From positions 1-64,000 of the forward strand of contig DAHVAR010000197.1 of NCBI GenBank assembly GCA_027314515.1: DNA of 64,000 bases, read 5' to 3'. Position numbers and translations under genes: made by a program. Origin of the DNA: Actinomycetota bacterium. GTDB taxonomy: Bacteria; Actinomycetota; Actinomycetes; Streptosporangiales; Streptosporangiaceae. Under the pieces are notes generated by a model. The model saw only the letters and a list, made by a program, of their open reading frames with translations, was not told the origin of the DNA and did not search any database. Of this stretch, positions 1 to 64,000 are shown piece by piece (position 1 is the first letter of the stretch; every line of letters starts with the position of its first letter).

Positions 1-960
1 CTGCCACCATCTCAGCACGCGCATCGCGCGCAGAGTCACCCAGCGAGACGACTTGCCGGCTCCGTCGTCGACATCGAACCAGACCCGACCCGGCAGGTTC
101 CGATCCAGCAGCCAGGTGCCGTCCTCCTGCCGCCGGGAACGAACGTGGTCAACTGCTTCGGCAAGCCTCTGGTCGGGTGCTGTGCCGGTCAGTGCGGCAG
201 CAGAGCGGAAATAGTCCAGTCCCCGCAGGACGTCGTAGCGCCATCGGCTGGGATGCAGGAAGTACAGGAATTCCTCGTCGGCAGGCTCACCGGTGCTGAC
301 CCGACGGAAGAGGTTACGCTCAAGCAGGTAGTGCTCGCCCGAGCTGCGCGCTGCCCGTGATCCGGGCGTGCCTCCGGTCGCTCTTTCGTACTCCACAAGC
401 CCTTCCAGCACGTTGATGGTCGTGGCGAAGGACGAGCGCACCGAGCCGTTTGCCCTGTCACAGTTCCAGCCACCGTCGTCAAGCCGCTCACCGATCAGCC
501 TGCCGACAATGGGCGAAACGTCGACTCCGAAATAGGCGCCGTCAGCAACGGTTCGGCCGTTGATGCACTCCTCGACTTCACCCTCCCAGTAAGGCTCGCC
601 GGCATGGTCCCACCGCGCGTTGACGCCGATCAACTCGACGGCTCGCTGGGCCCGGTCCGACGACGGATCGAGACCGAACTCCCGCAGTTGTGACAACGAG
701 AATGCCGTGGCCGTCCACGGCTGCCCGACTTCCTGCCACTCTCGGAAGTCGAAATCACGCGGCACGAAGGCGCCGCCCGCCCATTGCCCGTCCTCGTCCT
801 CATGTGACAGGAGCCGGGCTCCCCAGCCTTCCGTCTCCACCCTGGCCCGCTCCGCGGTCCAGTGCGACTCCGGGACATCGAGCAGGTCGCGCAGCACCTG
901 CCAGCGGATCGACGGATCGGAACGCAGAAGCCAGCCGATCACCGGGCCAGAATCAGCCAT
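1..960 (-). CDS. Squalene-cyclase/prenyltransferase-like repeat protein (3' end off window)
   Basis: An open frame runs from an ATG at 960 to the window edge without a stop, so at least 320 residues are visible and the C-terminus is missing. The N-terminus (MADSGPVIGWLLRSDPSIRW) and later segments such as DGGWNCDRANGSVRSSFATT and HPSRWRYDVLRGLDYF match the actinobacterial hypothetical family annotated as prenyltransferase/squalene oxidase repeat proteins, an alpha/alpha barrel fold with QW-like repeats. No catalytic DxDD is visible, so an enzymatic role is not supported. It is divergent from the GNAT remnant at 984; the intervening gap is only 23 bases. Confidence 0.8.
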   Translation of the reverse strand, partial: MADSGPVIGWLLRSDPSIRWQVLRDLLDVPESHWTAERARVETEGWGARLLSHEDEDGQWAGGAFVPRDFDFREWQEVGQPWTATAFSLSQLREFGLDPSSDRAQRAVELIGVNARWDHAGEPYWEGEVEECINGRTVADGAYFGVDVSPIVGRLIGERLDDGGWNCDRANGSVRSSFATTINVLEGLVEYERATGGTPGSRAARSSGEHYLLERNLFRRVSTGEPADEEFLYFLHPSRWRYDVLRGLDYFRSAAALTGTAPDQRLAEAVDHVRSRRQEDGTWLLDRNLPGRVWFDVDDGAGKSSRWVTLRAMRVLRWWQ

Positions 961-983
961 GCGGGCGAGAGTACCATTTGCCG

Positions 984-1482
984 GTGAATCGCAACCGCCG
1001 ATTTCAGCCTGAGCTGAGGATGGCCACGCTGGCAGATCTCCCGTCAATTCAGCAGGTCATCGTGGCTGCCTACGAGAAGTACCTGAGCCGCATGGACAGA
1101 CAGCCGGCACCGATGCTGCGCGACTACCGCGACGCCGTCGACGCCGGGCACCGTCTGGGTGACCGGAACGCCAGTCATCGGCCTGATCTCGGTCACCGAG
1201 GCGGACGACATGCTCCTGGTCGAAAACGTTGCCGTCCGCCCGGACCAGCAGGGGAACGGCCTCGGACGCCGGCTGATGGAATTCGCCGAAGAGCTAGCCA
1301 GGCAGCGCGGCATCGGGCGGCTGGAGCTGTACACGAACGAGGTCATGACCGAGAACCAGTTGATCTACGCCCGCCTCGGCTACCGCGTGACTGACCGGCG
1401 CGCGGAAGGTGGCTACCGGCGCATCTACATGGAGAAGGTTCTGCCAGCGGGAAGCCCGGAAGCGGGGCGTGAGGGCGGCTAG
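984..1482 (+). pseudogene. GNAT N-acetyltransferase, broken by a +1 frameshift
   Basis: The GNAT fold is read in two frames. The first frame (GTG 984 or ATG 1020) gives ATLADLPSIQQVIVAAYEKY up to about base 1148, and the second gives VWVTGTPVIGLISV, the acetyl-CoA loop RPDQQGNGLGRRL and the C-terminal NEVMTENQLIYARLGYR, ending at 1482. One extra G in the GGG run at 1146-1148 explains the switch: with one G fewer the protein reads DAVDAGTVWVTG without interruption. It is either a genuine frameshift mutation or a homopolymer sequencing error. The family acetylates small molecules or protein N-termini; the substrate is unknown. Confidence 0.75.
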
Positions 1483-1615
1483 CATCGCGCCGTGGCCTCA
1501 GCGACTGATTCTGCCCGCCCAGCGCGTCCGCAAGCTGGCCGGATTGCCGGGCCGCGACCCGGACTGGCATCCGGCGCGAGCTAGGTCGCAGTCGGCACCA
1601 GCCGGGTTGTCATTC

Positions 1616-2458
1616 TCAGTGCTGGACAGCCTGCGCCCGGGCTGCCCGCGCTCCCAGCCGTGCTCGCACGCCGAGGAAGGCGATCACGACCACGGCCAGA
1701 TAGCCCAGGTAGATCAGCAGCTGCAGCGGCGTCGGCGCGTCGCTGTAGCCGAAGAAACTGTGCAGCACGTCCCCGAACGAACTGCTCTCCGGCAGCAGCC
1801 GCGCCGAGTGCCACATCGGCACATTGAGCACCGGCAGCCAGCCGAGCTGTTGCAGGTTCTCGACCGAGTCGGCCAGCAGGCCAGCGGCGAACACCATCAG
1901 CAGCACGCCGATGACCGAGAAGAACTTCGACAGATTGAGCCTGTGGCCAAGCCGGTAGATCACGAAGGCGACCCCTAGCGCTCCGGCCAGGCCGATCAAC
2001 GCCCCGGTCAGGGCACCTGCCGTCGTGGTCGAGAAGATGATCGCCAGGGTGAACACGACGGTCTCCAGGCCCTCGCGGCCGACCGCCTGGAAGGCAAGCA
2101 GGCCGAGGCCCCACCTGGCACGGCCGTCCAGCGCGGCCTCGGCGCGCTCGCGTAGTTCCTTAGAGAGGGAACGGGCGTGCTTGCGCATCCAGAAGGTCAT
2201 ATAGGTCAGCACGGTAGCGGCGACCAGGAACGTTACAGTCTCGAAGATGGTCTGGACGCGTGAGCCGTCGTAGCTGCGGATAGTCTCGTAGGCGACCGCG
2301 CCACCTGCGGTCGCGAGCAGCAGCGCGGCCCCGACGCCGAGGAAGACGTCGCGGAAGTGGGCCCGGCGGCCGATGCGATTGAGGTAGGCCAGCAGGATCG
2401 CGACGATCATGCTGGCTTCGACTCCCTCGCGCAGGAAGATCACTAGCGTCGCAAGCAC
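1616..2458 (-). CDS. efeU: FTR1-family high-affinity iron permease (EfeU-like)
   Basis: The 280-residue protein carries the two REGxE motifs of FTR1/EfeU iron permeases, REGVEAS near residue 10 and REGLETV near residue 128, and seven or so hydrophobic segments. The family moves ferric iron across the membrane, usually with the EfeO/EfeB partners, which are not visible here. The start is a GTG with GGAGGG a few bases upstream. An IdeR/DtxR-like palindrome lies 37 bases upstream of the start, so iron repression is likely. The C-terminal tail is short and basic. Confidence 0.93.
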   Translation of the reverse strand: MLATLVIFLREGVEASMIVAILLAYLNRIGRRAHFRDVFLGVGAALLLATAGGAVAYETIRSYDGSRVQTIFETVTFLVAATVLTYMTFWMRKHARSLSKELRERAEAALDGRARWGLGLLAFQAVGREGLETVVFTLAIIFSTTTAGALTGALIGLAGALGVAFVIYRLGHRLNLSKFFSVIGVLLMVFAAGLLADSVENLQQLGWLPVLNVPMWHSARLLPESSSFGDVLHSFFGYSDAPTPLQLLIYLGYLAVVVIAFLGVRARLGARAARAQAVQH

Positions 2459-2494
2459 CCTGCGCCCTCCGGACGTCCTATTTGTCGCCTGAAC

Positions 2495-2513
2495 TTAGGT
2501 AAGGCAAGCCTAA
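2495..2513. promoter_or_regulatory. IdeR/DtxR-type iron box
   Basis: TTAGGTAAGGCAAGCCTAA matches the 19-bp DtxR/IdeR consensus at 16 of 19 positions as I recall it, and it is nearly palindromic. It sits 37 bases upstream of the GTG start of the FTR1 permease, where iron-loaded IdeR would block transcription. Confidence 0.8.
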
Positions 2514-2518
2514 TTGAT

Positions 2519-2905
2519 CCGGGTGTCCCGCGCAAAGGTACCCGCCGGAGACGGCTGTCACATTCCGGGCGGGCCATCCCCCGTACGGTGCGCCGGCGCG
2601 GGCCGCGATAACAGCCCCGCGACATCGACCCGGCCATAGTAGGCCTCGCCGGTTAGCCTGCCGGCCGCTGGGCCGTGCTGCTGAGCCTGGCATTACCGCT
2701 GGCAGACAGCGAGATTGCAATGCCCCGCAGGGCCCGGCAGTGCTCCTGGACGACCGTGAATTCCGGGCCGGCGCCACCCCGCAGGGCAATCGCATAGCCG
2801 CCTGCAGGAGACACAGCGCCAATCGCAGTCTTAACCTGGAAGCGACAGCCAGCAGGCGGCAACCTCAGGTGCGGGCTACCCGAGCGCACCAGAAGGGGGG
2901 CGGCA
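2519..2905. other. Non-coding gap between permease promoter and DUF1707 gene
   Basis: I see no convincing gene. Several short open frames on both strands have low-complexity arginine-rich translations typical of GC-rich antisense frames. The last 20 bases hold the purine-rich ribosome site for the DUF1707 gene. Confidence 0.5.
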
Positions 2906-3541
2906 GTGAGGGCGGACGACCAGATTCCTGCTGCCGCCGGCAGCCGTGGCCGGCTGAGAGCCTCCGACAGTGACCGCGAGCGCGTGCTCGACATCCTCAA
3001 GACCGCGTACGTGCAGGGCCGCCTGACCAAAGATGAGCTTGAGCTGCGGGCCGGCCAGACCCTGGCCTCGCGGACCTGGGCCGACCTGACCGCGCTGACT
3101 GCCGATATCCCTGCCTGGCCGCTCCCCCGGCCGGTGCGCAGGCCGGCCAGTCAACCGTCCAGTTCGCCAGCGCAGGCGTTCGTGAAGGCAGTCGCCTGCG
3201 TGATCATCGCGATGGCAGCCATCGCGCTGGCGGGCATGCCGGGCGCCTGGACGATGCAGGGCCCGCCAGCTCCGAGCATGACTGCCCAGGCCTGCCAGGT
3301 CTTCTATGGCTGGCAGAACCCGGTAACCCGCAACCTCGCCATGCTCAGCGTGGCGGCGGGAATGGCCAGCAGGGGATCCGATCCGGGCCTCGCTGCCGAC
3401 CTCACGGCGCTCCAGCGCGCATCCCTGCGCGCTGAGGGCTACGGCGGGCATCCGCAATCGGCGGTCGCCAGGCAAAGCGCCGCTAACCAGGTCCAAGCGG
3501 ACATCAGCCGGGTGAGCAACGACTGCGCGGCCGGCGGCTAG
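2906..3541 (+). CDS. DUF1707 (SHOCT-like) single-pass membrane protein
   Basis: The protein has 211 residues. Residues about 18-70 (RASDSDRERVLDILKTAYVQ ... LTALTADIP) match the DUF1707 domain common in actinobacteria, which has the form RxSDxDRExV...GRLTxDELxxR. One membrane helix follows at about 92-112, then an extracytoplasmic C-terminal part with two cysteines (AQACQVF and NDCAAGG) that could form a disulfide. The GTG start has an AAGGGGGG Shine-Dalgarno run. Function of the family is unknown. Confidence 0.85.
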   Translation: MRADDQIPAAAGSRGRLRASDSDRERVLDILKTAYVQGRLTKDELELRAGQTLASRTWADLTALTADIPAWPLPRPVRRPASQPSSSPAQAFVKAVACVIIAMAAIALAGMPGAWTMQGPPAPSMTAQACQVFYGWQNPVTRNLAMLSVAAGMASRGSDPGLAADLTALQRASLRAEGYGGHPQSAVARQSAANQVQADISRVSNDCAAGG

Positions 3542-3604
3542 CGGCGCCGGCAAGCTGGGCAGTTCCGGCAATTTCCCCAGCCGGCACGGATGATCTTCAT
3601 GGAT

Positions 3605-3640
3605 GTGACCAAACTGTCGCTATAGCAACAGTAACTTCAC
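3605..3640. terminator. Palindrome between convergent genes, probable bidirectional terminator
   Basis: GTGA at 3605-3608 faces TCAC at 3637-3640, and inside them ACTGTcGCTATAGCaACAGT (3613-3632) is an inverted repeat with one mismatched pair. It lies in the 126-bp space between the convergent DUF1707 and sulfotransferase genes. No U-run follows, as is common for actinobacterial hairpins. Confidence 0.5.
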
Positions 3641-3667
3641 AACGATCATGGAAGCGGCGCCCGCTGC

Positions 3668-4849
3668 CTAACCGCGCGAGTCCCCGCCGAACCGCTCGTC
3701 GACCTGCTCGCCGGTAAGCCCGAAGTCGGCTAGCGAGTACCGGTGAGCTGGCTTGCTGGCGCTGCCCGCTGCCTCGCCGTGCAGCGCGCTGATGGCGGCC
3801 GCGGCCGCTTCGCTGTAGTCACGTCCGAAGTACCGGTACACCGACGCCACGGTGCCGACCGGGTCGCCCGTGAAGTCGGCGTAGTCGACGTCCAGGAACT
3901 GTGCCGGACTGTACCTCGCCCGCGCGGCCCGGAATACCTCCAGGCCGCGTGCCCACAGCTCGATCTGGCCGGCCCCGATGACCTTCCCGCGGAACGTGGC
4001 CGACCAGCCTTCGGTGGCCTGCGCGGCGAGCGAGCACATGGACCCGATCACCGCCCGCGGCTCGCGGTGCGTCTGGATGACCAGCGCGTCCGGGTAGACC
4101 GCCATGATCGCGTCCAGCGAGAACAGGTGGCTAGGGTTTTTCAGCACCCACCGGCGAGTGTCATTCAGCCCGATCAGCTGCAGGTTCCGCCGGTGCCTGC
4201 GGAACGAGCCGGTCCAGTCCTGCCCGGCCAGCCACGCCGAGTACGACGGCACGTGCGCCAGGCACTCATAGGACACCGAGCGCAGTGTCTGGCGCAGCAG
4301 TTGCCAGCATTCCTCCACGGTGTCGGCGGCGATGTAATGGACGCCCATGAACTCGGGATGCTCGACGTGATGCTGCCGGTACCCCGCCTGGATGTGCTGG
4401 AAGACCGGGTTGGCCGCCCAGGTGTCCCGCGGCGGACGCGGCTGCGGCCACTCGGTCAGCCACAGTTCCAGGCCCTGGTGGCCGGGGTCGGCGGTGAGCA
4501 GTCGGTGCAGCGCCGTCGTCCCGCTCCGGGGCAGGCCGGTGACGAAGATCGGCCGGTCGATGGCGACCGCGGCGTGCTCGGGATTGGCGGCCCAGGCCGC
4601 GTTGGCGACCAGGCGGGCGCCGAGCGCGCCGCGGAGCCCGACTCTGGCGGCCTTCTGCCCGAGCGGGGTCAGGTCCGCCTCCGCGGCGTAGGACTCCAGT
4701 AGCACCGCGAGCCCGTCAGTGTAGTCGTCCGCGCCGAAGTCGGTCAGCCCGGTCAGCCGGGACGCGGACGCGCGCAGGTCCGCGACGGTGCCGACCCCGT
4801 CTCGGCGAGCACCGTCCCGCGGCCTGCTGTCCTGCCCAGTCCCGGCCAC
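3668..4849 (-). CDS. Sulfotransferase family protein
   Basis: The frame contains the PAPS-binding 5'-phosphosulfate loop FVTGLPRSGTTALHRLL and a 3'-phosphate-binding segment THREPRAVIGSM, typical of the Sulfotransfer_3 family found in mycobacteria and related actinomycetes. The open frame extends further upstream, but it then overlaps the SDR gene; the GTG at 4849, just after the SDR stop at 4858, gives a 393-residue protein of normal length. Tight spacing suggests co-transcription with the SDR. The acceptor (alcohol, lipid or sterol) cannot be told from sequence; some family members may not be true sulfotransferases. Confidence 0.85.
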   Translation of the reverse strand: MAGTGQDSRPRDGARRDGVGTVADLRASASRLTGLTDFGADDYTDGLAVLLESYAAEADLTPLGQKAARVGLRGALGARLVANAAWAANPEHAAVAIDRPIFVTGLPRSGTTALHRLLTADPGHQGLELWLTEWPQPRPPRDTWAANPVFQHIQAGYRQHHVEHPEFMGVHYIAADTVEECWQLLRQTLRSVSYECLAHVPSYSAWLAGQDWTGSFRRHRRNLQLIGLNDTRRWVLKNPSHLFSLDAIMAVYPDALVIQTHREPRAVIGSMCSLAAQATEGWSATFRGKVIGAGQIELWARGLEVFRAARARYSPAQFLDVDYADFTGDPVGTVASVYRYFGRDYSEAAAAAISALHGEAAGSASKPAHRYSLADFGLTGEQVDERFGGDSRG

Positions 4850-4857
4850 CGGCGCGC

Positions 4858-5637
4858 TCAGTGGTGGTACTCGCCGCAGTTGACGTCCAGGCACTGCCCG
4901 GTAATGGCACGGGCCAGCGGCGAGGCGAGGAACAGCACCGCATCGGCGATCTCGTCCGGCTCGGGCAACCGCCGCAAGTCGATGTTCGCCGCCGTTTCCC
5001 GGTAGATCTGATCGGCGTCGACGCCGCGCTTGCGGGCCAGGTAGCCGAAGTACCACTTCAGCGACTCGCCCCAGATATGACCGGGAGCGACGGAGTTCAC
5101 CCGGATGCCGCGGGGGCCGAGTTCGGTGGCCAGGCTCTGCGCCATCGCCAGCAGCGCCGCCTTGGCCATCTTGTACGGACCCATCGTGGGCTGGGAAAAC
5201 CTGACGACCATCGAGTTGACCATCACGACCGAACCCTTGCTGGCCGCCAGCGCGGGGATGAACAGCCTGGTCAGCCGCAGCGCCGAGATCACGTTGTCGC
5301 TGAAACCGGCCTGCACGGCGGCCAGGTCGACTTTGCCCAGGTCGGCAATGGGCGGCATCACCAGCGCGTTGTGCACCAGCGCGTCGACCCGGCCGAACTC
5401 CTCCAGGCAGGCCGCGGCAAGCCGCTGGGCATCTTCCTCGACCGTCATGTCGGTTGGCACCACCAGCGCCCGGCGGCCGAGTTCCTTGATCTGTCCGGCG
5501 ACGTCCTCGAGCCGGGACGCGGTCCGGGCGGCGAGCACGACGTCGGCGCCGGCCGCCGCGCCGCGCACCGCGATCTGGCGGCCGAGGTCAGGGCCCACTC
5601 CCGAGACGACGAGCACCTTATCGTGCAGGTACATCAC
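4858..5637 (-). CDS. SDR-family NAD(P)-dependent oxidoreductase
   Basis: This is a classical short-chain dehydrogenase of 259 residues. The nucleotide loop is VSGVGPDLGRQIA near residue 11, the catalytic serine lies in VMVNSMVVRFS and the YxxxK pair in GPYKMAKAALLAM. The NxxG helix (HNALV) is slightly changed from NNAG. It probably oxidises or reduces an alcohol/ketone on the same substrate handled by the sulfotransferase 8 bases downstream. The start is ATG at 5637 with a second ATG codon next to it. Confidence 0.9.
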   Translation of the reverse strand: MMYLHDKVLVVSGVGPDLGRQIAVRGAAAGADVVLAARTASRLEDVAGQIKELGRRALVVPTDMTVEEDAQRLAAACLEEFGRVDALVHNALVMPPIADLGKVDLAAVQAGFSDNVISALRLTRLFIPALAASKGSVVMVNSMVVRFSQPTMGPYKMAKAALLAMAQSLATELGPRGIRVNSVAPGHIWGESLKWYFGYLARKRGVDADQIYRETAANIDLRRLPEPDEIADAVLFLASPLARAITGQCLDVNCGEYHH

Positions 5638-5666
5638 AGCTCCCGAACATGATCACGAAGACTTTC

Positions 5667-5713
5667 CGTCGCCGGCGACGACTTCTTTACCTGTTGGCCC
5701 GACATCAGCCAAC
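5667..5713. terminator. Palindrome and hairpin between DUF1214 gene end and SDR start
   Basis: CGTCGCCGGCGACG (5667-5680) is a perfect 14-bp palindrome, and GTTGGC (5693-5698) pairs with GCCAAC (5708-5713). The second hairpin lies immediately after the DUF1214 stop at 5715 on the minus strand, so it may terminate that transcript; the palindrome lies 30 bp before the SDR start and could instead be an operator. Confidence 0.4.
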
Positions 5714-5714
5714 C

Positions 5715-6911
5715 TCAGCCCGCCATCCGGTCCGCCACAGCCGCCTGCCGCGCCGCGATGCGCGCGCGATATTCCTGCGTACTGATCCGCGACCTGTCGT
5801 GATACGGCAGCAGCTCCGGCAGCCGGGCGAACTCCACCACCTCGGCCGCCGGCCCGTCCGCCTCCGTGAGGTCCCTGGTCAGCCGCTGCCAGCGAAGCTG
5901 CACGTAGCCGCGGGTCCGCCCGGTGAGCTCAAGCCAGTTCGCCACGCCAGGATCGCGCTCGGTGATCACGAACCGCAGCATGCCGTCCGGGTCGGCGCGG
6001 GCCTGATCGGCGGTGAGGCTGGTCTGGTGGTTGATGTAGTCAAGCGAGATGTACCACTGGCTGCCGAGTTGGATGCCCTGGTAGGGCGCCACGTCCCGGT
6101 CGGCCGCGGGTACCGTCACGATCATCGCCTGGTCGGGGCTGAGGTCGAAGTGGCCGACCGAGGAGAACTGGGTGGCCAGGCCCCCCGGCGTCCGGCGCGG
6201 CGGCGTCAGCGTGTTCACCGGCTCGGTCAGGTAGAACCATTCCGGGAAGGCCAGGAACGTCCGCAGCCGGGACAGCAGTATCTTGCCCGCGACCCGGTAG
6301 CGCTTGGCCAGCAGCGCCTCGTCAGGCGGCGGCGGCGCGGCACCGACCTTGTCCGCCCGCTGTATCCGCAGCGTGCCGCGCCGCTCCCTGGCCCAGTCAC
6401 TGTAGACCTCGCGGACTGCCAGCATCGCCGAGCCAGGCCCGAGCGTGACATAGCTGGCCGGCCCGCCAGATCCCGGCCGGGCAGCCGGCTTGCGCGGGCC
6501 GAGGCGCAGCCCGAACGAGCCGTCCGGGGAGATCTGCAAGCTGCGGTCGTCGAACGCGGTCAGGCTGTCCGGCACTTGCACCGGTGAGTAGTCGCCATTG
6601 AGTACCTGGAAGCTGAGGTCGGTTGTCGTCCCGCGCTGCCCGGTGACGATGTACTCGGCGTCGTCGCGCAGGTATGCGTGCAGGTACAGCGTGTCCGGGT
6701 TGTCGAGGCCCAGCTTGGTGTACGGCCCGGTGGACTGGACGAAGTACGGGAAGTCGCGCTGGTAGGCCCAGGCCAGGTGCAGCGAGGCCTGGATGCTGCC
6801 GGCCAGGTAGTCATAGCCTTCGGCCAGGTCCTGATCGGTGCGGACGTGCGGCGCGGTGGCGATGATCTTCTCGGCCTCGGCGACCGCCTCGGCGAACGAC
6901 TGGGTTAGCAC
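5715..6911 (-). CDS. DUF1214 domain protein
   Basis: The middle and C-terminal parts match DUF1214, with N-terminal ASLHLAWAYQRDFPYF and GLDNPDTLYLHAYLRDDAEY, then LQISPDGSFGLRLGP and MLAVREVYSDWAR. The best start is the GTG at 6911, eight bases after the stop of the NTF2-like gene with GAGG upstream, giving 398 residues; the longer open frame overlaps that gene. No signal peptide is visible. The biochemical function of DUF1214 is not known; in actinomycetes it often sits near lipid or steroid catabolic genes, which fits its neighbours here. Confidence 0.78.
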   Translation of the reverse strand: MLTQSFAEAVAEAEKIIATAPHVRTDQDLAEGYDYLAGSIQASLHLAWAYQRDFPYFVQSTGPYTKLGLDNPDTLYLHAYLRDDAEYIVTGQRGTTTDLSFQVLNGDYSPVQVPDSLTAFDDRSLQISPDGSFGLRLGPRKPAARPGSGGPASYVTLGPGSAMLAVREVYSDWARERRGTLRIQRADKVGAAPPPPDEALLAKRYRVAGKILLSRLRTFLAFPEWFYLTEPVNTLTPPRRTPGGLATQFSSVGHFDLSPDQAMIVTVPAADRDVAPYQGIQLGSQWYISLDYINHQTSLTADQARADPDGMLRFVITERDPGVANWLELTGRTRGYVQLRWQRLTRDLTEADGPAAEVVEFARLPELLPYHDRSRISTQEYRARIAARQAAVADRMAG

Positions 6912-6918
6912 GGCGACC

Positions 6919-7401
6919 TCAGCTGACCTGCTTGCGCGCCCACATATTGCCGGTGAAGCGCAGCGACGGGGTGTCGTCAAGCGAGCACATGGTCTCGTAG
7001 ATCCGCTGGTAACCGGTATGCGATATGCGCCACTGGCCATCCGCGCCGCGCTCGTAAGTGTCCTCGTAGAACGCGGCTCCCTTGATCAGCACTCGGTGCT
7101 CGGTGGCGATGACGGTGTCCTCGAACGACCACGTTCCCGATGCCTTATCGCCGTCGATCTTGATCTCTGGCTGCCCGCAGCGGTGCACGGTGATGATCTC
7201 CGGCCCGAGGCTCCGGCGCAGGTAGCCGACGATGTCGTCGCGGCCGCGCAGGTTCAGCGGGCGGCCCGCCGCGTGCGTCCCGTAGTCGGCGCTGGCAGCC
7301 GCGGTGAACACGTCCGCGATCTCGTCCCACAGCTTCAGGTCGACGCACCGCAGGTACCGGTACTTCACCTGACGGATCTCTTCCAGCGCGGCAAGGTCCA
7401 T
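6919..7401 (-). CDS. NTF2-like / SnoaL-like protein
   Basis: The 160-residue protein begins MDLAALEEIRQVKYRYLRCV and contains the cone-shaped NTF2 fold signature KYRYLRCVDLKLWDEIADVF, then GRDDIVGYLRR and WRISHTGYQRIYETM. ATG 7401 is preceded by GGAGG at good distance, so the much longer open frame is not the gene. Members are isomerases, dehydratases or ligand binders acting on polycyclic or steroid substrates. It is the promoter-proximal gene of the minus-strand run that continues through DUF1214, the SDR and the sulfotransferase. Confidence 0.88.
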   Translation of the reverse strand: MDLAALEEIRQVKYRYLRCVDLKLWDEIADVFTAAASADYGTHAAGRPLNLRGRDDIVGYLRRSLGPEIITVHRCGQPEIKIDGDKASGTWSFEDTVIATEHRVLIKGAAFYEDTYERGADGQWRISHTGYQRIYETMCSLDDTPSLRFTGNMWARKQVS

Positions 7402-7524
7402 GTCGTCCCGCCTCCGGATCTGATTGACTTCCAACTGCAAACAAGAACACGTTCTACTCCAGCCGGTCAACCCGTGCGCGCTCACTTGCGGGCTCGGCAG
7501 CCGGCTGACCTCGCCGGAGGTTAG

Positions 7525-8403
7525 GTGCGCTTCTGCTACGCAGAGTCGATGACGGACCCGTCCTATTACGCGCCGCTGGCCACCGCGGCGGAGGACGCCG
7601 GGTACGACTCGATGGTGATCCCCGACAGCATCTGCTACCCGGCGCAATCCGACAGCGCCTACCCGTTCAGCCCCGACGGCAGCCGCGAGTTCCTGGAGGA
7701 CAAGCCGTTCCTTGAGCCGTTCTCGCTGATCCCCTTCCTCGCGGCGGTGACGCACCGCCTGAGGTTCATCACGTTCGTGCTCAAGCTGCCGGTCCGTCAT
7801 CCGGTGCTGGTTGCCAAGCAGGTCACCTCGACCGCGGTGCTGACCGGTAACCGGCTGGTTCTGGGCGTGGGCTCCAGTCCGTGGCGGGAGGACTACGACG
7901 TGCTCGGCGTGCCGTGGCAGCGGCGCGGACAGCGGATGGACGAGTCGCTGGCCATCCTGCGCGGCCTGTCGGCGGGCGGGTACTTCGAGTTCCACGGCCA
8001 GCTGTACGACATCCCGGCCATCAAGCTGGCGCCGGTCCCGACCGCGCCGGTGCCGGTGCTCATCGGCGGTCATGGCGAAGCGGCGCTGCGCCGGGCCGCG
8101 GCGTCCGGCGACGGCTGGCTGCACGGCGGCGGCGACCCGGCCGACCTGCCCGGCCTGCTGACCCGGCTGGCCGGGCTGCGCGCCGAGTACGGGACTGCGG
8201 CCCGTCCGTTCGAGGTGCACGTGATCTCAGCCGGCGCCTACTCACCGGATGGCATCGCCAAGCTGGCGGATCAGGGGGTCACCGATGTCATCGTCGGCTT
8301 CCGCTGGCCGTACCAGGCCGGCCCGGACACCCAGCCGCTGCAGTCCAAGCTGGACAGCCTGCGCAAGTACGCCGACGACGTGATTGCCCGTTCCCGGTCG
8401 TGA
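7525..8403 (+). CDS. LLM-class (probably F420-dependent) oxidoreductase
   Basis: The 292-residue TIM-barrel protein starts with GTG 7525 after GGAGG at 7516. Luciferase-like features include AAEDAGYDSMVIPDS near the N-terminus, AVLTGNRLVLGVGSSPW in the middle and VPVLIGGHGEAALRRAA further on. Such proteins use F420H2 or FMN to oxidise or reduce aldehydes, alcohols or lipids. It is divergent from the NTF2/DUF1214/SDR/sulfotransferase run with a 123-bp shared promoter region, so the five genes may act on the same substrate. Confidence 0.9.
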   Translation: MRFCYAESMTDPSYYAPLATAAEDAGYDSMVIPDSICYPAQSDSAYPFSPDGSREFLEDKPFLEPFSLIPFLAAVTHRLRFITFVLKLPVRHPVLVAKQVTSTAVLTGNRLVLGVGSSPWREDYDVLGVPWQRRGQRMDESLAILRGLSAGGYFEFHGQLYDIPAIKLAPVPTAPVPVLIGGHGEAALRRAAASGDGWLHGGGDPADLPGLLTRLAGLRAEYGTAARPFEVHVISAGAYSPDGIAKLADQGVTDVIVGFRWPYQAGPDTQPLQSKLDSLRKYADDVIARSRS

Positions 8404-8445
8404 TCCTTCGGGGTACGCAGGTGCTGGCAGGCACGGCCCGCCGGG

Positions 8446-9660
8446 TCAGGTGAGCGGGCCGCCGGCCAGCCCGCCGGCCAGCTCGGCCACCAGTTCCCGC
8501 GGCAGGCCGTGCGTATCGCGCAGGAACTCGTAGTCGTCTTCGGTCAGCCGCCCGGACGGGTACAGCCTTGTCAGCACCGAACGGCCGCGCCGCAGCAACC
8601 CGGCGAACTTCCGCTCCTCCGACAGCAGCACGCCGCGCACGACCGCCGGATCGGCCGCCAGGCCGAACCGCTCGCCGGTGTCGGCTATCAGGTCTGACGG
8701 CAGGTCGCCCAGGGTCAGGGAGTCCTCGCCGCCGCCCCACAGTGCCGCCCCGTCGCATCCGCTCCATAGTGCGGTCAGGGAACGCCGGACGAGCCGCCGC
8801 AGCACGTACCCCCGCCCGGCGCTGGACGGCAGGACCCCATCTGCGATCACCACGACGGACGACCGCAGATGATCGGTGAGGATCCGCACGGATCGCTCAC
8901 CGGGCTGCCACAAGCCGGGCAGCACCGCAAGCCACGGTGCGAACAAGTCGGTCTCGAACACCGAGCCGGCCCGCTGAGCGACCATGAGCAGTCGTTCCAG
9001 TCCCATGCCGGTGTCGACGACCGGCCGGGGTAGCGGCGACAGGCTGCCGTCCGGCTCCCGCAGGTAGCGCATGGTGACGTGATTCCACAGCTCCACCCAG
9101 CGCGGATCAGTACTTGGCCGGCCGGCTGGCGGCCCGTCCCCGGTCCACGCGAAAATCTCCGAGTCCGGCCCGCACGGCCCGGTCGGCCCGTTGGACCACC
9201 AGTTATCCGTCAGCAACTCGACCGGAAGGCCGAGCTCCTCCCAGGTCTGCACCGCCTCGGTGTCCGGCCCGACCGGGCCGTTGCCGCCGAAGACGGTGGC
9301 ATGCAGCAGCTCCGGGTTCAGTCCGAAGTGGTCGCAGATGAGCTCCATGCCCCACCGCAGGCTCTGCGCACCACCGTAGTCGCCCAGGGACCAGGAGCCC
9401 AGCATCTGAAACACGGTCAGGTGCGATCGATCGCCGACTTCTTCCAGGTCGGTAGTCCGCAAGCAGCGCTGCACGCCGGTCAGCCGCCGTCCGAGCGGAT
9501 GCGGCGCGCCCGCCAGGAACGGCGTCAGCGGGTGCATCCCGGCCGAGGTGAACAGGACCGGATCGCCCGGCTGCGGCAGCAATGTGCTGCCGGCCAGCAG
9601 CCGGTGCCCGCGGCTGACGAAGAAGTCGGTGAATGTCGAGACGGTCTCGGTGGTGTTCAT
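8446..9660 (-). CDS. Stand-alone alanyl-tRNA synthetase catalytic-domain protein
   Basis: The 404-residue protein aligns with only the class II catalytic half of AlaRS. Motifs visible are LPQPGDPVLFTSAGMHPLTP, the motif 2 region GVQRCLRTTDLEEVGDRSH with FQMLGSWSLGDY, GPTGPCGPDSEI, the motif 3 strand DTGMGLERLL, and a final LTEDDYEFLRDTHGLPRELV. It stops there: the tRNA-recognition, editing and C-Ala domains of an approximately 880-residue AlaRS are absent. It is therefore unlikely to be the housekeeping enzyme. It may activate an amino acid for a carrier, a tRNA minihelix or a metabolite. The ATG at 9660 has GAGAGG upstream. Confidence 0.85.
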   Translation of the reverse strand: MNTTETVSTFTDFFVSRGHRLLAGSTLLPQPGDPVLFTSAGMHPLTPFLAGAPHPLGRRLTGVQRCLRTTDLEEVGDRSHLTVFQMLGSWSLGDYGGAQSLRWGMELICDHFGLNPELLHATVFGGNGPVGPDTEAVQTWEELGLPVELLTDNWWSNGPTGPCGPDSEIFAWTGDGPPAGRPSTDPRWVELWNHVTMRYLREPDGSLSPLPRPVVDTGMGLERLLMVAQRAGSVFETDLFAPWLAVLPGLWQPGERSVRILTDHLRSSVVVIADGVLPSSAGRGYVLRRLVRRSLTALWSGCDGAALWGGGEDSLTLGDLPSDLIADTGERFGLAADPAVVRGVLLSEERKFAGLLRRGRSVLTRLYPSGRLTEDDYEFLRDTHGLPRELVAELAGGLAGGPLT

Positions 9661-9979
9661 GGCACGTGCGCCTCTCGGTGTCGGGGCGCCGGGAAGCAGC
9701 TGCCGGCCAGGCCACTGAGCGGGCGGATTGATCACGAGCGCCGGCGAGCCGTTCGCGGTCGCCAGCGGATGGGAAGAATCAGTCAGCGGCAACCGGCGAG
9801 CTGATAGCTCGCGCGGCCGTGCTGGTGCGCACGCCACGGGTGCGCTTGCAGCTGATCTCCACGACAGCAACAGTAGCCGGGACATCGATGCCAAGAACAC
9901 TGCTTTTTCCGGGAACGGGCGCTCTCGGCCAGGCCGGTCGGGCCGGCGGCGCCGACTCACCTGAAGGGATCTGCGCGGA
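9661..9979. other. Divergent promoter region
   Basis: This 319-bp gap separates the heads of the AlaRS-like gene (minus) and the DUF4232 lipoprotein gene (plus). I looked for a T-box (the conserved tRNA-acceptor-binding bulge sequence) on the minus strand and did not find one. Purine-rich ribosome sites lie at each edge; nothing else is recognisable. Confidence 0.5.
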
Positions 9980-10585
9980 ATGAAACCGTTCCTGCCCGTC
10001 ACCCTGGCCGCGATCGGCCTGGAGATCTGCGGGTGCTCGGGCACCAGCCCGGACGCCCGGCCAGCGCGCACTGTCACCATCACCGCTCATCCCGCGACTA
10101 GCCGGCCGGCGGCGGTCACGCCAACTCCGGGGCCGTCCACGTCCGTGGCCGCCGCGGGCTGCCGCACTAAGAACCTGACCGCAACGGCGGTATCGCCGCA
10201 GGGCTCCGCCGGCGGCCTGCAGCTGACGATCGTTTTCCAGAACACCGGCACCGCGCCGTGCACGCTGGCCGGCTACCCCACGATCACTCAGGCCACCGGC
10301 GCTCAGGCCGCAGGGCCGGGGACCAGCGTCGGTCAGCCGGCCGCCGAGAAGCCGGCGGCACCGCGCACGGCAGTGACGCTGCCGCCGAACGGTGTCGCCA
10401 GCGCCCGCCTGCAGATCGCCAACTCAGCGAACTACCCGGCGAGTACCTGCAAGCCGGTCAAAGCCACCTCGCTAGCTGTGGTGCCACCGGGCCAGCAGAC
10501 CGCGCTGCACGTCGAGTTCGGCACGACCGCCTGCACCGGGAGCGCAAAGATCATGACGGTGACGCCCGTGCAGCAGGGCAGCTGA
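9980..10585 (+). CDS. DUF4232 lipoprotein
   Basis: The 201-residue protein begins with a short hydrophobic export signal ending in a lipobox-like GLEICGCSG, so it is probably lipid-anchored outside the membrane. A threonine/proline-rich linker follows, then a DUF4232 beta-sandwich from about residue 60, recognisable by CRTKNLTATAV, VFQNTGTAPCTLAGYPTI and the terminal ACTGSAKIMTVTPV. Four cysteines could form two disulfides. The family is abundant in actinomycetes; its function is unknown. Confidence 0.85.
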   Translation: MKPFLPVTLAAIGLEICGCSGTSPDARPARTVTITAHPATSRPAAVTPTPGPSTSVAAAGCRTKNLTATAVSPQGSAGGLQLTIVFQNTGTAPCTLAGYPTITQATGAQAAGPGTSVGQPAAEKPAAPRTAVTLPPNGVASARLQIANSANYPASTCKPVKATSLAVVPPGQQTALHVEFGTTACTGSAKIMTVTPVQQGS

Positions 10586-10624
10586 TTACAGCAGCGCGAG
10601 CGGCTGATCACAGCAGCGCGAGCA
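10581..10624. repeat. 22-bp imperfect tandem duplication spanning both convergent stop codons
   Basis: Copies at 10581-10602 and 10603-10624 differ at two positions. The first contains the TGA of the DUF4232 gene and the second contains the TGA of the convergent phosphotransferase gene. Confidence 0.75.
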
Positions 10625-11468
10625 GCCGCTCGGCCTGCCGCCGCTGCGTGCCGGGCGGGTTGCGCGAGCTTGCCGCGCCACCCGGGTGCAGATGCAGCAG
10701 CCAGGACAGCGCGGCCAGCCGCCGGCAGTCAGCCAGCCGGGAGCGCTCAGCCACCGTGAGGTCGAAAGCGCGGAGGAACTCCTCGCCGTCCAGGCCGCTG
10801 TCGCTCCAGGCCGACAGATGCTCGGCCAGGCACGCTAGTTCGAAGGCGCGGTCGCTCCGGCCAGAGTCCTCGAAATCGACGATCCGGACCCGCTCACCGT
10901 CCCAGAGAAAGTTGGCGAGGTTAGCGTCGCCGTGCCCGAACACAGCTGTCAGCCATGGCCCGCCAGCCGTGGCTCGGCCGGGTCCCGGCTGGCTGTCCTG
11001 ACCGCCGCCGAGGCTGCCGCTATCGCCGACCGCCCAGGATAGCCAGCTCAGCCCGGCCGCCTGAGCCTTCTTGACGACCGGGTCGTGGCCGGGATCGTGA
11101 TCCCGGGCGGCCAGCTGCCTGACGATACTGACAAGCTGGCCCTCGTTTCCTGCCTCGCCCGGCAGCGGGGCGACGCGGCTTACCGGCACGGACTGCCATA
11201 GCTGCCCGACCGCGCGCACGAGCGCCGACAGCTGCTCAGCGGTCAGCGGCTGGCCGCCGAGCGGCTCGCCCGGCAGCAACGACATCTCGATCACCGGAAG
11301 GTCAGCCGACAGGTCGGCGGCGATGGGCTCCGGCGCAAGGCCGGGCGCGTGCTCGGCCAGCAGCGTCAGTGCCCGCCACTCGCGATCCGGCTCGTTACGG
11401 CCGGCGTGGACGAAGCGCTTGACCACTACCTGGCGTGCCGCATCCACGGTGACCTGGTGGCTGAGCAC
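10608..11468 (-). CDS. APH-family phosphotransferase
   Basis: The 286-residue protein shows the aminoglycoside/choline kinase-like core: VVVKRFVHAGRNEPDREWRA for the ATP lysine and helix C, the catalytic loop FGHGDANLANFLW and the metal-binding IVDFEDSG. The substrate is unknown; such proteins phosphorylate antibiotics, sugars or metabolites. A glycine/serine-rich insert (about residues 150-170) precedes the catalytic loop. The GTG start at 11468 lies 6 bases after the stop of the FabV-like gene, so the two genes are probably one operon. Confidence 0.85.
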   Translation of the reverse strand: MLSHQVTVDAARQVVVKRFVHAGRNEPDREWRALTLLAEHAPGLAPEPIAADLSADLPVIEMSLLPGEPLGGQPLTAEQLSALVRAVGQLWQSVPVSRVAPLPGEAGNEGQLVSIVRQLAARDHDPGHDPVVKKAQAAGLSWLSWAVGDSGSLGGGQDSQPGPGRATAGGPWLTAVFGHGDANLANFLWDGERVRIVDFEDSGRSDRAFELACLAEHLSAWSDSGLDGEEFLRAFDLTVAERSRLADCRRLAALSWLLHLHPGGAASSRNPPGTQRRQAERLLALL

Positions 11469-11474
11469 CGAACG

Positions 11475-12713
11475 TCAGCCAGCCAGGTCCGACTGTGCCG
11501 CCGGTGAGCTCCGCGCTGGCGTCGCGGGCCACGGCAGGTCAACCTCGACCGGCTGGCTGTAGTCGATCCCGCTGACTCCGAAGCCGTACAGCCGCCACAT
11601 CTGCGTCTTGAACCAGTCGGTGTCGGCTAGCCCGCCGAGCAATTCCTCATCGGTTGCGGCCCACCGCTCCTCCAGTGCCGCCTGGATGTGCGGTGCCATT
11701 TCCCAGTCGTCCAGCCGGAGCCGGCCGCCGCTGTCGACGTCCGCGCCGCCCTTGCCGGTCAGGTGATCCCAGAGGCGGACCGATTGCCGCATCGGCGACT
11801 CAGCGGCATCGCCCGCCACCGCCCGCAGCAGGCTCAGGTAGAGCGAGATGCCAGGGATTGCCAGCGAGGACATCGTCACGGCTGCGCAATTGACCGAGGT
11901 CAGCGCTCTGCCGCCGGAGCGCGACAGCACCCCGGCGGTGAGCAGGCCAGCGGTGGCTTCGAGGTGATCCTTTGCCCGGCCGATGGTTCCCTCGCGGTAG
12001 ATCGGCGCGGTCAGCTTGGAGCCGACATAGGTCAGCGCGGCCGTCCTGAAGCCAGGGGCCAGCAGATCACGCGCCGCTAGGTCGGTCACCCAGTCCGCCC
12101 AGTCCTGCCCGCCCATGACCTTGATCGTGCCGTCGATCTCCGCGTCGGCCGCCGGCTCGAGGGTCGCCTCGCGCAGCACGACGTCGCGGTCGACCACGAC
12201 GTTCCTGGCGCTGTATGCGGCTCCGATCGGCTTTACCGCAGCGTGGTAGACCGTGCCGGTAAGGGGGTCAGTTCGCCGGGGTGCCGCGACACTGTAGATC
12301 AGCACGTCGATCGGGCCGAGCGCGGCCGCCGCGCGGTCCAGAACGGCGGCCCGGAGCGCCGGGTCGAAGCAATCCCCGTTCACCGGCTCGAACGACAGCC
12401 CTGCCGCTGCCGCCTGCCGGGCCAGCGCAACGGTCCGGTACCAGCCGGCCGACGCCGAGCGGCGCGCGGTCGCCGGCCGCTCAAAGCAGACGCCGATCGT
12501 CGCGGCGGCGTGACCGAACAGCCCGGCCGCGGCTGCCGCCAGCCCGTAGCCGCCGCTGCAGCCGATCACTAGCACCGCCGGGCCGCGCCGGGAGGCGGGC
12601 ACGGGCGCGGTTACCTCCCCGACCATCTCCTCGACGATCCGTGCGCAGCCCGCAGGATGCGAGTCAAGCAAGAGGAAGCCCTTGCCCTCGGGGCGAAGCA
12701 CGCGCGTGACCAT
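11475..12713 (-). CDS. fabV: FabV/TER-type trans-2-enoyl reductase
   Basis: The protein (about 412 residues from ATG 12713; an ATG at 12725 is also possible) follows the FabV pattern: KGFLLLDSHPAGC at the N-terminus, Rossmann loop VLVIGCSGGYGLAAAAA, VLIYSVAAPRRTDP, and the active-site YREGTIGRAK, which keeps the Y-x8-K pair. FabV reduces enoyl-ACP or enoyl-CoA with NADH and is intrinsically triclosan-resistant in other bacteria. Here it is paired with a phosphotransferase gene rather than with other fatty-acid genes, so its role as a main fatty-acid enzyme is unclear. Confidence 0.85.
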   Translation of the reverse strand: MVTRVLRPEGKGFLLLDSHPAGCARIVEEMVGEVTAPVPASRRGPAVLVIGCSGGYGLAAAAAGLFGHAAATIGVCFERPATARRSASAGWYRTVALARQAAAAGLSFEPVNGDCFDPALRAAVLDRAAAALGPIDVLIYSVAAPRRTDPLTGTVYHAAVKPIGAAYSARNVVVDRDVVLREATLEPAADAEIDGTIKVMGGQDWADWVTDLAARDLLAPGFRTAALTYVGSKLTAPIYREGTIGRAKDHLEATAGLLTAGVLSRSGGRALTSVNCAAVTMSSLAIPGISLYLSLLRAVAGDAAESPMRQSVRLWDHLTGKGGADVDSGGRLRLDDWEMAPHIQAALEERWAATDEELLGGLADTDWFKTQMWRLYGFGVSGIDYSQPVEVDLPWPATPARSSPAAQSDLAG

Positions 12714-12956
12714 GCAGCCATCCATTCCTCGGCGCGGCCAGCCACGCCGGCCGAGGGTGGCCGACACGGCGGACCGCGCCGGGCGCCAGTCAGGCGCGCG
12801 ACCGCAACCGACGCCCGATATTGGCGGCAGCCTAGCGGCGCATAATCCTGGCTCGCGGGTTGACGTGCCGGTCAGCAGCCGGAATTTGCGGCCTGACCCG
12901 CGGGCTCGGCACCGCGCAAAGTGAGCCTCACGGTGCTCACCGGGGCCAGGCCAGCG

Positions 12957-13026
12957 ACTCCCTGTCGATTTCCTGGGCTGCGCCGCCCGCTATGCGTGGT
13001 TTGCACCCTGCAAACCGGCAGGGAGT
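12957..13026. repeat. 70-bp palindromic element, copy A
   Basis: The outer arms 12957-12971 and 13012-13026 form a 15-bp stem (13 Watson-Crick pairs, one T-G, one A-C). An inner GGTTTGC (12998-13004) faces GCAAACC (13010-13016), which competes with the outer stem for the same 3' bases. Ungapped comparison with the element at 53277-53346 gives 54 of 70 identical bases, with paired changes in the stem. It lies 29 bp after the flotillin stop codon. A further hairpin GTGAGC/GCTCAC is at 12921-12940. Confidence 0.75.
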
Positions 13027-13054
13027 GGGGTAAGCGTGCGCGGCTGGGGCCCGG

Positions 13055-14206
13055 TCAGCTACCGGTCTGCGATCCGTCGTTCTGATCCGGGTCGAACCTG
13101 CTGACCTCGTCGCCGGCCGGGCTGGACAAGCCCTTCTTGACCGAATCCAGGATAGTCAGGCCCTGACTCACCAGGCCCGCCGCTATCTCGCTGAGCCCGT
13201 CGGCGCCGTTAAGCACGCTGACGTTCGCGCCGGCTAGCCCGGCGGCGGCTTCCTTGACGATCATCGGCAGCTGATCGATCAGCATCCGGTCCAGCGCGAC
13301 GCGATTGTTTGACGCCGCCGCCGCCGCCTGCAGCCGGATCCTGGCAGCGTCGGCCTCGGCCAGCACCTTGACCTTCTCCGCCTCGGCCTCGGCGGGCTTG
13401 ATCACCTCGGCAACCAGCTGGCGCTGGCGAAGCTCAGCCTGGCGGTGAGCCAGCTCGGTCTGCGCCTGCAGCACGCTCATCTGGGCCTGGGCCTGCGCCA
13501 GCGGGCCAGCCTGCGCAGCCTCGGCCTGTGCCTTGTCCACTTCGGCCTTGTACTGCGCCTGCACGACCATGGTCTGCCGCTGATACTCGGCCTGCTTGCG
13601 CTGCGACTCCTGCTGCGCCTCGGCAGCCGCCTGATTGGCCTGCGCCTGGGCGATCTGGGCCTGGCGCTGGATGGCGGCGTTGTGCGGGGCTGCCATCGCG
13701 TCGATATAGCCGCTGTTCATGTCATCGATGGACTGGATCTGGAGCGAGTCGACAGTGAGGCCGATCTTGGCCATCTCCGCCTTCGAGCCGTCGAGTACCT
13801 CGGTGGCCAGTTTCTGCCGCTCGGTGACAATCTCCTCGACGGTCATCGAGCCGATGATCGATCGCAGGTGACCGGCAAAGATCCGGCCGGTCAGGGTCGA
13901 CATCTGGTCCTGATCGGACAGGAACCGCTGCCCAGCATTGATGATGCTCTCGTCGTCGTTGCCTACCTTGAACGCGATCACGGCCCGGACGTTGAGCGAG
14001 ATGCCTTGCTTAGTGACGCAGGTCTCGGAGACCTCGGACTCGCACATGGACAGGGTCAGGTAGCGCGCCTTCCGGAACAACGGCGTCACGAATGTTCCGT
14101 GCCCGACCACGACTTTGAACGGCGCACCGCCCCTTCGAGAGCGGCCGCCCGAGATCAGCATCGCCTCGTCCGGCGCAGGCACCCGGTAACCGAACATCTC
14201 TCTCAT
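13055..14206 (-). CDS. Flotillin-like SPFH-domain protein
   Basis: The 383-residue protein has an SPFH domain in its first 170 residues (GHGTFVTPLFRKARYLTLSM, GRIFAGHLRSIIGSMTVEEI) and then a long alanine/glutamine-rich coiled coil with many QAQ and EAE repeats, ending in a globular tail (AAGLAGANVSVLNGADGLSE). There is no obvious N-terminal membrane helix, as in some flotillins that associate peripherally. Flotillins scaffold membrane microdomains. The small NfeD-like gene 62 bp upstream is its usual partner type. The start is ATG 14206, though an ATG three codons later is also possible. Confidence 0.88.
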   Translation of the reverse strand: MREMFGYRVPAPDEAMLISGGRSRRGGAPFKVVVGHGTFVTPLFRKARYLTLSMCESEVSETCVTKQGISLNVRAVIAFKVGNDDESIINAGQRFLSDQDQMSTLTGRIFAGHLRSIIGSMTVEEIVTERQKLATEVLDGSKAEMAKIGLTVDSLQIQSIDDMNSGYIDAMAAPHNAAIQRQAQIAQAQANQAAAEAQQESQRKQAEYQRQTMVVQAQYKAEVDKAQAEAAQAGPLAQAQAQMSVLQAQTELAHRQAELRQRQLVAEVIKPAEAEAEKVKVLAEADAARIRLQAAAAASNNRVALDRMLIDQLPMIVKEAAAGLAGANVSVLNGADGLSEIAAGLVSQGLTILDSVKKGLSSPAGDEVSRFDPDQNDGSQTGS

Positions 14207-14268
14207 CTCCAGTTTTAACCCCGTGTCCGGCAGCTCTGCCGGCTTATTCCAGTATGTCCCCGGCCCAA

Positions 14269-14517
14269 CTAGGGGGCACTGTCTTCACTGCCGAATTTCT
14301 CCAGCGGGTCGGTCCACGGGCTGACATCGACTGTGCGATGGCCCCGGGACTCGATGACCAGCACCGTGGCACCCCTCGGCAGCGGCTCCGGTGACCAGGC
14401 GATCAGCGCTTCTGAGCCGCCCCGGACGCTGACCAGTACCTCGCCTGGCCCCGCTTGGCCGCGGGTGGCGATGGTGAGTTTCCCGATGCACCCGATGAGC
14501 ACCTCGTCATGTGCCAT
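14269..14517 (-). CDS. Small soluble NfeD-like (OB-fold) protein
   Basis: The 82-residue protein resembles the C-terminal OB-fold of NfeD: VLIGCIGKLTIATRGQAGPG, VLVSVRGGSEALIAWSPEPL and VLVIESRGHRTVDVSPW. It lacks the membrane helices of full NfeD proteins. Position directly upstream of the flotillin gene on the same strand supports the pairing; NfeD and flotillin proteins are known to work together. I am fairly but not fully sure of the family assignment. Confidence 0.7.
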   Translation of the reverse strand: MAHDEVLIGCIGKLTIATRGQAGPGEVLVSVRGGSEALIAWSPEPLPRGATVLVIESRGHRTVDVSPWTDPLEKFGSEDSAP

Positions 14518-14853
14518 TCAGACCTGCCTGCCGGGCCCGTCTATCTCGCGGTCTCGCGCGTTGGCACTCATTATCCTCGCGAGCGTGGCCGGCGCAGGCG
14601 TGCCGCGTTCCCGGAAGTACTCTGCCTGCAACGGGAACCGCGGGAATAGCGCTGCCCGGGGACGGGTTGTAGCTGTTGCCGATGCGTTGTGTCCCCCGGG
14701 CCGCAAAAACCGCCGTCGCGGAATACCGTCAGGCTGGAGCCGTGACGCGCTACTCGCCGAGAGGCGACCTCGCACCGGCAGGCACGCCCTCGCGAGCATT
14801 TGCTCCGGGGGCGTTGTCAGTTCCCGGCACGGCAGTTCCCGGCACGGCAGTTC
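14518..14853. other. Gap with a 15-bp triplicate repeat
   Basis: No convincing gene. At about 14819-14863 a 15-bp unit CAGTTCCCGGCACGG is repeated twice exactly and once degenerately, overlapping the end of the metal-receptor gene. An open frame on the minus strand (14518-14799) has no recognisable similarity. Confidence 0.5.
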
Positions 14854-15732
14854 TCAGCACAGCGATCCGGACCGGACCCTGGCCGCGGCGAGCTGGCGTC
14901 GCAGCACGGCCGGGGCCTCGGTGAGCGAAGGCCCGTACCAGGTCAGGTGCCGGCCGCTGACCAGCGCGGTACGGCTGCCGGGGAAGGCCTCGGGGCCGTC
15001 CGACGCGGAGAACCGGTACGGCTCGTCCGGCAGCACCACCAGGTCGGCCCCGGCACCGCGGAGCTCCGCGATGCCGATCCTCGGATACCGGTCCCGGTGA
15101 CCGGCGTACACATTGGTGATGCCGAGCCTGGCCAGCAGATCACCGGCGAAGGTGTCCCGGCCGAGCACCATCCACGGCCGTCGCCAGATCGGCACTACCG
15201 CGGCCACGCGTCCGGCTGCTCCCGCGCCCTCGAGCCCGTGCCTTCCGGCGGCGGACGGATCCCGCCATGCCTGCCCGGCGGCATCGAGCCAGGCCGGCTC
15301 GGGCTGGCGGCAGGCCAGCGTGATCATCCGGCGCAGCGATGCGAGGGCCTCCGGCAGGTCGCGGATCCTGGTGACCCAGACGGACTGGCCGGCCGAGCGA
15401 AGCGCGTCGAGGTCTGGCAGCCTGTTCTCCTCCTCGTTGGCCAGCACGACGTCGGGCCGGAGCGCCACGATCGCGGCGATGTCCGGGTTCTTGGTGCCGC
15501 CGATCCTTGTCACGGTCAGGTCGGCCGGATGCGCGCACCAGTTGGTGGCGCCGACGAGCAGGCCCGGCGCGCAGGCCGCCACCGTCTCGGTCAGCGACGG
15601 AACGAGCGACACCACCCGCCTGATCAACGGCCCTATCGGCACCGGCAGTCCCAGATCATCGGGCACGTAAACCAGCGCACCTGCCGGCTCGCCCATACCG
15701 CCCCCAGCCGCACGGTCCCCGTCGATCGCCAT
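14854..15732 (-). CDS. TroA-like helical-backbone metal receptor (no signal peptide)
   Basis: From ATG 15732, which has a GGGGGG ribosome site, the protein has 292 residues. It resembles BtuF/TroA-type receptors: RRVVSLVPSLTETVAACAPG, GATNWCAHPADL, RIGGTKNPDIAAIVALRPD and VLANEEENRLPDL. Unlike transport receptors it has no signal peptide or lipobox, so it is probably cytoplasmic, as in a known actinobacterial subgroup. It is divergent from the siderophore-interacting protein gene, which hints at a role in metal or siderophore handling. Confidence 0.82.
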   Translation of the reverse strand: MAIDGDRAAGGGMGEPAGALVYVPDDLGLPVPIGPLIRRVVSLVPSLTETVAACAPGLLVGATNWCAHPADLTVTRIGGTKNPDIAAIVALRPDVVLANEEENRLPDLDALRSAGQSVWVTRIRDLPEALASLRRMITLACRQPEPAWLDAAGQAWRDPSAAGRHGLEGAGAAGRVAAVVPIWRRPWMVLGRDTFAGDLLARLGITNVYAGHRDRYPRIGIAELRGAGADLVVLPDEPYRFSASDGPEAFPGSRTALVSGRHLTWYGPSLTEAPAVLRRQLAAARVRSGSLC

Positions 15733-15860
15733 CGATCGCCCCCCATTGTGGCGGCAACCGCCGGACTGCACCAGCCTCCGGCGAGGTCAGCTTGCTCGCA
15801 TACGCTAAGTCTCCGGCTCCCAAGGAAGAATGCTGACCGCCAAGGAAGGTCCCCGATTCG

Positions 15861-16661
15861 ATGACTGACGCCGTGCCCCAGACCGTCGTAGCCAGCCTCG
15901 ATGACCCGTTCGCCCAGCTGACCGGCCCGCTCGCGGAAACCAGGAACCTGCACTTTGAGGTGGCATCCTCGACCAGGCTCACGCCGCACATGCAGCGGCT
16001 GGAACTGACCGCCGCGGAACTCGGCGGATTCAGGTACGCCCCCGGCCAGGACGTCATGCTGCTGGTGGCCGTTGACGGCCGCAAGCCGCTACGGCGCCGT
16101 TACACGGTCCGCTTCCACGACCCGGCCCGCCGGCTGCTGACCATCGACGTGGTCTTGCACGGAGACGGCCCCGGCGAGCGCTGGGTGCGGTCAGCCAGGC
16201 CCGGCGATCGTATCGAGGGCATCGGGCCGCGCGGCAAGATCTCCACGAACCCGGAGGCCGACTGGCATCTGTTCATGGGGGACGAGGCCGCGCTGCCGGC
16301 CATCCTGGCGATGGCCGAGTCGCTTCCCGGTGCCAGCGAGGCGACCCTGGTGGTCGAGGTACCGGAGGCTGCCGACGAACAGGAGTTCTCGCCGGTAGCC
16401 CGGACCAGGGTCAGCTGGCTGCACCGGCTAGGCCGCCCGGCCGGCGATCCGGCTACCTCGCTGCTGGTTGCCGAGGCCGCCGACGTCGAGCTTCTGCCTG
16501 GCCGCGGGCACGCGTATCTGCTCGGCGAGGCGACGGTGGTGCTCGCGCTTCGCGAGCGCCTGGCGGCTCGCGGGCTGCCGCAGGACCAGATGTCGCCCAA
16601 GGCCTACTGGGGCCGGGGGCGCGCCAACGCGGGGCACGGCGAGCCAGCCAAAGACGCCTGA
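15861..16661 (+). CDS. Siderophore-interacting protein (FAD-dependent ferric-siderophore reductase)
   Basis: The 266-residue protein belongs to the ViuB/SIP family. The FAD site RRRYTVRFHD, the central GDEAALPAILAMAE and the C-terminal NAD(P)H-site signature KAYWGRGRANAGHGEP are clear. These enzymes reduce ferric siderophores in the cytoplasm to release iron. Together with the iron-box-controlled permease at 1.6-2.5 kb it suggests iron supply as one function of this region, although no iron box is visible upstream of this gene. Confidence 0.92.
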   Translation: MTDAVPQTVVASLDDPFAQLTGPLAETRNLHFEVASSTRLTPHMQRLELTAAELGGFRYAPGQDVMLLVAVDGRKPLRRRYTVRFHDPARRLLTIDVVLHGDGPGERWVRSARPGDRIEGIGPRGKISTNPEADWHLFMGDEAALPAILAMAESLPGASEATLVVEVPEAADEQEFSPVARTRVSWLHRLGRPAGDPATSLLVAEAADVELLPGRGHAYLLGEATVVLALRERLAARGLPQDQMSPKAYWGRGRANAGHGEPAKDA

Positions 16662-16708
16662 CCGCCATTATCTGGCCAGCTAACGGCCGTTCTTTCGCAA
16701 TAGGCACG

Positions 16709-16744
16709 AAGCTGCTCCATAATGAGAAGCTGCTCCATAATGAG
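16709..16744. repeat. 18-bp perfect tandem duplication carrying a -10-like hexamer
   Basis: AAGCTGCTCCATAATGAG occurs at 16709-16726 and again at 16727-16744. Each copy contains CATAAT, close to the sigma-70-type -10 consensus, 50-70 bases upstream of the SpoIIE phosphatase gene. The gene may therefore have two alternative transcription starts. Confidence 0.8.
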
Positions 16745-16785
16745 GGCACCAGCCGTGGTCTGCTCTGCCGGAAAGGAGCGCTTCG

Positions 16786-18846
16786 GTGGCATCGGCGGTT
16801 GCGGCAGAGGTCTCAGCGGTACTGGCCAACACCTCAACCCGAACGCTCATGCTCGGAATCGACAAGGCTGGCCGCATCCGTCAGCACGATCGCGGGGCCG
16901 GCGACGTGCTGTCGGCCGAGCCCGGTGCGCTGATCGGCACCGAGCTCGGCACCCTGCTGGCGCTGCCGGACGGGCCTGCCGCAGCCACCCTCCAAGGCCT
17001 CATCGACGGGGCGTGCTCCGATCGCGAGAGCACCACCGTGCTGTCATTCCGGACGGCCAACGGCGCGACCGCCGAGGCTGTGGTCACTGTCCAGCCCATC
17101 AGGGCGACCGATCCTGAGCTGGCCGCCCAGGTCATCATGCGGATAGCGCCGCCCATGCAGGAGCGCTTCCTGGATCCGGCGGTGATGCGGCACCTCATGG
17201 TCGACGGGGCGGTCCGGCGGATTGGCGGCGCGCTGGACATTGACCAGATGGCGCCTGAGCTGATCAACATCATCGTGCCTCATTTCTGCAACGCAGCCGG
17301 CCTGGTGGTAATGGAGAGCCTGGTCGGTGAGGACGAATTCCCGTCCGAGTCGCTGGATGGCACGCAATTGGTCCGGCGGCTTGCCGTTGCGCATGACGAC
17401 GGTGAGGCGGCCTGGGACGCCGCATTCCCCACCGGCGAGATCCTGCGCTACCCGCCCGGCACGCCGTACACCAGGTGCATGGACTCCGGGCATCCGGTCT
17501 GCGAGGTCGTCAGCCGCGATAGCGCTGACGCGATGGCCGCCTCCTGGATCCGCCGGCCGGTTGCCGACTTGCTGTCCGGCGTCTCCATGCTGCTGCTGCC
17601 GCTGATCGCCAGGGATGTAATGCTCGGCTTTTTCGTCTGCGTGCGCCGCGTCGGGTTCCGCCGGTTCGATGCCTACGACGTCGAGATCGGGATGGAGTTC
17701 GCGGCCAGGGTGGCGATCTTCATGGACAACGCCCAGCGATACAGCCGGGAGCGAGCTACGGCGCTGACGCTGCAGCGCAGCATGCTGCCGACCGGGCTAT
17801 CCGCGCCATCGTCGGTCGAGGTAAAGCACCGCTACCTGCCGGGAAGCAAGCTCATCGAGGTCGGCGGCGACTGGTATGAGTCAATCGCCCTGCCCGGCGG
17901 GCGGGTAGCGCTCGTGGTCGGTGATGTCGCCGGCCACGGCGTGCGGGCCGCGGTCACCATGGGACGGCTGCGGACCGCCATTCATACCCTGGCGATGCTG
18001 GAACTGCCGCCGGCTGAGACCCTGCAGCAGCTGAACGAGCTGATGCAGGAACTCGGCGTCCGCGAACCGCACTTCGCGACGTGCGTCTACGCGATCTTCG
18101 ACGCTGTGTCGGGAACGTGCGAGGTCGCCTCGGCTGGCCACCTGCCGCCGCTGCTGGTGCGGCCGGACGGCAGCAACGAGCTGCTCGACGTGCTGCCAGC
18201 GCCACCGCTCGGAGTCGGCACCGGCCTGATCCAGAGCCGCGTGCTCGACATCGCGGACGGCAGTCTTCTCGTGCTGTACACCGATGGACTGGTGGAGAAG
18301 CGCAGCCGGGATATCGACGAGGGCCTCCGCCGGCTGCGGGAGATCTTCGGCCCTGGCTCGGCGGAGCAGCCGCTCGAGGACTTGTGCCGGGCCACCCTGG
18401 CTGGCGTGTACGCCGACGAACACCGCGACGACATCGCGCTGCTGGTGGCGCGGTTGCGCCGGATCCCGGCCGATCACGTCGTCACCTGGACGCTGCCCTC
18501 CGAGCTGACCTCGGCCAGCCGGGCCAGGTCGCTGATCCGGCGGCCGCTGCGGCGCTGGGGCCTGACCGACCTGGTGCCCACTGCCGAGTTGCTGGTCTCG
18601 GAACTGGTCACGAACGCCGTCCGGTACGCCCAGGGAAAGATCGGCCTGCGCTTGATACTGGAGGGCGGGCTGGTCTGTGAAGTGCTCGATGACTCGGCGG
18701 CACTACCGCGATTGCGCCACCCGGACGATTCCGATGAACGCGGCCGTGGCCTGCAGGTGGTGAGCCAGCTAGCCCAGCGCTGGGGTGCCAGGCGGGCCGG
18801 CGTCGGCAAAGTCGTGTGGTGCGAGCTGCCGGTTCCCTACTCCTGA
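16786..18846 (+). CDS. PAS-GAF-SpoIIE phosphatase with C-terminal anti-sigma-type kinase domain
   Basis: The 686-residue protein has a PAS-like sensor (1-125), a GAF domain (about 145-325), a PP2C/SpoIIE phosphatase (about 335-545: VGGDWYES, VGDVAGHGVRAA, ASAGHLPPLL, LYTDGLVEKR) and an HATPase of the RsbW type (about 555-683: LLVSELVTNAVRYA, DERGRGLQVVSQLA). Both regulators of an anti-sigma-factor antagonist switch are thus fused in one protein. GTG 16786 has AAGGAG 7 bases upstream. The gene ends 10 bases inside the convergent ABC ATPase gene. Confidence 0.92.
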   Translation: MASAVAAEVSAVLANTSTRTLMLGIDKAGRIRQHDRGAGDVLSAEPGALIGTELGTLLALPDGPAAATLQGLIDGACSDRESTTVLSFRTANGATAEAVVTVQPIRATDPELAAQVIMRIAPPMQERFLDPAVMRHLMVDGAVRRIGGALDIDQMAPELINIIVPHFCNAAGLVVMESLVGEDEFPSESLDGTQLVRRLAVAHDDGEAAWDAAFPTGEILRYPPGTPYTRCMDSGHPVCEVVSRDSADAMAASWIRRPVADLLSGVSMLLLPLIARDVMLGFFVCVRRVGFRRFDAYDVEIGMEFAARVAIFMDNAQRYSRERATALTLQRSMLPTGLSAPSSVEVKHRYLPGSKLIEVGGDWYESIALPGGRVALVVGDVAGHGVRAAVTMGRLRTAIHTLAMLELPPAETLQQLNELMQELGVREPHFATCVYAIFDAVSGTCEVASAGHLPPLLVRPDGSNELLDVLPAPPLGVGTGLIQSRVLDIADGSLLVLYTDGLVEKRSRDIDEGLRRLREIFGPGSAEQPLEDLCRATLAGVYADEHRDDIALLVARLRRIPADHVVTWTLPSELTSASRARSLIRRPLRRWGLTDLVPTAELLVSELVTNAVRYAQGKIGLRLILEGGLVCEVLDDSAALPRLRHPDDSDERGRGLQVVSQLAQRWGARRAGVGKVVWCELPVPYS

Positions 18847-19583
18847 CGGGTTACCAGGCCCGGCACGCCGGCAGCGTGCGGACCAACGCCGCGTCCGCTG
18901 GTGTCCTGCTTGATCGACAACTTCCCGTTCTTCATCACGCCGAGGCGCTGCGCCCGGCGCGCCACAGTGCTGTCGTGCGTGACCACCACCAGGGTCAGTT
19001 CGTGGTCCCGCCACAGTTTCTCCAGCAGGCCGATGATCTCGTCCCTGGTGCCCTCGTCAAGGTTTCCGGTCGGTTCGTCGGCCAGCACCACCTCGGGCTC
19101 CTTGACCAGCGCCCTGGCGATGGCGACCCGCTGCTGCTGACCGCCGGACAGCTCCGACGGCAGGTGCCGCGCCCGGTCCGCGAGGCCAACGTCGGCCAGC
19201 GCCGCCGCGGCCCGGCTGTGCCGCTCGGCGGCCGGCACGCGCAGCGGCACCAGGGCCGCCTCCACGTTTTCTTGCGCATTCAGCGTCGGAACGAGGTTGA
19301 AGGTCTGGAACACGAAACCGATCGACTCGGCCCGCACCTTAGTGACCTGGCTCTCCCGCAGTTGCGCCAGGTCGGCGCCGGCCTGCTCGCCGAACTGGAT
19401 GCTGCCCGACGTCGGACGGTCCAGGCCGCCGAGCATCTGCAGCAGCGTTGACTTTCCGTGGCCGGTCGGGCCCTGGATGGCCAGCCACTCGCCGTCATCG
19501 ATAGTCACGTCCACACCCTGCAGGGCGTGCACCACGCCACGGCCCTTCTGGTAATCCTTCGTAACGCCGGTCAGCTTGTACAT
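18837..19583 (-). CDS. ABC transporter ATP-binding protein (MacB/LolD type)
   Basis: The 248-residue protein has Walker A GPTGHGKST, the signature LSGGQQQR and Walker B VVLADEPTG followed by the switch histidine in VVTHD. The subfamily pairs with FtsX-like permeases that perform mechanotransmission or lipid/peptide export rather than classic import. ATG 19583 (MYKLTGVTKDY) with GGGAGAG upstream is the best start; the open frame continues upstream without similarity. The partner permease is 110 bases upstream on the same strand. Confidence 0.93.
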   Translation of the reverse strand: MYKLTGVTKDYQKGRGVVHALQGVDVTIDDGEWLAIQGPTGHGKSTLLQMLGGLDRPTSGSIQFGEQAGADLAQLRESQVTKVRAESIGFVFQTFNLVPTLNAQENVEAALVPLRVPAAERHSRAAAALADVGLADRARHLPSELSGGQQQRVAIARALVKEPEVVLADEPTGNLDEGTRDEIIGLLEKLWRDHELTLVVVTHDSTVARRAQRLGVMKNGKLSIKQDTSGRGVGPHAAGVPGLVTRQE

Positions 19584-19692
19584 GACGACTCTCCCTGGAC
19601 GGCCGCGGCTCTCGCGGAACTCAGTCGGTCGGTGCTCGATAGATGCGAGCCCGGACGGGGCAGGCCCGATCGGCATGCCGCAACGGGCGTGC

Positions 19693-21201
19693 TCATTCGA
19701 CCCTCGCCAGCGCTGCTGCCGGGCGCAGCCGGGCCGCGCGCCAGCCGCCGAGGCCGCCAGCGATCAGGCCGCCGGCAATCGCGAGAACAACTGCCGCCGC
19801 GATGGCGCCGCCGCTGACTGCCGGACTCAGGTGCACGTGCACGGTCGGCGCGGCCGGGGCCAGGGCCGAGCGGAAGCGGCCGAGCCCGCCGCCGCCGGTG
19901 AACCCGCCACCGCCAGGGAGTCCGCCGCCGGTGAACGTCCGGGCGCCGCCGGGTGTCGCGCTGCCGGTAGTCAGGGGTACACCGGCCGTCAGCGACGGTG
20001 AGAAGTGGCCGACGAGGGCGGAGCCAAGGTAGCCGAGCCCGACGCCGACTGCGCCGCCGGCGATCCCGACAGTGAGGGCCTCCCCGACTACCTGGCCGAC
20101 GACTCGACGGCTCGTCCAGCCGAGGGCCTTGAGCGTGCCGAACTCCCGCACCCGGCGTGACACGGCCGCCATGGCCAGCAGGCTGGCCAGCAAGAACGCC
20201 GCGGCTAGCACCGCGACCGCGAGCCACTTGCCGAGGTTGCTGGCCAGGCTCGACGCGCTGGCCACCGACCCGGTGAGCTGCTTGGCCAGCTGGCTCTGGT
20301 TGGTCACCGTAGTGGACGGCAGCGCCGTCTTGATCGCGCTGGTAACCCCGTTGATGTTGGGCGCGCTGTTCGCCGCGACGTAAATGGTGTTGACCTCGCC
20401 CTTCAGACTCTTGCCCTGCGAGGTGCCAAGGGCCTGCGCGCGCGCCAGCGGAATGTAGACGTCGGTGGCGTTGCTGGAGGCCGATTCGCTGATGATGCCA
20501 ACGACCTTGAAGCTGGTCTTAGCCAGCGTCACTGTCGAGCCAACCTTCAGCTTGTTGCTAGTGGCGTAGTTAGAGTCGACCACGGCCACGTCTGAGCTGG
20601 CGTCCGCGGCGGCCAGCGTCCGGCCGGTGACCAGCTTGGCGTTGCTCAGCGGCCCGAGCGCTGCCGCGTTCCCGCTGACGTCGACGCCGTCGACGCTGAT
20701 CGGGGTCGGAATGCTGCCAGCGCCCCTGAAGGGCCCGCCGCCGCCGAACCCGCTTGAGCCGGAGCTTGTGCTCGGGATGGTAACGCTGACCTTGGTATCG
20801 GTCAGCGTCAGCCCGCCTGCGGCAGCGGCCACATTGTCAAGCTTGCTGACCTTGACGACATCGCTATCCGGCAGCGCGCTGAGCCCGACGGAAGTGAGGT
20901 TGTCCACTTTCACCTTGGTTCCGGCCTTGGGTCGCTTACCGGAGCCGCCGCCGCCGAACTGGCCGCGGAAGTTGAACCCGCCGCCGCCAAACCCTGCCCC
21001 GAACGTCGGGGCCTTGGTCACGGTGATGTCGGTGTCCTGGCCGTAGAGCGAGTGGAGCACCTCGCCCTGGGCGTTTTGCACTCCGTTAGACAGCGCGGTG
21101 ACGGTGATGACCAGGCCAATGCCGAGGGCTAGGCCAAGGGCGATGACGCTAGCTTGCCGCGCACGGCGGCGCAGCTCACGTCCCAGATAAGTAAAGAACA
21201 T
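19693..21201 (-). CDS. FtsX/MacB-type ABC transporter permease with glycine-rich insert
   Basis: From ATG 21201, with a perfect AAGGAG site, the protein has 502 residues: one N-terminal helix (ASVIALGLALGIGLVITVTA), a large extracytoplasmic MacB-like domain, then three helices, the first ending near SRRVREFGTLKALGWTSRRV, the conserved cytoplasmic loop of the FtsX family. A glycine-rich stretch (about residues 68-95) and a second one before the last helix are unusual and could be flexible linkers. It works with the ATPase downstream. The squalene-cyclase-like gene lies 130 bp upstream on the same strand. Confidence 0.9.
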   Translation of the reverse strand: MFFTYLGRELRRRARQASVIALGLALGIGLVITVTALSNGVQNAQGEVLHSLYGQDTDITVTKAPTFGAGFGGGGFNFRGQFGGGGSGKRPKAGTKVKVDNLTSVGLSALPDSDVVKVSKLDNVAAAAGGLTLTDTKVSVTIPSTSSGSSGFGGGGPFRGAGSIPTPISVDGVDVSGNAAALGPLSNAKLVTGRTLAAADASSDVAVVDSNYATSNKLKVGSTVTLAKTSFKVVGIISESASSNATDVYIPLARAQALGTSQGKSLKGEVNTIYVAANSAPNINGVTSAIKTALPSTTVTNQSQLAKQLTGSVASASSLASNLGKWLAVAVLAAAFLLASLLAMAAVSRRVREFGTLKALGWTSRRVVGQVVGEALTVGIAGGAVGVGLGYLGSALVGHFSPSLTAGVPLTTGSATPGGARTFTGGGLPGGGGFTGGGGLGRFRSALAPAAPTVHVHLSPAVSGGAIAAAVVLAIAGGLIAGGLGGWRAARLRPAAALARVE

Positions 21202-21331
21202 CCGCACTCCTTGCAGCCAACTGGCTTTCCGCGGACTAGATATCGGCCGTGCCCGCCAACTTTCGCCCCGCTCAATCGCGGTCCGCAGCAAGCCATTGAG
21301 CTGCGGCGGTAATGATGATGGTTGCTGGTCC

Positions 21332-23410
21332 TTAGCTGACCCTGAAGGGGTTCTTAGAGGTCGCAGGATCCAGCCGGCCAGCTTGCGTGAGATCCTGATC
21401 GGCCAGCGCGGTGCGGGCCCCAGTGGTTCCGGAGTGGACGCCATCTCCGGCGCCGGACGCGGCTGCGGGCATCGGACCAGCACCGGGGCTGGCGGCGTAC
21501 TGGCCAAGCGCCGCGAGCGGCAGCAGCAGCCCAGGCAGCAGGGAACCGCGGCGGCGGGCCGAGTTCCGGCCATCCGGCTTGCCGGCGGCGCCGATGCCGT
21601 CGCTCCAGCCACCGTCGGCCCGCTGCGCGCGCATCAGCCAGCCGGCGCCTGCGTCGGCGGCGTCACCGGCGAGCCCGCCGCCCGCCGCCAGCAGGGCAGC
21701 AACCGCGCGTGCCGTGCCTGCAGGGTCGGACCAGGGCCGGGGCCGCGGTGGACCAAGCCGATCCTCGCCCTCTGCGGGCGCTCCCCGCTCCGGCACCACC
21801 ACCGCTCGCGGCACCACCACCGTTCGCGGCACCACCACGGGCCCTGGCAGCTCGGTGCCGGAGTTCCAGCCACCGTCCGGGTTCTGCCTGGACAACAGCC
21901 ACCCGACAGCGGCCATGATGGCCGGCTTGCCGGGCAGCACGCCGGCTGCCAGCAATGCAGTGACCGCGTCAGCCGTCGCCTGCAGCTCCGCGGCACCGGG
22001 CCGGCCGGGCCAGGAACCGTCGGCCAACTGCGCCCGGACTAGCCAGACCACACCGTGCCGCATCGCCCTGCCGTCCGCGGCGTGCGTCGCCAGCGCCTGC
22101 ACGACCAGCGCGGTCGTTCCAGCGGACTGTCCCCAGCTGCCGTCACGCCGTTGCGCGCTGCACAGCCAGCGAACAGCGGCTGTAACGGCGGCCTTCCCGG
22201 TCATGCCGAGCAGCTCGATCCAGCTCAACGCGAGCAGCACCGCGGCAGTGTCGGCCACGACCGGATAGCCGTCCCGGCCGAACGACCAGCCGGAGGGACC
22301 TGCGCCTGAGTGCGGCACGGCCGCCTCGGGCGGGCTGGTGATCCGCTGCGCAAGCAGCCAGCTGCCCGCCGCGACCATGGCCGGGTGATCCGCGCGCAGG
22401 CCGGCGTCGGCCAGTGCGGTGACCGCCGCTGCCGTATCGCGAACCGGTGGCTGCCGCATCAAGGAGAGGCGCAACTGCCCGGCCAGGCCGACCGGGCCGA
22501 CCTTGCTGACAGCGGCACTACCGGGCGCACTCGCCGGGGCGGCAAGCTGCCTCGGCCGTGCGGTAACCGAGTCCAGCCAGCAAAGACCGCCGGACACCAC
22601 GGGGTGTCGCAGCGGATAGCCGAGCGCCGCCAGCGCGACAAGCGACAGCGCCCAATACGGCCGCAGCCCGATCGGCAAGCCGGGCCGTTGCTGCCAGGTG
22701 ACCAGCCACCGGCCGCACCTGCGAAGCGCCGCGCGTTGCGCCGCGCTGACTGCCACCGGTCGCGGCCTGGCTGGCGGGCCCGCCCCGGCGGCGGGCCCGC
22801 CGCAGTGCAGTTCGCTCAGGTCAATGGCCAGCTGCCGGACTGGCCGCAGCGTCCCGAGTACGGTCAGGGACACCACCGCCTGACGGCTCAGGTCCGCCCA
22901 GTCGCCCTCCGCTGGGGTATGCCTGGCCGGCAGGTAAATGAATTCAGGAGCGGGAACGCCCGCTTCGTCCCACCCGGTCAGGCCGAACAAAGCCAGCCAG
23001 CTGCCGGCGACAAGGCCTGCGGCCGCCAGCCCGCCTGCGTCCCTGATCCAGGCGGCACCAACTGCCAGGTGATAGGCGTCCGGCGAGTCACCTGCGAGCC
23101 GGAGCGCCAGGTAGGCAAGAACGGAGGCGGTAAGGTCACCAGACCGGCCTGGCTCGGCCCCGCCGATCCAGCTACCGTCAGGCTGTTGCATGGACCTGAT
23201 CTGCTGCGCGCCAGCCCTGGTGAGCTCGGGCCCGGACACCCCGAGGAACTCGCGGGCCAGCACGGATTCGGCGTCGAGGGTCACGTCGCCTGCGCAGCGG
23301 CCGGTCCACCGGCCGGCGCTGTCCTGCCGGGCCAGCAGAATCCGGCTGACCCGTTGCGTCACGGCGCAGGCGGCAATCCGCTGAGCGGAGCTCAGGTCCG
23401 GCCCGGTCAT
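21332..23410 (-). CDS. Squalene-hopene-cyclase-like protein lacking the catalytic DxDD motif
   Basis: The 692-residue protein follows SHC along its N-terminal half (GDVTLDAESVLAREFLGV, RQAVVSLTVLGTLRPVR) and has several QW repeats (QQPDGSW, QRRDGSW, QNPDGGW, QRADGGW). At the active site, DxDDTA is replaced by VVADTA (residues about 384-389), so the proton-donating aspartate is alanine. The segments around DNT...GEVIDPPSADVTAH and the C-terminal aromatic stretch of SHC are also missing. A tandem repeat encodes VVVPRTVVVPRAVVVP. Its ATG overlaps the HpnE-like stop by one base. It may be a non-cyclising terpenoid-binding protein or a decaying enzyme. Confidence 0.85.
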   Translation of the reverse strand: MTGPDLSSAQRIAACAVTQRVSRILLARQDSAGRWTGRCAGDVTLDAESVLAREFLGVSGPELTRAGAQQIRSMQQPDGSWIGGAEPGRSGDLTASVLAYLALRLAGDSPDAYHLAVGAAWIRDAGGLAAAGLVAGSWLALFGLTGWDEAGVPAPEFIYLPARHTPAEGDWADLSRQAVVSLTVLGTLRPVRQLAIDLSELHCGGPAAGAGPPARPRPVAVSAAQRAALRRCGRWLVTWQQRPGLPIGLRPYWALSLVALAALGYPLRHPVVSGGLCWLDSVTARPRQLAAPASAPGSAAVSKVGPVGLAGQLRLSLMRQPPVRDTAAAVTALADAGLRADHPAMVAAGSWLLAQRITSPPEAAVPHSGAGPSGWSFGRDGYPVVADTAAVLLALSWIELLGMTGKAAVTAAVRWLCSAQRRDGSWGQSAGTTALVVQALATHAADGRAMRHGVVWLVRAQLADGSWPGRPGAAELQATADAVTALLAAGVLPGKPAIMAAVGWLLSRQNPDGGWNSGTELPGPVVVPRTVVVPRAVVVPERGAPAEGEDRLGPPRPRPWSDPAGTARAVAALLAAGGGLAGDAADAGAGWLMRAQRADGGWSDGIGAAGKPDGRNSARRRGSLLPGLLLPLAALGQYAASPGAGPMPAAASGAGDGVHSGTTGARTALADQDLTQAGRLDPATSKNPFRVS

Positions 23411-25176
23411 CAGGCCGGCGTCGGGTCGACCGGGCTGGCCGGGCCGCCAGGCTGCGGGGCGGCATCGCCTGCTGCGCTGCCGCCCGGAGCTTTGCTGCCC
23501 GCGACGTCATTGCCGACGGCAGCACTGCCTGCAGATTCACCGCCGGCAGACCCACCGCCTGCAGACCCACCGCCTGCAGACCCACCGCCGACGGTAGCAG
23601 CAGTCGCAGCGGCGAACCAGACTGGAGTGCGGCAATCCTCCGGGACGCGAGCAGCCGGGACGCGAGCAGCCGGGACGCAAGCAGCCGGGACGCAAGCAGC
23701 CGGGACGCGACCAGTAAGGCCGGCGATATCCGGCCCGCGCCAACCGGGATGGCCAGTACCCAGGTCGCGAAAGTCGGGGCCGCTCACCGTCAGGTCACGC
23801 AGCACCTGCCAGGCCGCGCCGAGGCCGCTGCGGACCGCCCCTTCCATCGTGTCCGGCCACCCAGTGTCGGTCCAGGCACCGGCCAGCGCCAGCCCCCGCA
23901 GGCCGGTTTGACTCGCCCGCAACCGCGGTGAGCCGGGCACCTGCCGGATCAAAGCGCGCCGTTCCCTCGTCGTAAAGAAGTCCTCGATCTCGACGTCAGC
24001 CGCGGCCGGGAACAGCCGCCGCAACTCGGGCAGGAACTCGGCCCGCAGCCGGGATGACGGCCAGTCGACGAAACTGCCGGCGGCCGGCACCGACACGGCG
24101 AGGTATTGCCCGCGATGGAGCCCAGCCGCGTCGGTCTTGTCAACGACCCAGCGCACTGGCGAGTCAACGACTGCGGCAAAGGCAAGCGAAGTAACCCTGC
24201 TGGCATAGACAACATGCAGGCTGACCACCGGTGACGGCTCAAGCCTTGCCCAGCGCGCCGCGTCGGCCGCCAGCTCTGCCGGGGCGAGCTCGGCAGCCTC
24301 GAAGGCCGGCACGGCTAGCACCAGCGCGCCAGTGTGGATGACGGTTGGCCGGGCGCCGTCAGCGGATGCCGCGCTACTGCCAGGCGGGACCGTGGCAACC
24401 GCCACGTCGAAGCCGCCGCGGTAGCTCGGCCGGCAAGCCGTGGCCTTAACGCCGAGCAGAATGCGGGCCCCGAGGCGGCTGAGCAATGCCGCCGCCGGAG
24501 CAGCATGCAGCCTGCTGAGCGGGACGAGGGGAATGCCAATGTCGGCATTACCCCGAGCGCGCAGTACCGTTCTGATCGCGGCGGCGGCGGAGCCGGAATC
24601 AGCCGCCTCGGATGGCAGGCCGAGCGTGGCGAACGACAGCAGGTCCCAGAGCATGCGCCGGGCATTCTCGTCCTGCCCGCGCATGGTCAGCCACTCCCCG
24701 AAAGTCAGCTCTCGCTGGCCGCTGCCGCGGCGGGCGGCCAGCGGCAACGCCATCGCCGCCACGGCTGCGCTGACCCGTTCAGTCCGCGTCAGCAGCCGGT
24801 AGCCGGCCAGCGCTCGCGCGAGGTGCAGTGGCGCCGGCAGCCCTGACCTGCGCAGCGCTAGCTGCGAAGGCATGGCCGGCCCTGGGCCCCCGGCAAGCAC
24901 GGTCAGATCGAGCCGGTCCTGGATCGCGACCGAGCTAAGGACACCCAGCTTGGCCAGCAGATCCCGGTAGGCCTCGCAACTGCGGAGGAACGCATGCTGC
25001 CCGTTGTCAATCGTCAGGCCCCGCCGGGCAAACGAGCATGTCGCCCCGCCCAGCCACGGCCTCGCCTCGAGCAGCATGACGTCCAGGCCGTGTTCAGCCA
25101 GTTCGATCGCGGCGCTGATGCCCGCTAATCCCCCGCCGACCACGACGACATCTGCCCGGTCATCAGAAAGCATCAT
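23410..25176 (-). CDS. HpnE-like FAD-dependent squalene-associated desaturase/dehydroxylase
   Basis: The 588-residue protein has a Rossmann FAD site VVVVGGGLAGISAAIELAEHG near residue 9, HpnE-like segments ARPWLGGATCSFARRG and TIDNGQHAFLRSCEAYRDLL, and the C-terminal FAD segment GLALAGAWTDTGWPDTMEGA. HpnE converts hydroxysqualene to squalene in hopanoid synthesis; HpnC and HpnD are not in the window. The last 110 residues are low complexity, built from 15-bp repeats encoding VPAAC/VPAAR and from GGGSA units, and are not part of the family. It is translationally coupled to the SHC-like gene. Confidence 0.87.
   Translation of the reverse strand: MMLSDDRADVVVVGGGLAGISAAIELAEHGLDVMLLEARPWLGGATCSFARRGLTIDNGQHAFLRSCEAYRDLLAKLGVLSSVAIQDRLDLTVLAGGPGPAMPSQLALRRSGLPAPLHLARALAGYRLLTRTERVSAAVAAMALPLAARRGSGQRELTFGEWLTMRGQDENARRMLWDLLSFATLGLPSEAADSGSAAAAIRTVLRARGNADIGIPLVPLSRLHAAPAAALLSRLGARILLGVKATACRPSYRGGFDVAVATVPPGSSAASADGARPTVIHTGALVLAVPAFEAAELAPAELAADAARWARLEPSPVVSLHVVYASRVTSLAFAAVVDSPVRWVVDKTDAAGLHRGQYLAVSVPAAGSFVDWPSSRLRAEFLPELRRLFPAAADVEIEDFFTTRERRALIRQVPGSPRLRASQTGLRGLALAGAWTDTGWPDTMEGAVRSGLGAAWQVLRDLTVSGPDFRDLGTGHPGWRGPDIAGLTGRVPAACVPAACVPAARVPAARVPEDCRTPVWFAAATAATVGGGSAGGGSAGGGSAGGESAGSAAVGNDVAGSKAPGGSAAGDAAPQPGGPASPVDPTPA
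23532..23712. repeat. 15-bp tandem repeats at the 3' end of the HpnE-like gene
   Basis: Two arrays lie in the coding tail. One at about 23640-23712 repeats GACGCGAGCAGCCGG and its A variant about five times. The other at about 23535-23590 repeats a CACCGCCTGCAGACC unit about four times. All units are 15 bp, so copy changes keep the frame. Confidence 0.75.
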
Positions 25177-25539
25177 GCCCGATCCCCCGTCATGCCCGAT
25201 CCGCCCCGGCGTTCGGCTCGCGCCTGCCCGCCAGCGCCTCGCTCGCCCCCGAGCGCGGCTGCAGGCACGCAGATTCTAGCGAACCTCGGCACCCGGCTCA
25301 CCGGCCGTGCAACTACTGCCGCCGGAAGCGGCGGTAGTCAGCGCCAAGATTGCATGACAGATGCCGGTCCGGTATGGAAAGGCGCCCCCATCACCTTGGC
25401 GCGGCAGTGCGGCGAATTCGAGTTGCTCATACCGTTTCATAGCTGGGCAGCGCAATCGGATGTTACGCTCCGATATCGTCTGCCGGCAGTTTTGCGAGCA
25501 GGCCAGATCGCCAATACGTCTCACACTAGGGCCTCAGCC
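25177..25539. other. Divergent promoter region between HpnE-like and conservon genes
   Basis: This 363-bp gap has no convincing gene; the open frame that extends upstream of the sensor kinase has no family-like sequence. The stretch 25360-25500 is less GC-rich than its surroundings and probably holds the conservon promoter, but I cannot fix -35 and -10 boxes. Confidence 0.45.
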
Positions 25540-28464
25540 ATGGGATTGCGTCACCGGTCCATCCGACTGAGGGTCGGCGTTCTCATTACCGTGCCTGTGC
25601 TGTGCCTTCTCGCGCTTTACGGATTCGTGGCCAGCATCACCCTCGGCAACGCGCTGCGCGAGGAGCGCGCCAAGACACTCCGAACCGAGCTTGCCGACCC
25701 GGTCAGTAGCTTCCAGCAGCAAGTCGCTGAGGAACGCGCGCTGGCGCTGCTCAGCCTGGCGAATCCGACCAACACTCAGGTGGCGTCCGCTCTCGGTGTG
25801 CAGGAGAGCGCGACGCAGCGCGCGCTGACCGCGCTGACCGCCGCTGTGCAATCCCGCCAGGTCACCAGCCTCGCCGCCGGACCGGAGCGGGCCGCGATAA
25901 CGACCCTGCTCAAGGTGAGTAAGACCCTGGACTTCATCCGCGGGGACATATCTGACGACGCGATCAGCATGCGCGCGGCTCTCGCCGACTACGACGCCAT
26001 CATCAACGCTGGATACCCGGTCATCAACGAGGCCGTGCATCAGCTCGCCAGCGTCTCGGTAGTCACGCAGGCCCTGGCGGTCGTCAACCTGGAGCGGGCT
26101 TCGCAGGCCACCCAGGAGGAGTGGGATCTGCTATCTGCCGACATGGCACAGCGCAAGTTCCCGAATACCGACCGGCTTGAGTTCGCCGCCCTGGCGAGTC
26201 AGCGGCAGACCCTGATCAACATCGCGGTGCCGGAACTGGATGCTCAGTACCGCGTGATGCTGGCCAGGAACGTCCCGGCGGCCAGCAGTAATGCGATGGC
26301 CGCCGTCGAGAGCGAGGTCAGCTACACGCCGTGGCACCGGGGCGCGGCGCCGACGCGGCTGGCCGGCTCCAAGATGATCTTCATTGATTACTCCGTCGGG
26401 CTCGGGAAGGCGCTGTCGCAGGCCGCTGTCGCGCTGGAGAACCAGATCCAGCAGGACGCGAACACGGTAATCCTGGAACTCGTCCTCGCTGCCGGGCTCG
26501 GGCTCCTCGGCACCGTCGCGTCCATCGCGCTTTCCCTGATCATCGGGCGCGGGCTGATCCGGCAACTGCGCGAATTGCGTGAATCCGCGCTCACCCTGGC
26601 GCACGAGAAGCTTCCCGACGTCATTTCCCGGCTCCGGTCTGGCGAGCCGGTGGACCTGGCCGACTACGAGCCCGCCGAAGTCCCGACGAGCAACGAGATC
26701 CAGCAGGTGCAGGACGCGTTCAGCGTCGTACAGCAGACGGCGGTCCAGGCTGCTGTGGATGAGGCTCGTCTTCGGCGCGGCATCAGTGACGTGTTCAGGA
26801 ACCTGGCAGGGCGCAGCCAGTCGCTGCTGCACCGCCAGCTGACATTGCTGGACGGCATGGAACGACGCGCCACCGAGCCCGAGGAACTCGAGGACTTGTT
26901 CCGCATCGACCACCTCACGACCCGCATGCGCCGCCACGCTGAAGGACTGATAATCCTGTCCGGCGACGCACCCGCGCGAGGCTGGCGGCAGCCGGTTCCG
27001 CTCGTTGACGTCCTGCGCGCGGCAGTAGCCGAGGTCGAGGATTACACCAGGGTCCGGGTACTCTGCCGGACCAGCGCCGCAGTCGCCGGACACGCGGTGG
27101 CCGACGTGATCCACCTGATCGCCGAACTGGCGGAGAACGCCACCGTGTTCTCGCCACCGAACACCCCCGTGCGCATCCAGGGCGACGTCGTCGGCCGCGG
27201 GTTTGCGATCGAAATCGAGGACCGCGGCCTTGGCATCTCCGCAGCTCGCCTGGAGGAGATCAACGTCAACCTTGCCAACCCGCCGCAATTTGACTTGTCT
27301 GGCAGTGACCGGCTGGGCCTGTTCATCGCCGGCCAGCTAGCCCAGCGGCACGACATCAAGATCACTTTGCGGCCGTCGGTCTTTGGCGGCACAACGGCGA
27401 TCGTGCTGATCCCGACCGCGCTCGTGGTGGACGAGTCCGGCCCGCGCGATCCGGCACTGCCCCCCGTCCAGGACGACGTTGCGCTCGCCGCGGGATTCTC
27501 CGGACGGCACGCGGCACTGGCGCAAGCTGCTGCCGGACCGGGCAACGGCTCCGCGCTCAGCGGCGGCCCCGGCACTGGCCCGAACGGCACCGGCCCGAAC
27601 GGTCACGGCCACGGCCCGAACGGCATCGGCCTTGCGGGCTCTACCCTCGCCGGCGACGGCCTTGCGGGCAACGGCCTTGCGGTCTCCAGCCTCACCGGCG
27701 ACGCCGCGCCGGGCCCGGCCACCGCGAGCAGTTCCACAACCGCCGGTTACGCCACCGCTAGCTCTCCCTCGGGCAGGCTCGCGAGCGAGACCGATGGCCG
27801 GGACCGCGGCGCCGGCCTCGGCGAGTCCGCGGTCTGGGCCGATCCCCTCCTGGGCTACGACCGCGCGGGCCAGGAAGCAGATAGCGGATCCGAGTTTCTC
27901 GCTCGCCGTCGGCGGCCAGCGCCCACGGCCGGGACCGCGGCCGCGAGCGGCACTGAGCCCGCCGTTCTCACCCCGGTCAGCGACGATTCCCAGTCCGGGC
28001 TCAGCAGGGCCGAGGTTGCTGAACTCGGGCTGCCGGTCCGAGTCCGGCAGGCTAGCCTCGCCCCGCAGTTGCGCAAGTCATCGCCCGGGCCGGCTCCGGT
28101 ACCGGGCAGCGAACCCGGCTTCGGCAGCCGGATCAGCATGCCCGGAGCGCGCGGCGAAGCGCCAGGGCTGGACCAGCCAGGCACACCTGACACTGGCGTT
28201 ACCGGCACCGGCGTTACCGGCACCGGTGTCCCGGTGGCCGGCCCCAGGCCGGGCACCCCGGAGGCGGCAAGGAACACCGTGCGGGCGCTGCAGCGGGGCT
28301 GGCAGCTCGGCAGGTCCATAGCATCGACGGCGGCGTTGCCGCCCGACTCAGTATTCACACCACGGAGGCCACCATCGGGACAGACGGTTGACCCATACGC
28401 CGCGGACGCCGGACCGAACGACACGGATTCGGCCGGCCGCTCCACTGAACACAGCAGCGAATAG
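25540..28464 (+). CDS. cvnA: Conservon sensor kinase-like protein (NIT-HAMP-HATPase)
   Basis: From ATG 25540 the protein has 974 residues: a membrane helix (about 10-32), an extracytoplasmic nitrate/nitrite-sensing (NIT) domain (about 45-300), a second helix (about 308-332), a HAMP-like stretch, and an HATPase with HLIAELAENATVFSPP and EDRGLGISAARLEEIN. Residues from about 640 are a long disordered tail rich in Gly, Pro, Ala and Thr, with repeats such as GTGVTGTGVTGTGV. It lacks a clear phospho-acceptor histidine box, as do other CvnA proteins. It heads the cvnABCD operon, which senses extracellular signals through a small GTPase. Confidence 0.93.
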   Translation: MGLRHRSIRLRVGVLITVPVLCLLALYGFVASITLGNALREERAKTLRTELADPVSSFQQQVAEERALALLSLANPTNTQVASALGVQESATQRALTALTAAVQSRQVTSLAAGPERAAITTLLKVSKTLDFIRGDISDDAISMRAALADYDAIINAGYPVINEAVHQLASVSVVTQALAVVNLERASQATQEEWDLLSADMAQRKFPNTDRLEFAALASQRQTLINIAVPELDAQYRVMLARNVPAASSNAMAAVESEVSYTPWHRGAAPTRLAGSKMIFIDYSVGLGKALSQAAVALENQIQQDANTVILELVLAAGLGLLGTVASIALSLIIGRGLIRQLRELRESALTLAHEKLPDVISRLRSGEPVDLADYEPAEVPTSNEIQQVQDAFSVVQQTAVQAAVDEARLRRGISDVFRNLAGRSQSLLHRQLTLLDGMERRATEPEELEDLFRIDHLTTRMRRHAEGLIILSGDAPARGWRQPVPLVDVLRAAVAEVEDYTRVRVLCRTSAAVAGHAVADVIHLIAELAENATVFSPPNTPVRIQGDVVGRGFAIEIEDRGLGISAARLEEINVNLANPPQFDLSGSDRLGLFIAGQLAQRHDIKITLRPSVFGGTTAIVLIPTALVVDESGPRDPALPPVQDDVALAAGFSGRHAALAQAAAGPGNGSALSGGPGTGPNGTGPNGHGHGPNGIGLAGSTLAGDGLAGNGLAVSSLTGDAAPGPATASSSTTAGYATASSPSGRLASETDGRDRGAGLGESAVWADPLLGYDRAGQEADSGSEFLARRRRPAPTAGTAAASGTEPAVLTPVSDDSQSGLSRAEVAELGLPVRVRQASLAPQLRKSSPGPAPVPGSEPGFGSRISMPGARGEAPGLDQPGTPDTGVTGTGVTGTGVPVAGPRPGTPEAARNTVRALQRGWQLGRSIASTAALPPDSVFTPRRPPSGQTVDPYAADAGPNDTDSAGRSTEHSSE

Positions 28465-28500
28465 GCACCATAAGTACAACCACGGCATGGGGAGGCCGAA

Positions 28501-28914
28501 GTGAGCCGTACCGGGGCGCTGGACTGGCTGCTCGATGATCTAGTGGCACGCGTTGCGCAGATCGACAAAGCCGTCATCTTGTCCAGAGACGGACTCGCGA
28601 TCGGCGCATCGGCGGGACTGAGCCGGGAGGATGCCGAGCACCTGTCGGCAGTCGCCTCGGGCTTCCAGAGCCTGGCGAGAGGCGTCGGCCAGCACTTCGG
28701 CGGCGGGCAGCCCCGCCAGACCATTGTCGAGATGGAGTCAGCGTTCTTGTTCGTCACCGCCGCAGGGGAGGGTAGCTGCCTGGCGGTGCTGGCTTCGGCC
28801 GACGCGGACGCGGCCGGCCACATCGCCTACGAAATGGCCGTGCTGGTCCGGCGAGTCGGCGAACACATGACGGTCAACGCCCGCCCGCCGGCGAGCACGG
28901 CTGAAGCGGTGTGA
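28501..28914 (+). CDS. cvnB: Roadblock/LC7-domain protein of the conservon
   Basis: The 137-residue protein has the roadblock/LC7 fold LDWLLDDLVARVAQIDKAVI, LSRDGLAIGASAGLSREDAE and SAFLFVTAAGEGSCLAVLAS. Roadblock proteins regulate small GTPases, here presumably the CvnD product. GTG 28501 follows GGGGAGG. The cvnA stop lies 36 bases upstream and cvnC starts 6 bases downstream. Confidence 0.95.
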   Translation: MSRTGALDWLLDDLVARVAQIDKAVILSRDGLAIGASAGLSREDAEHLSAVASGFQSLARGVGQHFGGGQPRQTIVEMESAFLFVTAAGEGSCLAVLASADADAAGHIAYEMAVLVRRVGEHMTVNARPPASTAEAV

Positions 28915-28920
28915 TCTGGG

Positions 28921-29286
28921 GTGCCCGACCATCAGTGGCTCGACCGTGACGCGGGTCCCGTCGTCCGGCCGTATCTGCTGACTGGCGGCCGCACCCGTCC
29001 TACGGGTGAGAGCTTCGACTTGCTCGCACTTGTGGCGTCAAACGACGCGAGCGAGATCGACGACCTGCTGCTCGAGCCCGAATACCTTGAGGTCATGCGG
29101 CAGTGCCGCCAGCCCAAGCCGGTCGCCGACCTTGCGTCCGACCTCGATCTGCCACTCGGCGTTGTCCGTATCCTGCTGTCGGATATGCGCGAGCGGGGAC
29201 TGGTAGCCATTCGTCCCCCGGCACGCAGTCGCCTGACCGACCCGCAACTTCTCAAGGATGTGGCTGATGCGCTCCGCAGGCTCTGA
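28921..29286 (+). CDS. cvnC: DUF742 protein of the conservon
   Basis: The 121-residue protein is a DUF742 member: VVRPYLLTGGRTRPTGESFD, LLEPEYLEVMRQC and a winged-helix-like LASDLDLPLGVVRILLSDMR. DUF742 proteins form the third member of conservons and are probably DNA- or partner-binding. GTG 28921 starts just after the cvnB stop, and its 3' end overlaps the cvnD start by 20 bases. Confidence 0.95.
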   Translation: MPDHQWLDRDAGPVVRPYLLTGGRTRPTGESFDLLALVASNDASEIDDLLLEPEYLEVMRQCRQPKPVADLASDLDLPLGVVRILLSDMRERGLVAIRPPARSRLTDPQLLKDVADALRRL

Positions 29287-29872
29287 CCTGGATCTCGACA
29301 CCGCGTCTCCGGTGTCGATCAAGATCCTCATCGCTGGCGGATTTGGCGCGGGCAAGACCACACTCGTTAGTTCCGTGAGCGAGATCAGGCCGCTGCGGAC
29401 CGAGGAAGTCCTCAGCGAGCCGAGCGTGCTGGTCGACGCGCTCGACGGCGTGGAACAGAAGACCACCACAACGGTAGCGATGGACTTCGGCCGGATCACG
29501 GTCCGCGACGATCTCGTGGTGTACCTGTTTGGCACGCCCGGCCAGCATCGGTTCTGGTTCATGTGGGATGAGCTCGCGCTCGGCGCGCTCGGCGCCGTAG
29601 TAATGGCGGACACCCGCCGCCTGGCCGACAGCTTCCCGTCCGTCGACTACTTCGAGCGTCGCGGCCTCCCCTTCATCGTGGCTGTGAACTGCTTTGACGG
29701 CGCGAAGCGCTTCCAGCCCGAGGCCGTGCGGACGGCACTGGACCTGAGTGCCAGCGTTCCGGTCGTGCTGTGCGACGCTCGACAGCGGTCGTCGAGCCGC
29801 GACGTGCTCGTCAGCCTGGTCGAATACGCGATCAGGCTGATCAGCCAGAGCGAGATGATGACGCGGCAGTAG
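29267..29872 (+). CDS. cvnD: Conservon small GTPase
   Basis: The 201-residue protein has the P-loop GGFGAGKTT, switch II region FGTPGQHRFWFMWDE and a base-binding segment VNCFDG in place of NKxD, as is typical of the CvnD family. ATG 29267 is preferred over ATG 29258 because AAGGA sits 8 bases before it; the start lies inside cvnC, indicating coupled translation. With CvnA, B and C it forms a G-protein-like complex at the membrane. Confidence 0.93.
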   Translation: MRSAGSDLDLDTASPVSIKILIAGGFGAGKTTLVSSVSEIRPLRTEEVLSEPSVLVDALDGVEQKTTTTVAMDFGRITVRDDLVVYLFGTPGQHRFWFMWDELALGALGAVVMADTRRLADSFPSVDYFERRGLPFIVAVNCFDGAKRFQPEAVRTALDLSASVPVVLCDARQRSSSRDVLVSLVEYAIRLISQSEMMTRQ

Positions 29873-29877
29873 CCAGG

Positions 29878-30981
29878 TCAGGACCGCCAGATCAGCACGA
29901 GCGCGCAGTCGTCGGAATTGGGACCAGCGCCCTGCATGGTCTGCACGAGGCGGCCCGCGCCGTCGCCGAAGCCGGTTGCGACAAGCTGATCGGCGGCACC
30001 CAGCAACCGGTCTATCCCGGCATCGATATCGCGTCCCGGCGCATCGACCAGCCCGTCGGTGTACAGCATCAGCGCATCGCCCGGCCGCAGACTGCCGCTG
30101 TCAGGGACACACCGCAGGTCGCAGACCACGCCGAGGACAATGCCGCGGGAATGGGTGAGCCGCCACCGACCGCTGCCAACCTCGAAATGCGCGGCCGGCG
30201 GATGGCCTGCCGAGGAGATCAGGTAGTCGCCGGTGACAAGGTCCAGGGTCAGGTGGACAGCCGTCACGAATCCCTCGGGCGGGCCACCGCGCTGCAGGTA
30301 GGCATTACAGGCCGGCAGGTAGCCCGCGTGCGGCACGGATCCGAGCAGGCCGCCGAACGCGCCGGACAGCATCAGCGCCCTGGTGCCAGCGTCGATGCCC
30401 TTCCCGGCGACATCGACGAGCGCGACGTGGAGAACCTTGCCATCGCATGCCGAGACCAGGAAGTCGCCGCCGAATGACGAGCCGCCGGCCGGCCTCAGCA
30501 CAGACACCGCGTGCCAGCCATCTGGCAGCCGCGGCATCTGGCTCTGAGTCCGGAGCCGGTCGCGAAGTTCTATCAGCATTTGATCGCCGCGCAGGCCCTG
30601 CATGCCCAATTTGGCCCGAGTCCGTGCCAGCAGGGCGGCGAACAGGGCAGTGAGGGCTATCGTCGCGGCGAGTCCGAGACCGATCCTCCGGCCGTTCAGC
30701 CAGTCGTAACCGACCATCGCCGCCACGATCGCGAACAGGGTCAGCAGCGCGCGGGGCCACAGCAGCAGACCACCCGCCAGGATCGGCAGGATCAGCACGC
30801 CGGGCGACAGCCAGTCGCCGGGCACGACCACGGCACCTATCCCGATTCCGATGACCACGATCGCCAGGCCGAGAGCCATCCGCCGGTTCCGGGTAACGAA
30901 CTGGCGGCTGATCCGTGCGCGCTGTTGTGTCGCAGCCGACCTGGCTGCGGCCCAGAGCTGGCGGCAGACCTTCTCAACCAT
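29878..30981 (-). CDS. Membrane-anchored SpoIIE-type PP2C phosphatase
   Basis: The 367-residue protein has three or four N-terminal membrane helices (MALGLAIVVIGIGIGAVVV to LAATIALTALFAALLART) and a cytoplasmic PP2C domain with SSFGGDFLVS, VALVDVAGKGIDAG, SSAGHPPAAHF and LMLYTDGLVDAPG. Members dephosphorylate anti-sigma-factor antagonists. It converges on cvnD with only 5 bases between stops, so each transcript may read into the other. Confidence 0.92.
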   Translation of the reverse strand: MVEKVCRQLWAAARSAATQQRARISRQFVTRNRRMALGLAIVVIGIGIGAVVVPGDWLSPGVLILPILAGGLLLWPRALLTLFAIVAAMVGYDWLNGRRIGLGLAATIALTALFAALLARTRAKLGMQGLRGDQMLIELRDRLRTQSQMPRLPDGWHAVSVLRPAGGSSFGGDFLVSACDGKVLHVALVDVAGKGIDAGTRALMLSGAFGGLLGSVPHAGYLPACNAYLQRGGPPEGFVTAVHLTLDLVTGDYLISSAGHPPAAHFEVGSGRWRLTHSRGIVLGVVCDLRCVPDSGSLRPGDALMLYTDGLVDAPGRDIDAGIDRLLGAADQLVATGFGDGAGRLVQTMQGAGPNSDDCALVLIWRS

Positions 30982-31118
30982 CTTGCGGGCACCCTACCGG
31001 CCAGCAGCCCGGTCACGGAAATGCGCTGGCTGGCACCTCGACTTCGTCGCCGGGCGTACCGCAGACTTGGCCAGGTAGGCGAGGATCAGCGCGAAGGCGA
31101 GCATGCCGGATGGCCGGA

Positions 31119-31331
31119 ATGAAGATCTCACTTGATGCGGCGATGCGAGCACGTGATGTCTCGCAGCCCACCGCGGCGGACGAGTCGTCCGCTGGACAAG
31201 CCGAAGCCGCCATCACCGAGAGCCGGATGAGCGCCCCGGCCACCGTCGCTACCCCAGCCACCCCGGCCGGCCAGCCGCAAGCGGGCGACCGGGGCCGACG
31301 GCGGCGGCCGTCACGCCCGCGGCGTCCGTAA
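31119..31331 (+). CDS. Small hypothetical protein, uncertain
   Basis: A 70-residue frame starts MKISLDAAMRARDVSQPT (ATG 31119, or ATG 31110) and ends in an arginine/proline-rich basic tail. The first 18 residues look like a conserved amphipathic start and the position in an otherwise empty 350-bp gap before rpiB fits a small gene, but I do not recognise the family with certainty. There is no strong ribosome site. It would end 5 bases from the convergent rpiB stop. Confidence 0.4.
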   Translation: MKISLDAAMRARDVSQPTAADESSAGQAEAAITESRMSAPATVATPATPAGQPQAGDRGRRRRPSRPRRP

Positions 31332-31335
31332 CGGG

Positions 31336-31803
31336 TCAGGGCTCGGCCGGCAGATCGCCGGTCTGCTCGTACGCGGCGATCATTCCCAGCCGGCGGACAT
31401 GCCGTGGCTCTTGCGAGAACGCGGTTTCCACGAAGACCTTCGCGAAGCCGATTGCGTCCTCGATGGAGTACTCCCGCGCGCCCAGGCTCAGCACGTTGGC
31501 GTCGTTGTGCAGCCGGGCCAGCCGCGCCGTCTCGGCGCTCCAGGCAATCGCCGCGCGGATGCCGCGGACCTTGTTCGAGGCGATCTGCTCGCCATTGCCC
31601 GAGCCGCCGATCACGATGCCGAGGCTACCGGGATCGGCCACGGCAGAGCTTGCGGCCCGCATGACGTACACCGGGTAATCGTCGTCAGGCTGGTAACTCG
31701 ACGGCCCGCAGTCGACTGGCTCATGACCGGCCTGCGTGAGCCATTCCATCAGGCGGGCCTTGAGCTCGAAACCGGCGTGATCAGATCCTAGGTATACGCG
31801 CAC
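31336..31803 (-). CDS. rpiB: Ribose-5-phosphate isomerase B
   Basis: From GTG 31803 the protein has 155 residues. It begins VRVYLGSDHAGFELKARLME and carries GIVIGGSGNGEQIASNKVRG, the mycobacterial-type RpiB active site in which glutamate replaces the catalytic cysteine. The enzyme interconverts ribose-5-phosphate and ribulose-5-phosphate. It lies near a DsbA-like gene and pepN in the same order as Rv2465c-Rv2466c-Rv2467 of M. tuberculosis, supporting the assignment. Confidence 0.95.
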   Translation of the reverse strand: MRVYLGSDHAGFELKARLMEWLTQAGHEPVDCGPSSYQPDDDYPVYVMRAASSAVADPGSLGIVIGGSGNGEQIASNKVRGIRAAIAWSAETARLARLHNDANVLSLGAREYSIEDAIGFAKVFVETAFSQEPRHVRRLGMIAAYEQTGDLPAEP

Positions 31804-32065
31804 AGCGCAAGTCTGGCACGCCGCCGGCGCCGGCCCGATGGCCAGGCTGGAGCTGACCGCTCGAAGCAGGCGCCGCGCTGCCCGGCGCGCCGAACGGGGA
31901 CATCGAAGGCGGTTGCGGCCGGCGGCCTTAGCAGCCGAAACATCTATATGAGAGACTGCGACTGCATTTCGTGATAGAACGCTCTCTGTGAGTAACCGGC
32001 ACACTCCGCCGCCTTCGGCCACGCGAGGACCGGACCGCACCACCCGCATCAGCGCAGCACACCGA

Positions 32066-32119
32066 CATCCGCTGGCACAGCGGCCATCCGGCCATCCGCT
32101 GGCACAGCGGCCATCCGGC
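32066..32119. repeat. 27-bp perfect tandem duplication with internal hairpins
   Basis: The 27-bp unit at 32066-32092 is repeated exactly at 32093-32119, directly upstream of the GTG at 32130. Each unit contains CCGCTGGCACAGCGG, a 6-bp stem with a 3-base loop. The rest of the 326-bp gap from 31804 has no gene; an AT-richer patch at 31940-31980 may be promoter. Confidence 0.8.
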
Positions 32120-32129
32120 GCGTGACCTC

Positions 32130-32804
32130 GTGAGGTATCGCGACTCAGACGCGCTGTGCTTACCGCCGCCGGCGCCCCAACATGCTGCCCCGTTCGGCTT
32201 CCGCAGCCGGCGCCGCCCGGCCCCGGAGGGCGGCGCCAGACGTCCGATCCGCCGGCTGACCCGCCAGCTGCTGCAGCTGATCATCACGGCGGTTGCCTGG
32301 GCGGTCGGCCTCGGGATCGTCGTCGGCGCGATAGTGCTCGTCGTGATGACCACGGCCCCTGGGCACACCATTCTGCAACGCGGGCCGACGCGGCACGATC
32401 CGGTCAGTCCGCGCCAGGCGCCGTACTCGGCCGCGCTCGGTCCTGGCAGGGAAGCCGCCACCGCTCGCTCGGGCGGCCGGGCCGGGGCCGGGCCCTCCGG
32501 TTACCGGGTACTCGCTGTCTTTTCCGGCCGCGGTGACCGGACGACCGGGCATTTCCGTGTCATGGCCAGGCGGGCCTGGCAACTGCAGTGGACCTACCGC
32601 TGCCCTGGCACGGCCGGCGCAGCTCAGTTCACGCTGCTGAGAGCCGACATGGCCGCGGCCAACCGAGCCACGCTCAGCACCAGCATCGAAGAGTACGCGG
32701 CCAGCGGCCACGGCTCAGCGCGGCTCACGCCAACCAGCAACGAGCATTACCTGGTGATCATCTCGGACTGTTCCTGGCGCATCAAGGTCCTGCAGGCTGA
32801 CTAG
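32130..32804 (+). CDS. Hypothetical single-pass membrane protein
   Basis: The 224-residue protein has a proline/arginine-rich cytoplasmic N-terminus, one membrane helix (LLQLIITAVAWAVGLGIVVG onward, about residues 46-75) and a C-terminal extracytoplasmic domain with an immunoglobulin-like pattern (HFRVMARRAWQLQWTYRCPG ... CSWRIKVLQ), including two cysteines able to bond. Such proteins are common hypotheticals in actinomycetes. The GTG start has no clear ribosome site, so the N-terminus is uncertain. Confidence 0.65.
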   Translation: MRYRDSDALCLPPPAPQHAAPFGFRSRRRPAPEGGARRPIRRLTRQLLQLIITAVAWAVGLGIVVGAIVLVVMTTAPGHTILQRGPTRHDPVSPRQAPYSAALGPGREAATARSGGRAGAGPSGYRVLAVFSGRGDRTTGHFRVMARRAWQLQWTYRCPGTAGAAQFTLLRADMAAANRATLSTSIEEYAASGHGSARLTPTSNEHYLVIISDCSWRIKVLQAD

Positions 32805-32862
32805 CCGCGCTGGACAGCGCCACTGGCGCGCCAAGCACGCCAGGAGCGCTGCCCAGGCCCGG

Positions 32863-33480
32863 CTAGTCGAAGATCGGTTCTGTCGTCCGGGAGCGCTTGA
32901 GCTCGAAGAAGCCCTCAGTTCCGGCGACCAGCAGCACGCCATCCCACAGCCTCGCGGCGGCCTCGCCCCGCGGGATCGGCGATATCACGGGCCCGAAGAG
33001 CGAGTAGCCGTTGACCGAGATGACCGGCGTGCCCACCTCATAGCCAACCCGGTCCATGCCGTCCTTGTGAGATGCGCGGAGTGCTTCGTCATAATCGGCG
33101 GAGTCCGCGGCGTCAGCCAGGTCGGCCGGCAGCCCCGCCTCGGCAAGCGCGGCCTCGATTGTCGCCCGGCCCCGATCCTGCTTCTCGTTGTGGAAGCGGG
33201 TGCCGAGCGCGCTGTACAGCGGCAGCAGCACATCCGGGCCGAACTTCTGCTCCGCTGCAATGCAGACCCGCACTGGCCCCCAGGCCTTCTTCATCACCTC
33301 CCGGTAGTGCTCCGAAAGGTCCTCCTTGTGCTCATTCAGCACGGCAAGGCTCATCACGTGCCAGCGCGTCCGCACCGGACGGACCTGCTCTACCTCCAGG
33401 ACCCATCGGCTGGTGATCCAGGCCCATGGACACAGCGGGTCAAACCAGAAATCCAGCTGAGTAGGCTCCTGCTCGGCCAT
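32863..33480 (-). CDS. DsbA-family mycothiol-dependent nitroreductase-like protein (Rv2466c type)
   Basis: The 205-residue thioredoxin-fold protein matches the Rv2466c family: LDFWFDPLCPWAWITSRWVL, WHVMSLAVLNEHKEDL, VGTPVISVNGYSLFGPV and a C-terminal GFFELKRSRTTEPIFD. The active site reads C-P-W-A, so the resolving cysteine of the CPWC motif is alanine; this fits a monothiol mechanism with mycothiol. ATG 33480 has AAGGAG upstream. It is divergent from pepN. Confidence 0.9.
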   Translation of the reverse strand: MAEQEPTQLDFWFDPLCPWAWITSRWVLEVEQVRPVRTRWHVMSLAVLNEHKEDLSEHYREVMKKAWGPVRVCIAAEQKFGPDVLLPLYSALGTRFHNEKQDRGRATIEAALAEAGLPADLADAADSADYDEALRASHKDGMDRVGYEVGTPVISVNGYSLFGPVISPIPRGEAAARLWDGVLLVAGTEGFFELKRSRTTEPIFD

Positions 33481-33634
33481 CCTTGCTCCTTGCTGCCGGG
33501 TTCGACTTTCCTGCGGCAACCGAGTAAGCGCGTTGCGCATTCCGGCCGCACCCACGAGCATTCATGTGGGTTCGCGGCGCGGTGGTCGCGGTACGGGCAA
33601 GCCAGAACCTTAAGCGAGACGGAGGGAACGCGCA

Positions 33635-36175
33635 GTGGCCAGCAACCTCACCCGCGACGAGGCGCACGACAGGGCGGAACTGATATCGGTCGATTCGTAT
33701 CAGATCGAACTCGACCTCAGCGGCTCTGAGTCGACCTTCGAGTCGGTGAGCATAGCCAGATTCAGCTGCGCACGCCCCGGTGCCGCTACCTTTCTTGAGC
33801 TGACTGCGCCCGCCGTGACACGGATAACGCTCAACGGCCAGGAAATAGATCTGGGTGCCTTCGCCAATGACCGGATCGCCCTGACTGGTCTTGCCGCCCG
33901 CAACGAGCTCCGCGTCGTGGCGCAGTGCGCCTACTCGCGCACCGGCGAGGGCCTGCACCGCTTCACCGACCCAGCCGATGGCGGCGTCTACCTGTACACC
34001 GACTTGGAGGCCTTCGACGCCCACCGGGTCTATGCCTGCTTCGACCAGCCCGACCTGAAGGCTAGCTTCGAGTTCACCGTGACCGCGCCAGAGGGCTGGC
34101 AGGTGATCTCCAATGCCGCGCCAGACGCCATCGCCGAACCAGCAGGGCCGGGCCTGACGCGGTGGCACTTCCCCGCTGGCCCGATCATGTCCAGCTACAT
34201 CACTGCGATCGCAGCCGGCCCGTACGCCAGGGTAACGGCGGAGCACGACGGTATTCCCCTCGGCCTGTACTGCCGTCGGTCGCTGGCACAGTACCTGGAT
34301 CCGGACGAGATCTTCGACATCACCAGGCGCGGTTTCGAGTACTTCCACAACGCCTTCGGCGTGCGCTACCCGTTCGCCAAGTACGACCAGATGTTCGTGC
34401 CTGAGTACAAGTCAGGCGCGATGGAGAACGTCGGCTGCGTCACCTTCGCAGAGGACTACATCTTCCGGTCCAGGGTCACCGACACCGACCGTGAGGAGAG
34501 GGCCAACACGATCCTGCACGAGATGGCGCACATGTGGTTCGGCGACCTGGTCACCATGAAATGGTGGGACGACCTGTGGCTGAACGAGTCGTTCGCCTCC
34601 TGGGCAGCCACGGTTGCGCTGACCGACGCGACTCGGTGGACCGACGCCTGGACCACCTTCGCCGGCGTTTGGAAGACCTGGGCATACCGGCAGGACCAGC
34701 TGCCCTCCACGCACCCCATCGCCGCGGATATCCCCGACATCGAGGCGGTCGAGGTCAACTTCGACGGCATAACGTACGCCAAGGGCGCCGCAGTGCTGAA
34801 GCAACTCGTCGCCTATGTCGGCCTGCAGAACTTCCTGGCCGGGGTGCGCGCTTACTTCGGCGACCACGCCTGGGCGAACGCCACGCTCGCCGACCTGCTC
34901 GGCGCACTAGAGCGCTCCTCCGGCCGCGACCTCACCGCGTGGTCGAAGTCGTGGCTCGAGACCGCCGGGGTCAATACGCTCCGGCCGTCGTGCGAACTCG
35001 ACGCCGATGGCCGGTTCACCTCGTTCAGGGTGCTGCAGGAGGCGCCGCCTGAGCACCCTGAGCTGCGCCCGCACCGGCTGGCCATCGGCCTGTACGACCT
35101 GACCGGCGAGGACCGGCAGGTACTCGGCTGCCGTCACCGGGTTGAGCTTGACATCGCCGGAACCGTCACCGAAGTGACCGGGCTAGTCGGTCACGGCCGG
35201 CCGGATCTGATCCTGATCAACGACGGCGACCTGACCTACGCCAAAATCCGGCTCGACGACCAGTCGCTGCGCACCCTCATCAGCAACATCGGCAGCCTTA
35301 CCGACCAGCTGGCTGCCGCGCTGTGCTGGGCCGCGGCCTGGGACATGACCAGGGACGCGGAACTGCGAGCGCGTGACTTCGCAGCCCTCGTTCGGTCCGG
35401 AGCTCCGTCGGTCAGGCAGGTCGCAGTGCTGGAACGCGTCCTGGCTCAGGCCAGCATGGCGATCCGCCGGTACGGCGACCCGGCATGGCAGCGCGACGGC
35501 CTCGCGCAGCTCGACGAGGCGCTGCGCGACTGGCTGCTGGAAGCCGCGCCCGGCTCCGACCACCAGCTCGCTTTCGCCAAAGCGCTAGCCGATGTCGCCG
35601 TTACGCCGGCCAGCCTGGACCTGCTCGCGGGCCTGCTGGCCGGCTCGGCCTCGGTGGAGGGCCTGACCATCGATACCGAGCTGCGCTGGACGCTGCTGCG
35701 CCGGCTGGTCAGCCGCGGGCAGGCCGGCCCTGGGCAGATCGAAGCCGAGCTCGGCCGGGACCAGACCGACGCCGGCCAGCGTCACGCGCAAGGCTGCCTG
35801 GCCGCGATCCCCACCACGGCGGCGAAGGCCGCCGCCTGGACCAAGATCACCGATGGCAGCGTGCCCAACGCCACGTTCCGCGCGGTATTGCGCGGCTTCG
35901 CCGATCCGGACGCGGCCGAACTGCTCGTGCCCTACGCGGCGAAGTATTACGCCGAGCTAGCCGGCTTCTGGCAGGACGGTGCGTCCGACATGGCGCAGTT
36001 CTTCACCGAGGTTGGTTACCCGGACAGCATGATCAGCCAGCAGGGCATCGCGGCCACGGACGACTACATCGCCACCGCGAACCCCGGGCCGGCCTTGACG
36101 CGGTTGCTTACCGAACGCAGGGACGACGTGGCACGGGCGCTGAACTGCCAGCAGCGCGACGCCCGGCCGAGCTAG
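33635..36175 (+). CDS. pepN: Aminopeptidase N (M1 family)
   Basis: The 846-residue metallopeptidase has the substrate motif GAMEN (KSGAMENVGCVTFAE), the zinc site HEMAHMWFGD with the second glutamate in NESFASWA, and a C-terminal ERAP1-like helical region. It removes N-terminal residues from peptides in the cytoplasm. GTG 33635 follows GGAGGGAA. Its stop overlaps the convergent malQ stop by 4 bases. It appears intact and of normal length. Confidence 0.97.
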   Translation: MASNLTRDEAHDRAELISVDSYQIELDLSGSESTFESVSIARFSCARPGAATFLELTAPAVTRITLNGQEIDLGAFANDRIALTGLAARNELRVVAQCAYSRTGEGLHRFTDPADGGVYLYTDLEAFDAHRVYACFDQPDLKASFEFTVTAPEGWQVISNAAPDAIAEPAGPGLTRWHFPAGPIMSSYITAIAAGPYARVTAEHDGIPLGLYCRRSLAQYLDPDEIFDITRRGFEYFHNAFGVRYPFAKYDQMFVPEYKSGAMENVGCVTFAEDYIFRSRVTDTDREERANTILHEMAHMWFGDLVTMKWWDDLWLNESFASWAATVALTDATRWTDAWTTFAGVWKTWAYRQDQLPSTHPIAADIPDIEAVEVNFDGITYAKGAAVLKQLVAYVGLQNFLAGVRAYFGDHAWANATLADLLGALERSSGRDLTAWSKSWLETAGVNTLRPSCELDADGRFTSFRVLQEAPPEHPELRPHRLAIGLYDLTGEDRQVLGCRHRVELDIAGTVTEVTGLVGHGRPDLILINDGDLTYAKIRLDDQSLRTLISNIGSLTDQLAAALCWAAAWDMTRDAELRARDFAALVRSGAPSVRQVAVLERVLAQASMAIRRYGDPAWQRDGLAQLDEALRDWLLEAAPGSDHQLAFAKALADVAVTPASLDLLAGLLAGSASVEGLTIDTELRWTLLRRLVSRGQAGPGQIEAELGRDQTDAGQRHAQGCLAAIPTTAAKAAAWTKITDGSVPNATFRAVLRGFADPDAAELLVPYAAKYYAELAGFWQDGASDMAQFFTEVGYPDSMISQQGIAATDDYIATANPGPALTRLLTERRDDVARALNCQQRDARPS

Positions 36176-38097
36176 CCGCCGGGCGCGGCCGCCGTTGATG
36201 CGCCGGCCACTGCCGCGCACACTTCGCGCAGCAGCTTGATGCCGGGCAGGTCCTCCAGCAGCACCGGCTTGCCCTGGTCGTCGCAGAGCGGGATCCGCCA
36301 GTTCGGGTACTCGGTACTGGTGCCGGGGATATTCTGCGTGCGCCGGTCACCGACGGCGTCGGCCAGGGACACTCCGAGCAGCAACGCCGGCGTCTTGCGC
36401 AGGTAACCGTAGAGCGCCACGGTGAACTGCGCCGGGTCAGGCTGCTGGCCGGGTGTCAGCAGGCCGTCAGCCTCAAGCGCCGCCTGCCAGCGAGCCAGCA
36501 TTGCCGCTGACTCGGCCCGTTCCCGCTCTTGTGGCGCTTTGAGCAAACCGAGCCGGGCGCGGACGGTCACCTGCTCGCCGGTGACGAAGCCCGACACCGG
36601 CGGCACGTCGTGCGTGCCGACCGTGGCCATGCAGGCTCGCCGCCAGCGCTCTGGCGGCAGCGGCGTGCCGTCGTCCGCGCGGGCGAACCACAGCATCATC
36701 GTGCCCAGGATGCCGCGGCTGGCTAGATAAGCGCTGACCCACCGCTCAATGGTGCCAAGGTCCTCGCCGATCGAGAGCGCGCCCGCAAGACCGGCGGCGC
36801 GGGCCAGCGCACCGACAGCGGCCTCGTGGTCGTAGCGCACGTAAGCGCCGCGCTCAGGCGGCTGCCCCGCCGGTATCCACCACAGCCTCGTGAGGCCCAT
36901 CACGTGATCGACGCGAATGCCGCCGGCGTCGCGCAGGTTGGCCTCGAACAAGTCCGCGAGCGGCCGGTAGTGCGCGGCGGCCAGCAGGCGAGGATGCCAG
37001 GGCGGCTGCGACCAGTCCTGTCCAAGCTGGTTGAACCCATCTGGCGGAGCGCCCACGCTGAAGCCGGGCACGAGCAGGCCCTGCATGGCCCACGCGTCGG
37101 CACCGCCGGGATGCACGCCTACTGCCAGGTCGTGGATGACCCCGTTCGCCATGCCCGCTGCCTTCGCCGCCCGCTGGACAGCAGCAAGCTGCTGGGCGGC
37201 CTGCCATTGCAGCCAGGCGTGGAACTCGGCCGCTGCCGCGAGCTGCCGGTCGGCGGCGACCGCGCGGGCGGCCGCACCAGGACTGGCCAGCCCGGCGGGC
37301 CAGTCCCGCCAGTCGGCGCCGTGTCGCTCAGCCAGCGCGCACCAGTGGGACCACTGCTGGAGGCGGCGGCCGCGCTCCGTCCGGAACCGGTCGTAGTCGG
37401 CCTGCCGGGCTCCGCTCAGCGGAACCTTGCTGACCAGCTCCAGCGCCCGGCGCTTGGCTGTCCAGACGGCATCGCGGTCGATGAGGTCCGGCGTGCTGTT
37501 AGCGGCTCGCAGCGGAGCAGCGAGCCGGTCGATCGTGGTTTTGTCTGCCGTGGGCAGCGCACCGTACTCGGGGATGTCCTCCACCCGCAGGTACAGCGGG
37601 CTGGTGAACAACCGAGTCATCGGCAGGTACGGGGACGTGCTCACTGGCGGCAGCGGCTCTGCCGCGTGCAGCGGATTGACCAGCACGAACCCGGCTCCCA
37701 GCTCGGCGGCGCTCCACCGGGCTAGCTCTGCGAGATCGCGCAAGTCGCCGTGCCCCCAGGACTCCCGTGACCGTAGGGAGTACAGCTGGACCGTGAACCC
37801 CCACTGCCGCGTCTCCGGCACCAGCGGGAGCACCGCGTGGCTCGCTTCCCTGGCCTGCGCTGCCCCCGCGGCTGCCGGGGCTGCGCTGGCCTGCGCTGCC
37901 CCCGCGCGCACGGCCGGCTCGCCCGTTACCTGATCGGCTGCGGATTGACCGTCGCCAGCCGGCAGCGGCCGGCCGAGCACGTCGAGTATGGCGATCAGCG
38001 TCTCGGCAGGCATCTCGACGCGGTGGCCCTGCCAGTCATCAAATTCAGTAACAATCCCGGCATTCCGCGCGCGCGCGGCTAGCTCTGCGTCGGTCAC
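36172..38097 (-). CDS. malQ: 4-alpha-glucanotransferase
   Basis: The GH77 enzyme (641 residues from GTG 38097) has an actinobacterial N-terminal extension beginning VTDAELAARARNAGIVTEF, then RESWGHGDLRDL, GIRVDHVMGLTRLWWIP (catalytic nucleophile aspartate), SIGEDLGTIE (acid/base glutamate) and VGTHDVPPVSGF. It transfers alpha-1,4-glucan segments in maltodextrin or glycogen metabolism. The start is uncertain because GGAGG is almost adjacent to GTG 38097; the upstream ATG at 38145 lies in a palindrome and is less likely. Confidence 0.93.
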   Translation of the reverse strand: MTDAELAARARNAGIVTEFDDWQGHRVEMPAETLIAILDVLGRPLPAGDGQSAADQVTGEPAVRAGAAQASAAPAAAGAAQAREASHAVLPLVPETRQWGFTVQLYSLRSRESWGHGDLRDLAELARWSAAELGAGFVLVNPLHAAEPLPPVSTSPYLPMTRLFTSPLYLRVEDIPEYGALPTADKTTIDRLAAPLRAANSTPDLIDRDAVWTAKRRALELVSKVPLSGARQADYDRFRTERGRRLQQWSHWCALAERHGADWRDWPAGLASPGAAARAVAADRQLAAAAEFHAWLQWQAAQQLAAVQRAAKAAGMANGVIHDLAVGVHPGGADAWAMQGLLVPGFSVGAPPDGFNQLGQDWSQPPWHPRLLAAAHYRPLADLFEANLRDAGGIRVDHVMGLTRLWWIPAGQPPERGAYVRYDHEAAVGALARAAGLAGALSIGEDLGTIERWVSAYLASRGILGTMMLWFARADDGTPLPPERWRRACMATVGTHDVPPVSGFVTGEQVTVRARLGLLKAPQERERAESAAMLARWQAALEADGLLTPGQQPDPAQFTVALYGYLRKTPALLLGVSLADAVGDRRTQNIPGTSTEYPNWRIPLCDDQGKPVLLEDLPGIKLLREVCAAVAGASTAAAPGG

Positions 38098-38141
38098 ACC
38101 TCCATGATTCGCGCCCGGCGCATGCCCAAACGCCTCATAGT

Positions 38142-38197
38142 CCATGATCCTTGAGAGTTATGCATGCGCGGGCAGGCGTAACTCTCCAGGATCATGG
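38142..38197. repeat. Long palindrome between divergent malQ and AbiEi-like genes
   Basis: Arms 38142-38160 and 38179-38197 pair at 18 of 19 positions (CCATGATCCTTGAGAGTTA against its near complement) around an 18-base loop. It lies between two divergent gene starts, so it is not a simple terminator. The core CATGATC/GATCATGG also occurs in the 3.6-kb palindrome region. Confidence 0.75.
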
Positions 38198-38241
38198 AAA
38201 ACCCGGCCGATTTGTCGGCACCACGCAGCACACTGAGCACC

Positions 38242-39378
38242 ATGCCGAAGCAGTTGCCGCCGATTCTCCGCGAACTCACGGCGCAACAGTGCGGAATCCT
38301 GACCACCGAACAGTTGGTCGGCGCAGGGCTGACCAAGTCGGCCATCGCTGAGCACCTGCGCGCCGGCCGATGGCAGCGAATGCACCGCGGGGTATATGCC
38401 ACTTTTTCCGGCGAGCCCGGCCGCCAGGCCGTCCTGTGGGCGGCCGTGCTCAGCGCCGGACCTGGCGGGATGCTGAGCTATCAGACGGCGGCTGAGCTGG
38501 CCGGGCTGACGGACAAGCCCAGTGACCTGGTCCATGTAACGGTTCCGGTCGAGCGGCGGCCAAGCAAGGCGCCAGGAATCGTGATCCACTACTCAGCGAG
38601 AGCAATCCGGGCTCGTCACCCGGCGCGGCTTCCGCCGCAAACGCGGGTCGAGGAGACGATTCTTGATCTCGCTGCTGCGGCTCGCAGTACCGATGACGCG
38701 TGCGCGTGGGTATTCCGCGGCTTACAGCGCAGGAAGACGACGCAGTCAAAGCTGGCTCACGCAGTCGGATTGCGCGCCCGGATGCGCTGGCGCACTGAGC
38801 TCAGCGAACTGCTGACGCTGGACGCCGCCGGCCTGCATTCGATCCTTGAGCGGCGTTATCACAAAGACGTCGAGCGACCACACGGTCTGCCGCCCGGCGA
38901 ACGTCAGCGCAGGTATCGCCGCAGCGACCACAATGAGTATCGCGACGTGTTCTACGCGGCCTACCTGACCGCCGTGGAACTCGACGGCCGGCTTGCCCAC
39001 CCCAATGAAGCCAGGTGGAGCGACATCCGGCGGGACAATGCGGCGACTGCGGATGGAGTCGTCACGCTCCGTTACGGCTACCTCGATCTCACCGTTACCC
39101 CATGCCGGGTAGCAGCGCAAGTTGCCAGGGTCCTCCGCAGCCGCGGTTTCACCGGGGCACGGCCATGTTCGCCGGACTGCCCGGTCACCGCGGAGATGGC
39201 TCCGGCAGCAGGAAGACCTGGCCAAGCCGCAACGCCGAGTCCGGGCCGTAAGCCCGTCAGGCAAGTCCCGATTTCGCGGTCGCGGCAGCGGGGCGCACGA
39301 CCCGGCCGAGCAGCAACCACCCCGGCAAGCCCGCCACGCCGCCGCACACCCATGCCCGGCCGGCCGGGCGCCGCCTAG
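38242..39378 (+). CDS. AbiEi-like winged-helix protein with DUF559-like C-terminal domain
   Basis: From ATG 38242 the protein has 378 residues. The N-terminal third is the AbiEi_4-type winged helix (QQCGILTTEQLVGAGLTKSA, GRWQRMHRGVYATF), and the C-terminal third resembles a DUF559/PD-(D/E)xK fold with AVELDGRLAHPNEARWSDIR and DNAATADGVVTLRYGY. Such orphan proteins are very common in actinomycetes; a partner toxin is not visible, so I do not call a toxin-antitoxin system. The last 60 residues are arginine/proline-rich and disordered. Confidence 0.8.
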   Translation: MPKQLPPILRELTAQQCGILTTEQLVGAGLTKSAIAEHLRAGRWQRMHRGVYATFSGEPGRQAVLWAAVLSAGPGGMLSYQTAAELAGLTDKPSDLVHVTVPVERRPSKAPGIVIHYSARAIRARHPARLPPQTRVEETILDLAAAARSTDDACAWVFRGLQRRKTTQSKLAHAVGLRARMRWRTELSELLTLDAAGLHSILERRYHKDVERPHGLPPGERQRRYRRSDHNEYRDVFYAAYLTAVELDGRLAHPNEARWSDIRRDNAATADGVVTLRYGYLDLTVTPCRVAAQVARVLRSRGFTGARPCSPDCPVTAEMAPAAGRPGQAATPSPGRKPVRQVPISRSRQRGARPGRAATTPASPPRRRTPMPGRPGAA

Positions 39379-39438
39379 CCCGACAGGCGCTAGAAATCCG
39401 GGTTGCCGACGCTCGGCCGGATAGGTCAGGATCGCCAC

Positions 39439-40206
39439 GTGCCGCCGCCATTCATACCCGGAGTCGAGCTGGCGCGGCTGTTCTATGCCGAGGTGGTCGG
39501 GCCGCTTCTCGAGACCGAGTGTCCTGGCCTGGCCTACTCGGCGGCGCTGATCGGCTGGGGATCTGAGGTGCTCGGGTTCGACTCGCCGCGGTCTACCGAC
39601 CACAACTGGGGACCGCGCCTGCAGGTCTTCCTCGCCGACGACGCCGTCGGCACTCACACGGGGCGGGTGGCAGAACTGCTCGCTGGCAGGCTGCCAGCAG
39701 AGTTCCGCGGCTACCCGACAGTGTTCGCGACATCAGGCGCCCGCGCCGAGTCCGCCGGGCACTGGGTCGCCGTCGCCGGGTTGCGCTCCTGGCTGGCTGG
39801 CACGCTCGGCTTCGATCCGCTCGCCGGGATTAGCCAGCTGGACTGGCTGTCGGTGCCGACGCAGGTGCTCGCAGAAGTCACCGGCGGCGCAGTGTTCCAC
39901 GATGGACTGGCGCTTGGCGCCGGCTCTGGGACGCTAGCTGCGAGCGGCGGGGCACTCACCGCGGTCCGCGCCGCGCTCGCCTGGTATCCGCGCGACATCT
40001 GGCTGTACATCCTCGCGTGTCAGTGGCAGCGGCTCACTCGTCGACAGGCAGGGGGGTCAGGGCCCGGCCGAGCCAGTAGCCGGCCGCGGCCTGGATCACC
40101 GAGACCAGCACCGTCAGCGCGACTCCGACGGCGGCGTAGCGCGGAAGTCCGAGCAGCGCAGCGGCGGCCGGCGCGGCCGCGCCGTACCGCTGGCCATGCA
40201 GAATAG
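39439..40206 (+). pseudogene. DUF4037 protein, 3'-truncated
   Basis: The first 195 residues (VPPPFIPGVELARLFYAEVV, DHNWGPRLQVFLADD, VFHDGLALGAG, WYPRDIWLYILACQWQRL) match the DUF4037 family, which has a nucleotidyltransferase-like fold and about 330 residues. Similarity ends abruptly at about 40030, and the frame then continues to 40206 antisense to the next gene, giving an arginine-rich tail. The missing third of the domain suggests a deletion whose junction abuts the end of the minus-strand membrane gene. Confidence 0.75.
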
Positions 40207-40537
40207 CCCAGCACAGCGGTGCCGCCCAGCCGACGACGGCGGTCACCGCGACGGCGGGCAGCGCCACCGCAGTCGGCCAGCGGCCAACGTGATTGGCCAG
40301 CCCCGCCAGCAAGCCGGCCACGAACGGCATGAACCACCAGCCGGCGGCGGCCGTCGCCGCGATCAGCAGCACCCCCGCGACCAGGACAAGGAGCCAGGCT
40401 GAGACCGGCCACCGGTGGTTGCGCCGGGCGAACCGCGGCTGGAACGCAGCGGGCCGCTGCTCGGCGATGCCGCGGGCCCGCAGCTCACCAAGACCATACG
40501 AACCGCGCTTGCCTAGCCGCTTGAATTCAGCCGTCAC
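40034..40537 (-). CDS. Hypothetical four-helix membrane protein
   Basis: The 167-residue protein has a basic cytoplasmic N-terminus (LGKRGSYGLGELRARGIAEQ) and four predicted membrane helices (WLLVLVAGVLLIAATAAAGW, FMPFVAGLLAGLANHV, ALPAVAVTAVVGWAAPLCWA, AAVGVALTVLVSVIQAAAGY). I do not recognise the family. It lies between two gene remnants; its GTG start at 40537 overlaps the end of the penicillin-acylase fragment by 4 bases. Confidence 0.65.
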   Translation of the reverse strand: MTAEFKRLGKRGSYGLGELRARGIAEQRPAAFQPRFARRNHRWPVSAWLLVLVAGVLLIAATAAAGWWFMPFVAGLLAGLANHVGRWPTAVALPAVAVTAVVGWAAPLCWAILHGQRYGAAAPAAAALLGLPRYAAVGVALTVLVSVIQAAAGYWLGRALTPLPVDE

Positions 40538-40755
40538 GGCCGGTGCGCCCGGATGATCGCCCTGTGTGACGTCGGCCGTGCGGCGGGAGCGGCTGACCGC
40601 CAGGTACCGTGGCCAGGAACGAGCGCCGGGCCCAGGGCCGGCACCGAGCCGGCACCGAGCCCGAGCAACGCAAGCAGGCCGGCCGACGCCGCCAGCGCGA
40701 CTGCCCTGTTCCCCGCGTGAAATAGCATTCGAGCGCGTCGTTCCGCGCTGTTCAT
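40534..40755 (-). pseudogene. N-terminal fragment of a penicillin acylase family gene
   Basis: The 73-residue frame starts MNSAERRARMLFHAGNRAVA, followed by a signal-type helix LAASAGLLALLGLGAGSVPA and LGPALVPGHGTW. This is how actinobacterial penicillin acylase precursors begin (family recalled, not searched). After about residue 52 the sequence becomes unrelated, and the remaining 700 or so residues are absent, so this is a remnant of a deleted gene. Confidence 0.5.
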
Positions 40756-40856
40756 GCGGTCATCCCGTGCCCCCGCGTTCTGAGGTGACCTTCCGGCAGC
40801 ATTTGCCGGTACTACCGAATGCTAGGACACCCGCCCGGCCAGCCCCGCAGTGGTGC

Positions 40857-40904
40857 GGCAGGTCGGGGAACCTTGAAACTGGCAGGTCGGGGAACCTTGA
40901 AACT
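40857..40904. repeat. 24-bp perfect tandem duplication
   Basis: The unit GGCAGGTCGGGGAACCTTGA plus AACT occurs at 40857-40880 and again at 40881-40904, in the gap between the acylase fragment and the flavodoxin-like gene. The rest of this gap (40756-40979) holds nothing recognisable. Confidence 0.85.
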
Positions 40905-40979
40905 GATTGCCGGCCGGCCAGCGGGCCTGCACCAGCACGCCGCGCGCGGCCTGCCTAGTGGCTGGCGTGCCAACGGGAA

Positions 40980-41510
40980 TCAGGACCTGGCTTCGTCCCG
41001 GCTGGCTGGCGCGGCCGCGGCCGGCTCGCCGGTTAGCTCGCGTGCTATCTGCCGCGCCCAGTTCCGCGCCCGGGCAGGATCCCGCCAGTCGCCTGACAGC
41101 TTCTTCGCCATCGCGCTCGCCGGGATGCCCCTGGCGTCCGGCGACAGCCGGCCACCGAACGTCACGTGGCTGCGAGCGCCGGTCCGCTCCATCAGCGACC
41201 TGACTCCAGCGGCCGGCGGTATGTCGGTGCTCGCGGCCGAGTCATCGAGCGGGCCGCTGGAAAAGAAGTACGTGGGTCGCTGCCTGAGAGCCGCCGCGTG
41301 CCTGCGCACGAACCAGCGGGCAGCCCGGTGCCAGCGGAAGACGTACAGAGCGCCGCCGACCACGACGGCGCCGTAGCCGGAAATGTCACGGACCCGGCTC
41401 GGCGGGAGCACGTCTACGTCGAGGCCGCACGCTCGCAATCCGTCCGCCACCGCCTGGGCTAGTCCCTCGGTGCCGCCGCGACTGGATCCGTAGGTAACGA
41501 GGACTCGCAT
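40980..41510 (-). CDS. Flavodoxin-domain protein
   Basis: The 176-residue protein begins MRVLVTYGSSRGGTEGLAQA, the FMN-phosphate loop of the flavodoxin/HemG-like family, followed by YGAVVVGGALYVFRWHRAAR and PTYFFSSGPLDDS. Members are FMN oxidoreductases such as protoporphyrinogen oxidase-like or menaquinone-linked proteins. It stands alone and no heme genes are nearby, so the role is not assignable. Confidence 0.85.
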   Translation of the reverse strand: MRVLVTYGSSRGGTEGLAQAVADGLRACGLDVDVLPPSRVRDISGYGAVVVGGALYVFRWHRAARWFVRRHAAALRQRPTYFFSSGPLDDSAASTDIPPAAGVRSLMERTGARSHVTFGGRLSPDARGIPASAMAKKLSGDWRDPARARNWARQIARELTGEPAAAAPASRDEARS

Positions 41511-41601
41511 CGGGCACCTCCTCCTCCGTCAGCCCCAGCTTCTCGCTGGCGCCGTCAGACTCCAGGGGCGAAGGTCACCAGGCTGGTCCCGGCTCCCGGT
41601 T

Positions 41602-43029
41602 TCACCAGATTCCGGGGTGCTTGTCCCGCCACGGCCGGGCTGCCTCGAGCTGAGCAGACAGCGAGATCAGGGTGGCCTCGTCACCCATCCGGCCGGCCAG
41701 CATGATGCCGATCGGCAGATCCTCGGCGTTCCAGTACAGCGGCACGCTGACAGCGGGCTGGCCGGACAGGTTGTACAGCGCGGTCCACGGCGTGAAAAGC
41801 GTCTGCCGGGTGAAGTTCTCGGCCGGCTCAACCTCGTCGAACCAGCCCACCGGCCGTGGCGGCAGGGCGAGCGTCGGGCTGAGGACAGCGTCGTAGGCAT
41901 TCAGCGCCGTCATTGCCGGCCGGACGGTGTTCTGCAGGATCGCCTGGTGCATCAGCACGTCCGCCGCGGACAACTCCGCGCCCCTGCCGCGCAGGTAGCG
42001 CGTCAGCGGCAGCAGCTCGCCCTCCTGGTCGGGCGGGATCGGCGCAAGCGTTGCCATCGCGAACCATAGCGCCAGGAACGACGGCACGGCCTCCTCGCTG
42101 AACGGCAGGTCGATGTCCTCCACCTCGTGCCCGAGCGAGGCGAGCAGCGCGCTGGCGCTCTCGTAAGCGGCGACGCAGTCCGGGTGCACCTCGGCCCCCG
42201 GTATCACGGTCCGCAGCGACCGGGCAATGCGCAGCCTGCCTGGCTCGCGGCTGGCGTAGCCGAGGAACGACTCGCCGGCCGGCAGCGGCGGCAGCGTGTA
42301 CATGTCGCCGGGGTGATTGCCCGTCATAGCGTCGAGCAGCAGCGCCGCATCAGCCACGGTGCGCGCCAGCGGGCCGTCGGTCGACAACCCGGTCAGGTCA
42401 GGCATCATCGGCCCTTGCGAGATCCGGCCGCGAGTCGGCTTGATGCCGAACAGGCCGCAAACGCTGGACGGGAACCTGATCGAGCCGCCGCCGTCGCTGC
42501 CCTGGGCAGCGGGCGCGAGACCGGCCGCCACGGCGGCCGCGGCACCGCCGCTGGAACCTCCCGCCGACCGGCTCAGGTCCCACGGGGTGCGGGCCGGCGG
42601 GCCGACCCTGGTCTCGGTGTAACAGGGCAGGCCGAACTCGGGCGTGGCGGTCTTGCCGGTGATCACGATGCCGGCCGAGCGCAGGTGCTCGACCACATAG
42701 TCGTCCTCAGTCGCGACGTTGTCGGCCAGGATCGCGCTCCCGTAGGTCAGCCTGACGCCCGCCACCATGTTCAGGTCCTTGATCGGGATCGGCACCCCGG
42801 TCAGCGCGGGCAGTTCCCCGCCGTCCTTGCGGCTCGCCAAGACTGCCTTGTCCGCGACAGCGGCCTGCTCGCGGGCCAGGTCGCCGGTCACCGTATAGAA
42901 CGCGCCCACCTGCTCGTTGAGACGCTCGATGCGGTCGAGGTAGTGCTCGGTGATCTCGGCAGCCGAGACCTCCCCGGAACGGATCGCGGCGGCTTGCTCG
43001 GTCACTGAGAGGTCGTGAATCTGCGTCAC
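41602..43029 (-). CDS. Amidase (amidase-signature family)
   Basis: From GTG 43029 the protein has 475 residues. The amidase-signature triad is present: lysine in VPIPIKDLN, cis-serine and nucleophile serine in SAGGSSGGAAAAVAAG and GSDGGGSIRFPSSVCGLFG. These enzymes hydrolyse amides such as aliphatic or aryl amides; the lack of GatB/GatC nearby and the length argue against GatA. No good ribosome site precedes GTG 43029; the longer frame from 43161 is less family-like. Confidence 0.92.
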   Translation of the reverse strand: MTQIHDLSVTEQAAAIRSGEVSAAEITEHYLDRIERLNEQVGAFYTVTGDLAREQAAVADKAVLASRKDGGELPALTGVPIPIKDLNMVAGVRLTYGSAILADNVATEDDYVVEHLRSAGIVITGKTATPEFGLPCYTETRVGPPARTPWDLSRSAGGSSGGAAAAVAAGLAPAAQGSDGGGSIRFPSSVCGLFGIKPTRGRISQGPMMPDLTGLSTDGPLARTVADAALLLDAMTGNHPGDMYTLPPLPAGESFLGYASREPGRLRIARSLRTVIPGAEVHPDCVAAYESASALLASLGHEVEDIDLPFSEEAVPSFLALWFAMATLAPIPPDQEGELLPLTRYLRGRGAELSAADVLMHQAILQNTVRPAMTALNAYDAVLSPTLALPPRPVGWFDEVEPAENFTRQTLFTPWTALYNLSGQPAVSVPLYWNAEDLPIGIMLAGRMGDEATLISLSAQLEAARPWRDKHPGIW

Positions 43030-43161
43030 GTTACCGAACAGTAGCGGACCCGGCAGGCCTGGCCAACCCTCGGCATAGCCGTGCTGAACGGGCGCGCTCG
43101 CAAGCGCCGCCCGGCCGGGCCGTCGCGATCTGCTTGTGATCGCTCCGTTACGCTGTGACAC

Positions 43162-43953
43162 ATGGACCGGGAGACCGGGCCCGAGCCGACTCCGCCTGGG
43201 CCAGCCGCCCCGGCCGAGGGACCACCGGATTACCCTGTTCCCGCGCGCGCCCTCATGGCCGGGCTTGCCGCCGATCCGCGGTTGCCCTACTGGATCCGCC
43301 GGGCCGTGATCTCAGTAGTCGTCTTCCTGCCAGTGTGGTTCTGGCAGGGATGGCGGCTTGGCGTGACGTTCGCCGCGATCGCGGCGATCGTCGATACGAT
43401 CTACCAGTCCAGGACCATGTCGCTGATCCCGGCGGCGGTGCGGGTCTCATCCGCCCAGCGGCGCACGAGACGGCGGCTCTACCTGGCCAGGGTCTCCGGC
43501 TACCTGGCGCTGCACGCGCGCACTATTCCCGGCACCGACTCCGTCATCGACCACCTGGTCATCGGGCCGGGCGGGGTCTATGCGCTTGACGCGGAGCGGT
43601 GGGACCGCCGCTTGCCGGTCCGCACCGTCGCCAGCGACTCGGCCGCCGGACCCGTCCTGTATCACGGCCCGTTCAGCCAGAAGGACCGCCTCGCGCACGC
43701 CCGCTGGGAAGCCGACCAGGCCGCCCGGCTGCTGGCCGCAGAGCTTGGCCGTCAGATCACGGTCCGCCCGGCCATGGTCATCTACGGCCCGATGGTGCCG
43801 TGGACGGTAGCTACCCTGCGCGGCGTCGACGTCTTCGCTGGCCACTCGGTACGCCGCTACTTCCGCAGCCGGAAACGGGCAACAGCGACCGGCCCGCTTA
43901 GCTGGGAAGAGGCAGGAGAGATCTTCGCCGCCGCTCAGCGCGCCCTGCAGTAA
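43162..43953 (+). CDS. NERD (nuclease-related domain) membrane protein
   Basis: The 263-residue protein has a proline-rich start, two membrane helices (about residues 48-85), and a NERD domain with ARTIPGTDSVIDHLVIGPGG and VYALDAERWDRRLPVR. NERD domains are related to restriction-endonuclease folds and may act on nucleic acids; in actinomycetes this membrane form is widespread and uncharacterised. It is divergent from the amidase gene with a 132-bp gap. Confidence 0.8.
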   Translation: MDRETGPEPTPPGPAAPAEGPPDYPVPARALMAGLAADPRLPYWIRRAVISVVVFLPVWFWQGWRLGVTFAAIAAIVDTIYQSRTMSLIPAAVRVSSAQRRTRRRLYLARVSGYLALHARTIPGTDSVIDHLVIGPGGVYALDAERWDRRLPVRTVASDSAAGPVLYHGPFSQKDRLAHARWEADQAARLLAAELGRQITVRPAMVIYGPMVPWTVATLRGVDVFAGHSVRRYFRSRKRATATGPLSWEEAGEIFAAAQRALQ

Positions 43954-43983
43954 GCCGCGCTGGCGTTAGCCGCGCTGGCGTTA
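43954..43983. repeat. 15-bp perfect tandem duplication after the NERD stop codon
   Basis: GCCGCGCTGGCGTTA occurs at 43954-43968 and again at 43969-43983, immediately after the TAA stop of the NERD gene. Confidence 0.8.
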
Positions 43984-44086
43984 GCCGGACCAGCGCCATC
44001 GGCCGGCCCGGCCTCCGCCGCGAGATCAGCCGGCCTGTCGGGCTACCCTGTGTCATCCCCGACACGGTAAAGGACTGACTCCCGAA

Positions 44087-44959
44087 GTGGCCGATCTGCG
44101 CAACTGGGTGGCCGGCGCGCGACCGCGGACCCTGCCCGCCGCGATCGTGCCAGTCGTGGTTGGGTCGGGCGTCGCCTTCGGCTACGGCAAGTTCTCGCTC
44201 TGGCGGGCCGCGCTGGCCCTGCTGGTGGCCCTGACCTTGCAAGTAGGCGTCAACTATGCCAATGACTACAGCGACGGCGTCCGCGGCACCGACCAGGTGC
44301 GCGTCGGCCCGGTGCGGCTGGTCGGCTCTGGCCTGGCCCGGCCAAGGCACGTGCTAGCAGCCGCGATAGCGTGCTTCGCGCTCGCCTGCGCGGCCGGCCT
44401 GGTGCTGGCAGCGGCCAGCTCGTGGTGGCTCCTGCTGGTCGGCGCGGCAGCGGTGGCGGCCGCGTGGTTCTACACCGGCGGCAGCCGTCCCTACGGATAC
44501 CGCGCGCTCGGCGAGGTGTCAGTATTCGTGTTCTTCGGGCTCGCCGCGGTAGCAGGCACGGCATACGTTCAGATGCGATCGTTGAGCTGGCTGCCCTGGG
44601 CCGCCGCGACTGCTATCGGCTTGCTCGCCTGTGCGCTGCTGGTGATCAACAACTTGCGGGATATCCCCACCGACATCGCAACGGGCAAGCGCACCCTCGC
44701 CGTCATCCTCGGTGACCAGCGAACCAGGGTGCTGTACACCGGCTGCATCCTGGCACCGTTCTGTGTCGCGCTGGTGCTGGCGCCCGCCCGCCCGCTGAGC
44801 CTGCTGGCGCTGGCCGCGCTGCCGCTTGCATCCGCGCCGGTCCGGCAGGTCCGGGACGGCGCCACCGGGCGCGGCCTCATCGTCGCACTCGGCCAGACCG
44901 GACGGCTCGAACTCGCCTACGGCCTGCTGCTCACGCTCGGCCTCGCGATCAGGCTCTGA
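44087..44959 (+). CDS. menA: 1,4-dihydroxy-2-naphthoate polyprenyltransferase
   Basis: The 290-residue UbiA-family membrane enzyme starts LRNWVAGARPRTLPAAIVPV, has the first aspartate motif NYANDYSDGVRGTD and the second NNLRDIPTDIATGKRTLAV, and eight or nine membrane helices. It attaches the polyprenyl chain to dihydroxynaphthoate in menaquinone synthesis. GTG 44087 is the start. It stands apart from other men genes in this window. Near-repeats of GGCTCTGACCGGGC follow the stop codon. Confidence 0.95.
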   Translation: MADLRNWVAGARPRTLPAAIVPVVVGSGVAFGYGKFSLWRAALALLVALTLQVGVNYANDYSDGVRGTDQVRVGPVRLVGSGLARPRHVLAAAIACFALACAAGLVLAAASSWWLLLVGAAAVAAAWFYTGGSRPYGYRALGEVSVFVFFGLAAVAGTAYVQMRSLSWLPWAAATAIGLLACALLVINNLRDIPTDIATGKRTLAVILGDQRTRVLYTGCILAPFCVALVLAPARPLSLLALAALPLASAPVRQVRDGATGRGLIVALGQTGRLELAYGLLLTLGLAIRL

Positions 44960-44985
44960 CCGGGCAGGCTCTGACCGGGCGAGTT

Positions 44986-46263
44986 CTAACCGGCCGGATT
45001 CGCCGATCCGTTGGCTGCGCCACTGTCCTGACTGCCTGCGGCGTCCAGCGGCTGGAGCCCGCCCAGCGCCTCCGCCCCGGCGGCAAGCCCGTCGTCCTGC
45101 GCGGCGCTCGGCCCGGCGCCGTGCCCGGCAGTCGGCCCGGCAGTCGGCCCGGCGCCTTGTGCAGTGGCCAGCACCGCTTCGACCGCCGGAACCTGAGCCA
45201 GCACGGCTGCCGCTGGCGCTGCCCCCGGCAGGTCGGGCGAGGACTGCGCCGGAGCGCCGACCGCCGATATCGCTCCGGCGACCGCGGCCGCTGTGACGGC
45301 TGGCTGTGAACTAGCCCGTTCCCGCACGGAAGGAGCTGACGGTGCCGCGCCGGGCTGGCCTTCGGTCTCCGGTGCTTGGTCAGCGGATCCCTGGCTGCCG
45401 CTGAAGGCGGCACTCACCGCCTTCAGCGCGCTGGTCAGCTCGCTCGGCACCATCCAGATGGTGTTGCCGGGGCCCTGCGCGATCTGCGGCAGCGTCTGCA
45501 GGTACTGGTAGGCAAGCAGCTTGGGATCCGGGTCGTTGTCGTGGATCGACTGGAATACCGACGTGATCGCCTGCGCCTGGCCCTCGGCCCTGAGTATGGA
45601 GCTCTGCTTCTCCCCCTCGGCGCGGAGGATATTGCCCTGCTTCTCCCCCTCGGCGGTGAGGATCTGCGACTGCCGCACGCCCTCGGCGTGCAGGATCGCG
45701 GCCCGCTTCTCCCGCTCGGCCCGCATCTGCTTCTCCATCGCGTCCTTGACGGTCTGCGGCGGGTCGATGGCCCGGATCTCCACCCTGGTCACCCGGATGC
45801 CCCACTTGCCGGACGCGTCGTCAAGCACGCCGCGCAGCATCGTGTTGATCTTGTCACGGGAGGTCAGCGTCTGCTCCAGGTCCATCGAGCCGATCACGCT
45901 GCGCAGCATCGTTGCGGTGAGCTGCTCGATCGCCTGGATGTAGTTGACGATCTCGTAGTCGGCCGCGCGGGGATCGGTGACCTGGAAGAACAGGACGGTG
46001 TCGATTGTCACCACGAGGTTGTCCTCGGTGATGACGCGCTGGCCGGTAAACGAGACCACCTGCTCGCGCAAGTCGATCAGCGGCTTGACCCGGTCGATGA
46101 ACGGGATCACCACGTTCATGCCAGGCTCTAGCGTCTTGCGGTACCGGCCGAGCCGCTCCACGTTGCGCGCCCGCGCCTGCGGGACGATGCGCACCGACCG
46201 GATCGTCACCAGAGCCACGAGCACGACGATGACGGCAGCGACGATCGCAGCGATGTCACCCAT
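44986..46263 (-). CDS. SPFH/band-7 membrane protein (stomatin/paraslipin type)
   Basis: The 425-residue protein has an N-terminal membrane helix (AIVAAVIVVLVALVTI), an SPFH domain (RNVERLGRYRKTLEPGMNVV, LREQVVSFTGQRVITEDNLV, LRSVIGSMDLEQTLTSRDKI) and a helix of repeated EGEKQ/AEG units, as in QmcA-like proteins. The last 125 residues are alanine/proline-rich and disordered. It assembles membrane cages or scaffolds. The NfeD gene 3 bases upstream completes the standard STOPP/NfeD pair. Confidence 0.95.
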   Translation of the reverse strand: MGDIAAIVAAVIVVLVALVTIRSVRIVPQARARNVERLGRYRKTLEPGMNVVIPFIDRVKPLIDLREQVVSFTGQRVITEDNLVVTIDTVLFFQVTDPRAADYEIVNYIQAIEQLTATMLRSVIGSMDLEQTLTSRDKINTMLRGVLDDASGKWGIRVTRVEIRAIDPPQTVKDAMEKQMRAEREKRAAILHAEGVRQSQILTAEGEKQGNILRAEGEKQSSILRAEGQAQAITSVFQSIHDNDPDPKLLAYQYLQTLPQIAQGPGNTIWMVPSELTSALKAVSAAFSGSQGSADQAPETEGQPGAAPSAPSVRERASSQPAVTAAAVAGAISAVGAPAQSSPDLPGAAPAAAVLAQVPAVEAVLATAQGAGPTAGPTAGHGAGPSAAQDDGLAAGAEALGGLQPLDAAGSQDSGAANGSANPAG

Positions 46264-46266
46264 TGC

Positions 46267-46698
46267 CTACTCCCGGGGATATACCAGGGCGGTCGCGCCC
46301 TCGATATGCATGACGTCCACGGTCTGGCCGACCGGGATGATCTGGGTCTCGTCGTACGAGCGTGCCGACCACACCTCGCCGCCGATCCGCACCCGGCCGC
46401 CGTGCGGGCCGACTTCCTCCAGCACGATTGCCGGGCGGCCGACGAGAGCGGCGGTGCCGGTGCGCAGCATGGGGGGCTGCCGGATGTGCCGCAAGGCGAA
46501 CGGCCGGGCGACGCCGAGGCCGACCCCGGAGGCAAGCACGAATGCCCCGAACTGGATGGCGGCCGGCGCGCCGAGGAAGCCGGCCCCCGCCGCGATCAGC
46601 GCGGCGACTCCCACCAGCCCGAACGCGAGCGTCGTGGTCATGACCTCGACTGTGCCGAGCACAGCCGCGATGATCAGCCAGATGCCCCAGGTGCTCAT
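46267..46698 (-). CDS. NfeD-family membrane protein
   Basis: The 143-residue protein has two or three membrane helices (IWLIIAAVLGTVEVMTTTLA, GVAALIAAGAGFLGAPAAIQ, FGAFVLASGVGLGVA) and an OB-fold tail (GTAALVGRPAIVLEEVGPHG ... GQTVDVMHIEGATALVYPRE). It is the partner of the SPFH protein encoded directly downstream. Confidence 0.93.
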   Translation of the reverse strand: MSTWGIWLIIAAVLGTVEVMTTTLAFGLVGVAALIAAGAGFLGAPAAIQFGAFVLASGVGLGVARPFALRHIRQPPMLRTGTAALVGRPAIVLEEVGPHGGRVRIGGEVWSARSYDETQIIPVGQTVDVMHIEGATALVYPRE

Positions 46699-46812
46699 CG
46701 CGGGGTACTCATCGCGGCGCTCCGAAACCGAAGTACGTTTCCGCTATGACAGTAGACCTGTCCGGCCCCGAGCGCATCTCGGGCCATTGGCGGCTGGCTG
46801 GCCGGCCAATCG

Positions 46813-47256
46813 TCAGCCGCCAGCGGCGCGACCGTTCGACCGTTCCTGGGCGTCCATGACGGCGGCTCCTGGGCGTCCATGACGGCGGCGATCCGCTTGG
46901 CCGCGGCGACCAGTTCCTCGTGCCCAGCGGTACAGATGCGCGCGCGCCACGCCGCCGAGAGCCAGAGCGGCCCGTTCCATCCGGCCTGCTACCCGGCCGA
47001 AGTCGGCGGCCTGGTTGTCCGGCATCTCTGCGAAAGAATCGAAATGCTCGCGGCTGGCCAGCCAGACCGTGCCCGGCAGGCTGCACGACACCGGCGCGTG
47101 CAGCGTCCATAGCTCGTCGTGCCATAGCGCCTCGGTGGCAGCGCCGCCACAGATCCCGCAGGGCTCCCCGTCCGGTTCGCCCCGCCGCGGCGGCTCCGGT
47201 ATGACCCGCTCCCGCGCTGCCCTCGGCACGAGCGGCTCCTGGTACGGCATGCTCAT
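46813..47256 (-). pseudogene. HIT-like protein with internal deletion removing the histidine triad
   Basis: The N-terminal part (GEPCGICGGAATEALWHDEL, SLPGTVWLASREHFDSFAEM, GGVARAHLYRW) matches an actinobacterial HIT-like family in which HLYRW is followed by a histidine-triad strand. That strand is missing. Instead, in another frame, EELVAAAKRIAAVMDAQE (about 46920-46865) gives a typical C-terminal helix, so roughly 50-60 codons seem deleted with a frameshift. A 23-bp tandem duplication further on returns the first frame to VMDAQERSNGRAAGG before the stop. The family is recalled, not searched. Confidence 0.65.
46844..46889. repeat. 23-bp perfect tandem duplication inside the HIT-like remnant
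   Basis: TCCTGGGCGTCCATGACGGC plus GGC occurs at 46844-46866 and 46867-46889. Because 23 is not a multiple of three, the duplication changes the reading frame of the remnant. Confidence 0.88.
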
Positions 47257-47432
47257 CGTGAGAGCTCCCTTGCATTGCCGGGCCGTCACTGACACCGACG
47301 CTATGACCCACAGTGCCGCTGCCCAAGGTCCCTGCCTGCCATCCGGTGTCGCGCTTACGACAAAGCTGACCCACTTCCCACACCGCTGCGGAAACCGCGA
47401 TCATTGGCTTACCCAGCACCAGGAGGCCAGCC

Positions 47433-49085
47433 ATGTCCGTAGCCCGCCAGTTGTCCTATAGCCACGGCGCATCGGCTGTGCCGCTGCTCGGCGAGACCAT
47501 CGGCGCCAACTTGCGCCGGATAGCGGCCACATACCCGGCCAGCGAGGCCATGGTGGACGTGCCGACCGGCCGGCGGTGGACCTACTCGCAACTGGACGCC
47601 GATACCGACGTCCTCGCCGCCGGGCTGCTCGCGCTCGGCATCGCCAAGGGTGACCGCGTCGGCATCTGGGCACCGAACTGCGCCGAGTGGGTGCTGCTCC
47701 AGTACGCGACCGCGAAGGTCGGCGCGATCCTGGTCAACATCAACCCCGCCTACCGCAGTCATGAGCTGGCGTATGTGCTCCGCCAGTCCGGGGTCAGGCT
47801 GCTGGTCAGCGCCGAGAGCTTCAAGGCCAGTGACTACCGGGCCATGATCGACGAGGTCCGGTCCGGCCTGACCGCGCTGGAGCGAGTGACTTACCTCGGC
47901 AGCGCGGAGTGGGACGAGCTAATGGACGCCGACGCTGACGCTAACCGGGAGGCCCTGGACGCGCGGTCCGCCATGCTGGCGTTCGACGACCCGATCAACA
48001 TCCAGTACACCAGCGGGACCACCGGATTCCCGAAGGGTGCCACGCTGTCGCACCACAACATCCTGAACAACGCCTATTTCGTCGGCGCCGGCTGCCGCTA
48101 CACCCGCGCCGACCGGGTCTGCGTGCCGGTGCCGTTCTACCACTGCTTCGGCATGGTGATGGGAAACCTGGGCAGCACCACGCACGGCGCTTGCATCGTT
48201 ATCCCGGCACCGGGATTCGACCCGGCGGCCACCCTGGCCGCGGTGCAGGCGGAGAAATGCACCTCGCTGTACGGCGTCCCGACCATGTTCATCGCGGAAC
48301 TGGCGCTGCCCGACTTCGCCAGCTACGACCTGTCCAGCCTGCGCACCGGGATCATGGCCGGTTCGCCTTGCCCGGTCGAGGTGATGAAGCGCGTCATGTC
48401 CGAGATGCACATGACCGAGGTGACGATCTGCTACGGGATGACTGAGACGTCACCGGTCTCCACCCAGACCTCCGCCGATGACGAGACCGACCGGCGGGTG
48501 TCCACCGTCGGCAGGGTTCATCCGCACCTCGAGGTCAAGGTGATCGACCCGGAGACCGGTGTGGTAGAGCCGCGCGGCAGCCACGGCGAACTGTGCACCC
48601 GCGGCTACTCGGTAATGCTCGGCTACTGGGACGACCCGGAACGGACGGCCGAGGCCATCGACAACGGGCGCTGGATGCACACCGGGGACCTGGCGGTGAT
48701 GGACGACGCTGGATACCTGAACATCGTCGGCCGGATCAAGGACATGGTGATCCGCGGCGGCGAGAACGTCTACCCGCGCGAAGTCGAGGAATTTTTGTAC
48801 ACCCACCCGTCGATCGAGGACGTGCAAGTCGTGGGCGTGCCGGATGTGAAGTACGGGGAGGAACTGTGTGCCTGGGTCACGCTGCGCCCTGGGTGCGAGC
48901 TGACCGCGGAACAGGTGCGCGAGTTCTGTGCCGGGAAGATCGCGCACTACAAGATCCCGCGCTACGTCCGGGTCACCGACCAATTCCCGATGACGGTCAC
49001 CGGCAAGGTGCAGAAGTTCAAGATGCGCGAGACGTCGATAGCGGAACTCGGCCTGGAGGCGGCGGGCCAGGTCCAGACCGCCTGA
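47433..49085 (+). CDS. AMP-dependent acyl-CoA synthetase (fatty-acid-CoA ligase)
   Basis: The 550-residue ANL-family enzyme has the P-loop [13 protein letters not shown], the A5 motif [13 protein letters not shown]7 [21 protein letters not shown]8 [20 protein letters not shown] and the catalytic lysine in [13 protein letters not shown]. It activates a carboxylic acid, probably a medium- or long-chain fatty acid, as CoA thioester. ATG 47433 has AGGAGG upstream. It stands alone between the HIT remnant and the GDPD gene. Confidence 0.95.
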
Positions 49086-49141
49086 CGGCAGTGCGCTGAC
49101 TCGGCACGTAGCTCAGGGGCACAGGCGTAGCCCGGCGCATT

Positions 49142-49242
49142 TCATGGAATCGGTAACCACAGATCGGGACATAGCGGGCGGTGAAACAGGCTGGTTCCAT
49201 GAACGGTGGTTCGGATTCCATGAACGGTGGTTCGGATTCCAT
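49142..49242. repeat. Repeats with inverted CATGGAATC/GATTCCATG motifs between convergent genes
   Basis: A 21-bp unit GAACGGTGGTTCGGATTCCAT occurs at 49201-49221 and 49222-49242 with a degenerate third start. CATGGAATC at 49143-49151 is the inverse of GATTCCATG in the units, so hairpins can form with either copy. It lies between the convergent acyl-CoA ligase and GDPD genes and may terminate transcription. Confidence 0.65.
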
Positions 49243-49290
49243 GAAACGTTCGGGCCCTATGGCACGCCGCGGGGGAGGCTCCTGGCCGTG

Positions 49291-50076
49291 TCAGCGCAGG
49301 CCGGCCAGTGCGGCCTGGGTACCGGGTATGTCGTCCACGCACACCGCGTCGACGCCGGCCAGCGCCAGCGCCAGCGCCAGCGCCAGCGCCAGCGCCAGCG
49401 CCAGCGCCAGCGCCAGCGCCAGCGCCTCGGCCGGGCCTGGCGACCAGGCCACCACCTCTAGCCTGGCACGATGCGCGAACTCGACGACTCGCTCGGGCTC
49501 GCTCCGCAGGCTGTCGATGTGCGGGCAGACTGCGTCCATCCCCAGGTTGGCGGCAGCGGAGATAGCCGGGCTGGCGGCAAATCTCACCTCGGTGATCAGG
49601 CCGAGCGCCACCTCCCCGTCGCCTGCCGCCCGGTCTTTCAGGTAGGCCACCACCGATGGATCGAATGAGGAGACGAGCAAGCGCCGCGTTCCCCGGTAGC
49701 GCCGCACGAGGCTGGCCGCCAGCGCATGCGTTCGCCGGTGCTCGGGCGCGGTCGCGTCCTCGATCACGGTCTTGACGTCTATGTCGACGCCGATGCTCGC
49801 GGGGAGCACCGAGAGCACGTCGTCCAGCAGCGCGATCCCCTCGGCCGCCAGTTCGCCGGCGGTGCGCGCCTGGATAAGGTGACCGTCCGGCGTGACCGGA
49901 TCGTGCCACAGCATCAGCTCGCCGTCGCTGCTGCGCCGAACGTCCAGCTCAACCCACGGCACGCCGCTGACCGCGGCGGCAAGAAACGCTTCCAGCGAGT
50001 TCTCCTGGTAGCCGGCCGCCTGGCCCGCACCGAAGCCGCGGTGGCCGACAATCGACGGCCTGTAATCGAAGATCAA
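49291..50076 (-). CDS. Glycerophosphodiester phosphodiesterase with (LA)n insert
   Basis: The TIM-barrel GDPD has SIVGHRGFGAG, QENSLEAFLAA, VELDVRRSSDGELMLWHDP and the later IGVDIDVK. A TTG start at 50076 with GAGGAG 6 bases upstream gives 261 residues; the frame further upstream is not similar. Near the C-terminus, between VVAWSPGPAEA and GVDAVCVDD, eleven copies of a hexanucleotide encode a run of alternating leucine and alanine not found in the family. The enzyme hydrolyses glycerophosphodiesters to glycerol-3-phosphate. Confidence 0.92.
   Translation of the reverse strand: MIFDYRPSIVGHRGFGAGQAAGYQENSLEAFLAAAVSGVPWVELDVRRSSDGELMLWHDPVTPDGHLIQARTAGELAAEGIALLDDVLSVLPASIGVDIDVKTVIEDATAPEHRRTHALAASLVRRYRGTRRLLVSSFDPSVVAYLKDRAAGDGEVALGLITEVRFAASPAISAAANLGMDAVCPHIDSLRSEPERVVEFAHRARLEVVAWSPGPAEALALALALALALALALALALALAGVDAVCVDDIPGTQAALAGLR
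49359..49424. repeat. Hexanucleotide microsatellite (CCAGCG)11
   Basis: Eleven uninterrupted copies of CCAGCG (CTGGCG on the coding strand) lie in frame in the GDPD gene. Each unit adds Leu-Ala, so slippage changes protein length without frameshift. Confidence 0.95.
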
Positions 50077-50221
50077 GCGCGCTCCTCGGGGTCCGGCAAT
50101 GGCACCGGGCACCAGCCGCACACGACCGGGCCGGTCAGCCAGCCGCAATCACGGTGCGTAGGGTATCTGGGGTTAGGACTGGTCAGGGGCCGGTTAAATT
50201 ATCCGATGCGAGGTGGGCCAG

Positions 50222-50569
50222 ATGGACCAGAGCGTGGCGCGCGAGCGGCTGACCGCCGAGCGTGCCGAAGTGGCGCGTCTGCTCAGGGACGCCGTCTCGG
50301 CCGGCCAGCAGGACCGTGAGACGGAGGTCGGCGAGACCGGCGACTACGCCGACTCCGCCCAGCCGCTGACCGCGCAGGGCATTGACGACGCGATCGCCGA
50401 GGGCTTCCGGGCCAGGATCGCCGCGATCGACCGGGCCCTCCAGCGACTCGACAACGGCAGCTACGGCAGGTCAGTTCTCAGTGGCGATCCGATCCCGGAT
50501 GAGCGCCTGGACGCCGATCCAGCTGCCGAGCTCACCATCGAGGAAGCCCGGGCAAGGTCACAGGGCTAG
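50222..50569 (+). CDS. TraR/DksA-family protein lacking zinc-finger cysteines
   Basis: The 115-residue protein begins MDQSVARERLTAERAEVARL (ATG 50222, GAGG upstream), forms a coiled coil and ends with RLDNGSYGRSVLSGDPIPDERL, the DksA C-terminal signature in which the zinc-binding cysteines are serine, and DADPAAELTIEEARA. A cysteine-free subgroup is known in actinomycetes. DksA-like proteins bind RNA polymerase secondary channel; whether this subgroup does is unknown. Confidence 0.85.
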   Translation: MDQSVARERLTAERAEVARLLRDAVSAGQQDRETEVGETGDYADSAQPLTAQGIDDAIAEGFRARIAAIDRALQRLDNGSYGRSVLSGDPIPDERLDADPAAELTIEEARARSQG

Positions 50570-50630
50570 CCCGGCATGCCACCGCGGGCGAGCGCGGCAA
50601 GAACGATCGAGTCGCCAGTACCGGCCAGCC

Positions 50631-50837
50631 TCAGCACTCGCGCTCGTGGCCGGGGACTTGCCCGAACGAGTACTCGGCACGAGCCTGTGCGCGGATGGCG
50701 CCCGCTTTCCTGGCCTCGACGACGATCCGGTCCGCCTCCCTGGCGGCATCGGCAATTGCCTGATCCGCTGTCTGCTGCGCCAAGGCCAGCACTTGCGCCG
50801 CCGTATCCAGGGCCTCCGCCGGCCAGCTGCCGGGCAT
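50631..50837 (-). CDS. Short coiled-coil protein (DivIVA-tail-like), possibly a remnant
   Basis: The 68-residue frame contains AAQVLALAQQTADQAIADAA and READRIVVEARKAG, the kind of heptad repeat found in the C-terminal coiled coils of actinobacterial DivIVA/SepIVA-like proteins. ATG 50837 has AGGGGA upstream. It may be a real small protein or the end of a decayed larger gene; the DivIVA membrane-binding N-terminal domain is absent. Confidence 0.5.
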   Translation of the reverse strand: MPGSWPAEALDTAAQVLALAQQTADQAIADAAREADRIVVEARKAGAIRAQARAEYSFGQVPGHEREC

Positions 50838-50882
50838 CCTGTCCCCTGAAGACTCCCATGTGAAGTATTGTGCGCCGGGCCC

Positions 50883-51320
50883 TCAGCCGCGAGCTACCTC
50901 AAGCTCAATGGCCGTGCCGGCGAGCGCCTTGCTGACCGGGCATGTTGCCTTCGCGTCGGCGGCGATTCTGGCGAAGTCCTCCGGGCTGACCCCGTGCGCC
51001 GAGCCGTTCACCGTCAGCTTGATGCCGCTTATCCGGAACCCGCCCGCCGGATCCGGGCTGAGCGTCACGTCCGCGGTCACGTCCAGTGACTGATCACTGC
51101 CGCCCGCCGCCCCGAGCATCGCCGAGAACTGCATGGCAAAGCACCCCGCGTGCGCTCCCGCGATGAGTTCCTCCGGGCTCGTGGTCCCGCCCGCGTCGTC
51201 GGCGGCTCGCTTAGGGAAATTGATCTCATAGCTGCCGAGTCCGGAACTGACGAGAGTCACTGTCCCAGTGCCGTCCTCCAGTCCGCCGGTCCACGTCGTG
51301 TGCGCCCGTCGAGTGGGCAT
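50883..51320 (-). CDS. OsmC/Ohr-family peroxidase
   Basis: The 145-residue protein has the two OsmC cysteines, in GAHAGCFAMQFSAML and DAKATCPVSKALAGT, and the catalytic arginine/glutamate region SPEELIAGAH. It reduces organic or inorganic hydroperoxides. ATG 51320 is the start. It is monocistronic; the next 250 bases to dapB show nothing recognisable. Confidence 0.93.
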   Translation of the reverse strand: MPTRRAHTTWTGGLEDGTGTVTLVSSGLGSYEINFPKRAADDAGGTTSPEELIAGAHAGCFAMQFSAMLGAAGGSDQSLDVTADVTLSPDPAGGFRISGIKLTVNGSAHGVSPEDFARIAADAKATCPVSKALAGTAIELEVARG

Positions 51321-51568
51321 CGCAATTCTCCTTCGGCTCGGGCTGCCAGATCTGCTGCCCGGCGCACCGAGTCGCGTCCGAAGGCTCCACAGATCGGCTC
51401 TCAGTCAGGGCTGGCCAGCCCAGCCCGGCTTGACACGCTACTCTCCGGGCGGCTTGCGCGCCTCGATGAGGAAGCGCCGCAAGCGGCAGACGGAGGCACC
51501 GTTCGCCTTAGCACCTCGCCGCCGCGAACCGGCAACCCAGTTGGGTCCGGTCCGGACAGGAGCCGGCG

Positions 51569-53251
<1,683 letters not shown>

Positions 53252-53276
53252 CCGGGCACAGCTGCGACAGCTCGCG

Positions 53277-53346
53277 ACACCCTGTTGGTTTCCCGGCTTC
53301 TGCCGCCCGGAATGAGTGGTTTGTGCCCGGCAAACCAGCAGGGTGT
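53277..53346. repeat. 70-bp palindromic element, copy B
   Basis: Outer arms 53277-53291 and 53332-53346 form a 15-bp stem with one G-T pair. An inner GGTTTG (53318-53323) faces CAAACC (53331-53336). It is the same length as the copy at 12957-13026 and 54 of 70 bases agree. Relative to copy A, the T-A pair at position 3/68 is A-T and the C-G pair at 10/61 is T-A, so pairing is kept while bases change. Confidence 0.78.
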
Positions 53347-53420
53347 GAGTAGCCGCGACGGTACATGGACCCGGCAGGGCGAACGGATCAGTCCCGGCGG
53401 GCTGGCACGATGGACAGACC

Positions 53421-55919
53421 ATGACTCTCACCGACCGGCTGCCTGACGGGGCAGGGCCAGACGAGGTTTACGCGGCTTTTGCCGGGTGGGCGGCTGATCA
53501 GGGCTTCAACCTCTACCCGCACCAAGAGGATGCGCTGATCGAGATCGTCTCCGGCGGGAACGTGATTCTCTCCGCGCCGACTGGTTCGGGCAAGAGCCTG
53601 GTCGCGACTGGTGCGCACTTCACCGCGCTGGCCAGCGACGAGCGGACCTTCTACACCGCCCCGATCAAGGCGCTGGTGTCGGAGAAGTTCTTCGCGCTCT
53701 GCGAGATCTTCGGACCCGACGAGGTCGGCATGATGACCGGTGATGGCAGCGTGAACGCTGCCGCCCCGATCATCTGCTGTACCGCCGAGGTGCTCGCCAA
53801 CATCGCGCTGCGTGATGGCGCGGGCGCCGATGCGGGCCAGGTGGTGATGGACGAGTTCCACTTCTACGCTGACCCGGACCGGGGCTGGGCCTGGCAGGTA
53901 CCGCTGCTCGAGCTTCCGCAGGCGCAGTTCGTCCTGATGTCGGCGACGCTCGGCGATATGAGCCGGTTCGAACGGGACCTCACCCGCCGCACCGGGCGGC
54001 CGACGGCCGTGGTGAGTTCCGCGCAACGGCCCGTTCCCCTGGCGTTCTCGTTCTCCATGTCGCCGTTGCACGAGACCGTTGCCGAGTTGCTTGACACTCA
54101 TGAGGCGCCGGTTTACATCGTTCACTTCACCCAGGCGGCGGCGATCGAGCAGGCTCAGGCGCTGATGAGCGTCAACGTCTGCAGCCGGGCCGAGAAGGAT
54201 GCCATCGCGGAGCTGATCGGTAATTTCCGGTTCGCGCCGGGCTTCGGCAAGACGCTGTCCCGGCTGGTCAGGCACGGCATCGGCGTGCACCACGCCGGGA
54301 TGCTGCCGAAGTACCGGCGGCTGGTGGAAACACTCGCGCAGGCCGGGCTACTGAAAGTCATCTGCGGCACGGACACGCTCGGCGTCGGCATCAACGTGCC
54401 GATCAGGACAGTGCTGTTCACCGCGCTGTCGAAGTACGACGGCAGCAAGAGCCGGCTGCTGATGGCCAGGGAGTTTCACCAGATCGCGGGCCGGGCCGGG
54501 CGAGCTGGCTTCGACACGATGGGCCGCGTCGTGGTGCAGGCGCCGGAGCATGTGATCGAGAACGAACGGCTGCTGGCCAAGGCCGGCGACGACGCCAGGA
54601 AGCGGCGCAAGGTGGTGCGACGCAAACCGCCCGAGGGCATGGTTTCCTGGGGCAAGCCGACATTCGAGCGGCTGGTGGCCGCCGAGCCAGAGCCACTGAA
54701 GTCCAGCTTCACCGTCAGCCACGCGATGCTGCTCAACGTCATCAGCCGGCCCGGCGACGCGTTCGCCGCGATGAAGCACCTGCTGACCGACAACCACGAG
54801 GACCGTGCCGCGCAGCGCAAGCACATCAGCCGCGCGATCGCGATCTACCGCGCGCTGCTGGCGGGCGGCGTGGTCGAGCGGCTTGACGCGCCGGACGCCG
54901 ACGGCCGCTGGGTCCGGCTCACCGTTGACCTGCAGGCGGACTTCGCGCTCAACCAGCCGCTGTCGCCGCTGGCGCTGGCCGCGATCGAGCTGCTCGACCG
55001 GTCTTCTCCGGAGTACCCGCTCGATGTGCTGTCGGTGATCGAGGCCACGCTCGAGGATCCGCGGCAAGTTCTGTCCGCCCAGCTGTTCAGGGCGCGCGGC
55101 GAGGCCATCGCGGCGATGAAGGCTGACGGGATCGAGTACGACGAGCGGATGGACCTGCTGGAGGCCGTGACGTACCCCCGTCCGCAGGCCGACCTGCTGG
55201 AAGCCGCGTACGACATCTACCGGCAGGGTCACCCATGGGTGGCTGACCACCAGCTGGCGCCGAAGTCGGTAGCCCGCGACATGTACGAGCGGGCGATGAC
55301 GTTCACCGAGTTCGTCAGCTTCTACGGGCTGGCACGGTCGGAGGGCCTGGTACTTCGCTACCTGGCCGACGCCTACAAGGCGATGCGGCAGACGGTGCCT
55401 GAAGAAGCCAGGACCGACGAGCTCACCGACCTGATCGAATGGCTCGGCGAGCTCGTCCGGCAGGTCGACTCCAGCCTGATCGACGAATGGGAACGGCTGC
55501 GCAACCCGGTGGCGGAAGCGCGCCACCTGGCTGCTGAGCGGCCGCCGGCCGTGACCGGCAACAAACGGGCGTTCCGGGTACTAGTCCGCAACGCGCTGTT
55601 CCGCCGGGTCGAGCTCGCCGCGCTGCGGCGTTTCGGCGAGCTCGGCGAGCTCGACGGCGAGGTCGGCTGGGATGCCGGCGCCTGGGCGGGCGCGCTCGAG
55701 CCATACTTCGCCGAGCACGGCGAGATCGGCACCGGCGCGGACGCGCGCGGGCCGGCCATGCTGATCATCGAGGAACTCCCTGGCCTCTGGACTGCCCGCC
55801 AGATCTTCGACGATCCGGCCGGGGATCACGACTGGGGCTTCTCAGCCACGGTGGACCTGGCCGCCTCGGATGAAGCCGGGGTCGCCGTGATCTCCGTCAC
55901 CGCAGTGGGCCAGCTCTGA
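53421..55919 (+). CDS. Ski2-like DExH-box helicase (DUF3516 type)
   Basis: The 832-residue protein has helicase motif I APTGSGKS, motif II VMDEFH, motif III MSATLGD, motif IV-V segments GIGVHHAGMLPKYRRLVETL and GTDTLGVGINVP, and motif VI HQIAGRAGRAGFD. The C-terminal half is the DUF3516-type region seen in actinobacterial relatives. Such proteins are ATP-driven RNA or DNA helicases. The start is ATG 53421 with a weak ribosome site. The element just upstream may be the end of the dienelactone hydrolase transcript. Confidence 0.93.
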   Translation: MTLTDRLPDGAGPDEVYAAFAGWAADQGFNLYPHQEDALIEIVSGGNVILSAPTGSGKSLVATGAHFTALASDERTFYTAPIKALVSEKFFALCEIFGPDEVGMMTGDGSVNAAAPIICCTAEVLANIALRDGAGADAGQVVMDEFHFYADPDRGWAWQVPLLELPQAQFVLMSATLGDMSRFERDLTRRTGRPTAVVSSAQRPVPLAFSFSMSPLHETVAELLDTHEAPVYIVHFTQAAAIEQAQALMSVNVCSRAEKDAIAELIGNFRFAPGFGKTLSRLVRHGIGVHHAGMLPKYRRLVETLAQAGLLKVICGTDTLGVGINVPIRTVLFTALSKYDGSKSRLLMAREFHQIAGRAGRAGFDTMGRVVVQAPEHVIENERLLAKAGDDARKRRKVVRRKPPEGMVSWGKPTFERLVAAEPEPLKSSFTVSHAMLLNVISRPGDAFAAMKHLLTDNHEDRAAQRKHISRAIAIYRALLAGGVVERLDAPDADGRWVRLTVDLQADFALNQPLSPLALAAIELLDRSSPEYPLDVLSVIEATLEDPRQVLSAQLFRARGEAIAAMKADGIEYDERMDLLEAVTYPRPQADLLEAAYDIYRQGHPWVADHQLAPKSVARDMYERAMTFTEFVSFYGLARSEGLVLRYLADAYKAMRQTVPEEARTDELTDLIEWLGELVRQVDSSLIDEWERLRNPVAEARHLAAERPPAVTGNKRAFRVLVRNALFRRVELAALRRFGELGELDGEVGWDAGAWAGALEPYFAEHGEIGTGADARGPAMLIIEELPGLWTARQIFDDPAGDHDWGFSATVDLAASDEAGVAVISVTAVGQL

Positions 55920-56087
55920 CCGGCAGATACCTTCCTTAGATATCCGGAATTAGGCTAATATCGCGCCCGCAGCCCGCAGCCCGACGTGCAGAGCAGGCGG
56001 AACGGCCCGCTGGGTGACGACGCTCAGAGGACGTCCCAGCATCACGTTCACTGTCTGTTCAGGGTTGTGGCCGATTATCCTCGCGTG

Positions 56088-57515
56088 ATGCCCAACGCAC
56101 AGGCCAGCCAGGCTCGCCACCGGCCACTCGCCAGATCATCAGGCGGGGCGCCAGTCGCGGCGCTCAGGCACCGGGGACTGCGGACCCGGCGCCGTGCTCC
56201 CGTGCCCCGGCCCAGGTTCGTCGATGTATGCGCCGCCGTCGCGGGTCTCGGCCTCGGCGCAGTAGCGGCCTCGGTCATCGCGAGCGAGTCGCGGGCATTG
56301 CTCGCTGCGCCGGGCGGCCTGCTGTCGGCCGGAGGCAGGCTGGCGGGCTTCACCGGCACGTACCTGATGCTGATCATGGTGCTGCTGGTAGCACGGCTGC
56401 CCTGGCTGGAGCGGTCGGTCGGGCAGGATCGGCTCATCCGCTGGCACCGGCAAGTGGCCGGATGGGCGGTCGGCCTGATCATTGCCCATGTGGTGCTGAT
56501 CACGGTCGGCTACGCCGAGGCCGCTAAGTCGACCATCATCAGCGAGGCGTGGCTCCTGCTCCGCTCCTACCCCGACATGCTGGCCGCGGTCGTCGGCTTC
56601 GGCCTGCTCATGCTGGCGGCGATCACCTCCTACCGCGCCATCCGGCGACGGCTGCGGTACGAGACCTGGTGGGCGGCCCACCTGTACCTGTATCTCGGTC
56701 TCGCACTCGCCTTCGCCCACCAGATCGTGACCGGCATCATGTTCATCGGCCATCCGCTGACGCGAGCCCTGTGGGTCGCCGTCTGGCTCGGTACCGCCGG
56801 GCTCGTGCTGGCCTACCGGGTCGGCCTGCCCGCATGGCGGAGCCTGCGGCACGGGCTGCGGATCGTCGAGGTCCGCCGGGAGGCGCCCGGCGCCGTCTCG
56901 GTGATCTGCCGCGGTCGGGGGCTCGACAGGCTGGCGGTGTCCGGCGGCCAGTTCTTCCTGTGGCGGTTCCTGACCAGGGACCTGTGGTGGCAGGCGCACC
57001 CGTTCTCGCTGTCGGCGCTGCCGCAGCCACCGTATCTGCGGTTCACCGTCAAAAGCCTCGGCGACGCCAGCAAGACCGTGCCGCACCTGCGGCCTGGCAC
57101 CAGGATCGCCTTCGAGGGTCCCTACGGTGTGTTCACTGATCATGCCCGGCTGTCGGACGGGGTAGTGCTGATCGCCGCGGGCGTTGGTATCACGCCGCTG
57201 CGCGCACTGCTGGAGGACTTGCCCGCCGACGCCGATGTCGTCGTCATCCTCCGCGCGTCGAGGGTCGCCGACGTGATGCATCGTGCGGAGATCGCCGCGC
57301 TGGTCGAAGGACGGCGAGGGCAACTCCACGAACTCATCGGATCACGGCACAAAGTCCGGCTCACCGCCCGCGCCATCCGGCACCTGGTTCCAGACATCGC
57401 CGGACGGGACGTCTACATCTGCGGCCCGGCCGGGTTCGAAGCCGAGGTCCGGACCGCGGCCGGCAAACTCGGCGTTCCGGATGATCAGGTGCATGTCGAG
57501 ACGTTTGGTTTTTAG
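56088..57515 (+). CDS. Transmembrane heme/FAD-NAD(P) reductase (ferric-reductase-like)
   Basis: From ATG 56088 the protein has 475 residues: six membrane helices with paired histidines (IRWHRQVAGWAVGLIIAHVV; WWAAHLYLYLGLALAFAHQI), then a ferredoxin-reductase module with HPFSLSALPQPPYLRFTVKS for FAD, GPYGVFTD, IAAGVGITPLRALLEDLP and the terminal ICGPAGFEAEV and HVETFGF. It can carry electrons from cytosolic NAD(P)H across the membrane to the FMN-binding protein encoded next. It is the first gene of a three-gene run. Confidence 0.92.
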   Translation: MPNAQASQARHRPLARSSGGAPVAALRHRGLRTRRRAPVPRPRFVDVCAAVAGLGLGAVAASVIASESRALLAAPGGLLSAGGRLAGFTGTYLMLIMVLLVARLPWLERSVGQDRLIRWHRQVAGWAVGLIIAHVVLITVGYAEAAKSTIISEAWLLLRSYPDMLAAVVGFGLLMLAAITSYRAIRRRLRYETWWAAHLYLYLGLALAFAHQIVTGIMFIGHPLTRALWVAVWLGTAGLVLAYRVGLPAWRSLRHGLRIVEVRREAPGAVSVICRGRGLDRLAVSGGQFFLWRFLTRDLWWQAHPFSLSALPQPPYLRFTVKSLGDASKTVPHLRPGTRIAFEGPYGVFTDHARLSDGVVLIAAGVGITPLRALLEDLPADADVVVILRASRVADVMHRAEIAALVEGRRGQLHELIGSRHKVRLTARAIRHLVPDIAGRDVYICGPAGFEAEVRTAAGKLGVPDDQVHVETFGF

Positions 57516-57563
57516 CGGCGCTCTCGCCGCACCACTGAGAAGGATGAAGGAGAACTTGGCATC

Positions 57564-58055
57564 GTGAAGCGCGGGGCGATCATGATCGCCGGCACCGTGG
57601 CCGGACTGGTCGCGGTGCTGGAGTTCCACACCACGCCGGCGAAGCTGACCCTGTCGGGCGGGTCAGCCCTGCCGCCTGCCACGGCGCACAGCGCAGCGCC
57701 GAGCGCGCCGCCATCCCCCAGCGGAAGCCAGCAGCCGCAAGCCGCGCCACAGGGGTCGGCCAGCCCGAAGACGGCATCGAGCACGGCGACCGGTCCGCAC
57801 GTCAACTACAACTTCGGGGTGCTGGCGGTCAAGGTCACGGTGTCCGCCGGCAAGATCAGCAAGGTCGGCGTCGCTTACCTGAACGACGGGGGCAACCCTC
57901 AGTCGCAGTACATCGACCAGCAGGCCATCCCGATCCTTGAGCAGCAAGCGCTCCAGGCACAAGGCGCCAACATCCAGGGCGTTTCCGGCGCAAGTTACAC
58001 CAGCGCCGGTTTCACTCAGTCGCTCCAGTCTGCGCTGCACACCGTGGGCATGTAG
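57564..58055 (+). CDS. Exported FMN-binding domain protein
   Basis: The 163-residue protein has an N-terminal membrane anchor or signal (IMIAGTVAGLVAVLEFHT), a serine/proline/alanine-rich linker and an FMN_bind domain whose flavinylation motif is GVSGASYTSAGF. FMN is attached by ApbE to the threonine or serine of that motif. The start follows GGAGAA-type purines; its stop overlaps the apbE start by one base. Confidence 0.92.
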   Translation: MKRGAIMIAGTVAGLVAVLEFHTTPAKLTLSGGSALPPATAHSAAPSAPPSPSGSQQPQAAPQGSASPKTASSTATGPHVNYNFGVLAVKVTVSAGKISKVGVAYLNDGGNPQSQYIDQQAIPILEQQALQAQGANIQGVSGASYTSAGFTQSLQSALHTVGM

Positions 58056-59593
58056 TGTCACGACCGCCAATCCGGCACCTTGAGCAGGTCATGGGCACGG
58101 TGGTCACGATCGACGTGTACCCGGCGGCCGTTCCCGACACCGAGTTCGCCGCGGACCTGCGCCACCGGTTCGACCGAGCCAGGATGGTGCTCCAGCAGGC
58201 CGACAGCGACTTCAGCACATGGCGCCCCGGCAGCCCGGTGAGTCGCCTTCGCCGGGGTGAGATCACCGCCGCCGAGGTGCCCCCCGTGGTAACGGCGGTG
58301 ATGCGGGCATGCGAGGTAGCCCGGCAACTGTCCGGCGGCTGGTTCGACCCGTGGGCGATGCCGGGCGGATTCGATCCCACTGGCTACGTCAAAGGCTGGG
58401 CGGCCCAGCGCGCGCTGGCCGAGATCGAAGGCGACGGCCTGGCGATGCATGGTGCGCTGGTCAACGCCGCCGGTGATGTCGCCTGCGCTGGCCGCCAGCC
58501 GTCTGGCGAACCGTTCCGGATCGGCATAGCGGATCCGGGCGAGCCGCGTCGGCTAGCCGCGATCGCGGAAGTCACCGGGTGCATCGCGACCTCGGGAACC
58601 TACGAGCGCGGCAGCCACCTCATCGACCCGCACTCAGGGGAGCCCGCCGCCCGCGCCGCGTCGGCTACCGTGATCGGGCCCGACCTCGGGCTGGCGGACG
58701 CCCTGGCCACGGCCGTCGCGGTGGCTGGTAACCAGGGGATCGAGCTGATCGAGCCGCTGGCGGGCTACGATGCGCTCGTCATCGACTGGGCTGGCCGCAA
58801 ACGCTGTACCAGCGACTTCCCGTTCGCCCCTGCGGCCGCCGCGAGCGCCGCGAGCGCCGCGAGCGCCGCGCGCAGGTTAGGCCGGAGGTTAGGCCCGCTT
58901 CAGCCCGGCGACCACATAGTCGACGACCTGCCGGGCGAACCGGTCGGTCAGCGGCTGATGACCCTGCAGCAACCGGTGGTAGGCGGCACCGAACATCAGA
59001 TCGAGGACGACGTCGTAGTCGGTCCCGGCCGCAATCTCGCCACGCGCAACCGCCCGGTCGAGCATGATCTTGTGCTGGTCCCGCAGCCGCCCGACCACGC
59101 GCCCGCGCCAGCTGGCGGCGAGGCCAGGATCCCGTTGGGCCTCCGCAATCAGGCTGGCCAGGATCGGGCCGGCGCTCGTCCCGGTCACGGACCGGATCCA
59201 GGCTCGCAGCGCTGCCAGCAGGTCGTCGTGCAGCGAGCCGGTGTCCGGCAGTGGCTGCTGACCCTGGAATTCAGCGAGGAAGGCATCGAGGGCCAGGGTG
59301 CCGCGAGAGGTCCATCGCCGGTAGATCGTGGTCTTGCCAACTCCCGCTCTGGCCGCGACTTCCTCAATCGACATCCCGGCCAGGCCGCGCTCGGCCAGGA
59401 CTTCGGCGGCCGCCTCGATGATGGCGCGATCGGCATGCTCGCTGCGCGGCCGGCCGCGCCTGGGCACAGCCCGGCCTGTCTCGCGCACAACTTGTTGCCC
59501 GCTGGCAGGAATACGCCCGTCCGCCATGGCGCTGTAGCGTACACCACAAAAATGAAACGCGCCGTATCGTATCGCCGTGGTTGCGCTCCGTGA
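58055..59593 (+). CDS. apbE: FAD:protein FMN transferase, stop codon lost, reads antisense through tetR
   Basis: Residues 1-257 (bases 58055 to about 58827) are a normal ApbE: LEQVMGTVVTIDVYP, DSDFSTWRPGSPVSRLRRGE, DPTGYVKGWAAQRAL, LVNAAGDVACAGRQ and ATSGTYERGSHLIDPHSGEP. It flavinylates the FMN-binding protein. Instead of ending near FPFAPAAA the frame continues 250 codons antisense to the tetR gene. Just after the domain there is a 9-bp repeat (GCGAGCGCC, three to four copies) and TTAGGC twice, where a stop would occur in another frame. The extended tail is probably not functional. GTG 58055 is the start. Confidence 0.82.
   Translation: MSRPPIRHLEQVMGTVVTIDVYPAAVPDTEFAADLRHRFDRARMVLQQADSDFSTWRPGSPVSRLRRGEITAAEVPPVVTAVMRACEVARQLSGGWFDPWAMPGGFDPTGYVKGWAAQRALAEIEGDGLAMHGALVNAAGDVACAGRQPSGEPFRIGIADPGEPRRLAAIAEVTGCIATSGTYERGSHLIDPHSGEPAARAASATVIGPDLGLADALATAVAVAGNQGIELIEPLAGYDALVIDWAGRKRCTSDFPFAPAAAASAASAASAARRLGRRLGPLQPGDHIVDDLPGEPVGQRLMTLQQPVVGGTEHQIEDDVVVGPGRNLATRNRPVEHDLVLVPQPPDHAPAPAGGEARIPLGLRNQAGQDRAGARPGHGPDPGSQRCQQVVVQRAGVRQWLLTLEFSEEGIEGQGAARGPSPVDRGLANSRSGRDFLNRHPGQAALGQDFGGRLDDGAIGMLAARPAAPGHSPACLAHNLLPAGRNTPVRHGAVAYTTKMKRAVSYRRGCAP
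58889..59527 (-). CDS. TetR-family transcriptional regulator
   Basis: From ATG 59527 the protein has 212 residues. The helix-turn-helix is IIEAAAEVLAERGLAGMSIE, EVAARAGVGKTTIYRRW. The C-terminal ligand domain looks like that of the TetR_C_33-type family. It is divergent from the MFS transporter gene and probably represses it. Sequences with an 8-base GTAGCGTA core lie both near its own start (59534-59541) and near the transporter promoter (59849-59856), consistent with autoregulation. Confidence 0.93.
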   Translation of the reverse strand: MADGRIPASGQQVVRETGRAVPRRGRPRSEHADRAIIEAAAEVLAERGLAGMSIEEVAARAGVGKTTIYRRWTSRGTLALDAFLAEFQGQQPLPDTGSLHDDLLAALRAWIRSVTGTSAGPILASLIAEAQRDPGLAASWRGRVVGRLRDQHKIMLDRAVARGEIAAGTDYDVVLDLMFGAAYHRLLQGHQPLTDRFARQVVDYVVAGLKRA

Positions 59594-59767
59594 GCAGGAC
59601 CGGCCGGACCAGCCGCTCAGCCGCTCAGGCCGCGCAGTCGCGGAGCCGCGCAGCCGCGCAGTCGTTGGCACGGCCCCGGCCGGCTCGCAGGGCGAGCGGG
59701 CGCACCCGGGCACTGCCTCAGGGCTGGCCGCGCCTGCCCCCTCTGCCAGGGGCCAGGGGCCAGGGCG

Positions 59768-59817
59768 CCTGAGCCCGCCAGGGTTGACCGGGCCTGAGCC
59801 CGCCAGGGTTGACCGGG
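59768..59817. repeat. 25-bp perfect tandem duplication carrying TTGACC
   Basis: The 25-bp unit at 59768-59792 is repeated at 59793-59817. Each copy holds TTGACC; the second copy (59809-59814) is correctly spaced from the TATAAT downstream, the first is 25 bases too far. The rest of the 59528-59767 gap is repetitive GC-rich sequence without a gene. Confidence 0.88.
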
Positions 59818-59836
59818 CCTGAGCGGCCGCTATAAT
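59809..59836 (+). promoter_or_regulatory. Sigma-70-type promoter of the MFS gene
   Basis: TTGACC (59809-59814) and TATAAT (59831-59836) are separated by 16 bases, a near-consensus housekeeping promoter. The transporter start codon is 58 bases after the -10 box. Confidence 0.8.
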
Positions 59837-59839
59837 TAG

Positions 59840-59857
59840 ATACGAGTCGTAGCGTAT
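59840..59857. promoter_or_regulatory. Probable TetR operator
   Basis: ATACGAGTCGTAGCGTAT lies directly after the -10 box. It contains the perfect palindrome TACGAGTCGTA (59841-59851), and outer ATACG/CGTAT arms. Its GTAGCGTA core recurs in TGTAGCGTACA (59533-59543), 6 bases before the tetR start. Confidence 0.65.
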
Positions 59858-59894
59858 TTAAAAGAAGCAGGATCGAACTGAAACAGGCGGCATC

Positions 59895-61445
59895 ATGTCA
59901 TCGGCTCCGGTCAGTCGTTTCCGGTCGTCCCCGCGCCCGGCCAGCGATACGCGCACTACCGCACACCAGGGCCTCAGGCTGGCGCTCATCCTTATCGCGG
60001 CTTTCATGGTCGTGCTCGACTTCAGCATCGTGAACGTCGCGCTCCCGTCTATCGAGCGCGAACTGGCCATCACCGCGGCCGCGGTGCAATGGGTGATCAC
60101 CGGCTATGCGATTGCCTTCGGCGGTCTGCTCATCCTCGGCGGCCGGGCCGCTGACCTGTTCGGCCGCCGCCGCATGTTCATCGCCGGGCTGCTGGCGTTT
60201 ACGGCGGCCTCGCTGTCTGGCGGACTGGCACATGACCCTGCGCTGCTCATCGCGTCCCGGGTGGTGCAAGGCGGCGGCGCCGCACTCGTCGCGCCTGCCG
60301 CACTGTCACTGATCACCACGAGCTTCCCGGAGGGCCAGTCCCGGACGCGGGCGCTCGGCATGTACGGCGCGACCGCGTCGCTCGGCTTCGTCGCTGGCCA
60401 GGTACTGGGCGGAATCCTGGTGCAGTACATCAGCTGGCGGGCCGTGTTCCTGGTGAACGTGCCGGTCGGACTCATCGCTGCCATCGTCGCGCCGCGGTTG
60501 CTGGCCAATTCGCGCGGGCCGGCGACCGGCCGCAAGCTGGACATCCGGGGTGCCGCGCTGATCACCACGGCGATGGCCGCGGTGGTCTTCGCGGTATCGG
60601 AGGCCGACATCGCCGGCTGGCTGTCGCCACTGATCCTGTCGGCACTGATCATCTTCGTCGCGGGAACGGGCGCATTCGTCGTCGCAGAGCGACGGCACGC
60701 CGATCCGCTGCTGCCCGCGGACCTGGTCGCCCGGCCAGCGCTACGGACGGCCGGCCTGCTGAACCTGCTACTTGGCCTGTGGAACGGCGGCGAAATGCTC
60801 GTGCTCTCGCTGTATTTGCAGCAGGTACTGCGAGACTCGCCGCTGGCGACAGGCCTGGTTATCGCCCCGCAGGGCGTGATCGGCTTCACCGCGGGCGCAT
60901 TCGGAGCCAGGCTAACCAGCAGGATCGGCATCCGGCGCGTGCTCGTCCTGACCGGCATTCTCGCGGCCGCCGGATTTGCGGTCCTCACCCGGGTTCCCGC
61001 CAGCGGCCACTACAGCCCAGTGCTCGCCGCGGTGATGCTGGTCGGCTTCGGCACGGCTGGCACGGCCTTCGGGACGATGGTGATCGCGACTACCGGAGTG
61101 GCCGGTGCCGAGCAGGGCACCGTCGGCGGAGTGATCAACACCAGCCGCCAGGTCGGCGCGGCTCTCGGCGCCGCGCTGCTGCCAGCTATCTCAGCCGCCG
61201 TAAGCCACGAATCCGTGACGGCGACCGCGCGCGGCACCAGGGCAGCGATGCTGGCAGCCGCTTTCACGGCGGCAGCAGCGGCACTGATCGCCTGGCGCGG
61301 CGGCAAGACTACGCGGTTCAGTCCGGCCCACGTCAGCGGCACCGTGCAGGTCGGCGGAACGGTGCAGGCCAGCCTGGCGGAGGTCGGCGGCACGGTGCAG
61401 GCCAGCCCGGCGCACGCGAGCCTGAGCGGCGTGACCTCGTCGTGA
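59895..61445 (+). CDS. MFS drug-efflux transporter (DHA2 type, 14 helices)
   Basis: The 516-residue transporter has the DHA2 first-helix motif MVVLDFSIVNVALPSIEREL, the cytoplasmic loop GGRAADLFGRRRMFIAG and the antiporter motif-C-like GMYGATASLGFVAGQVLGGI. It probably exports toxic organic molecules with proton exchange. The last 40 residues consist of repeats of GGTVQAS-type units (about 61325-61420) that look like recent tandem duplications. It is probably repressed by the divergent TetR. Confidence 0.94.
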   Translation: MSSAPVSRFRSSPRPASDTRTTAHQGLRLALILIAAFMVVLDFSIVNVALPSIERELAITAAAVQWVITGYAIAFGGLLILGGRAADLFGRRRMFIAGLLAFTAASLSGGLAHDPALLIASRVVQGGGAALVAPAALSLITTSFPEGQSRTRALGMYGATASLGFVAGQVLGGILVQYISWRAVFLVNVPVGLIAAIVAPRLLANSRGPATGRKLDIRGAALITTAMAAVVFAVSEADIAGWLSPLILSALIIFVAGTGAFVVAERRHADPLLPADLVARPALRTAGLLNLLLGLWNGGEMLVLSLYLQQVLRDSPLATGLVIAPQGVIGFTAGAFGARLTSRIGIRRVLVLTGILAAAGFAVLTRVPASGHYSPVLAAVMLVGFGTAGTAFGTMVIATTGVAGAEQGTVGGVINTSRQVGAALGAALLPAISAAVSHESVTATARGTRAAMLAAAFTAAAAALIAWRGGKTTRFSPAHVSGTVQVGGTVQASLAEVGGTVQASPAHASLSGVTSS

Positions 61446-61594
61446 GCCGGCGTGATCTGCGCGGGCAAAACATGTGAACTCTCTCGGATCGGGCAACACC
61501 GTCGGCTGCCGCGCCACCTGCGTTGGTAGCCTGACCGCAAACACGGCGGGCCGATGATCTCGCCCACCACTGAGGAGAAGGGTGCCACCGGTCT

Positions 61595-62785
61595 ATGGAT
61601 CAGGTTCCCGCTGTTCAGCAGGCGCCACCGGGGCCACTGGCCGGATTGCTCGTCGCCGACTTCTCCCGGGTGCTGGCCGGGCCGTACTGCACGATGATCC
61701 TCGGCGACCTCGGCGCTGACGTCATCAAGGTGGAAGGCCCCGGAGGTGACGACACCCGGCACTGGATGCCGCCGCTTCGCTCCGGTATCTCCACCTACTA
61801 CCTGTCGATCAACCGGAACAAGCGCTCCCTCCAGCTCAACCTGCGGGATGCCGGCGACCGGGCGGCAGCCGCCGAACTGGCCAGGCGAGCCGACATCCTG
61901 GTCGAGAATTTCAAGCCGGGCGGGCTTCGCCAGTTTGGGCTCGACTACGACACCGTCAGGGCGACGAACCCAGCGGTGATCTACGCATCTATCACCGGGT
62001 TCGGCGCTGGCGGCGGCGCGCACCTGCCCGGATACGACCTGATCGTCGAGGCGATGTCCGGGCTCATGAGCCTCCAGGGTGATGCCGACGGGCAGCCGTA
62101 CCGGGCCGGCGTCGCGGTGTTCGACGTCATCTCCGGACTGCAGACCGCGATTGGCGTGCTCGCCGCGCTCGATCATCGGCACCGGACCGGCGAGGGACAG
62201 CACGTCGAGACCAACCTGATGGCCACGGCGCTTGCCGGGATGGTCAACCAGACCGGCGCCTACGCATCGGCCGGCGTCGTACCGCACCGGATGGGCAACT
62301 CGCATCCGAGCCTGTTCCCGTACGAGCCGCTGCCGACCGCCGACGGTGATCTGGTGATCGCCGCTGGCAATGACGGCCAGTTCCGCAATCTGTGCGCGGT
62401 ACTCGGGGCGCCCGAACTCGGCACCGACGAGCGGTTCGCGGCCAACTCCGGCCGCACCACCAACCGGGATCAGTTGCGGCCGCTGCTCATCGAACGGCTG
62501 AAGGAGCGCACCGCCGAGGAGTGGTTCGACGACCTGATCGCGGCAGGGGTTCCGTGCGGGCCGATCAACAGCGTGGCTGGCGGCGTGGCCTTTGCCGAGC
62601 AGATCGGCCTCGATCCGGTAGTACTGGCCGGGCAGGGAGAGGCCGCCGTGCCGGGCATCCGCAATCCGCTAACCTTCTCGGCCACTGCCCCGCGCTATGA
62701 CCTGCCACCACCCGCGCTGGACGAGCACGGCGCGGCGATCCGGGCCTGGCTCGCCGACCCGGACGCGGCGCCGCGCCGCGGCTGA
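61595..62785 (+). CDS. CaiB/BaiF (family III) CoA-transferase
   Basis: The 396-residue protein shows family III CoA-transferase features: LLVADFSRVLAGPYCTMILG, LGADVIKVEGPGGDDTRHW, NRNKRSLQLNLRD, the catalytic aspartate in LPGYDLIVEAMSGLM and PCGPINSV near the end. It transfers CoA between carboxylic acids. The substrate is unknown; no catabolic partner gene is adjacent. ATG 61595 follows GAGGAGAAGGG with long spacing. Confidence 0.94.
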   Translation: MDQVPAVQQAPPGPLAGLLVADFSRVLAGPYCTMILGDLGADVIKVEGPGGDDTRHWMPPLRSGISTYYLSINRNKRSLQLNLRDAGDRAAAAELARRADILVENFKPGGLRQFGLDYDTVRATNPAVIYASITGFGAGGGAHLPGYDLIVEAMSGLMSLQGDADGQPYRAGVAVFDVISGLQTAIGVLAALDHRHRTGEGQHVETNLMATALAGMVNQTGAYASAGVVPHRMGNSHPSLFPYEPLPTADGDLVIAAGNDGQFRNLCAVLGAPELGTDERFAANSGRTTNRDQLRPLLIERLKERTAEEWFDDLIAAGVPCGPINSVAGGVAFAEQIGLDPVVLAGQGEAAVPGIRNPLTFSATAPRYDLPPPALDEHGAAIRAWLADPDAAPRRG

Positions 62786-62891
62786 CCGCCGCTCGCGCCA
62801 GCCGGGAAGCCGCCTCCCGGTGCTACCGCAGCCGCTACGACAGCAGCACCCTGGCTGCTGACCTGGCTAGGAACAGCGACGGCCGACCACG

Positions 62892-63596
62892 TTAGCTCGG
62901 CTCACTGGCCCGCTCAGCCTCGACGGCCTTCCGCGCCAGCCAGTCCGCCTCCGACGGCCGGACGTTGGGGTCGGTCATGCGCTGCCGGGCGACCCGCGCG
63001 ATGTGCGGGCCGGGGTCGTCACGAACGGCGAGCAGGAACTGCCGGACGAAAGCGCCGCGGACCGCGCTTACCGCCGGGCGTACCGGCAAGGGCAGACCGT
63101 CAACTTCGGAGCTGGCCATGATGACATACGCCATCGCCACGTCGGCGCCCGCCGGGCCAGATTGCGCGTTGCTCCAGTCGATCACGACCGGCCCGCGGCT
63201 TGTCAGCATCACGTTGCCGGGGTGCAAATCCAAGTGCAGCACCGTGCCGCCGGACCCGAATGCTCGCGGCCAGCCAGCCGGAGCCACAATCTGGTGCAGC
63301 CGGTCGTGCAGGCCGGCGAGGGTGCGGGCGTGCCGGCGGGCAAGCCAGGGTCGGCGGGCGAGGTCGGCGAGCATGTCGCGGCCGCGCAGTCGCTCCATCA
63401 GTAGATCGGGTCCGTCCGCGTCGTAGACCACCGGGACCGGGTAGCCAGCCTGGCCCACGTGGCGCATCAGCTCGGCTTCGGCACGTACGTCGAACGGCGT
63501 CCGGTAGCGGCGCAGCACCCGGTCCGCACCGATCAAGTAGACGTCCGCGGCCCGGCCCGCTCCGATCAGCGGACCTGGCGCGCCACGAGCTGCCAT
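62892..63596 (-). CDS. APH-type phosphotransferase/kinase
   Basis: From ATG 63596 the protein has 234 residues. It starts with LIGAGRAADVYLIGADRVLR, a glycine-loop-like segment followed by RRYRTPFDVRAEAELM, then has the catalytic loop VLHLDLHPGNVMLTS and the metal aspartate in GPVVIDWSNAQSG. The substrate is unknown. It lies upstream of no obvious partner and is followed on the same strand, 100 bp upstream, by the M16 peptidase. Confidence 0.88.
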   Translation of the reverse strand: MAARGAPGPLIGAGRAADVYLIGADRVLRRYRTPFDVRAEAELMRHVGQAGYPVPVVYDADGPDLLMERLRGRDMLADLARRPWLARRHARTLAGLHDRLHQIVAPAGWPRAFGSGGTVLHLDLHPGNVMLTSRGPVVIDWSNAQSGPAGADVAMAYVIMASSEVDGLPLPVRPAVSAVRGAFVRQFLLAVRDDPGPHIARVARQRMTDPNVRPSEADWLARKAVEAERASEPS

Positions 63597-63702
63597 GCCA
63601 GGACGATACCGGATTGCCCGATCCGCTGCTTGCCAGCCTTCCCGCGGTAGAGCCCCGCTGCTGATGCTGCCTGGCCGGGGCAAACACCCGCCCGCGCTGA
63701 GG

Positions 63703-64000
63703 CTAGCCTGCCAGTGCGGCGGCGAAGGCTTCGTCGTCGTCGAACGGCCCGACGACCGCGAGCGCCTTGGGCTGGCCGAGCACGGCCACAGCTACCTCTC
63801 GGACCTGATCGTGGGTGACTGCCTGTACCGCGGCCAGGATCTCGTCGACCGGCTCGAGGAACGGGTAGACAAGCTCAGACTTGCCGAGCCTGCTCATCCG
63901 GGAGGACGGGTCCTCCAGCCCGAGCACGATCGACCCGCGCACCTGACCCTTGCCGCGGTCAAGCTCCTCATCTGTCAGCCCGTGCTCGATCACCTTGGCG
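63703..64000 (-). CDS. M16-family zinc peptidase, C-terminal end only
   Basis: The frame runs off the window edge; 98 C-terminal residues are visible. LTDEELDRGKGQVRGSIVLG, EDPSSRMSRLGKSELVYPFL and VTHDQVREVAVAVLG match the C-terminal domain of actinobacterial M16 (PepR/processing-peptidase-like) enzymes, which lie beside pnp and dapB in several actinomycetes. The HxxEH zinc site is outside the window. Confidence 0.88.
   Translation of the reverse strand, partial: AKVIEHGLTDEELDRGKGQVRGSIVLGLEDPSSRMSRLGKSELVYPFLEPVDEILAAVQAVTHDQVREVAVAVLGQPKALAVVGPFDDDEAFAAALAG

Follow-up and report, generated by a model that had tools for sequence, protein, structure and literature searches.

The window analysed here is a 64,000-nt stretch of contig DAHVAR010000197.1, from an actinomycete of the family Streptosporangiaceae. 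On its minus strand, at positions 8446–9660, we identified an alaS2-like gene that codes for a truncated alanyl-tRNA synthetase (AlaRS) of 404 aa, recognised by its ORF, Pfam, NCBIfam and phmmer matches and a predicted structure. Upstream of this gene, on the same strand, lie a leader peptide ORF, arms of alternative RNA structures and a promoter with a WblC/WhiB7-like box. The short gene is flanked by a convergent luciferase-like monooxygenase gene and a divergent DUF4232 gene; genes for a phosphotransferase and a FabV-type reductase lie beyond them. The phosphotransferase gene (APH type, 10608–11468) adjoins the DUF4232 gene; it was also present in genomes G001, G002, G003 and G008 and was undetected in the closest relative, G006. 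A 441-aa ORF at 5715–7040, which had no Pfam match, was conserved in G006 and G008.

The only Pfam match of the 404-aa protein was PF01411 (260 bits, E = 4e-77). Neither the editing domain (PF07973, tRNA_SAD) nor DHHA1/C-Ala gave a Pfam match in it, and its scores for the NCBIfam models TIGR00344 (alaS, 270 bits) and NF002436 (279 bits) were below the cut-offs of 457 and 529 bits, respectively. These results agree with a preliminary description of the locus, which had reported an AlaRS-like open frame without editing or C-Ala domains. The same description had also denied the protein a tRNA-recognition domain and ended it together with the catalytic half of AlaRS, a limit that was set too early. 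In the phmmer comparison, residues 3–394 aligned with residues 4–411 of the 441-residue E. coli AlaRS catalytic fragment. A structure predicted from an alignment of 31 sequences (pLDDT 88.3, pTM 0.87) matched AlaRS structures over its whole length by both Foldseek and structural alignment; with structure 3hxu, 385 residues were aligned (Z 39.4, rmsd 3.1). Because residues 1–401 of the model align with residues 2–418 of 3hxu, the recognition domain appears nearly whole, and the protein is predicted to comprise the catalytic domain and most of the helical tRNA-recognition domain, lacking the final ~25–30 residues of the latter. An insertion of ~10 residues after the GYVLRR helix (window ~8731–8760, protein ~301–310), confined to the window protein and that of its closest relative, G006, fell in a low-confidence part of the predicted structure.

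The ORF is a real gene under purifying selection, since orthologs of near-constant length occur elsewhere and dN/dS was 0.18–0.32 in 12 ortholog pairs. It is not the only AlaRS gene of its genome: a second, full-length alaS, which the preliminary description had proposed to look for, is present (G000:C11) as a 923-aa frame with PF01411, tRNA_SAD and DHHA1 matches, the last slightly below its cut-off. The genome also has a free-standing AlaX-like frame (C123), which scored 213 bits to AlaXM, below the cut-off of 300.

We then compared the active site of the short protein with that of other AlaRSs. Residues R68, D71, F84, W155, N193, V195, D216 and R223 did not vary among the 26 family rows. By counting along the phmmer alignment, all but W155 were assigned to E. 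coli R69, D76, F90, N212, V214, D235 and R242; W155 is the Trp of the DNFW motif. Roles for AlaRS Arg68, Phe89 and Arg232, which include the motif 2 Arg and the Phe and Arg that stack on ATP, and for Asp225 (equivalent to E. coli Asp235), which holds the alanine amino group, are given in PMC12143591. Judged from these alignments, the ATP and alanine residues of the class II catalytic core appear intact, in line with the preliminary reading of intact class II motifs; the ATP-binding residues, whose loss would have spoken against that reading, are kept (R68, F84 and R223). In 48 other AlaRS rows (a set without locus L042 and its duplicate L118), 128 columns showed at least 90% conservation, and 73 of these are kept in the 43 family rows. 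The Asn and Asp that we take to be the readers of G3:U70 correspond to Ser280 and Asp382 in the window protein. The first position is Asn in 27 of the 43 family rows and is not conserved within the window's genus, and the second is Asp in 38 of 43, with a gap in 3.

The variable Asn is one point in favour of a tRNA-independent alanine activator that loads a carrier protein, peptide or signalling acceptor, the function suggested in the preliminary description; moreover, class II aaRS-like amino acid:carrier protein ligases exist (PMC9437257). However, the tRNA-binding domain is described as lost from these known ligases (PMC9437257), whereas the helical domain is retained here, and no carrier-protein or acceptor gene travels with the short gene. 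The idea fails because tRNA recognition is retained, and we consider it the least probable of the readings weighed here. Of the preliminary interpretation, the truncated paralog of AlaRS, its intact active site and the presence of a full alaS elsewhere in the genome stand, but the proposed activator role does not, as the tRNA-recognition domain is kept and the upstream control described below points to a supply of alanyl-tRNA.

A related possibility is a transferase that moves alanine from Ala-tRNA onto a small molecule, as does AcmF of ascamycin biosynthesis, which likewise consists only of stand-alone AlaRS aminoacylation (catalytic) and tRNA-recognition domains (PMC12945691). AcmF uses Ala-tRNA as donor and, according to the same source, has lost most of the ATP-binding residues and the key Asn and Asp (N219Q and D232E), whereas N193, D216 and the ATP residues are invariant in the short family. 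Conserved biosynthetic neighbours across genera were not seen, and control by an Ala-rich leader fits an aminoacyl-tRNA synthetase (aaRS). Because the ATP and alanine residues are intact, this idea fails as well, and we regard it as very improbable.

The gene neighbourhood gave no further hint of an acceptor, as the preliminary description had noted for the adjacent genes. The short gene appears monocistronic, so that its context yields no acceptor, and its flanks differ from genus to genus and, within Streptomyces, at most of the loci. The only neighbour common to the window's genus and Streptomyces, or to a genome of another genus (G027), was a generic ABC-transporter ATPase at varying distances. 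Of the 19 Streptomyces loci compared, 5–6 formed a group with the same flanks and a few pairs had some genes in common, most likely reflecting close relationship. Annotated plasmid contexts of the gene also differed from one another (regions H3, H5 and H6, which carry no annotation, stand outside this comparison). In a Streptomyces cyaneofuscatus plasmid (L214), Type I-E CRISPR-Cas genes (14492–21176) were located near the short gene.

We further checked the occurrence of the short form in other actinomycetes. Within the window's genus it was found in 8 of 9 genomes (the window's own counted), the ninth genome being 72% complete, and it was also present in G027. In Streptomyces, a genus label that for this set rests on plasmid records and similarity, it occurred in 75 of 392 genomes. 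A class-wide survey detected it in 12 of 394 genomes, three further families among them, and one MAG of Micromonosporaceae carries it. The scan of contigs for AlaRS returned at least 80 loci and is therefore no census. In addition, eight Streptomyces/Streptantibioticus plasmid records, all large plasmids, carry the gene, in four cases under the label 'alanine--tRNA ligase-related protein'. The protein is 387–408 aa long in 61 of 68 fetched copies (a number that includes several second fetches of one genome), and 4 of the 7 shorter copies run off contig ends. The short gene also undergoes loss, since one Streptomyces genome (G463) retains the leader with a frameshifted and partly deleted copy.

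In a tree of 169 rows (quick method, midpoint root, with 6 broken or incomplete short copies omitted), 41 short rows formed one group with an SH-aLRT of 100. This group nests on the side that holds nearly all AlaRSs lacking C-Ala, apart from the resident actinobacterial alaS. An origin by duplication of the resident alaS was ruled out, as the family groups with the C-Ala-less enzymes. The latter (NF002436/PRK01584 type, from Spirochaetes, Patescibacteria, some archaea and Clostridia) are, among the matches listed, the nearest full enzymes by both tree and score, and they have Trp and Asp signature residues in common with the short family. However, most are ~580–615 aa long, whereas the short family stops ahead of any editing domain; of two that we inspected, L067 has a tRNA_SAD match and L163 extends well past the recognition domain. 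A phage search gave only AlaRS-like matches below 60% identity. A different AlaRS of the same phylum, of 441 aa, was observed in genome G212 (L042, 1471–2793, and its duplicate L118); it ends after a near-complete tRNA-recognition domain and has no editing domain match. In the tree it joins the short family, a placement that long-branch attraction may explain.

The distribution of the family is compatible with an AlaRS selected for insensitivity to natural inhibitors, for example alanyl-sulfamoyl-adenosine of the ascamycin type, rather than for backup capacity; enzyme and switch would be the same. The spread is patchy (75 of 392 Streptomyces), large plasmids (8 records) carry the gene, its contexts are unrelated and its ancestry is foreign. 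Near the active site, the family also has substitutions of its own (positions 83, 89, 96, 97, 194 and 196). The second TrpRS of S. coelicolor, an auxiliary aaRS behind a leader peptide as in the present case, is under attenuation control. Duplicated aaRSs are established resistance determinants and this TrpRS, which protects against indolmycin, offers a parallel, although its amino acid is Trp and not Ala, and resistance has been established there and not here (PMC9437257); attenuators of trpS have been described (PMC1262725, PMC8079986). On the other hand, we recognised no AlaRS-inhibitor cluster beside the gene, several of the distinctive residues (e.g. Trp90, Trp154 and Asp166) also occur in the C-Ala-less relatives, and WblC control points to general translation stress. 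Selection for drug insensitivity is therefore an unlikely primary explanation.

The upstream region, which is absent from the preliminary description, contains a leader peptide ORF at 9779–9862 on the minus strand (27 aa, GTG start, TGA stop, MEISCKRTRGVRTSTAARAISSPVAAD). We compared 42 distinct upstream regions of the family and 8 further leader-bearing loci (7 plasmid regions and the Micromonosporaceae MAG). A short leader ORF was present in 42 of 42 regions, ending 105–158 nt ahead of the gene, and in all 50 aligned loci (50/50). The peptides have the C-terminal consensus TA[TA]ARATSSP[VA]A[AD][AV], and each of the 42 contains 5–9 Ala. Because Ala is common in GC-rich genomes and several of the Ala codons lie inside helices, conservation of these codons is no independent proof of alanine sensing.

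An RNA model of the leader matched the window at 9718–9826 with 92.3 bits. It found the leader once each in 67 of 295 Streptomyces genomes, namely 66 gene-bearing ones and G463, the genome with the broken copy; the remaining 9 gene-bearing Streptomyces genomes also have the leader, which gives 75 of 75. Of 41 relatives, 8 had the leader, namely the gene-bearing members of the window's genus, and the other 33 gave no match. Three further families have it, in one genome (G887) weakly, at 45 bits. When 51 sources, mostly other alaS loci, were searched, every match of at least 92 bits preceded a short gene and the best other match scored 20.3 bits, the positives in this search stemming from genomes of the training set. 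An extra weak match of 30.6 bits was noted at G777:C28:17451-17555. A search of window positions 7500–12800 against Rfam (E ≤ 1) gave only a sub-threshold miRNA match at 10978–11057, which we took as chance.

The leader ORF overlaps the arms of two mutually exclusive structures in an alignment of 50 leaders (48 distinct). RNAalifold proposed hairpins 1:2 and 3:4 with 19 pairs in total, in which 98.2% of cells held standard pairs compared with 16.1–52.1% in slid-partner controls; the alternative helix 2:3, with 10 pairs, had 98.3% of cells paired compared with 12.5–55% in slid controls, and the shuffle counts for both pairings ignore relatedness. In the window, all on the minus strand, hairpin 1:2 occupies 9790–9819 (arms 9819–9807 and 9801–9790) and is supported by the RNAalifold consensus, the pair counts, the minimum free energy fold of the window leader and the RNA model match. 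The antiterminator-like helix 2:3 (9755–9796) pairs 9796–9787 with 9764–9755 over 10 bp, and the terminator-like hairpin 3:4, without a U-run, lies at 9741–9765 (RNAalifold; 99.5% of helix 3 cells paired). Folded by itself, the window leader adopts 1:2 and 3:4, at −69.7 kcal/mol (z −3.0).

One alignment column illustrates the competition between the two states. Column 35 pairs with column 10 in one state and with column 75 in the other, and the triples at 10/35/75 were A-T-A in 23, G-C-G in 14, G-T-A in 6 and others in 5 of the 48 rows; G-T-A makes a wobble pair first and a Watson-Crick pair second. On the tree, these triple labels require at least 9 changes. As G-C-G is essentially one clade, the double changes represent few events, and a single switch of a whole clade, passing through wobble intermediates, makes up most of the difference between G-C-G and A-T-A. 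Pair 35:75 is broken in 4 of 48 rows. A simple terminator scan of the leader found no U-run (intrinsic) terminator, so early termination is a step that we infer; leaders without a U-run have been reported in S. lividans (PMC8079986).

The leader could also be a ribosome-arrest or drug-sensing peptide, or act on translation, instead of being a transcription attenuator that reads alanine codons. The strongly conserved peptide core ARATSSP and the missing U-run terminator are consistent with this, and whiB7/wblC itself is described as having a drug-sensing uORF (PMC10727445, PMC11550727). However, the two overlapping RNA structures account for most of the conservation of the core, and some core residues vary (V/A, T/A and A/D) while Ala stays abundant (5–9 per peptide in 42/42). 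We therefore favour attenuation by alanine codons and consider a peptide-sensing or translational leader doubtful.

A −10 element, TACTGT, is located at 9870–9875 on the minus strand, 7 nt ahead of the leader GTG, and TANNNT was found at this place in 41 of 42 regions. Because the −10 lies immediately ahead of the leader start, the transcript is probably leaderless. Further upstream, at 9895–9909 on the same strand, is a WblC/WhiB7-like box, GAAAAA, followed after 3 nt by a −35-like GTGTTC. The WblC site is reported as GAAAWY, 3 nt upstream of the −35 (PMC7157823), and the box in the window has one mismatch to it. In a scan of the range 56–28 nt ahead of the leader start, exact GAAAWY was present in 18 of 42 upstream regions (0.5 expected from shuffles), and when a single mismatch was tolerated, 40 of 42 regions had the box (6.2 expected), mostly between −44 and −48. 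The genome of the window also encodes a WhiB-family protein that ends in an AT-hook, RKRPRGRPRK, which we take to be the hallmark of WhiB7. Together, the leader attenuator and the WblC-like box point to alanyl-tRNA supply under translation stress. The combination of truncated synthetase, leader and stress promoter occurs in at least five actinomycete families.

Two isolated reports from Streptomyces appear to concern the same gene. In S. coelicolor, alaS2 (SCO7600) is a second AlaRS gene beside alaS, as in the window's genome; its expression depends on WblC and tetracycline, unlike that of alaS (SCO1501), and the proposed role is to keep translation going under antibiotic stress (PMC7157823). 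The WblC site given in that paper is the one matched upstream here. The part of the paper that deals with alaS2 makes no mention of truncation, missing editing or a leader, and the window gene belongs to another genus and family. In S. lividans, RNA-seq revealed alaL (SLIV_01313, MNVIGRNIFATARATSSPVAAA) before 'alaS' SLIV_01315, and the leader type was called previously undescribed (PMC8079986, Table 4). The alaL peptide matches the family leader. That account concerns one genome and a leader of 'alaS', and its entry on alaL mentions no truncated paralog, no cross-species alternative pairing and no WblC. In genomes G562 and G687 we found a peptide identical to S. lividans alaL directly ahead of short-AlaRS matches, and for this reason SCO7600 and SLIV_01315 are probably the same short gene and members of the present family.

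We therefore consider the window gene, which belongs to another actinomycete family, orthologous to the alaL-led alaS2 of Streptomyces, and read it as an auxiliary, editing-free AlaRS that is induced by translation stress and opened further by a shortage of alanyl-tRNA; we give this reading a probability of roughly 0.77. WblC/WhiB7, induced by ribosome stalling, would activate the promoter ahead of the leader, and RNA polymerase would transcribe the short ORF rich in Ala codons. When Ala-tRNA is plentiful, a ribosome at the stop codon would cover arm 2, hairpin 3:4 would form and transcription would end early. With scarce Ala-tRNA or a stall, the ribosome would stay on arm 1, arm 2 would pair with arm 3 and the gene would be read. 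The enzyme would then adenylate alanine and charge tRNA-Ala, a supply that the stressed cell would presumably need for translation to continue, and serine or glycine mischarging may be left to the full-length AlaRS and the free-standing AlaX of the same genome.

The gene, the leader and WblC control have each already been reported for Streptomyces. As far as our literature searches show, which covered mainly open-access sources and in which neither a truncation of alaS2 nor exclusive leader pairings were found described, the truncation, the conservation across families and the paired structures are new. WblC-dependent alaS2 of S. coelicolor and the alaL leader of S. lividans are joined here into one conserved module, which makes it testable why antibiotic-stressed actinomycetes need extra Ala-tRNA. 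Such a module fits reports of the importance of WhiB7 in alanine starvation that are cited in PMC10727445 and PMC11550727. It also raises the question of how an AlaRS without proofreading affects fidelity under stress. A more speculative extension, which we put forward tentatively, is that the editing-free AlaRS of actinomycetes is mobile, has a foreign ancestry and is switched on only if active WblC coincides with a shortage of alanyl-tRNA. During antibiotic stress, the enzyme might supply Ala-tRNA, resist natural mimics of Ala-adenylate and let serine or glycine in at Ala codons, amounting to a regulated state of mistranslation and resistance.

A second AlaRS-like match of another kind was observed in G033 (C403:1564-2175), beside the full alaS of that genome; it covers residues 4–205, has an internal stop and is possibly a decaying paralog.
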